Assembly (NCBI GenBank): GCA_014764605.1
Contig: JACXWG010000015.1
Span: forward strand, 1 to 33,716
Reading direction: 5' to 3'
Length of the DNA: 33,716 bases
Source of the DNA: Quinella sp. 1Q5
GTDB lineage: Bacteria > Bacillota > Negativicutes > Selenomonadales > Selenomonadaceae
Shown here: positions 1 to 33,716 of the stretch, in pieces
Position numbering within the stretch: position 1 is the stretch's first letter
Layout: every line of letters starts with the position of its first letter
The notes under the pieces: model-generated
Told to the model about the DNA's origin: nothing
The model's database searches: none
Seen by the model: only the letters and a program-made list of their open reading frames with translations
Position numbers and translations under genes: made by a program

Positions 1-42
1 GACAACCAATGCAACCGCGAACGCCCAAGCATATATCGGCAT
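1..42 (-). CDS. possible 5' end of a divergent gene running off the left edge (MPIYAWAFAVALVV...)
   Basis: Minus-strand ATG at 42 with AGGACGG-like SD upstream; only 14 codons visible, hydrophobic. Confidence 0.3.
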   Translation of the reverse strand, partial: MPIYAWAFAVALVV

Positions 43-135
43 TTAATCAACCGTCCTGTTCAAATTTTATGCAAGGAATTGTACAACAGCGGCTAAAACT
101 CGTCAATCGCGCCGCAACAAAATTTTCTTAAGGCG

Positions 136-164
136 TTGCGGCTCAAAATATTTTTGTGTACAAT
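136..164 (+). promoter_or_regulatory. candidate sigma-A-type promoter for rph
   Basis: TTGCGG (136-141), 17-nt spacer, TACAAT (159-164), upstream of SD AGGAGGTGG and TTG start. Confidence 0.45.
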
Positions 165-203
165 GTATTAGCTTTATTGAATCATAAATAAGGAGGTGGA
201 AAT

Positions 204-941
204 TTGAGAGGCGACAGGCGACAGGCAAACGAATTGCGCGAAGTCTTCATTGAGCGGCGGGCACAAAAATATCCGGCGGGCTCGGCACTGATTGAAATCG
301 GCAATACCAAAGTTCTCTGCGCGGCGACGATTGATGACCACGTTCCAACCTTCTTGAAGGGCACGGGAACTGGTTGGCTCAACGCGGAATACTCTATGCT
401 ACCAGGTTCGTCGACTGAAAGAATTCCCCGCGAACGTTCCAAAGTCGGCGGCAGGACAGCGGAGATTCAACGGCTAATCGGTCGGGCGTTGCGGGCAGTG
501 ACTGACTTGACGGCGATTGGCGAACGCTCAATAATAATCGATTGCGACGTTTTGCAGGCGGACGGCGGCACGCGCACTGCGTCGATAACGGGAGCCTTCG
601 TCGCGTTGGTCGAGGCTTGCGAAACTATTTATCAAGTTGGCGGCGTCTTCCCCGTGAAAGATTTCGTCGCGGCGATTTCGGCGGGCATTACTCCTGACGG
701 CGATAAGATTCTCGACCTTTGCTACGCGGAGGACTCAACGGCGGCGGCTGATTGCAATGTCGTGATGACTGGCGCGGGCGAACTCGTCGAAGTGCAGATA
801 ACCGCCGAGAAGAAGCCTTTCACCCGTGCGGGGCTTAATGAGTTGTTAGACTTGGCGGCGGGCGGCATTGACGAATTGATTTCCCTGCAGAAGGACGCAC
901 TCGGCAGAGAACTTGTTTGGAGAGTTGGGAGGGTTGGCTGA
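204..941 (+). CDS. rph: ribonuclease PH
   Basis: 245 aa; TTG start after AGGAGGTGG; RNase PH motifs ([57 protein letters not shown]). Confidence 0.96.
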
Positions 942-1534
942 TGAAAAAGATTGTGCTTGCGTCGAAGAACTCGGATAAAGTCAAGGAAATGCGCCTTATC
1001 CTTTCAAGCTTGCCGACGGAAATTTTATCGCTTGCTGACTTCGGAGACTTACCCGACGCTGTGGAAGACGGCTTGACCTTCGAGGCGAACGCGCTAATCA
1101 AGGCTAGGTTCTTCTGCAGGCATACAGGGTTGGCTTGTCTGGCTGATGATTCGGGTCTTGAAGTCGACGTTCTTGGCGGTTTGCCCGGCGTCCATTCGGC
1201 TCGATTCGCGGGCTATCATGCTGACGACGCGACAAATAATCAAAAGTTACTCGACGAACTTAAACGAGTTGGCGTTGATGAGTCGGCGGCGGATTATCGA
1301 TGCGCGTTGGCGTTCGTGGACACTGACGGCACCGAACTTTTGACGGAGGGAAGGATTGACGGCAAGATTAAAGTTATTCCTCAAGGTAGCGGCGGCTTCG
1401 GCTACGACCCTTACTTCTACATTGACGATTGCCGCACTATGGCTCAGCTTTCCACCAACGATAAGAATTCAATCAGCCACCGGGGCAAGGCTTTAAAGGA
1501 GATGGTTCTAAAGTTGAAGGAAAAGTTTTCTTAG
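941..1534 (+). CDS. rdgB: XTP/dITP diphosphatase (non-canonical purine NTP pyrophosphatase, RdgB/HAM1 family)
   Basis: ATG at 941 overlaps rph stop (TGATG); motifs VLASKNSDKVKEM, LADDSGLEVDVLGGLPGVHSARFAG, GFGYDPYF, ISHRGKAL. ORF-track start at 917 is probably too early. Confidence 0.93.
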   Translation: MKKIVLASKNSDKVKEMRLILSSLPTEILSLADFGDLPDAVEDGLTFEANALIKARFFCRHTGLACLADDSGLEVDVLGGLPGVHSARFAGYHADDATNNQKLLDELKRVGVDESAADYRCALAFVDTDGTELLTEGRIDGKIKVIPQGSGGFGYDPYFYIDDCRTMAQLSTNDKNSISHRGKALKEMVLKLKEKFS

Positions 1535-1571
1535 GCGCAACAAGGTAGAAAGGGGGAGAGTCGCGCCTATT

Positions 1572-2075
1572 GTGAGCGCGGCACCTGCCGTGAAGATTGG
1601 ACTTATCAGCGACACTCATGGAAATTGGTCGGCGATAGACCAAGCGTTAAGTATCGCGCAGAATATGGATATGTGGCTTCACATGGGCGATTGCACACCC
1701 GACGCAGAATACTTGCAATCATTACTTGACGTCCCAGTTTACAGCGTGGCGGGCAACTGCGACTGGCCGACGCCGAATATTTTATACGAGAGAATCATTG
1801 ACGTTGCAGACCACAGAATTTTTATCACGCACGGTCACAACTACGGCGTGCGTTACACACAGGAATATATCATGGAGGCGGCGGAGTCGCAGAACGCGGA
1901 TATTGCCGTCTATGGTCATACGCACATTGTCGAATACTTAATTGGTCCGCCGATTATTTTAAATCCAGGCAGTGCCTCGCGTCCGCGTGATGATACTCGC
2001 GGTTCGTTCATGGTTATGGATTTGGAAAGAGGCTCCGACCCGAGAATCACCGTTGTCCGCATGAAATATAGATAA
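1572..2075 (+). CDS. YfcE/MJ0936-type metallophosphoesterase
   Basis: GTG start; motifs GLISDTHGN, MGDCTPDAEYL, VAGNCDWP, THGHNYGV, YGHTHI, LNPGS. Confidence 0.88.
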   Translation: MSAAPAVKIGLISDTHGNWSAIDQALSIAQNMDMWLHMGDCTPDAEYLQSLLDVPVYSVAGNCDWPTPNILYERIIDVADHRIFITHGHNYGVRYTQEYIMEAAESQNADIAVYGHTHIVEYLIGPPIILNPGSASRPRDDTRGSFMVMDLERGSDPRITVVRMKYR

Positions 2076-2080
2076 ACATT

Positions 2081-2110
2081 GAGGGGTTAGTTGAGGCTAA
2101 TCCCTCTTTT
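2081..2110 (+). terminator. Rho-independent terminator after the phosphodiesterase gene
   Basis: GAGGGGTTAG-TTGAGG-CTAATCCCTC 10-bp stem (one GU) then TTTT. Confidence 0.75.
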
Positions 2111-2120
2111 GACAGGGGGA

Positions 2121-2264
2121 ATGGATATGAGCCATATGAGCCTCTTGGAAGCGTTCTTCTGGGCGATAGTCGTAGTGTTTGGGATTATTCTCTTTGGGTT
2201 CATCATTGAATACAAAGATTTCGGCGACGGCGGCGGCGATGATTGGGGCGACTTCGGCGGATAA
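2121..2264 (+). CDS. 47-aa predicted single-pass membrane miniprotein, MDMSHMSLLEAFFWAIVVVFGIILFGFIIEYKDFGDGGGDDWGDFGG
   Basis: Not in the ORF track (below length cut-off); ATG preceded by AGGGGGA; clean hydrophobic segment and Gly/Asp-rich tail; stop TAA just before a terminator. Confidence 0.6.
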   Translation: MDMSHMSLLEAFFWAIVVVFGIILFGFIIEYKDFGDGGGDDWGDFGG

Positions 2265-2304
2265 CAAAAAAAACTCCTCGGCATAACGTCGGGGAGTTTT
2301 TCTT
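2265..2304. terminator. bidirectional terminator between the miniprotein (+) and mutL (-)
   Basis: A-run, AACTCCTCG / CGGGGAGTT stem, T-run. Confidence 0.75.
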
Positions 2305-4094
2305 TACGTTCGTTTGAACATCTTGGCTAGGTCGTCGGCAGTGAACTTTATAATCGTGGGGCGTCCGTGCGGGCAAGTATGCGGGTGCGTCGTCGTCGAA
2401 AGTTCATTCAGCAGGATTTCCATTTGCCTAAAGTTAAGCTCTTGCCCCGCCTTGATTGCCGCCTTGCAAGCCGTCGTAGCCAACATTGCTTGACGAAATT
2501 TTTTTGCAATGTCGTCCGCCTCGTTCACGCCGTCGAATATCTCGCTGATGATTCCGCGTAGAAGGTTTTCGGCGTCGGTGTCTGCGGCGTCGAGTGGAAC
2601 TTCAACCAAGCGGAATTCGTTATCGCCGCTCGGCTCCAACGTGAAGCCTAACTCAGCGAAGACGCTAAGATTTTTTTCAATCAGCTCCGCCTCCCGCGAA
2701 TCAAACTTCATGACCCGATGAATCAGCAAACCTTGCGCGGGAATTCGTTCAGCGTAGTTGCTCAACCTGTCGAAAAGTATCCTCTCGTGCGCGGCGTGTT
2801 GGTCGACGATATACAAATCATTGCCGCCTTGCGCCACGATGTAACAGCGGGCAACTTGTCCAATCGGCTCCAACTCAAAAGATTTCTTCGGCGGTTCGAC
2901 CTTCGGTTGCGGCTTGAGAACTTCTTTAGACTTGTCGACGGGCGGCAAAGTCTGTTCAATGTCGAAATCGTCCTTAGGCGTCTTCTTTGGCTTTGAAGTT
3001 TTCTTAGGCGGCGGCTCTTGAAATTCCTTGCTTAAGTCAAGCTGTTCAAAGTGCGGCGTCTCTGGTGCGGCGGCGACCTTCGTTAAGTCGTGTTCGGTTG
3101 CGTCGTCCTTGCCCTCGACGGCTTGCCTTACCGCATGATACACCGCCTTAAAGATTTTGCCCTCGTCGTCGAACTTAAGCTCAATCTTCTGCGGGTGTAC
3201 GTTCACGTCGATTGAACTTTGCGGCACGTCGATTATCACGATTGCAAGCGGAAAACCCGTCTTGGGTATCAGCGACTTGTAAGCCTCGTCAACAGCCTTT
3301 GAAATCGTCCGATTTTCCACGACGCGCCCATTGATGATGAACGTTTGCCAGCCGCGATAGCTTTTTAAGATATTCGGCTTAGTCACGTAGCCCGCGAGCT
3401 TTAAGTCGTCGTCGTCATGCTTGAGCGTTAAGAGTGAGTCAGTTAGCTCCGTGCCGTAAATCGCGCTTAGGGTGTCAAGCAAGTTGCCGTTGCCAGGCGT
3501 GGCTAGCGCAGTCCTATTGCCGTTTATGAATCGGAAGGCGACGTTCGGGCGGCTCAATGCAAGCTTAACTATGAAGTCGTGAATTTTATTTGCCTCGGTC
3601 GGCGTGGACTTTAGGAACTTTAGCCGAGCCGGCGTGTTGAAGAACAAATCCTCAACCAAAAGCGTTGACCCGACTTTGCAACCGATTTCGTGCGTGTCTT
3701 GCAACTTGCCGCCGTCGATTTTAATTTTGGTACCGAGTTCGTCCTCTGCGCGGCGCGTCTGTAATGTGAACTTCGACACAGTAGCAATCGTCGGAAGAGC
3801 CTCGCCCCTAAAACCAAGCGTCGTGATTCGTTGAAGGTCAGCGGCGTTTGAAAGCTTACTCGTTGCATGACGTTTGACTGATAATGCGGCGTCCTCTCTG
3901 CTCATGCCGGTTCCGTCGTCCGTCACACGAATCAAAGCCTTGCCGCCGTTCTGGATTTCGATTTCGATACGCCGTGCGCCCGCGTCAATTGCATTTTCCA
4001 CAAGTTCTTTGACGACAGACGCTGGACGTTCGACGACTTCGCCCGCCGCAATTTTATTTATCGTGCTCGTGTCGAGGAGTTTAACATTTGCCAT
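2304..4094 (-). CDS. mutL: DNA mismatch repair protein MutL
   Basis: 596 aa; IAAGEVVERPASVVKELVENAIDAGA, DDGTGM, ATSKL, TLGFRGEAL, NVHPQK; C-terminal DQHAAHERILFD and TTACKAAIKAGQ motifs. Confidence 0.97.
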   Translation of the reverse strand: MANVKLLDTSTINKIAAGEVVERPASVVKELVENAIDAGARRIEIEIQNGGKALIRVTDDGTGMSREDAALSVKRHATSKLSNAADLQRITTLGFRGEALPTIATVSKFTLQTRRAEDELGTKIKIDGGKLQDTHEIGCKVGSTLLVEDLFFNTPARLKFLKSTPTEANKIHDFIVKLALSRPNVAFRFINGNRTALATPGNGNLLDTLSAIYGTELTDSLLTLKHDDDDLKLAGYVTKPNILKSYRGWQTFIINGRVVENRTISKAVDEAYKSLIPKTGFPLAIVIIDVPQSSIDVNVHPQKIELKFDDEGKIFKAVYHAVRQAVEGKDDATEHDLTKVAAAPETPHFEQLDLSKEFQEPPPKKTSKPKKTPKDDFDIEQTLPPVDKSKEVLKPQPKVEPPKKSFELEPIGQVARCYIVAQGGNDLYIVDQHAAHERILFDRLSNYAERIPAQGLLIHRVMKFDSREAELIEKNLSVFAELGFTLEPSGDNEFRLVEVPLDAADTDAENLLRGIISEIFDGVNEADDIAKKFRQAMLATTACKAAIKAGQELNFRQMEILLNELSTTTHPHTCPHGRPTIIKFTADDLAKMFKRT

Positions 4095-4134
4095 TCAAGT
4101 ATCACCTGCCATAAGCAAAACTTTCTTCATTATG

Positions 4135-5298
4135 TCACCTCGCCAAAGGATTCAACTCGCGCCTTGCCGACTGTGTCCAAACCACGACCGCTGAACATAT
4201 CGCGAAGATTATCCCGCCGAAGATAACATAAGGCGTGCCAAATCCGTCGATAAAGAGACCGCTAAACGCCGTGCCCGCCATGCAACCGAGATTCGCCGAC
4301 GTCAAGAAAATTCCGTTCGCGAAGTCGGGAGCTTCTGGAGCCGCTCGGAATATCCAGAACTGATAAATATTAGCCGCGATGCCTGCCAATATCCCCCAAA
4401 GAATGATTAACGCCGTCAGCAAATAAAAATTCGGCTCGTTGAAGAAGGCAACATAAACCGCCGCCAAGACGAACGGGAAGAACTTCACCGTCGCCATTGG
4501 TTGAATCGTCAGCAAGTTGCCAGCCAGCATACTTCCAAAGATATTGCACACGCCGAAGACAAACAGCATTGCACTGACCGAAGTCGGCGCGACCATCGAG
4601 ACCTTTGCTAAGTATTCCGCCGCGTAATTGAAGACACCGAATATTGAACCGTCCAAGAAGATTACCGCGACGATTGACGCCCATAAAACTTTCTTGTGCA
4701 AAATCTTCAGCTGACTGCCGTAACTCATGACCTTCTTAACGGGCATTGACGGGACGTAAAGAATCGTCGCGAGGAGTGCCACGAAGGTAACCAGTGCAAA
4801 GAACGTCATCGACGCCGTTAAAGATATTCTTTCCGCTAAGAAGTTGCTTATAGGCACGCCGACGACCATACCCGCCGCCACGCCAACATTTATCTTGGCA
4901 ACTGCCTTGGGGGCTTCCTTAACTCCAACAACCATAGCCGCGACCGTGAATGCCATTGAACAATAAACCGGATGGAAGAACGCCGGCAAGACCCTAACCG
5001 CCAACAGTAAGTCAAAGTCCTTAGCGAAAATCGAAATGACGTTGCAGACTGTGAACAATCCTAAGACTAGAATCATAACGTGCTTGCGATTGAACCTTGA
5101 GAAAATCAGCGGCATCGTCGGACCGGCTATCGCTACGCCCAATGCGAACAAGCTGATTAGAAGTCCCGCATGGACAATCGTCACGTCGTAGCGTTCGGAG
5201 ATATACGGCAGAATTCCGATAAAGCCCATCTCCGTATTCAATATCCCGAAGACGCCAACCATTAGAATGAATATTAGCAGATTTTTGTTGCTCGTCAT
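4135..5298 (-). CDS. MFS transporter (AraJ/drug-efflux type)
   Basis: 387 aa with multiple TM segments; MFS N-terminal pattern EMGFIGILPYISERYDVTIVHAGLLISLFALGVAIAGP and RFNRKHVM loop. Confidence 0.82.
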   Translation of the reverse strand: MTSNKNLLIFILMVGVFGILNTEMGFIGILPYISERYDVTIVHAGLLISLFALGVAIAGPTMPLIFSRFNRKHVMILVLGLFTVCNVISIFAKDFDLLLAVRVLPAFFHPVYCSMAFTVAAMVVGVKEAPKAVAKINVGVAAGMVVGVPISNFLAERISLTASMTFFALVTFVALLATILYVPSMPVKKVMSYGSQLKILHKKVLWASIVAVIFLDGSIFGVFNYAAEYLAKVSMVAPTSVSAMLFVFGVCNIFGSMLAGNLLTIQPMATVKFFPFVLAAVYVAFFNEPNFYLLTALIILWGILAGIAANIYQFWIFRAAPEAPDFANGIFLTSANLGCMAGTAFSGLFIDGFGTPYVIFGGIIFAICSAVVVWTQSARRELNPLAR

Positions 5299-5317
5299 TA
5301 TGAGTGTATCTCCTTAG

Positions 5318-6670
5318 TCACCACGAATAAAAAATTTTCCTAAACGATAGCTTCTTCTCCTTGAGGAACGAACGTATCAGCACAAACGCAACTAAGGCTT
5401 CCGCCACGTCGTTTATTGAATAGTTCAGGGAAACGTATTCTATCGGCAAGAACTTCGGCAACAGCCAAATTAACGGCACTTGCACAAACAGCGGAACCAG
5501 ACTGACTATCAGATTTCGCCACTCGTCCTCCAAAGCCGCCATTATTCCGCTTAGCCACGTATACAGCCCGACGAACGGTTGCAAAACGAACATCGCCCGC
5601 AGGAAGGTTAGCATTTCGGGCGTTATCGGCTCGTTGCTGTTTAGGAAAATCCGCGTCAACTCCTCCGTGAATATCATCAGCACCGCATATATCGCAAACG
5701 TTAAAATCGCCGTCAAGAAGAAGTTGTACCTCATTACCCGCAGGCAATGTCTTTCGTTCTTTGCGGCGTAGAGTCGGCTAATCAAAGGTTGAACGCCCGT
5801 ATCAAGTCCGTTAAGCGGCAAGAACACGAACGTTAAGATTATGTTCGAGACCGTCACCATAGCCAGCAAGCTCGCCGCGTCGTAGCTCAAAACAACCGCG
5901 TTCAAGAAGTATTCGATAAAGGCCGTCATCACTGTTGCGACTGCGAAGCCAGCACCGATTCTAATCTCACGGAAAATATATTCGAGACTGCTAAAGCCAG
6001 ACGAGCTAGAAAATTTTTGCCGCGAGTATTTGAAGTACCAGAAGACAATCACCGTGCCAGAAATTTGCGCAAGCATCGTAGCCAATGCCGCACCCCACAT
6101 GCCCCAGCCGAAGACGATTATAAACAACGCGTCCAGGATTATGTTTAGCAAGACGGTTGAGCCGATTAGATAGATGACGTGTGCGGGCTTGTCGATGCAA
6201 CGCATGAAAGCTCCCGTCATGTAAACTATAATCAAGAACGGCAATCCGCAAAAAGAAATTCTAAGGAATTCAATCGCCAAATTGATTACGTGTTGCTCGT
6301 CTGGAGTGTCGACGAAGAGCATAAGCAACGGTTCGATGATGATGTTCCCGACGACCGCAACGATTATCCCGATGACCGCCGCGCAAAGGTAATTGGTTCG
6401 TATGATTTTTTCGGCAAGGCTTTTTTCGCCCACGCCAATCTTCTCTGAGACGACCGCACTGCCGCCAGTCTCAAACAGTGTCCCAATCGCCCCGAAAATC
6501 ATTACAATAGGGAAGATTAACGCCATAGCCTCCAAGCCGTCGACGCCAATCCAGTTCCCGATAAAAAATCCGTCCGTCGCTGTGTAGATACTCATCGCGA
6601 CCAGAGCCGCAAAAGTCGAGCCGCCGTATTTGATAATCTCGGCTATCGTGGAGAAAAAATCCTCTCTCAT
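5318..6670 (-). CDS. MATE family efflux transporter
   Basis: 450 aa; KYGGSTFAALVAMSIYTATDGFFIGNWIGVDGLEAMALIFPI and duplicated six-TM arrangement typical of MATE. Confidence 0.88.
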   Translation of the reverse strand: MREDFFSTIAEIIKYGGSTFAALVAMSIYTATDGFFIGNWIGVDGLEAMALIFPIVMIFGAIGTLFETGGSAVVSEKIGVGEKSLAEKIIRTNYLCAAVIGIIVAVVGNIIIEPLLMLFVDTPDEQHVINLAIEFLRISFCGLPFLIIVYMTGAFMRCIDKPAHVIYLIGSTVLLNIILDALFIIVFGWGMWGAALATMLAQISGTVIVFWYFKYSRQKFSSSSGFSSLEYIFREIRIGAGFAVATVMTAFIEYFLNAVVLSYDAASLLAMVTVSNIILTFVFLPLNGLDTGVQPLISRLYAAKNERHCLRVMRYNFFLTAILTFAIYAVLMIFTEELTRIFLNSNEPITPEMLTFLRAMFVLQPFVGLYTWLSGIMAALEDEWRNLIVSLVPLFVQVPLIWLLPKFLPIEYVSLNYSINDVAEALVAFVLIRSFLKEKKLSFRKIFYSW

Positions 6671-7896
6671 GATTTAATGTTAGGCCTCCAACTCAAATTG
6701 AAAATCTGCGCAAATCCCGTCATGTCTAAAACTTCCATGACTTGATTGCCAACGTTCTTAAGCGTTATCGTCCCGCCCTGAGCACGAATTTTTTTCATTG
6801 CGGCAATCAAAATCCTCAAGCCCGCCGACGCGATATACTCCAGCCCGTTCAAATCAAACGTAGCGTTCTTCGCACCGTCAAGCAGGGATAAAATCTCGTC
6901 CTTAGTGGCGTTCGCGGCGTCGGTATTGAGCTTGCCAGAAAGTTTAACCGTCACATGGTCGCCGTCGCGTGTGGAAGAAATATTCACGTCCCGAATGTCT
7001 TCTGGCGGATTGTAAGCCACAACATATTTCTTCAGCATGACGAGCGGATACAAATGCTCTTTGAAGAAGCGCAAGTTCTCTTCGCCGGCGTCGTCCATTA
7101 AGTTCTCCGTGATGATTCCGCGCTCCAAATTAACCTTAGCGTCGCACCAATAAGCAAAATGATTGACGCCGTTGATAGTGTAATCAGCCTTAGCGAACAG
7201 CCCGATTGAATGCGTCTCGTCAATAGTCTCGTCAATGCTATAAGCGACAATCCGACCGTCGACGCGAATCACGAACCCGAAAAGATTTTTCACGTCGTCC
7301 CAATGCTCAATCGCAAAAAGGAATGCGTCGCTGTCATCTTGAGCCGTATCGACGTGTTCGACGCGCTCTTGAAGATTTTTTTCCGCGCCGACATGGAACT
7401 GCCAAAGCTCGTTAAAAATCTCCGGCGTAATCTCCTCGAGCGTGTACTTGTAATTTTTCTCGAAGGCGTTGCACGCGTTGCGCATTCTCTTAAACTGCTT
7501 GCCCGTAAGATTTTCCAGGCGGTTAAGGTCTAAGACATAATCCCACATGTCGCGGTCGTCCTCGACTTCGATAGCCTCGCCGAGCTCGCGCTGCCAAATC
7601 TTAAGCAGATACTCCGGCACGAAATTAAAGACGGTACCAGCGGGCACATGCGCCTTGAAAACTTTCTTCCAGTCAATTTCATCCCAATCGCCGAGGGGGG
7701 CTCCCCAAAGCTCCATATCGTCGGCGGTGAACTTATGCCAGCAGAGATTATCGGCATAGGCGCGCTTAGTCTTGGCTTTATCCCGATTGGCAAGCAGATA
7801 CAACGGCGACGCATTAGATGGAATCTGAATGCACCGGCTAAGATAATCCATGTAGCGTTCGTTGTCGCTGAAGTCGAAGTCCTCAAAGTTAATCAT
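6667..7896 (-). CDS. DUF2156 (phosphatidylglycerol lysyltransferase C-terminal-like, GNAT fold) fused to a C-terminal STAS domain
   Basis: 409 aa; DUF2156-like DMWDYVLDLNRLENLTGKQFKRMRNACNAFEKNY; STAS-like VTVKLSGKLNTDAA...TFDLNGLEYIASAGLRILIAAMKKIRAQGG. Confidence 0.82.
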   Translation of the reverse strand: MINFEDFDFSDNERYMDYLSRCIQIPSNASPLYLLANRDKAKTKRAYADNLCWHKFTADDMELWGAPLGDWDEIDWKKVFKAHVPAGTVFNFVPEYLLKIWQRELGEAIEVEDDRDMWDYVLDLNRLENLTGKQFKRMRNACNAFEKNYKYTLEEITPEIFNELWQFHVGAEKNLQERVEHVDTAQDDSDAFLFAIEHWDDVKNLFGFVIRVDGRIVAYSIDETIDETHSIGLFAKADYTINGVNHFAYWCDAKVNLERGIITENLMDDAGEENLRFFKEHLYPLVMLKKYVVAYNPPEDIRDVNISSTRDGDHVTVKLSGKLNTDAANATKDEILSLLDGAKNATFDLNGLEYIASAGLRILIAAMKKIRAQGGTITLKNVGNQVMEVLDMTGFAQIFNLSWRPNIKS

Positions 7897-7912
7897 TGTT
7901 TAAACTCCCTTC

Positions 7913-8713
7913 TTAAAAACCTGAACCAAGGCTTGAAAGATTTACATTAACAACCACATCTTGATAGTAAGGCTCGGTCACGGCGACGCCTTCGGGCTTA
8001 TCGAAGTCCTTCGGGCGGTTTAAATCGTCAGCGGGCACGACTATCCAAAAAACAACGTCGACTTGCCCCGAAGTCAACGCGGCGGCACGAGCTGCGCTTT
8101 CAATCTGCACGAGGTCGATATTTTTCCCGATACGTTTCGAGATTTCAGCAAGGACAGCCGTATTAAAACCCGCAGGCGTCCCGTCAGCTAGCACAAAGTC
8201 CAGCATGGGCAAATCGCCCGTGACGCCAACCTCAATCGTTTCTGCGCCGTCAATGTGCACAATCTCGACGGCAATCGGGCTCTCGTCAAACTTCGTGACG
8301 TACCTATCAATCAAGGCGTCAAGGGTGCCGTCAGCCTTCATTGCGTCAATCGCCGCGTTGAAGGAGTTCTTCAAGTCAACGTCATCTTCACGCATCGCAC
8401 AGCAAAAGTTATCTACAAGAGGAACGGTTTGATTCTCATTGATTTGGTAATCGGGATTGTTCGCCGCCATGTACTTTGCAACGCTACCATAAGTTTGAAT
8501 CGCGTTGATGTTGCCCGCCGACAAAGCCATTTGCATTGAATTGAAGTTGTCGTAGAAATTCATCTCGCCGCCTCCGGAATACTTCGCGGCTTGTTCGGGC
8601 GTGGTGTTCAGCTGAGTGAGCGTTCCGACTTTGATTGACTGTTGCTTGTCCTGCGACGAGCCGCACCCGCTAACCGTCAGAATCACCAGCAGTAGCAGAA
8701 AAATCTTTCTCAT
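7913..8713 (-). CDS. SBP_bac_3-like substrate-binding lipoprotein with unusual lobe order
   Basis: 266 aa; lipobox LTVSGC; lobe-2-like YDNFNSMQMALSAGNINAIQTYGSVAKYM / AMREDDVDLKNSFNAAIDAMKADGTLDALIDRYV precedes lobe-1-like IEVGVTGDLPMLDFVLADGTPAGFNTAVLAEISKRIGK. Confidence 0.75.
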   Translation of the reverse strand: MRKIFLLLLVILTVSGCGSSQDKQQSIKVGTLTQLNTTPEQAAKYSGGGEMNFYDNFNSMQMALSAGNINAIQTYGSVAKYMAANNPDYQINENQTVPLVDNFCCAMREDDVDLKNSFNAAIDAMKADGTLDALIDRYVTKFDESPIAVEIVHIDGAETIEVGVTGDLPMLDFVLADGTPAGFNTAVLAEISKRIGKNIDLVQIESAARAAALTSGQVDVVFWIVVPADDLNRPKDFDKPEGVAVTEPYYQDVVVNVNLSSLGSGF

Positions 8714-11268
8714 TGTCCTAATTCCTTCCTTGCTTGTTGTTGCAGTTCATACAGTTTACCCATTGCCTCAATCGGCGTCAAGCTGGGCACGTCGATAGCT
8801 AGCAAATCTTTAAAGCCCTGTGCAACGAACATATCAGGCGCGGAACCTTTCCTGTTGATGACGGGGCGGACGGGTTCGGACTTCTCCATTGACTTTAGAA
8901 TTTCTTCCGCACGTTTCATCACGGACTTTGGAAGCCCGGCTAGCTTTGCGACTTGAATGCCGTATGATTTATCTGCGCCGCCCTGCCGTATTCGACGTAA
9001 GAAGATAACTTCGTTGCCGCGTTCCTTGACCGCCACGCAGAAATTTTCTATCCGCGCTGAAGTCTCCGCTAAATCGGTTAGCTCGTGATAATGCGTGGCG
9101 AACAGAGTTTTAGCCCGAACTTTTTTATCAATGTACTCAATCACGGCGCGGGCAATGCTCATGCCGTCGAAAGTCGAAGTACCGCGCCCAACCTCGTCTA
9201 GGATAATCAAGCTCCGGTCTGTCGCGTACTTGAGGATTTGCGCTACCTCGTTCATCTCGACCATAAAGGTTGATTGCCCGCTTACAAGGTCATCACTCGC
9301 GCCTATCCTCGTGAAAATCCTGTCGACGGGGCAAAGGTTCGCGCTCGCCGCCGGAATGAAACTGCCCGCCTGCGTCATCAACGTCAAAAGCGCAACCTGC
9401 CGCATGTAAGTCGACTTGCCCGCCATGTTCGGTCCGGTGATTATCATCATCGCGCAACGGTTCGGGCTTAAGCTCGTGTCATTCGGTACAAACAGACTGC
9501 TGGTTAAAATCCTCTCAACCAAAGGATGCCGCCCGTCGCGAATGTCAATCGTTCCGTCAATATTCAGGTCGGGGCGCGTGTAGTTGTTCAGGTGCGCCGC
9601 CTCCGCCATAGAGGCGATAACGTCAATCAACGCAAGCCGCTTGGCGGTGTCCTGGATTTGCGGCAGACGAGCCTTAACGCGGTCTCGAACTTCGCAGAAG
9701 AGATTGTACTCAAGATTAACTATGCGCTCCTGCGAACCGAGTATTTGCGTCTCGTACTCTTTAAGCTCCTGCGTGATATAGCGTTCGGCATTGCTCAGAG
9801 TTTGCTTGCGAATGTAATTGGCGGGAACTTTGCTTGCTCCGCTGTGCCGCACCTCGATATAGTAGCCGAAGACGCGATTATAGCCGACCTTCAACGCCCG
9901 AATTCCCGTCTTAGTTCGCTCGCGTTCCTCAATGCCTTGCAGGACAGCCTTATTATCAACCGACAGGCGACGCAGATTATCAAGGTCTTCATTGTAGCCG
10001 CTGTTGATGATGCCGCCGTCCCGCACGGACAAGGACGCGTTCTCGCTGATTGCCTCGCCGATAAGTTTTGCCTCGTCGCTGAAGTCCCCTAAACCGTTTC
10101 GGCACGCGGCAAGAATATCGCTAGTCACGTCGCGGAGAATTTCTTTGACCTTCGGCAGGGCAAGCATAGAAATTTTTATCGCCGTCAAGTCGCGGGCATT
10201 AGCCGAGCCGACTTCAATCTTAGTCATCAGCCGTTCAAAGTCGTGAATATCCTTTAGAGCCTCGCGTAAATTTCGCCGCGTCGTGAAATTCTTAAAAAGT
10301 TCCTCCACGGCGTCGAGTCGTCGATTAATCGCGGTAATGTCCACGAGCGGGCTTTCAAGCCAACGACGTAGCAGACGATTGCCAAGGGCGGTTTTCGTAC
10401 AGTCCAGCACGTCGAAGAGCGTATCCTTCTTTGAGCCGTCGCGCAGGTTCCGGACGACCTCCAGATTTCTTAAAGCCGTCGCGTCAAGGACAAGATGATT
10501 GCTCATGTCAAGGCGGGTGAGCTTTGCGATATGCTTTAGGTCGGTGCGCACGGTCGAATGAATGTACTGCAGGAGATTTTCTACGGCACGGGCGGCAAGC
10601 TCGGCGGCTGGCAAGTCGTCCGCATTGAAGTGTTGCTCGGAAAAGTTCTCGGCGGAATTCTGCGCGGCGTCAGTCGTCGTGAACGTGCAACCGTCAAGCT
10701 TAAGGTCAGCGAAGTTCTTCAGCCGCTTTAGGAAGGTCAGCTCGCCCGCGATTAAAATTTCATGCGGGCTGAGGCGGTAGAGTTCGTCGAAGAGATTTTG
10801 TTCGCGATTAGCCCCGTCATAGAGTGCGTAGAAGATTTCGCCCGTGGAGATGTCCGCACCCGCCAAGGAAAGTTCTTCGCTGCCCTCGGCAATCAACGCA
10901 AGGTAATTGTTGCCCGCCGTCGTCAAAGCGTCTTCAGTCAGAATCGTGCCCGGCGTGACGATTTTGGTTAGTGCACGTTCGGTTAAGCCTTTAGCCTTGG
11001 GGTCGCCGATTTGGTCGACGATTGCCACGCGATAGCCTTTGGCAACGAGTTTCTGCAAGTAACCTTCGACGGCATGGGCGGGAACGCCGCACATAGGCAC
11101 GCCTTGCCGTTGAGTGAGCGTCAAGCCGATTTCCTTTGAAGCAGTCAAAGCGTCCTCGTTGAACATCTCGAAGAAGTCGCCTAGACGGAAGAACAAAAGC
11201 TCGTTGGGGTGCTGCGTCTTCTGTGCGTGATACTGTTCCATCATCGGCGTTAAAGTTTTGTCGTTCAA
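8710..11268 (-). CDS. mutS: DNA mismatch repair protein MutS
   Basis: 852 aa; TPMMEQYHAQKTQHPNELLFFRLGDFFEMF, Walker A TGPNMAGKSTYMRQ, DEVGRGTSTFDGMSIA, FATHYHELTDL. Confidence 0.98.
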   Translation of the reverse strand: MNDKTLTPMMEQYHAQKTQHPNELLFFRLGDFFEMFNEDALTASKEIGLTLTQRQGVPMCGVPAHAVEGYLQKLVAKGYRVAIVDQIGDPKAKGLTERALTKIVTPGTILTEDALTTAGNNYLALIAEGSEELSLAGADISTGEIFYALYDGANREQNLFDELYRLSPHEILIAGELTFLKRLKNFADLKLDGCTFTTTDAAQNSAENFSEQHFNADDLPAAELAARAVENLLQYIHSTVRTDLKHIAKLTRLDMSNHLVLDATALRNLEVVRNLRDGSKKDTLFDVLDCTKTALGNRLLRRWLESPLVDITAINRRLDAVEELFKNFTTRRNLREALKDIHDFERLMTKIEVGSANARDLTAIKISMLALPKVKEILRDVTSDILAACRNGLGDFSDEAKLIGEAISENASLSVRDGGIINSGYNEDLDNLRRLSVDNKAVLQGIEERERTKTGIRALKVGYNRVFGYYIEVRHSGASKVPANYIRKQTLSNAERYITQELKEYETQILGSQERIVNLEYNLFCEVRDRVKARLPQIQDTAKRLALIDVIASMAEAAHLNNYTRPDLNIDGTIDIRDGRHPLVERILTSSLFVPNDTSLSPNRCAMMIITGPNMAGKSTYMRQVALLTLMTQAGSFIPAASANLCPVDRIFTRIGASDDLVSGQSTFMVEMNEVAQILKYATDRSLIILDEVGRGTSTFDGMSIARAVIEYIDKKVRAKTLFATHYHELTDLAETSARIENFCVAVKERGNEVIFLRRIRQGGADKSYGIQVAKLAGLPKSVMKRAEEILKSMEKSEPVRPVINRKGSAPDMFVAQGFKDLLAIDVPSLTPIEAMGKLYELQQQARKELGQ

Positions 11269-11345
11269 GTCCTCACCTCTGAAAATTTTGTCCGTGCCAG
11301 TTTAACAACTTTCCGCCCTAATTGCAAAAAAAACTAGGTCAGCTA

Positions 11346-11375
11346 TTACATTGCCCGCCGCCGATTTGATAAAAT
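11346..11375 (+). promoter_or_regulatory. candidate promoter of the HlyD pseudogene
   Basis: TTACAT, 18-nt spacer, extended -10 TGA-TAAAAT; SD GGAGG upstream of ATG 11405. Confidence 0.4.
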
Positions 11376-11404
11376 GGGCAAAACTTTGGACGGAGGAATA
11401 ATCT

Positions 11405-12498
11405 ATGCAACCAAGACGCAAGGCAATACGAGCAGGGATTTTATTTATCGCGCTGATGATAGTTAGCGGCGTGGTGCTGATGTATCGCGGCAATGATGCG
11501 GTGGTGCTCGCCACGCAAAAGAAGGACGGAATTTTGACGGCGGAGCAAATTAAGTTATCATTCGACTCAGTGGGCGGGCGATTAATTAACGAGGCTGTTC
11601 GCGAAGGTCAGGAAGTCAAAGCGGGGCAAGTAGTCATGGAACTCGACGCGACGGACACGACCCTAGCGATAGAAAAGCTCACGGCGCAGATTGCACAGCT
11701 AGACGCGCAAATCAATTCGACATCGGGCAACATGCGTACAAGCTTATTCAAAGTCACTAACGACGAGCAACAATCCTTCCGGCAAATCGATAGCCAACGC
11801 GGAGCCGTCAATGCGGCACGAGCGACGCTATCCAATGCCGAACTCGATTACAAACGTAAGGCGGAACTCTTCAAGGAGGGCGCGATTGCAAAATCTCAAC
11901 TCGACGATGCAACTATGGCTCTCAACGTGGCACGCGCTAACGTCGACACTCAACAACAACTCCTAGACCGATTGTTAGCGGGCATAGCGGACACAGGCGC
12001 GACTGATTCATTGCGTTTGCCGACGATATAGCAGGAACGAGCTACGGCTGAGAACATTCAAAACGACATCGCCGCCCTAACTCAGCAAAAGAAAATGTTA
12101 GAGGTTCAGCTTAAGGAACTTGAGGTCGCTAAGTCCCGATTGACATTGCACGCGCCCGAAGACGGCAAGATATTATCAATCCTGCAGAAGCAAGGCGAAA
12201 TGATTTCTCCAAACGTGCCAGTAGTCTTGCTTGAGTCTAAGCGCGTTTACTGCGACATTTATCTTTCGGAAGAGCAAGCGGTCAATCTGCACGAAGGCGA
12301 CGCGATAATTTGCTGGACTGTCGCCGACGATAAAGAGGTTCGCGGGACGATTCGATTGTTGACGCAGGCTCCTGGCTTCGCAGACCTAAAGCAGTCGCGG
12401 AAGAAGGGCAAGCCGACTTATCGGCGTTCCAAGTGCGAATCTACATTGACGAGCCGGAAAAAGTTTTGGCGGGTCAAACGGTTACGGTTAAATTCTAG
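11405..12498 (+). pseudogene. HlyD/EmrA-type membrane fusion protein of an ABC exporter, disrupted by an amber stop and a frameshift
   Basis: ORFs 11405-12031 and 12095-12502 are in the same frame, separated only by TAG 12029-12031; near 12390 a frame change gives AVAEEGQADLSAFQVRIYIDEPEKVLAGQTVTVKF* ending at TAG 12496-12498. Confidence 0.88.
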
Positions 12499-12506
12499 GT
12501 GACGGC

Positions 12507-12998
12507 ATGGGCTTTATAAATTCATTCAAAGACGAGATTAAGTTTCTGTTCAGCGGCAAGGGTATGCCTTACGAGAAAGTTTGCTTGATGGTCGCGATGA
12601 TTATCAGCGTGTTCTTGAGACTGATACTCGCTGGGAACTTTGAAGAAGACATTGCCGCCTTTGAACAGGTCAGTTTGGGCGGCTACATCCCCTCCGAACT
12701 CAACGCTGCGGCTTATGAATTCCTAAACAAACTGCGGCAAGTGATTCCGAGTGAGATTGAAGTTAAAATCCGCGTGGAGGTCGGCGAGCCAGCAGAAGAG
12801 ATTTTCAACGCGTCGGCGGCTTATGATTTGGTCGTCATGGGCAATCGGGGCTTCGGTAGCTTTGACGTGGAGGGCCTAGGCTCCGTCGCTAAATATGTGC
12901 AAGAGAATTGCTCTAAGCCGATTATCTTTGCTAAGGGGATGCCTTTGGACTGGGACGAAGAAAATAATTTCGTCGGCGGCGCGAACACGTGGAAGTAA
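12507..12998 (+). pseudogene. chimeric ORF: ABC-2 permease-like N-terminus fused to C-terminal part of a UspA-type universal stress protein
   Basis: N-term MGFINSFKDEIKFLFSGKGMPYEKVCLMVAM is permease-like; C-term VEVGEPAEEIFNASAAYDLVVMGNRGFGSFDVEGLGSVAKYVQENCSKPIIFAKG is Usp-like; ATP-binding N-terminal Usp motif absent. Confidence 0.65.
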
Positions 12999-13084
12999 GG
13001 TAAGAAAATCGCTTACCGAACAAAAATTACTGATAAAAATTTTTGAAGCTAGCAATGCTCATGCCTTGCTTATAAGTGCGGTGA

Positions 13085-13435
13085 CTTGCTCCGAATATCA
13101 ACTATATCGTCAGCAATCCGCCTTTTGTTGGTCATAAATGGCGCACGCCCGCGCAGGTCGAAGATATAAAGCTTGCTTTTCTCAACTACGCCAAACAAGG
13201 CGAAAGCGTCCGCGTCATGTGGGAATATTTCTTTGGCAAAGGCATCGCGATTAACTTCGCTCACCGAACTTTCAAGTGGACGGGGGGAAATTACCGACAT
13301 CGCCGTCGTTCTGAACTTGTTCGCAAATTCCGATTGAAAAGTCCGCCTGCCTCCGTCAGAGGCGATGCCGACACTCCCGCGCTTTTCACTCAAATTCGAC
13401 AGCCTAAAACAAATTTTCTTGTCGCGTAGAATCAG
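13085..13435 (+). pseudogene. remnant of a class I SAM-dependent DNA methyltransferase, MmeI/type IIG-like
   Basis: One reading frame contains NYIVSNPPFVGHKWRTPAQVEDIKLAF (NPPF motif IV), WEYFFGKGIAINFAHRTFKW and ADTPALFTQIRQPKTNFLVA, with intervening sequence deleted or frameshifted. Confidence 0.7.
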
Positions 13436-13449
13436 CTCGCCAAAAAGCA

Positions 13450-14000
13450 TAATACTTGCCGTAAAAAGAGTCGGTCGCCGATAGAAGCAATTAAAATTAT
13501 CGGCGTGTTCTTCAAATCGTCAGCGGTGAGTGAATCAAGTTAGGCAAGCGAATTTTTACTCGGCAATTCAGCATAAAAATATTCAGTAGGCAGAAAAAAA
13601 TTTAGCCTATTGTTCAGATGGCTTGCGACGCAAGTCGTTAATAACAATGTCGACTTTTTCTCTTCGCAACGGGTTGTAAAGTTCTTCATGTGTTCTCTGT
13701 GTAAGCTCAATAGCAAGGTCAGGAAATTTTTCGCTGAATTCGGCAACTATCTTTATCAAACATAATCTATTAAGGTTACGAAGATATCCAATAGAAATTT
13801 TTTGTTCCGAGCTGTTAGCAAGATTTACCGTATCTCGTAGTAATAAGTCAAAGTTATTGATTATCAACAGACTTTTGCTATAAAAAATCTCCTGCTAGAG
13901 TGAGAAAACATTTTCTGTCTTCCCTTAGCAAGAGTGTTACGCCCAATTCTTTTTCCAACAGTTGCAACTGCTGAGAAATCGCCAACTGCGAAATGAAACA
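13450..14000 (-). pseudogene. LysR-family transcriptional regulator remnant with multiple frameshifts
   Basis: HTH part ISQLAISQQLQLLEKELGVTLLLREDRKCFLTLAG, then shifted frame EIFYSKSLLIINNFDLLLRDTVN...ISIGYL...KFPDLAIELTQRTHEELYNPLRREKVDIVINDLRR, then further frames EYFYAELPSKNSLA and DSLTADDLKNTPIILIASIGDR. Confidence 0.8.
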
Positions 14001-14065
14001 GTCGCCGCCGCGCCCGTTGAAGTCATAATCAACATCATCAACGCGATTAACAGTAATTTTTTCAT
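14000..14065 (-). pseudogene. orphan signal-peptide start fused to the LysR remnant
   Basis: Minus-strand ATG at 14065 with GAGGTG SD gives MKKLLLIALMMLIMTSTGAAAT..., then runs out of frame into LysR-derived sequence. Confidence 0.5.
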
Positions 14066-14075
14066 GAATCACACC

Positions 14076-16103
14076 TCATGGGCTGAATTGAACCTTAACA
14101 GTAGTGCCTTTATCGACGATTTCGCCCGCGCCGATACTTTGACTGACTGCAAAGCCAGAACCTTCCGCCGCGAAGGAAATTCCAGCCTCGTTAGCGATTC
14201 TAGCCGCCTCACGAATACTTTTTCCGTAAAAATTCGGTACGCGAGCGGCTTCTGGGGCGATTTCTTCTTTTGGCGTGTCAATTTGCGGTTCAGGCTCGCT
14301 AGGAGTCTCTCTGCGCGGAAGATTTTCGATTAAAGCATCGCCCTCGCCGACTTCGGCTCCCAATTCGTCAGAATCAATGCCTAAAGGCGCGTCGCTCGGT
14401 TCAATCCTCATGTAGCGGAAGATTTGCGAAAAAATTCGGCTTGCGACGGGCGCGGCAATCTGTCCGCCGTAAAAAACGCCGTAAGGCTCATCAATCACCA
14501 CGAGCAACGCAACTTGAGGACTTTCGACGGGTGCGAAGCCACAAAACGACGCAATATATTTGCCTTCGTCGTAGCCCCAGCCGTATTCGCTGACTTTTTG
14601 GGCGGTACCGGTCTTTCCAGCCACGCGATAGCCACGGACAGTCGCCTTACGTCCACCGCCCGCCGCAACGACCTGTTCAAGCAATCCGACCAAAGTTTTA
14701 TCCGTCGCAGAGTCAATCGTCCGCCGAACTTCTTCAACGTGCGTTTCAGAATAAGTCGAGCCGTTCGCGTTCTTAATCGACTTGACGATATGCGGTCTAA
14801 GCAAAATTCCGTCGTTGGCAATGGCGCAAAAGGCGGTTATGAGTTGTAGCGGCGTGACTGCGATACTTTGACCAATAGCCATCGTTGCAATATCCGAATC
14901 AACCATTTCTTCGGGCTGATACAAAATGCCAGCCTCCTCGCCGGGCAGTTCAATCCCCGTCGGCTCACCGAATCCAAAAAGTCTCGCGTAGTCAATCAAC
15001 TTATACGCGCCGAGGTCGTAGCCGAAAATCGCAAAGCCCGTATTCAACGACTGCTTAACCACGTCAGCAAAAGTCACCGTGCCGAAGCTCGCGCCGTTCC
15101 AGTTCTGAATCTTCTTGCCAGAAAAGGTCACGTAGCCTGGGTCGACGAAGACTTGATTGGGAGCAACGATACCTTCCTGCAAGAGAGCCGCCGCCACTAC
15201 CGCTTTGAACGTCGAGCCCGGCTCGTAGATGTAAGAGACGGATTTATTTTTCCAAATCTCTTGGTCGTAATCCCAGAAACGGTTCGGGTTGTAAGTCGGA
15301 CGATTTGCCATTGCTAAGACTTCGCCTGTCCGCGGATCCATTGCAATGCAAGTTATCGCCACGGGCTCGTTTTCCGCCATTGCCCTATCAAGTTCCTGTT
15401 CGACGATAAATTGAATCGCACTATCAATCGTCAGCTGAATCGTCTTGCACCGGTCACCTTGATAACCATGCGGCGTGAAGATTGATTCGAGTATCGGACG
15501 CTCCTGCGTGTCGGCGTAGATGAATGACTCCGTGACCTCGCCTTTAATGTACTTGTCCAACGCCTGCTCTATGCCGTCAAGCCCTTTGTCGTCCGTGCCA
15601 ACGAAGCCCAGAACGTTAGCCGCGAGCATGTCATTGGGATAATATCGCTTAGCCTCGTCGCGGAAGCCTAAGCAAACCGCGTAACCTTTCTCACGAATCA
15701 AAGCGCGGACTGCTTCATACTCCGATTGCTCAAGACGCCGCTTAACCCACGAGAACCCGCCGCCAACCGCTATATCCGCTAAGATGTCCTCTTCCGACTT
15801 GTCGATAAGCGGCGATAAGTCTTTGGCAAGTTGCGCGGCGTCCTCGACGTGATTGGGGTCGACGAACAATGATTTAGTCATCGTGCTCACGGCTAGTTCA
15901 CGTCCGTTGCGGTCGACGATTGCTCCTCGCGGCGACTGCACCGAGTAATCATGCCCGACTTGATAACGCATCCTCTCGGCTAGCTCACTGCCCTGAACCA
16001 GTTGCAACCACCCATAACGGAAAACGACGACGCCCATTAGCCCAAGCAAGACAAGGACCAGTCGCGTGATTCTCTTCTGGACGAATTCCCTATCCTTGTT
16101 CAT
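14076..16103 (-). CDS. class B penicillin-binding protein (PBP2/FtsI/SpoVD-type transpeptidase) with one C-terminal PASTA domain
   Basis: 675 aa; N-terminal TM, SPRGAIVDRNGRELAVS, GSTFKAVVAAALLQEG (SxxK), SLN, GKTGTAQK; C-term VPNFYGKSIREAARIANEAGI...KGTTVKVQFSP. Confidence 0.92.
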   Translation of the reverse strand: MNKDREFVQKRITRLVLVLLGLMGVVVFRYGWLQLVQGSELAERMRYQVGHDYSVQSPRGAIVDRNGRELAVSTMTKSLFVDPNHVEDAAQLAKDLSPLIDKSEEDILADIAVGGGFSWVKRRLEQSEYEAVRALIREKGYAVCLGFRDEAKRYYPNDMLAANVLGFVGTDDKGLDGIEQALDKYIKGEVTESFIYADTQERPILESIFTPHGYQGDRCKTIQLTIDSAIQFIVEQELDRAMAENEPVAITCIAMDPRTGEVLAMANRPTYNPNRFWDYDQEIWKNKSVSYIYEPGSTFKAVVAAALLQEGIVAPNQVFVDPGYVTFSGKKIQNWNGASFGTVTFADVVKQSLNTGFAIFGYDLGAYKLIDYARLFGFGEPTGIELPGEEAGILYQPEEMVDSDIATMAIGQSIAVTPLQLITAFCAIANDGILLRPHIVKSIKNANGSTYSETHVEEVRRTIDSATDKTLVGLLEQVVAAGGGRKATVRGYRVAGKTGTAQKVSEYGWGYDEGKYIASFCGFAPVESPQVALLVVIDEPYGVFYGGQIAAPVASRIFSQIFRYMRIEPSDAPLGIDSDELGAEVGEGDALIENLPRRETPSEPEPQIDTPKEEIAPEAARVPNFYGKSIREAARIANEAGISFAAEGSGFAVSQSIGAGEIVDKGTTVKVQFSP

Positions 16104-16501
16104 TTATTCAGCGTCCACATCGCAAGCAACACGGAGATTATCGCACAAAGTTTTGAGTTCCATACGTTATCTACCAAAGCTCTAAAGTCTTCCAATCCTG
16201 TTGATTCCGTTCCGCCGCTTAGAAATTTAAGCAGGTCTTCCAATCCGCTAAACATATCGACGCCCAATGACAGCAACCAGAACATCGCAATGATTATCCC
16301 AACGACTTTTACGCCGTCGCTGTTGGAAAAATTTTCTACCGCCGCGCATGTGACTTTGAACGAGACTACCGCCGTTAATGTCGTAATGAGCGTCGGCCAG
16401 TTGCCGGGGTCGGCGAAACCGACTTGCACGAAGATTAAACACAGGATTACCGACATGAAGTAAACGAGAACTCCTGCCGGTATGCCGACTGATTCCCGCA
16501 T
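16100..16501 (-). CDS. hypothetical multi-TM membrane protein
   Basis: Start probably ATG at 16501 (SD GGGAGA) rather than 16549; hydrophobic segments; 4-nt overlap with the PBP gene. Confidence 0.65.
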   Translation of the reverse strand: MRESVGIPAGVLVYFMSVILCLIFVQVGFADPGNWPTLITTLTAVVSFKVTCAAVENFSNSDGVKVVGIIIAMFWLLSLGVDMFSGLEDLLKFLSGGTESTGLEDFRALVDNVWNSKLCAIISVLLAMWTLNK

Positions 16502-16517
16502 GAATGATTCTCCCAAA

Positions 16518-17687
16518 TCAGGAACGATTTGCGTTCTTGAGTAGAGCATCTTTCAAGCGTCCTTCAATCGCGATTAGTTCTTTTTCCGCCGCCTGACGTT
16601 TTTGGCGTCCTTCGCTTTGGATACGCAATGTCTCTTCAAGCGTCGAGATTAAATCTTCGTTGGCTTTTTTTATCGTCTCAATGTCGACTATGCCGCGTTC
16701 GTTTGCTTTAGCCGTGTCGATTGAATTTTGCTTTAGCATTTCGGCTTTGCGGCGGATAAGGTCGTTGGTTGCGTCGCTGACTGCCCGTTGAAGTTCGATA
16801 ACTTCTTTTTGGCGTGTGAGTCCGAGCGCGATTACCATCTGATTTTTCCAAAGCGGTATCGTGTGATAAATCGCGGACTGCACGCGGTCGATTAAAACTT
16901 TGTCGTTGTTTTGAATTAGTCTAATCTGCGGCGCGGTCTGAATGGCCAGCGTCTTGCTCAGTTTGAGGTCGTGAACTTTTTTCTCGAAGCGGTCGACGCC
17001 CTGTTCAAAGTCATTGACGACTTGCACTGCCATAGGGTCACCACTAGCGGCGGCTTGCTCGCGGAGCTTTGGCAAAGTCACTGTGCGCATTTCGTCTAGT
17101 TTCTCTTCGCCAGCGCGGATATAAAGTTGCAAGTCCTTGAAGTAGTCGAGGTTCTTTTGATAAAGCGTGTCGAACATAACGACATCTTCCATCATCTTAG
17201 TTTTGGAATTCTCCAATCCCGCCTGAATCTTATCGACCTGCACGGAAAGTTTCTCGAAGCTATTCATTACATCACTTTCCATTATAGATTCTGTCTTTTT
17301 GATTAGTGAACCGATTATTGGCACGTTGCTGAAGAAGCTGTCGTTTTTCTTAGTCACGTCGAAGCCCTTAACCTTGCCGACGAGGTCATTGAGCAATACG
17401 CCAACTTCGCCCGCGTCCTTTGAACGAACTTTGTTTAAGATACTGTCCGAGAACTGCGCTATCTCCTTTTGGGCGGGTGCACCGAAACTAAGCGGCGTGC
17501 TCGAATCGGTTAAGTCTATGCCGTCCTTGATTGATTGGACTTTGGCAATCTCTTCGGGCGAAAGCGTCTCGATTTGCTGTGTGACCTTCGCGATTTCTTT
17601 TGACGGCTCCACGGGAGTGACTGCTTGCTCCTCCGTCGCGGAAGTCTTCTTCTTTGCCATAAGGTCGTTAAGGTTTATCTCTGCCAT
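16518..17687 (-). CDS. telA: TelA-family toxic anion resistance protein
   Basis: 389 aa; FDTLYQKNLDYFKDLQLYIRAGEEKLDEMR, QTAPQIRLIQNNDKVLIDRVQSAIYHTIPLWKNQMVIALGLTRQ typical of PF05816. Confidence 0.92.
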   Translation of the reverse strand: MAEINLNDLMAKKKTSATEEQAVTPVEPSKEIAKVTQQIETLSPEEIAKVQSIKDGIDLTDSSTPLSFGAPAQKEIAQFSDSILNKVRSKDAGEVGVLLNDLVGKVKGFDVTKKNDSFFSNVPIIGSLIKKTESIMESDVMNSFEKLSVQVDKIQAGLENSKTKMMEDVVMFDTLYQKNLDYFKDLQLYIRAGEEKLDEMRTVTLPKLREQAAASGDPMAVQVVNDFEQGVDRFEKKVHDLKLSKTLAIQTAPQIRLIQNNDKVLIDRVQSAIYHTIPLWKNQMVIALGLTRQKEVIELQRAVSDATNDLIRRKAEMLKQNSIDTAKANERGIVDIETIKKANEDLISTLEETLRIQSEGRQKRQAAEKELIAIEGRLKDALLKNANRS

Positions 17688-17716
17688 GATGATCTCTCCT
17701 CTTGTCTAAAAATTTT

Positions 17717-18730
17717 TTATCTGCGCCGATTGCGCTTATCCTTCTTGGTGTCCTTGATGTATTGGCTGTAAAAATCTTCGACGGGCATGAACAGGTAGCG
17801 AATTCCCTCGACGAGACTAATCCACATCGGCAAAGTAGTAAAGGATAGCAAGAAGTATATCACGCCCTGAATCGTCTTGCCTTGATAGAACTTGTGCGCC
17901 CCGAACGAGCCTAGGAAGATTGCCAAAGCCGATTGAATCAACTTAGTCTGGACGATTTGCGGGCGGTCTTCTTCGGGGAAGGGCAATTCTTCAACGTGAG
18001 CATCGACTTCGCCACGCCGCCGACGCTTTTGCATACCTTGCGGGAAAAATTTCCTCTGCGGCTCCATTGTCATGGGCTGACCTTGCAAATCCGTATCAAT
18101 CCGAACGTTACCATACTCATCGACCGCCCCAACGTCAATCGTCTTGGTGTCAATGCCCTCGGCGTTGAGTTGTTGCTCCATAACCTTTAACTCGGCGTCG
18201 GCGGAAATTATCTGGTCGTTCAGTATGTGCTCGAATTGGTCGCGATACGCCTCGTCTAGGGCGGCAAGCGTTTGCTTCATGCGCTGCTTTAGGTCTTGTA
18301 CCTTGTCCGTCGTTAAATGCGTCTCTTCTAGCTCCTGATACTGCTTGACGATTTTTACTGCGCGGTCTTGATAGTAATCAATGAACTTGTACGCCAACGC
18401 AATTCGCGAAGGATTCTTTTCAAGGTGATTGAGTAAATCCTTAGCCGTGCGCTGAAGTCGTCGCAACTGATTGACAAGCTCGCGGTCAGAGATTTTCCCC
18501 TGCGCCTCCTCCAAGTAATTATAATCTGCCGTTGCCTTGTCGAAGTTCTCCTGCAAGTATTGCGCCCGCTCCGCTTCCAGTTCGTCTAAGTCAAGTCGCG
18601 GCGTCCGATTCTTTTTCCAATCCCAAAACGCCTTTCCGCCGAAGATTACCGAAACCGTTATCAGAATCACTATTAAATAATCCAAAGCCCGCACCTCCTG
18701 CCACTCAAAAAATTTCTGCCATTGTACCAT
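17717..18730 (-). CDS. XpaC-like (5-bromo-4-chloroindolyl phosphate hydrolysis family) protein with C-terminal TM2 domain
   Basis: 337 aa; coiled-coil XpaC-like middle region; C-term SALAIFLGSFGAHKFYQGKTIQGVIYFLLSFTTLPMWISLVEGIRYL is TM2. Confidence 0.75.
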   Translation of the reverse strand: MVQWQKFFEWQEVRALDYLIVILITVSVIFGGKAFWDWKKNRTPRLDLDELEAERAQYLQENFDKATADYNYLEEAQGKISDRELVNQLRRLQRTAKDLLNHLEKNPSRIALAYKFIDYYQDRAVKIVKQYQELEETHLTTDKVQDLKQRMKQTLAALDEAYRDQFEHILNDQIISADAELKVMEQQLNAEGIDTKTIDVGAVDEYGNVRIDTDLQGQPMTMEPQRKFFPQGMQKRRRRGEVDAHVEELPFPEEDRPQIVQTKLIQSALAIFLGSFGAHKFYQGKTIQGVIYFLLSFTTLPMWISLVEGIRYLFMPVEDFYSQYIKDTKKDKRNRRR

Positions 18731-18760
18731 AAAAATTTCAGGCGTGCACTTCTTTACATA

Positions 18761-18790
18761 AAAAAATCCCCGACGCTCAATCGGGGACGG
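18761..18790 (-). terminator. Rho-independent terminator (minus strand)
   Basis: TCCCCGA-CGCTCAA-TCGGGGA stem-loop with A-run on plus strand (T-run on minus). Confidence 0.7.
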
Positions 18791-18817
18791 TCTTTATCTC
18801 TTAGAAATTCTTTGCGA

Positions 18818-19121
18818 CATCAAGGAACTTTTCTACCTTTTCATAATCTTCGTCTCTGAAAAGTTTAATGCAAGCTTCTCGATTGTACGGATTGTCATAC
18901 TGATGAAAAGGAGGCGTTTGACGAACTCAAGATTAATATCGCATTCCACATTGAGAGCCGCGCAGAGTTTCGCCGCTGTGGAAGTACTCAACGGCTTTTT
19001 CCAAGTTGAAATTATCGCGGAGTTCTTCAAGCGTTCGCACTTCGAGATTATCTTTGAGCCTAAGAGCGAACATTCCCTGGTGTCGACCGCCAACCATGTT
19101 CGTTGCTTTCAAGTTTGCCAT
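18818..19121 (-). pseudogene. hypothetical MANLKATNMVGG-type protein, frameshifted
   Basis: Frame 1 MANLKATNMVGGRHQGMFALRLKDNLEVRTLEELRDNFNLEKAVEYFHSGETL, frame 2 AALNVECDINLEFVKRLL, frame 3 HQYDNPYNREACIKLFRDEDYEKVEKFLDVAKNF* read on without long overlap. Confidence 0.6.
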
Positions 19122-19133
19122 GGCGAGTGCTCC

Positions 19134-19712
19134 TTACATTCGATTTTCCCTGCCGGCCTTGAGGCGTTGGATATTATCTTTGTGACGATAGATGACGACG
19201 CCCGCCATAACCAGTGAGAAGAGGAAAAAGATTATTGGCTCCCTGAAGACTGCCGCGAGGATTGGAGTTAATGTTGCCGCGACGATTGAGGCAAGCGAGA
19301 CATAACGAGTAAGCAAGAATATCACGAGCCACGCAACGAGGACTATAAGCGTAATCTTCGGCATGAGGGCTACGAGGACACCCAGAGAAGTCGAAACGCC
19401 TTTGCCGCCCTTAAAGCCGAGAGTAAACGGGAAGATAGCACCGAGTATCGCGAAGAGACCGCCAAGAGCCATTGCGCCGGGCGAGGCAAAATAATACGCG
19501 CCGATTAAAACACCGAGCTGACCTTTGATGAAGTCGATAAAAAAGACCATTAAGCCAGCTCCTCTGCCGATGACACGCCAGGCATTAGTTGCGCCGACGT
19601 TGTGCGAACCAAAACGGCGAATATCTTTCTTCCAGATGATTTGAGTTAGAATCAATCCGAGCGGCAACGAGCCGATAAGATAAGCCGTAAGCACCAGTAA
19701 AACCCAATCCAT
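19134..19712 (-). CDS. plsY: glycerol-3-phosphate acyltransferase PlsY
   Basis: Start MDWVLL at 19712 after GGGGGG SD; motifs AYLIGSLPLGLIL, GSHNVGATNAWRVIGRGAG, GFKGGKGVSTSLG. Confidence 0.94.
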   Translation of the reverse strand: MDWVLLVLTAYLIGSLPLGLILTQIIWKKDIRRFGSHNVGATNAWRVIGRGAGLMVFFIDFIKGQLGVLIGAYYFASPGAMALGGLFAILGAIFPFTLGFKGGKGVSTSLGVLVALMPKITLIVLVAWLVIFLLTRYVSLASIVAATLTPILAAVFREPIIFFLFSLVMAGVVIYRHKDNIQRLKAGRENRM

Positions 19713-19737
19713 AGAAATCCCCCCATAAAAAAAAATT

Positions 19738-19821
19738 GGTGCGGATGGAGGGAGTCGAACCCTCACGCCCTAGGGCAACGGATCCTAAGTCCGGCGCGTC
19801 TGCCAATTCCGCCACATCCGC
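19738..19821 (-). tRNA. tRNA-Leu (anticodon UAG)
   Basis: Acceptor GCGGATG/CATCCGC + encoded CCA; T-arm GAGGGTTCGACTCCCTC; long variable arm GCCC-TA-GGGC; anticodon loop CTTAGGA. Confidence 0.95.
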
Positions 19822-19830
19822 TTGACGCCG

Positions 19831-19859
19831 ATTAAATCACATTTATTTTTCACTGTCAA
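19831..19859 (-). promoter_or_regulatory. near-consensus promoter for tRNA-Leu
   Basis: Minus strand TTGACA, 17-nt spacer, TTTAAT, ending 9 nt before the tRNA 5' end. Confidence 0.75.
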
Positions 19860-19923
19860 TAACCGCGCAGGAATAAAGATGACTTCGCCGAATATATTTT
19901 CAAACTTCAAAGGAGGGAAAGAC

Positions 19924-21582
19924 TTGCAAGCTAAAGAAAAAATCGCGGTAGCAATCGAATCAGCGGTTAAGGCGGCAATGAATGACGGCGCGTTGAAGTT
20001 CTCCGAGACATTGCCAGAGGTCGCTTTAGAAGTTCCGCCCAAGAAAGAGTTTGGGGACTTCGCAACGAACTTCGCCATGCAGACCGCAAAAATCTTCCGC
20101 ACGAGTCCACGCAAGATAGCCGAGGAGATTAAAGCCCGAATCAATTCTGACCTGTTCGAGAGAATCGACATTGCGGGCGCGGGATTCATGAACTTTTATC
20201 TTAAGGGCGATGTGATTTACCGTGAGCTGAAGGAAATTTACGACGCGGGACAAGACTTCGGGAACCTGTCCTGCAAGAACAACGTAACGATTCAGATTGA
20301 ATACGTCAGCGCGAATCCCACGGGGCTTTTGCACGTTGGGCACGGACGAGGCGCGGCAGCGGGTTCGGCTATCGTCAATATCATGCGGGCGGCGGGCTAC
20401 AACGTCGAGAGCGAGTATTACATTAACGACGCCGGCAATCAGATGGATAAGCTAGCCTTGAGCGTCAACGCACGCTATCTGCAATTTCATGGGCAGGATA
20501 TTCCCTTCCCCGAAGACGGCTATCAAGGCGCGGACATTATCGACACGACTAAGCGTATCGTTGCCCGCCACGGAGATAAATACCTTGCCCTGCCTGACGA
20601 CGAACGCTTAAAAGTTCTCGGCGAGCTTGCCTACGCTGATAAGATGCTTGAGCTTAAGGACGACTTGGAAAGGTTCGGCGTGCATTTCGACGTTTGGTTC
20701 AGTGAGCGGACTCTTCACCCCGACAAGATTAACGCGGCGATTGAAGTCCTCAAGGAACGCGGCGGCATTTACGAACAGGACGGAGCTTTATGGTTAGCTT
20801 CGACTAAGTACGGCGACGACAAAGACCGCGTGGTAGTTCGGGCTAATGGCGAGGCAACTTACCTTGCGGCGGATATTGCGTATCATAAGAACAAATTCGA
20901 CCGCGGCTTTGGCGAGCTGATAAATCTTTGGGGGGCAGATCATCATGGCTACGTTGCCCGCGTCAAGGCGGCGATGACTATGCTGGGCTACGACGCCGAT
21001 AAGCTGAAGATTATCTTCCTGCAAATGGTCTCGCTGTTCAGGAGTGGTGAAGCCGTCAAGATGTCTAAGCGTATGGGTACGGCGATTCCTCTGCGCGAGC
21101 TAATGGACGAGGTTGGCACCGACGCGGCGAGATATTTTTTCCTAATGCGTTCGACGGACAGTCAGCTTGATTTCGATTTGGATTTGGCGAAGTCGCAGAG
21201 CGCGGACAATCCCGTTTACTACATTCAATACGCGCACGCTCGGATTTGTTCAATCTTCCGGCAAGCAAAGGAGGCGGGCTTATCACTTGACGCGGAGCCA
21301 AAGTTATCGCTTATGAATTCGGCGGCGGAGATTGACTTGATTAACAAAATCTTCGAGTACCCCGACGAGATTGAGAAGGCGGCGACTGAATACGCCCCGC
21401 AACGCATTGCACGCTACGTTTATGATTTGGCGTCGACGTTCAGCGCGTTTTATCGTGACTGCAGGATTTTGGGCGTAGAAGAGGATTTGGCTAAGGCGCG
21501 ACTTGCCTTGCTCAAAGTCACGCAACATACGATTGAGCACGCATTGAATTTGTTAGGAGTCTCGGCTCCCGACCATATGTAA
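19924..21582 (+). CDS. argS: arginyl-tRNA synthetase
   Basis: TTG start 19924 after AAAGGAGGG; EYVSANPTGLLHVGHGRGAAAGSAIVNIMRAAGYNVESEYYINDAGNQ, C-terminal LNLLGVSAPDHM. Confidence 0.95.
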   Translation: MQAKEKIAVAIESAVKAAMNDGALKFSETLPEVALEVPPKKEFGDFATNFAMQTAKIFRTSPRKIAEEIKARINSDLFERIDIAGAGFMNFYLKGDVIYRELKEIYDAGQDFGNLSCKNNVTIQIEYVSANPTGLLHVGHGRGAAAGSAIVNIMRAAGYNVESEYYINDAGNQMDKLALSVNARYLQFHGQDIPFPEDGYQGADIIDTTKRIVARHGDKYLALPDDERLKVLGELAYADKMLELKDDLERFGVHFDVWFSERTLHPDKINAAIEVLKERGGIYEQDGALWLASTKYGDDKDRVVVRANGEATYLAADIAYHKNKFDRGFGELINLWGADHHGYVARVKAAMTMLGYDADKLKIIFLQMVSLFRSGEAVKMSKRMGTAIPLRELMDEVGTDAARYFFLMRSTDSQLDFDLDLAKSQSADNPVYYIQYAHARICSIFRQAKEAGLSLDAEPKLSLMNSAAEIDLINKIFEYPDEIEKAATEYAPQRIARYVYDLASTFSAFYRDCRILGVEEDLAKARLALLKVTQHTIEHALNLLGVSAPDHM

Positions 21583-21595
21583 AGGAGGATAAATC

Positions 21596-22276
21596 ATGAG
21601 GAAAATATTTTTAGGATTGGTGGCAGTGATGATGTTCGTCTGTCAAACGGCAATGGCTATGACGCCTTCGCCGCAGTGGGTAAAGAACTTGCCCACCGCT
21701 CGTAACTCAGAGCAAATGGTTGTAGTCGCAGGTATAGCAGGGGCGACCGCTTGGATTTCAATGCACGAGAAGAATCTTAACGGTGAGTGGGAACAAATCA
21801 TGACGACACCGGGCTTTATCGGCAAGAACGGACTCGGCAAAGTCAAAGAAGACGATGGAAAAACTCCCGTCGGCACGTTCCACTTTGATTACGCGTTCGG
21901 CATTGCGCCCGACCCCGGCTGTTCGATTCCCTATGTGCAAGTCAACGAGCATCACTACTGGTCAGGCGATTGGAATTACAAATACAATCAGTTCGTCGAC
22001 GTGCGCCAGGCTCCCGCCAATTTCAATAAGGACAGAAGCGAGCGTTTAATTGACTACGCCCCGAACTACACTTATGCTTTGAGTTTCGATTACAACAGCA
22101 AATGCACGCACGGTAAAGGTTACGCTTTCTTCATGCAATGCTTACCTTCAGTCAAACCGTGGACAGGCGGCGGCGTTGCAATTCCCGAAGATAAGATGCT
22201 ATTCGTCATGCAACACGTTCGCTCCGGTTGCGTCTGCATTATCGGTTCGCTCAAGGACTTAGGCGGCAAACTTTAA
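21596..22276 (+). CDS. L,D-transpeptidase-like (COG3786-type) secreted protein, copy 1, catalytic motif degenerate
   Basis: 226 aa; signal peptide; WISMHEKNLNGEWEQIMTTPGFIGKNGLGKVKEDDGKTPVGTFHFDYAFG; C-term motif FMQC...TGGGV (His and Cys replaced). Confidence 0.75.
   Translation: MRKIFLGLVAVMMFVCQTAMAMTPSPQWVKNLPTARNSEQMVVVAGIAGATAWISMHEKNLNGEWEQIMTTPGFIGKNGLGKVKEDDGKTPVGTFHFDYAFGIAPDPGCSIPYVQVNEHHYWSGDWNYKYNQFVDVRQAPANFNKDRSERLIDYAPNYTYALSFDYNSKCTHGKGYAFFMQCLPSVKPWTGGGVAIPEDKMLFVMQHVRSGCVCIIGSLKDLGGKL
21600..21694 (+). repeat. direct repeat, copy 1 (95 bp identical with 22297-22391)
   Basis: Read by eye: identical from GGAAAATATTTTTAGG to AAGAACTTGCCC; covers signal peptide region. Confidence 0.85.
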
Positions 22277-22292
22277 TTTTGGAGGCTCGTTC

Positions 22293-22970
22293 ATGCGGAA
22301 AATATTTTTAGGATTGGTGGCAGTGATGATGTTCGTCTGTCAAACGGCAATGGCTATGACGCCTTCGCCGCAGTGGGTAAAGAACTTGCCCGCCGCTCGT
22401 GACTCGGAGCAAATGGTTGTAGTCGCAGGTATTCAGGGAACGACAGCTTGGATTTCAATGCACGAGAAGATTAACGGTCAATGGGAACAGATTATGACGA
22501 CGCCGGGCTTTATCGGCAAGAACGGTCTGGGCAAAGTCAAAGAGGGCGATAACAAAACTCCCGTCGGCACCTTCCGCTTTGATTACGCGTTCGGCATTGC
22601 GCCCGACCCCGGCTGTGTGATTCCCTACGTGCAAGTCAACGAGCATCACTACTGGTCAGGCGATTGGAATTACAAATACAATCAGTTCGTCGACGATAGA
22701 GAGGCTCCCGCCAACTTCGACAAGGGCAATAGCGAGCATTTGATTGATTACAACCCGCATTACGTTTACGGCTTGAACATGGGCTATAATGCCGAGTGCG
22801 TTCCAGGCAAGGGCGCGGCGTTATTCATGCATTGCTTTGGACCTGTTAAGCCGTGGACGGGCGGTTGCGTCGGTTTGCCTGAAGCTAAGATGTTATTCGT
22901 CATGCAACACGTTCGCCCCGGTTGCGCGTGCGTCATCGATTCATTACAAAACTTAGGAGGAAAGCTTTAA
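22293..22970 (+). CDS. L,D-transpeptidase-like (COG3786-type) secreted protein, copy 2, catalytic motif intact
   Basis: 225 aa; tandem paralog of the preceding gene; FMHCFGPVKPWTGGCVGLPEAKM retains His and Cys. Confidence 0.8.
   Translation: MRKIFLGLVAVMMFVCQTAMAMTPSPQWVKNLPAARDSEQMVVVAGIQGTTAWISMHEKINGQWEQIMTTPGFIGKNGLGKVKEGDNKTPVGTFRFDYAFGIAPDPGCVIPYVQVNEHHYWSGDWNYKYNQFVDDREAPANFDKGNSEHLIDYNPHYVYGLNMGYNAECVPGKGAALFMHCFGPVKPWTGGCVGLPEAKMLFVMQHVRPGCACVIDSLQNLGGKL
22297..22391 (+). repeat. direct repeat, copy 2 (95 bp identical with 21600-21694)
   Basis: See copy 1. Confidence 0.85.
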
Positions 22971-23320
22971 TGGGAGAAAACTTTGCAGAAATGAGCGAGG
23001 TCGACATTGCCTATCAAATCCTCAACAAATCTGGTAAGGACAATCCGCTTTACTTTAAAGAATGGATTCGCGAAGTCATCGCCAAACAAAATAAAACCGT
23101 TCAGAACGAGGCGGCGGCTATCTCGGAGATTTACACGATGATTAATATGGATAGCCGTTTCCAGTACGTAAAGGATGGACTTTGGGGTTTGGCTGAATGG
23201 TATCCGCCCGAAACTAAACGCACTCGCGGTTCAAACAAGACTACGGATAAAACTGTAGAAAAGAAATCTTCAGCGTCTAATCGTCTGAAGGCAGAAGAAG
23301 AGCCCGAAGACCTTTCGTGA
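22970..23320 (+). CDS. rpoE: DNA-directed RNA polymerase delta subunit (HARE-HTH)
   Basis: ATG 22970 after TTAGGAGGAAAG; EMSEVDIAYQILNKSGKDNPLYFKEWIREV...LWGLAEWYP; charged tail; located before pyrG as in other Firmicutes. Confidence 0.88.
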   Translation: MGENFAEMSEVDIAYQILNKSGKDNPLYFKEWIREVIAKQNKTVQNEAAAISEIYTMINMDSRFQYVKDGLWGLAEWYPPETKRTRGSNKTTDKTVEKKSSASNRLKAEEEPEDLS

Positions 23321-23354
23321 AGATACCAAAAAAATTTTTAAGCACTCACAATGA

Positions 23355-24992
<1,638 letters not shown>

Positions 24993-25008
24993 AATCTTCT
25001 TTTATCAT

Positions 25009-25038
25009 GAGTCGTCTTAATGTGAGGCGGCTCTTTTC
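25009..25038 (+). terminator. Rho-independent terminator after pyrG
   Basis: GAGTCGTCT(T)-AATGTG-AGGCGGCTC stem with GU pairs, then TTTT. Confidence 0.7.
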
Positions 25039-25088
25039 TCTTGCAAAGTTCAGGCACGCTGATTATACTTGCGCGGGAGGGATTTAAC

Positions 25089-26075
25089 TTGATAGTCTCA
25101 TGGAACACGACGAACGCTTGCAACATGTATTGCGCCCATTGCTACCGCGACGCAGGCTGTAAAGCTCAGGAAGAACTTTCGACTGCCGAGGCTAAGGAAC
25201 TTCTGAATCAGATTGCCCGCGTCGGTTTCAAGATAATGATTTTCTCTGGCGGCGAACCGTTAATGCGTCCCGACATTTTGGAGCTTGTCGAGCACGCGAC
25301 GCGACTAAAGCTAATCGCTGTCTTCGGCACGAACGGCACGTTGATAACGCCGCAGATGGCACGCGACCTCAAGGCGGCGGGTGCAAAGGGTATGGGCATA
25401 TCGCTTGACTCACTAGACGCCGCTAAGCATGATAAGTTTCGTTCATTCGCGGGCGCGTGGCAAGGTGCTGTCGACGGCATGAGGAATTGTCTTGCGGCGG
25501 GCTTGCCCTTCCAAATTCATACAACGGTTATGGATTGGAATCAACACGAGCTGGAGGCGTTGACAGACTTTGCAGTTGAGATTGGAGCTAAGGCGCATCA
25601 TTTCTTCTTCCTAGTGCCAACGGGCAGAGCTAAGACTATTGAGGAAGAATCACTGCGGGCGGAGGGCTACGAGAATGTTTTAACGCGAATCATGCACAAG
25701 CAACAGACGGTTCCAATCGAACTCAAGCCGACGTGTGCGCCGCAATTCCTACGCATCGCCGACCAGCTCGGAATCAAGACACGATTTAAGCGCGGATGTT
25801 TAGCGGGGCTAAGCTATTGCATTATCAGCCCGCGTGGCAAAGTTCAGCCGTGCGCTTATCTGAACATGGAGCTTGGCGACGTACGCAAGACTCCGTTTGA
25901 TGAGCTTTGGTGGTCGAATGAAATTTTGAAGACGCTTCGGACTCTCGACTACAGCGGCAACTGTGGCGGGTGTAAATATAAGCAAAAGTGCGGAGGCTGT
26001 CGGGCGCGGGCGGCATGCTATAATGGCGGCGACTTCATGAGTGGCGAGCCGTGGTGCAACTTTAACGAGGTGTGA
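25089..26075 (+). CDS. radical SAM / SPASM protein, NirJ2-like
   Basis: TTG start 25089 after GGAGGG; WNTTNACNMYCAHCYRDAG (CxxxCxxC), FSGGEPLMRPDI, C-terminal Cys cluster CGGCKYKQKCGGCRARAACYNGGDFMSGEPWC. Confidence 0.85.
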   Translation: MIVSWNTTNACNMYCAHCYRDAGCKAQEELSTAEAKELLNQIARVGFKIMIFSGGEPLMRPDILELVEHATRLKLIAVFGTNGTLITPQMARDLKAAGAKGMGISLDSLDAAKHDKFRSFAGAWQGAVDGMRNCLAAGLPFQIHTTVMDWNQHELEALTDFAVEIGAKAHHFFFLVPTGRAKTIEEESLRAEGYENVLTRIMHKQQTVPIELKPTCAPQFLRIADQLGIKTRFKRGCLAGLSYCIISPRGKVQPCAYLNMELGDVRKTPFDELWWSNEILKTLRTLDYSGNCGGCKYKQKCGGCRARAACYNGGDFMSGEPWCNFNEV

Positions 26076-26076
26076 T

Positions 26077-26442
26077 ATGGGAAATAAACTTAGGATAGAA
26101 AAGCTACAAGAACTCATCAAGCAAGAGATGAGCAAGATGTTGTTGACGGACTTAAAGGATCCGCGAATCGGTTTCGCGACTGTGACTGATGTTGAGATGA
26201 CCGGCGACCTGCGCGAGGCTAAGATTTATGTCAGCGTTATGGGCGGCGCGGAGCAAGTCAAAAGTTCGCTTGAAGGTCTCAACAGTGCGCTGGGCTTCGT
26301 CCGCCGGGAGATTGGGCAGAGGATTCGTCTAAGGTTCACGCCAGAGATTTCTTTCGCTCTGGACACGTCGCTTGATTACGGCGACCACATTCAAAAGCTT
26401 TTGTTGCAAGTGGAAGGTGATAAACATGCTGATAACGCTTAA
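26077..26442 (+). CDS. rbfA: 30S ribosome-binding factor A
   Basis: ATG 26077; RIEKLQELIKQEMSKMLLTDLKDPRIGFATVTDVEMTGDLREAKIYVSV. Confidence 0.95.
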   Translation: MGNKLRIEKLQELIKQEMSKMLLTDLKDPRIGFATVTDVEMTGDLREAKIYVSVMGGAEQVKSSLEGLNSALGFVRREIGQRIRLRFTPEISFALDTSLDYGDHIQKLLLQVEGDKHADNA

Positions 26443-27364
26443 AGAGGCGGCGACGAGACTTCAAGCCGCGAATAGGATTTTGATAACGGCACATATTCAT
26501 CCCGACGGCGACGCAATCGGTTCAACACTCGCCGCAATGCAAATACTTCGTGCGATGGGAAAGACAGCCGTAATCTTCATTGACGACAAAGTCCCGCAGA
26601 ATTTACACTCGTTGCCGTGTTTTGACGAAGTAAGTCGACCCGCTGATGGTGAGACTTTTGACGCGGACTTATTGCTGATTCTCGATACTTCACTCGAAAG
26701 AATTGGTAACGTCCGCAAGATGACCAATGCACCTATCCTTAACATAGATCATCATGTCACGAACATTGGCGATGGCTATGCCCTCTACGTCGAAGATAAA
26801 GCTGCGGCGACCTGCGAAATTATATTCAAACTTGCCCGCGAGCTAGGAGAGACTATCACACCTGACATCGCCACCTGCCTTTACAGTGGCATTGCAAGGG
26901 ATACGGGCTTCTTCAAATTCTCGAACACCAGCGCAGAGACTCTAGCTATTGCCTCGGAGCTTGTAACGTATGGTGCTAGTCCATATCTTATTTCCGAGCA
27001 AATGAATAAGAAATCGTTAGCGGAGGTCATTGGACTTCGAGACGCGTTGAATTCTCTTAAGACGTTTTACGGCGATAAGGTCGCGGGCATGACACTCGAT
27101 TATGCGACGGTTAGCAAGTTTGATTCAACAGAAGGCATTATCGATGAGATTCGAGGGATTGATACTGTCGACGTGGTGTTTCTAATCTCGGAGAGGGAAC
27201 CGAACGTTTGTCGAGTGAGTATACGTTCAAAGGGCGTGGACGTAGCAAAGATTGCGGCTCGGCTCGGCGGCGGCGGACACATTCGGGCGGCGGGTTGCAC
27301 ACTAAAGACGACATTGGCAGAAGCAGAAAAAATTTTGGTTGAGGCAATCGGCAAAGCATTATGA
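26426..27364 (+). CDS. nrnA: DHH-family bifunctional oligoribonuclease/PAP phosphatase
   Basis: ATG 26426; ILITAHIHPDGDAIGSTLA, NIDHHVTN, DTGFFKFSNTSAETL, GGGGHIRAAGC. Confidence 0.93.
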   Translation: MLITLKEAATRLQAANRILITAHIHPDGDAIGSTLAAMQILRAMGKTAVIFIDDKVPQNLHSLPCFDEVSRPADGETFDADLLLILDTSLERIGNVRKMTNAPILNIDHHVTNIGDGYALYVEDKAAATCEIIFKLARELGETITPDIATCLYSGIARDTGFFKFSNTSAETLAIASELVTYGASPYLISEQMNKKSLAEVIGLRDALNSLKTFYGDKVAGMTLDYATVSKFDSTEGIIDEIRGIDTVDVVFLISEREPNVCRVSIRSKGVDVAKIAARLGGGGHIRAAGCTLKTTLAEAEKILVEAIGKAL

Positions 27365-28215
27365 ACGACGACGGATTTATAAATCTCAACAAGCCTTCGG
27401 GTATGACGAGCCATGACGCGGTTAATCATATCCGGAGGATTTTTTCTACGCGGAAGGTCGGACACGCTGGAACTCTTGACCCGATGGCGGCTGGCGTCTT
27501 GCCGATAGCGATTAATCGTGCAACGAAGTTTATCGAGTATCTCGACGATGACAAATCTTATCATGCGGAAATTTTATTTGGGGTGGCAACGGACTCAGGC
27601 GACCTTGAAGGCTCCGTCATTGCCCGCGCAGATGATTTCATCATTCCGACAAATGAAGACCTCAACGCGGCTTTGCAAAGTTTTATCGGGGAGATTGAGC
27701 AGACGCCGCCGAAGTTCTCTGCGATAAAAATTCACGGGCGCAAAGCTTACGACCTCGCACGGAAAGATATTGCCTTCGACATGCCAAGCCGCCGCGTTAA
27801 AGTTTATCGATTGAAACTTATTTCGTTGGATAAGGAGTCGGCAACGATTGAAGTTGATTGCGGCAAAGGGACTTATGTCCGAAGCTTAGCGGTTGACTTT
27901 GGCAAACGATTGAATCTTCCCGCGACGTTAAAAAGTCTCGTGCGACTTCGGGCAGGTGGCTTCGACTTAAAGGACGCGTTGACGTTTGACGAGATAAAAA
28001 ATATCGGCGCGGATTGTCTCCTGCCAATTGAAGACGCTTTGAATTATTTGCCGCAGTTTGAACTGGACGAACACCGCGTTAAGGCTTTCAAGAACGGTTT
28101 GCCGACGACGCTTAGGCTTGCGGACGAAAAGTTTTTGCGGGTATGCGCGGGTGGAAAATTCTTGGGCGTTGGGCGGATTGATCGCGGCGAGCTTCGGGCG
28201 TTGAAGATTGTTTAG
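27361..28215 (+). CDS. truB: tRNA pseudouridine(55) synthase
   Basis: ATGA overlap with nrnA; GFINLNKPSGMTSHDAVNHIRRIFSTRKVGHAGTLDPMAAGVLPIAI, SAIKIHGRKAYDLAR, GTYVRSLA. Confidence 0.97.
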   Translation: MNDDGFINLNKPSGMTSHDAVNHIRRIFSTRKVGHAGTLDPMAAGVLPIAINRATKFIEYLDDDKSYHAEILFGVATDSGDLEGSVIARADDFIIPTNEDLNAALQSFIGEIEQTPPKFSAIKIHGRKAYDLARKDIAFDMPSRRVKVYRLKLISLDKESATIEVDCGKGTYVRSLAVDFGKRLNLPATLKSLVRLRAGGFDLKDALTFDEIKNIGADCLLPIEDALNYLPQFELDEHRVKAFKNGLPTTLRLADEKFLRVCAGGKFLGVGRIDRGELRALKIV

Positions 28216-28267
28216 AAATCTAAGCTTGCATTTTTCTTATTAAGCGTGGTAGTTTTTGAAGTTCCTG

Positions 28268-28295
28268 TTGCGTCGAGAAAAATATTTGGTATAAT
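28268..28295 (+). promoter_or_regulatory. candidate extended -10 promoter for lipoprotein gene
   Basis: TTGCGT, 16-nt spacer, TGG-TATAAT; SD AAAGGAGG downstream. Confidence 0.6.
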
Positions 28296-28322
28296 GCGGG
28301 CGAATGAAAGGAGGATTTTTTT

Positions 28323-28994
28323 ATGTTCAGGAAAGTCCTGATGTGTGTGCTAATGTTGGCTAGCTCGTTAATCGTCGGTTGTGGTGGCGCAGATAAAGTC
28401 GTTGGCTCGCCCGATAAGGCAATACTCGCTTATTCAGAGCTGGTCACTATGGGCGAATCACCGAACATGTCGGCGGCGGGTTTCTCCGACGAAGACAACA
28501 AGAACTTGCGCAATATGATGATTAAAATCTTCGAGGCGTCGTTCAATGCGATTGTTCCCCTTAGCGACAAGAGCGCGGAAGACCTAGCGAACGTCTTCTA
28601 CGACAGTAGCAAAGCTAGGATTAAATTCCAAACCACGCTAAAGACTGACGACGCCGAACGCCCCGTAGTCGAGATTAAGACGACGCCTTTTAACATGTCG
28701 GACAACGCCACGGCTTACGCGCCCAATGATGAACTAATCGCGCTAATCGGCATGGTCGGCAAACTCAAATCAGACGGCGCGACGGACGAGCAGTTGAAAT
28801 CCAATCCCGAAGTTCAAAAGCTAGCAGTCGAGGTCTTCGGTAAATATCTTAAAGAACTGCCCCTTCAGCCGGAGATGACTTGCGCTGTTGTCTGCAAAAA
28901 AGTCACGGGCACCGACGGCAATACCCATTGGGCACCCGACGACGTGAACGCGCTAATGGACTTCATAACGTTCGGCAAGCTAGCTGATAAGTAA
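28323..28994 (+). CDS. lipoprotein, DUF5105-like, paralog 1
   Basis: 223 aa; lipobox LIVGCGG; SPDKAILAYSELVTMGESPNMSAAGFSDED. Confidence 0.75.
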   Translation: MFRKVLMCVLMLASSLIVGCGGADKVVGSPDKAILAYSELVTMGESPNMSAAGFSDEDNKNLRNMMIKIFEASFNAIVPLSDKSAEDLANVFYDSSKARIKFQTTLKTDDAERPVVEIKTTPFNMSDNATAYAPNDELIALIGMVGKLKSDGATDEQLKSNPEVQKLAVEVFGKYLKELPLQPEMTCAVVCKKVTGTDGNTHWAPDDVNALMDFITFGKLADK

Positions 28995-29069
28995 CGGGCA
29001 TCCGTTGCCCCCGCAGACGTTCGGCAGTCGCGGGTCAACTTCAAATAACTTGATTGGAGGGTTTGTTTT

Positions 29070-29780
29070 ATGATTAAGAAGATTGTTTTCGGGGCATTGA
29101 CGCTCTTGCTTGCGCTGTGCTTGGTCGGTTGCGGCGGCAAGAAGGAAGACGCCGCTAAAAAGGACGAGGCTCCCGCTAAGGCTGAAGAAGTCAAAGTCGA
29201 GGGCACGCCCGATAAAGCAGTTCTCGCCTATGCGCAACTGTACTCTTACGGCATTATCGAAGATGAGAACATGAAGGCGGCCGGAATGACTGAAAAAGAC
29301 GTTGAAGCCGTTCAAGACCAAGTGCTTGCTCCGATTGTCGACGCCTTCAAGCAATATCCGCTTAGTGATGAGAGCGTCGCGGAGATGACTGGCAACTACG
29401 TCGCAAAACTTCATACGGGAATGGACATGAAAGCCACCGTTAAAAAAGAAGATACTAAAAATCCCGTCGTCGAACTCAAAGCCACGACGATTAATCAGGC
29501 AGGAGCCGCGCAAGTCGCAGAAAACAACGCTGACTTAGTAGCACTCGGCACCGCTTATGGCGAGCTTCAGGCGCAAGGCTTGACTGCTGAACAGCTCAAG
29601 GAAAGCACAGAGTTCCAACAGTTCGCGCTTGAATCAATCGACAACTTCATTAACGAGTTCCCGCTCAACGCCGAACAGACCCTTGAGGTCACTTGCGAGG
29701 CTGTTCAAGGTTCCGATGGCAAAATGTATTGGGCACCGCAAGACCCCCAAGCCGTTGCTAAGTTCGTTAGCGGCAAATAA
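29070..29780 (+). CDS. lipoprotein, DUF5105-like, paralog 2
   Basis: 236 aa; lipobox LVGCGG; TPDKAVLAYAQLYSYG...MKAAGMTEKDVEAVQDQVLAPIVDAF; aligns along its length with 28323-28994 product. Confidence 0.75.
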   Translation: MIKKIVFGALTLLLALCLVGCGGKKEDAAKKDEAPAKAEEVKVEGTPDKAVLAYAQLYSYGIIEDENMKAAGMTEKDVEAVQDQVLAPIVDAFKQYPLSDESVAEMTGNYVAKLHTGMDMKATVKKEDTKNPVVELKATTINQAGAAQVAENNADLVALGTAYGELQAQGLTAEQLKESTEFQQFALESIDNFINEFPLNAEQTLEVTCEAVQGSDGKMYWAPQDPQAVAKFVSGK

Positions 29781-29798
29781 TTTTAATCGACTATCAGT

Positions 29799-29837
29799 GG
29801 TTAGTGGTTAGGCTTTCTAATCGCTAACCCTTTTTTT
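29799..29837 (+). terminator. Rho-independent terminator after lipoprotein 2
   Basis: GGTTAGTGGTTAG-GCTTT-CTAATCGCTAACC 13-bp stem (GU pairs) and T7. Confidence 0.8.
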
Positions 29838-29852
29838 AAAGGAGATGAGGAT

Positions 29853-31883
29853 ATGCAGACCTTTCGACGATTTTTTTTGCTAGCAATCTGTTTGATAGCG
29901 GCGTTGATTATGGGTTGCGGCGATGATTCGGCGGGCGGAACTGTAACTAAGCAGGCGAACAAGTCCGCGAACTTCAGCGACGCTTACAAGGCTGACGACA
30001 CCTGGATTGTCTATTGGTATCTTTGCGGCACGGATTTGGAGACCAGTAGCGGCGCGGCGTCGAATGATTTTCAAGAACTCCTCAACGTCAAGCTTCCCGC
30101 TAATGTTAAGTTCCTAATCATGACTGGCGGCACTCAGCAATGGCAAAATGATGTCGTTTCTAGCGACGCCGTCGAGTTCTACCTTTACAGCTCGAACGGA
30201 TTGGAGCGCATTGGCTCATTCGACGATGCTGACATGGGACACGTTCAGACACTTACTGACTTCATCAAATACGGCAAGGAGAATTACACCGCTGACCATA
30301 GAGTATTTGTCTTCTGGGATCACGGCGGCGGCTCGGCGGCTGGTATCTGCGTTGACGAGCGCACGGGAAATATCCTCAGCCTAAACGATGTTCACAATGC
30401 TTTTGCCGCTTCCTATGAACCTAACGCAGAAAATCCGCCCTTCGAGCTTATCGGCTTCGACGCCTGCTTAATGGCGACTTACGACACCGTGAACGCCCTA
30501 GACGGCTTGACGCGCTATGTAACTGCTTCGGAGGAGACTGAACCCTCTGTCGGCTGGAACTATTCGGGCTGGGTCGGTGCTCTCGCCGAAAATCCCGCTA
30601 TGGGTGGAGCAAAACTCGGTCAAATCATCTGCGATACTTACATGGAAGACTGCAAAAGCTATTGGGTAGAAGACACCGCGACGCTTTCCGTTATCGACCT
30701 GTCGAAGCTCCCCTACTTGCGCAATGCTTATGAATCGTTCGGGCTTGAAGCTCTTAGGGCGGCTCATAATAATCCGCGTAACTTCTTCGCTAAGTTCGGT
30801 CGCGGAGCCGCACAAGCAGAGAATTATGGCGGCAACACTCGCAAGACTGGTTATACGAACATGGTTGATATTGTCGACCTGGCTAAGGGTAGCAAGGACA
30901 TTCTCCCGAATACGAGCAATAAACTTATCAGCGCGGTTGATGACGCCGTTATTTACAAAGTTCAGGGCGCGTATCGTAATCGCGGCGGCGGCTTGTCTAG
31001 TTTCTATTCTTACAGCGGCGACGAACAAACTTTGGTTGCTTATCTCAACCTAGACTCCGCACCTGTGCCGCAAAAGCTCCTGTACTACTATCTGATTTAC
31101 GGCGAACTGCCCGAAGACGTTATCCCGCTCCTAAATGATGATTCACTCGTCACGCCCGCACCGACTGCACCGCCTCCGCAAGCCGAGCGGCAAGAGATTT
31201 TCCAAATATCACAGCTTGAGGACTTCCCAGTACAAATGGACAGCAACGGCAATACATTCGTTCAGCTAAGCCCTGAGCAAATGGATTTACTCTCTAGCGT
31301 GCATTGTCAGCTGGTTTATATGAGCGTGGAAGATGACATCTTGCTTTATCTCGGTAGCGACGCCGATATTAACGCCGATTGGAACGCTGGCACCTTTACT
31401 GATAATTTCCGCGGCGTGTGGCCTATGCTTGACGGGCACCCCGTTTACGTCGAAATTACCGAAGAGAACGACGGCTATAACCTCTACTCTATTCCGATTA
31501 AGCTTAACGGCGTCGAATGCAATTTGCAGGTCGCTTACGTCTACGCCGAAGAAAAATATTATATCCTCGGCGCAAGGAAGGGTTTGGATAGCAACGGCAT
31601 GAGTAGCCGCGAACTTATCAAGCTTCGCGCAGGCGACGAGATTACCACGCTCCATTACGGCATGACGATTTCGGGCGACGACGAAGACTTTACGCAAGTT
31701 GAGGTCGACACGTTCATCATTGGCGATAATCCGCAAGTCAAAGATGAACCGCTCGGCGACGGCAATTACGGCTATGCTTTTGAATTCGTCAGCCCGACCG
31801 CCAACGATAGCGCGTTGTCTAACTTTATCCTCTTCACGATTGCCAACGGCGAGATTACTACCGATATTAGCGTTCAGGAGTAA
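29853..31883 (+). CDS. clostripain-family (C11) cysteine peptidase lipoprotein
   Basis: 676 aa; lipobox LIMGCGDD; TWIVYWYLCGTDLE, VFVFWDHGGGSAAGICVDE (His), ELIGFDACLMATYD (Cys), TASEETEPSVGWNY. Confidence 0.9.
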   Translation: MQTFRRFFLLAICLIAALIMGCGDDSAGGTVTKQANKSANFSDAYKADDTWIVYWYLCGTDLETSSGAASNDFQELLNVKLPANVKFLIMTGGTQQWQNDVVSSDAVEFYLYSSNGLERIGSFDDADMGHVQTLTDFIKYGKENYTADHRVFVFWDHGGGSAAGICVDERTGNILSLNDVHNAFAASYEPNAENPPFELIGFDACLMATYDTVNALDGLTRYVTASEETEPSVGWNYSGWVGALAENPAMGGAKLGQIICDTYMEDCKSYWVEDTATLSVIDLSKLPYLRNAYESFGLEALRAAHNNPRNFFAKFGRGAAQAENYGGNTRKTGYTNMVDIVDLAKGSKDILPNTSNKLISAVDDAVIYKVQGAYRNRGGGLSSFYSYSGDEQTLVAYLNLDSAPVPQKLLYYYLIYGELPEDVIPLLNDDSLVTPAPTAPPPQAERQEIFQISQLEDFPVQMDSNGNTFVQLSPEQMDLLSSVHCQLVYMSVEDDILLYLGSDADINADWNAGTFTDNFRGVWPMLDGHPVYVEITEENDGYNLYSIPIKLNGVECNLQVAYVYAEEKYYILGARKGLDSNGMSSRELIKLRAGDEITTLHYGMTISGDDEDFTQVEVDTFIIGDNPQVKDEPLGDGNYGYAFEFVSPTANDSALSNFILFTIANGEITTDISVQE

Positions 31884-31885
31884 GC

Positions 31886-33022
31886 ATGAAAAAATTTTTA
31901 GCTCTAGTATTCGCACTTAGCTTTATGACTTCAACGGCATTGGCGGCGGGCGAACCTAAAATCTTAGCGGATTCGGCAATATTAGTTGAGGCTAACACGG
32001 GGCGAATCATCTACGAAAAGAATCCCGACGCCCTTCACGAACCAGCGAGTATGACTAAGATGTTGACTTGTGTTATCGCGCTTGAGGAACTTAACCCAAC
32101 GCAAGAAGTCTTCATGGATAGTCAAGCGGTAATGGCGGAAGACAATACCCTTGACTGGACGACGAGCGATTCAATCAGCGCACGCGACATGATAACGGCG
32201 GTCATGCTCGTCAGCGAGAACGGCGGCGCACTTGCCCTAGCCCAAACCATTAGCGGCAACGTGGATAGCTTCGCCGACCTGATGAACGATAAGGCGCAGG
32301 CTCTCGGCTGTAAGAATTCGCACTTCGTCAATCCAAATGGCTTGCCCAATACTAATCATTATTCCTCCGCCGCTGATATGGCGTGTATCGCGGTCTATTG
32401 CATGAAGAACGACACCTTCCGCGAAATCGTCAACACTCGGCGGACCTCCATTCACTGGACGTTTCCTAAGGACAAGTGGAGCGAACTCAACAACACCAAT
32501 GAGCTACTCGGCAAGTACAATGGCGCGAACGGTATCAAGACTGGTTGGACGACTGCCGCGGGCGGTTGCTTGGCTGCCAGTGCTAAGCGCGGCGAGATTG
32601 AACTGATTGCTATCGTCATGCACTCGACTAATCACGACACGCGATTTGATGACGCGTCCGCTTTGCTCAATTTCGGCTTTGAACGCGTCCGATTAGTCAA
32701 AGCTATAGATAAGGAGCAGACTAAGAAGAAAATCTTTGTGCGCGGCGGCGAAAAGGCTACTGTTCATGTTAGCGTTGATAAGAGTTTGGACTTTCCGCTG
32801 ATGGCTGGCGAAGATTCTAAGCTCTTGAAGGTTGTTTACGACTTACCAAAGATTGTCGACGCTGGAAACGGAATTGACGCGGGGCAAGTCCTCGGCGAGG
32901 CTGTCTTGCTCTATGACGGCAAGCCCGTAGCTCGTGCGCCGCTCGTCGCCCGTGAAAGCGTCGATGCGGGCTTCAGTTTAGGTTCGCTCTTCGTGAAACT
33001 TATCGCGCCTCTGCTTAGCTAA
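31886..33022 (+). CDS. dacF: D-alanyl-D-alanine carboxypeptidase (DacF/PBP5-6 type, S11)
   Basis: 378 aa; signal peptide; EPASMTKMLTCVIALE (SxxK), SENGGALALA (SxN), NGIKTGWTTAAGGCLAAS (KTG). Confidence 0.94.
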   Translation: MKKFLALVFALSFMTSTALAAGEPKILADSAILVEANTGRIIYEKNPDALHEPASMTKMLTCVIALEELNPTQEVFMDSQAVMAEDNTLDWTTSDSISARDMITAVMLVSENGGALALAQTISGNVDSFADLMNDKAQALGCKNSHFVNPNGLPNTNHYSSAADMACIAVYCMKNDTFREIVNTRRTSIHWTFPKDKWSELNNTNELLGKYNGANGIKTGWTTAAGGCLAASAKRGEIELIAIVMHSTNHDTRFDDASALLNFGFERVRLVKAIDKEQTKKKIFVRGGEKATVHVSVDKSLDFPLMAGEDSKLLKVVYDLPKIVDAGNGIDAGQVLGEAVLLYDGKPVARAPLVARESVDAGFSLGSLFVKLIAPLLS

Positions 33023-33023
33023 T

Positions 33024-33057
33024 AAAAAGCCCCCTTCCAAGTCGGTTGGGGGTTTTT
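33024..33057 (+). terminator. Rho-independent terminator after dacF
   Basis: GCCCCCTTCC-AAGTC-GGTTGGGGG followed by TTTTT. Confidence 0.75.
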
Positions 33058-33076
33058 CTATGCCGTGATGATTTTT

Positions 33077-33716
33077 TTATGCCATAGCACGCCGATAAGC
33101 CTTCGCCGCGTCCAAAATCCTGCGGTCAGGCTCGTAAATCTGCTTGCGAACCTTTTTAACCGTCTTTTCGTCCGCGAAATGCTCCGGCATGTCTTTATAG
33201 TCGCTTGAATTCGTGAAATGCGCCCATTCGTCTTCTAAAGCGCGGATTGTCCAAAGATATTTCTCCATAATGTCTTCCGGCGTCATGTTATCGGCGTCTT
33301 CGGTCTTCTGCGCGGAAATTTTGTTATCATCGCCGTTTATCGTGCCGTTTGACGGATTAAAGCCTGTTTGATTAGCATTTGTGAGCGTCGAACCTTCCGA
33401 AACGCTTTGATTTGCGATTTCGCCGCCTGAAACGTTCATTGCGGCACCTTGTGCAAGATTTGACGCACAAACGCCGCTAATATTGCCTCCGCCCGCTCCA
33501 ATCGATGATAATTCCGCCATCGCCGACGAAGATGCCTTGACCATCGCCCGCGTCATGGCTTCGCGTGCCTCTTCCTTAGTCGTAGCCCTCTTGAGTTCAG
33601 ATTTTAGCTCTTCGCGGGCTTCGTCGGCGGCTTTTGCCTTTTTGTAGGTCTTCGGGTCGTTCACGCGCAAAAATCCGAGTTCTTCGTCGCTTAATTTCTG
33701 TCCAGCCTTGAGTTTG
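33077..33716 (-). CDS. hypothetical charged/low-complexity protein, 5' end beyond the right edge
   Basis: Frame stays open upstream of the tracked start: ...KLKAGQKLSDEELGFLRVNDPKTYKKAKAADEAREELK; stop at 33077. Confidence 0.65.
   Translation of the reverse strand, partial: KLKAGQKLSDEELGFLRVNDPKTYKKAKAADEAREELKSELKRATTKEEAREAMTRAMVKASSSAMAELSSIGAGGGNISGVCASNLAQGAAMNVSGGEIANQSVSEGSTLTNANQTGFNPSNGTINGDDNKISAQKTEDADNMTPEDIMEKYLWTIRALEDEWAHFTNSSDYKDMPEHFADEKTVKKVRKQIYEPDRRILDAAKAYRRAMA

What the first reader, a model, noticed from the sequence alone, without database searches (positions are those of the whole stretch)
11405..14072. A 2.7-kb gene graveyard between mutS and the PBP gene
At least four unrelated genes are each broken in consecutive order: HlyD (stop + frameshift), an ABC-2 permease/UspA chimera, an MmeI-like methyltransferase relic and a LysR relic joined to an orphan signal peptide. 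Flanking genes look intact. This suggests an accessory islet captured mid-decay, or a deletion hotspot.
Basis: partly seen in the sequence, partly recalled or inferred. Interest (0 to 1): 0.7.

Follow-up and report, generated by a model that had tools for sequence, protein, structure and literature searches.

The report
Broken-gene scar at a rearrangement junction
In the genome of an uncultured ruminant-gut bacterium (a Quinella relative), five neighbouring genes are all broken where pieces of chromosome that are apart in its closest relatives have been joined; it is a clear but ordinary example of bacterial gene decay.

Summary
From 11405 to 14072 the sequence is tiled almost end to end by broken genes whose intact counterparts exist in other members of the genus (Quinella-like Selenomonadaceae, ruminant gut MAGs). 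These are an HlyD adaptor (premature stop plus one-base loss), an ABC-2 permease with a C-terminal Usp domain (1140 bp lost in frame), a type IIG restriction-methylase relic (three fragments), a LysR relic, and the first 25 codons of a secreted FlgT/LPP20-like protein.

Three details of the reading change. The permease-Usp 'chimera' is a natural fusion: one gene in 31 Quinella-type loci, two adjacent genes in 33 Selenomonas/Mitsuokella-type loci. The 'orphan signal peptide' is the start of the gene that normally follows the PBP gene. It is not one accessory islet: HlyD, the fusion and the FlgT-like gene are genus genes at their usual neighbours. In the two nearest relatives mutS-hlyD-fusion and PBP-flgT lie on different contigs, so the scar marks a rearrangement junction, eroded by deletions. 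None of the other 65 genus genomes searched shares it.

HlyD decay looks recent (dN/dS 0.045, like mutS). A FliM/N-like gene at 18830-19121 is also broken. Reads were not available. Interest is low.

The parts
8710..11268 (-). mutS, intact left flank
   Evidence: 852 aa, all MutS Pfam domains; 97% aa identity over full length to G032; dN/dS 0.047
11405..12498 (+). HlyD-type periplasmic adaptor pseudogene: TAG at 12029-12031, one-base loss near 12400
   Evidence: alignment to intact orthologs in G032, G005, G015, G061, G065
12507..12998 (+). ABC-2 permease-Usp fusion with an in-frame 1140-bp internal deletion at about 12640 (543 aa in relatives, 163 aa here)
   Evidence: domains; fusion natural in 31 loci
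12999..13035 (+). intergenic DNA resembling what normally follows the Usp end (G017-type)
   Evidence: alignment of downstream intergenic regions
13036..13093 (+). decayed left part of a short dispersed palindromic repeat of Quinella genomes
   Evidence: alignment; 31 exact copies of the core in G010, 0 for the reversed control
13088..13426 (+). type IIG restriction enzyme-methylase relic in three fragments; junctions near 13196-13204 and 13311-13319
   Evidence: tblastn to the intact 897-aa homolog L149; PADLOC REase_MTase_IIG 1086.6 bits for that homolog
13422..14011 (-). LysR-type regulator relic: start missing, frameshifts, internal loss
   Evidence: Pfam HTH_1 5.7e-9 and LysR_substrate 2.6e-7 on pieces; about 67% nt identity to genes in G032, G027, G017; tblastn; alignment
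13990..14065 (-). first 25 codons of the FlgT/LPP20-like secreted protein gene that follows the PBP gene in relatives, joined to the LysR relic through a short shared sequence
14076..16103 (-). penicillin-binding protein gene, intact right flank
   Evidence: 675 aa; Transpeptidase, PBP_dimer, PASTA; 98.8% aa identity to G032; dN/dS 0.035
18830..19121 (-). second site of decay: FliM/FliN-C-like gene reduced to residues 1-54 and 76-100
   Evidence: intact 290-aa gene in G032 and G061

Best explanation
The region is a rearrangement scar filled with pseudogenes. In this lineage the chromosome was broken just after the permease-Usp gene and just inside the gene following the PBP gene, and the ends came to lie together with pieces of a restriction-methylase gene and a LysR gene between them. 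The relics were then whittled down by illegitimate deletions, some at short repeats. The adjoining HlyD and permease-Usp genes were disabled more recently, by one nonsense change, one base loss and one in-frame 1140-bp deletion. Shown: the broken state of each gene, the intact relatives, the separate location of the two flanks in relatives, and short shared sequence at two junctions. Inferred: the order of events, their irreversibility, and that reads would confirm each lesion. Predicted consequence: loss of this HlyD/ABC-2 export system and of the secreted FlgT-like protein, with no replacement function for the scar.
For: Tiling by relics. In G032 and G061 (92-95% nt identity) mutS-hlyD-fusion and PBP-flgT lie on different contigs (C387/C311; C8/C48). 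In its own genome the fusion's native downstream genes lie on C59, after a dead 79-bp Usp tail, and residues 165-331 of the FlgT-like gene lie at the end of C62. None of the other 65 genus genomes searched has the arrangement. Short shared sequence at the methylase junction (about 9 bp) and the FlgT/LysR junction (about 8-13 bp). HlyD from the stop on: 8 changed (non-synonymous, stop or frameshift) against 21 synonymous codons, versus 1 against 22 between G032 and G061, Fisher p=0.034. No other copy of the fusion and only weak HlyD paralogs (34% identity or less) in its own genome.
Against: The source is one MAG (83% complete, 4% contamination, 132 contigs), without reads. C62 ends inside the FlgT-like gene, so a mixture of strains or an assembly join cannot be excluded. 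The 1140-bp deletion shows almost no homology at its ends. The HlyD comparison splits the gene post hoc at the stop, counts the stop and frameshift themselves, and numbers are small.
Confidence: 0.77

Rival explanations
1. Assembly or binning artefact: the contig joins unrelated pieces or strains, and the stop and indel are consensus errors.
For: MAG with 132 contigs; own-genome C62 ends within the FlgT-like gene at 97-98% identity to G032, whereas the window runs from the same gene's first codons into LysR; two different Usp tails in one bin.
Against: A false join would link otherwise intact pieces; here the LysR and methylase relics carry frameshifts and nested internal deletions, the permease loss is internal and in frame, and changed codons cluster after the HlyD stop. 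Nearly all other comparable genes in the window are intact, so a generally error-rich consensus is unlikely.
Confidence: 0.12
2. A once-complete accessory islet (export system, restriction system, regulator) inserted between mutS and the PBP gene and now decaying.
For: The type IIG methylase and LysR relics have no native neighbour here, and their matches in relatives lie in unrelated surroundings.
Against: HlyD and the fusion lie beside mutS in G032 and G061, and the FlgT-like gene beside the PBP gene; a mutS-PBP interval was not found in those relatives. The two relics lie in opposite orientations and abut each other within genes.
Confidence: 0.06
3. Some remnants stay functional: the 163-aa in-frame ORF could be a membrane-anchored partial Usp protein.
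For: The 1140-bp loss keeps the frame; the Usp nucleotide-binding motif G-2X-G-9X-G-S is intact; dN/dS of the Usp part is 0.11, similar to G032-G061 at 0.14.
Against: The first part of the Usp fold is missing, its HlyD partner is broken, one in three deletions keeps the frame by chance, and low dN/dS is also what a recent loss leaves.
Confidence: 0.05

Closest known systems
Bacterial pseudogene clusters and deletion-biased genome erosion (general knowledge)
   Same: Stops, frameshifts, nested deletions, short repeats at some deletion ends, relics of different age side by side.
   Different: Nothing essential; here the cluster coincides with a rearrangement junction, and the rest of the window is nearly intact.
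HlyD / ABC-2 permease / Usp gene set of Selenomonadaceae (Selenomonas ruminantium ATCC 12561, L143; Quinella-type MAGs)
   Same: Same gene order and sequence family as the broken genes at 11405-12998.
   Different: Separate permease and Usp genes in Selenomonas, a fused gene in Quinella-type genomes, broken here.
Type IIG restriction-methylase (PADLOC REase_MTase_IIG)
   Same: The intact homolog of the relic is a full-length member (1086.6 bits).
   Different: The relic keeps only about 110 residues, including the NPPF motif, in three pieces.

Membership tests
Pseudogene cluster | Reading frames disrupted relative to intact homologs | tested here: met
Pseudogene cluster | Relaxed constraint after inactivation | tested here: inconclusive
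   HlyD overall dN/dS 0.045 equals mutS and PBP; excess of changed codons from the stop on, p=0.034
Pseudogene cluster | Lesions supported by reads | not testable with these tools
   no reads held
Accessory islet | Block present between the same two flanking genes in some relatives and absent in others | tested here: not met
   mutS and PBP genes lie on different contigs in G032 and G061
ABC-2 permease-Usp fusion | ABC2_membrane and Usp domains in one ORF in intact relatives | tested here: met
   PF12698 3.6e-28 and PF00582 1.1e-19 in a 543-aa ORF
Type IIG restriction-methylase | Full-length nuclease-methylase-specificity protein | tested here: not met
   only fragments in the window; intact homolog L149 does meet it
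FlgT flagellar assembly protein | FlgT domains above curated cut-off | tested here: not met
   FlgT_N 23.0 bits, cut-off 28.8

The most novel reading that the evidence does not exclude
The scar is one visible piece of a wider recent loss in this Quinella-like lineage, including the flagellum: the FlgT/LPP20-like gene and a FliM/N-like gene 4.8 kb away are both broken, and no FliG was found in the held genome, although 60 of 66 genus genomes have one. A genus reported as motile would then hold a non-motile species.
Probability: 0.2. Interest if true: 0.35.

Novelty: new member of a known kind. Interest (0 to 1): 0.17.

Why it matters
It gives a cross-section of gene loss: old relics (about 67% nt identity), a methylase relic and freshly broken genes sit side by side, with deletion end points readable against intact relatives. 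It also shows a clear gene-fusion series (adjacent genes in Selenomonas, fused gene in Quinella-type genomes, deleted here), which suggests that the Usp protein and the ABC-2 permease work together. Otherwise it is ordinary genome erosion.

Tried and rejected
2) A simple inversion between the Usp end and the FlgT-like gene, suggested by G064 where the Usp end and the PBP gene lie about 17 kb apart on one contig: rejected as a full account, because in the own genome the Usp-downstream genes lie on C59 behind other genes, not beside the FlgT remainder. 3) The window's methylase relic as a remnant of the 612-aa ORF next to the PBP locus in G032 (L023): no similarity found. 4) Rfam search of the dispersed repeat: no match; no unusual fold stability. 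5) Papers on ABC-2/Usp fusions: nothing relevant found. 6) The Quinella genome paper does not contain the words pseudogene or transposon.

Full report
Source. The window is contig C127 of a 2.1-Mb MAG in 132 contigs, 83% complete. Relatives found with the permease-Usp protein are ruminant-gut Selenomonadaceae MAGs, one of them named Quinella sp., so I call the genus Quinella-like. The nearest genomes, G032 (also G062, JAFQZB01) and G061 (JAFWWC01), match the flanks at 92-95% nucleotide identity.

HlyD. The frame opening at 11405 is a membrane-fusion adaptor. It meets TAG at 12029-12031 and loses one base near 12400, while G032, G061, G065, G005 and G015 have no such lesions in the aligned stretches. 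Over the codons before the frameshift dN/dS to G032 is 0.044, the same as mutS (0.047) and the PBP gene (0.035), so the gene was under selection until recently. From the stop on there are 8 changed (non-synonymous, stop or frameshift) against 21 synonymous codons, while G032 and G061 differ there by 1 against 22 (Fisher p=0.034; the split was chosen after seeing the stop, and the stop and frameshift are counted).

Permease-Usp. In relatives one 543-aa ORF carries an ABC-2 permease and a Usp domain. Among 80 loci, permease and Usp are one ORF in 31 (Quinella-type), separate neighbouring genes in 33 (Selenomonas, Mitsuokella and others), permease only in 11, and unresolved at contig ends in 5. 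So the chimera is a natural fusion. The window copy lacks exactly 1140 bp at 12640, in frame. No other copy is in the held genome.

Between the Usp end and the PBP gene. After about 37 bp of intergenic DNA like that of relatives comes the left part of a dispersed palindromic repeat. Then three fragments of a type IIG restriction-methylase, directly abutting a LysR relic on the other strand, which is joined to the first 25 codons of the 331-aa secreted protein gene that follows the PBP gene in relatives. Short shared sequence is visible at the first methylase junction and at the FlgT/LysR junction, none of note at the 1140-bp deletion.

Arrangement. In G032 and G061 mutS-hlyD-fusion and the PBP gene lie on different contigs, in G061 with more than 60 kb downstream of the fusion on its contig. 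In the window's own genome the fusion's usual downstream genes are on C59, preceded by a dead 79-bp Usp tail and a split histidine kinase gene, and the rest of the FlgT-like gene ends contig C62. The interval is therefore most likely a junction between chromosome parts that are separate in relatives. None of the other 65 genus genomes searched carries the arrangement.

Scope of decay. Of the genes comparable with G032 across the window, nearly all are intact. The clear exception is a FliM/N-C-like gene, 290 aa in G032 and G061, reduced to fragments at 18830-19121. FliG was found in 60 of 66 genus genomes but not in this one; with 83% completeness this is only a hint. A published study found nearly all flagellar genes in four Quinella bins (PMC9585023).

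Verdict. Well resolved and biologically ordinary: localized gene decay at a rearrangement junction. The main uncertainty is that a single MAG without reads supports it.

Noticed in passing
window 13036-13093; L178-L189; G010 genome: Short dispersed palindromic repeat (core GCTAGCAATGCGCNNGCGTTGC) with 31 exact copies in G010, 1-3 in nine other genus genomes including 2 in the own genome; none for the reversed control; no Rfam match.
   Followed up: partly
L069-L148 (permease-Usp loci): ABC-2 permease and Usp genes are adjacent in Selenomonas/Mitsuokella-type loci and fused in Quinella-type loci; Usp nucleotide-binding motif kept. Suggests functional coupling.
   Followed up: partly
window 18830-19121: FliM/FliN-C-like gene broken; intact 290 aa in G032 and G061.
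   Followed up: yes
own genome (G000): No FliG_C match, while 60 of 66 genus genomes have one; G080 (99% complete) also lacks it.
   Followed up: no
L156 (G000:C59) 13082-14058 and 14994-15072: Split histidine kinase gene beside a dead 79-bp Usp tail: a second decayed spot, at the place where the fusion's usual downstream genes lie.
   Followed up: partly
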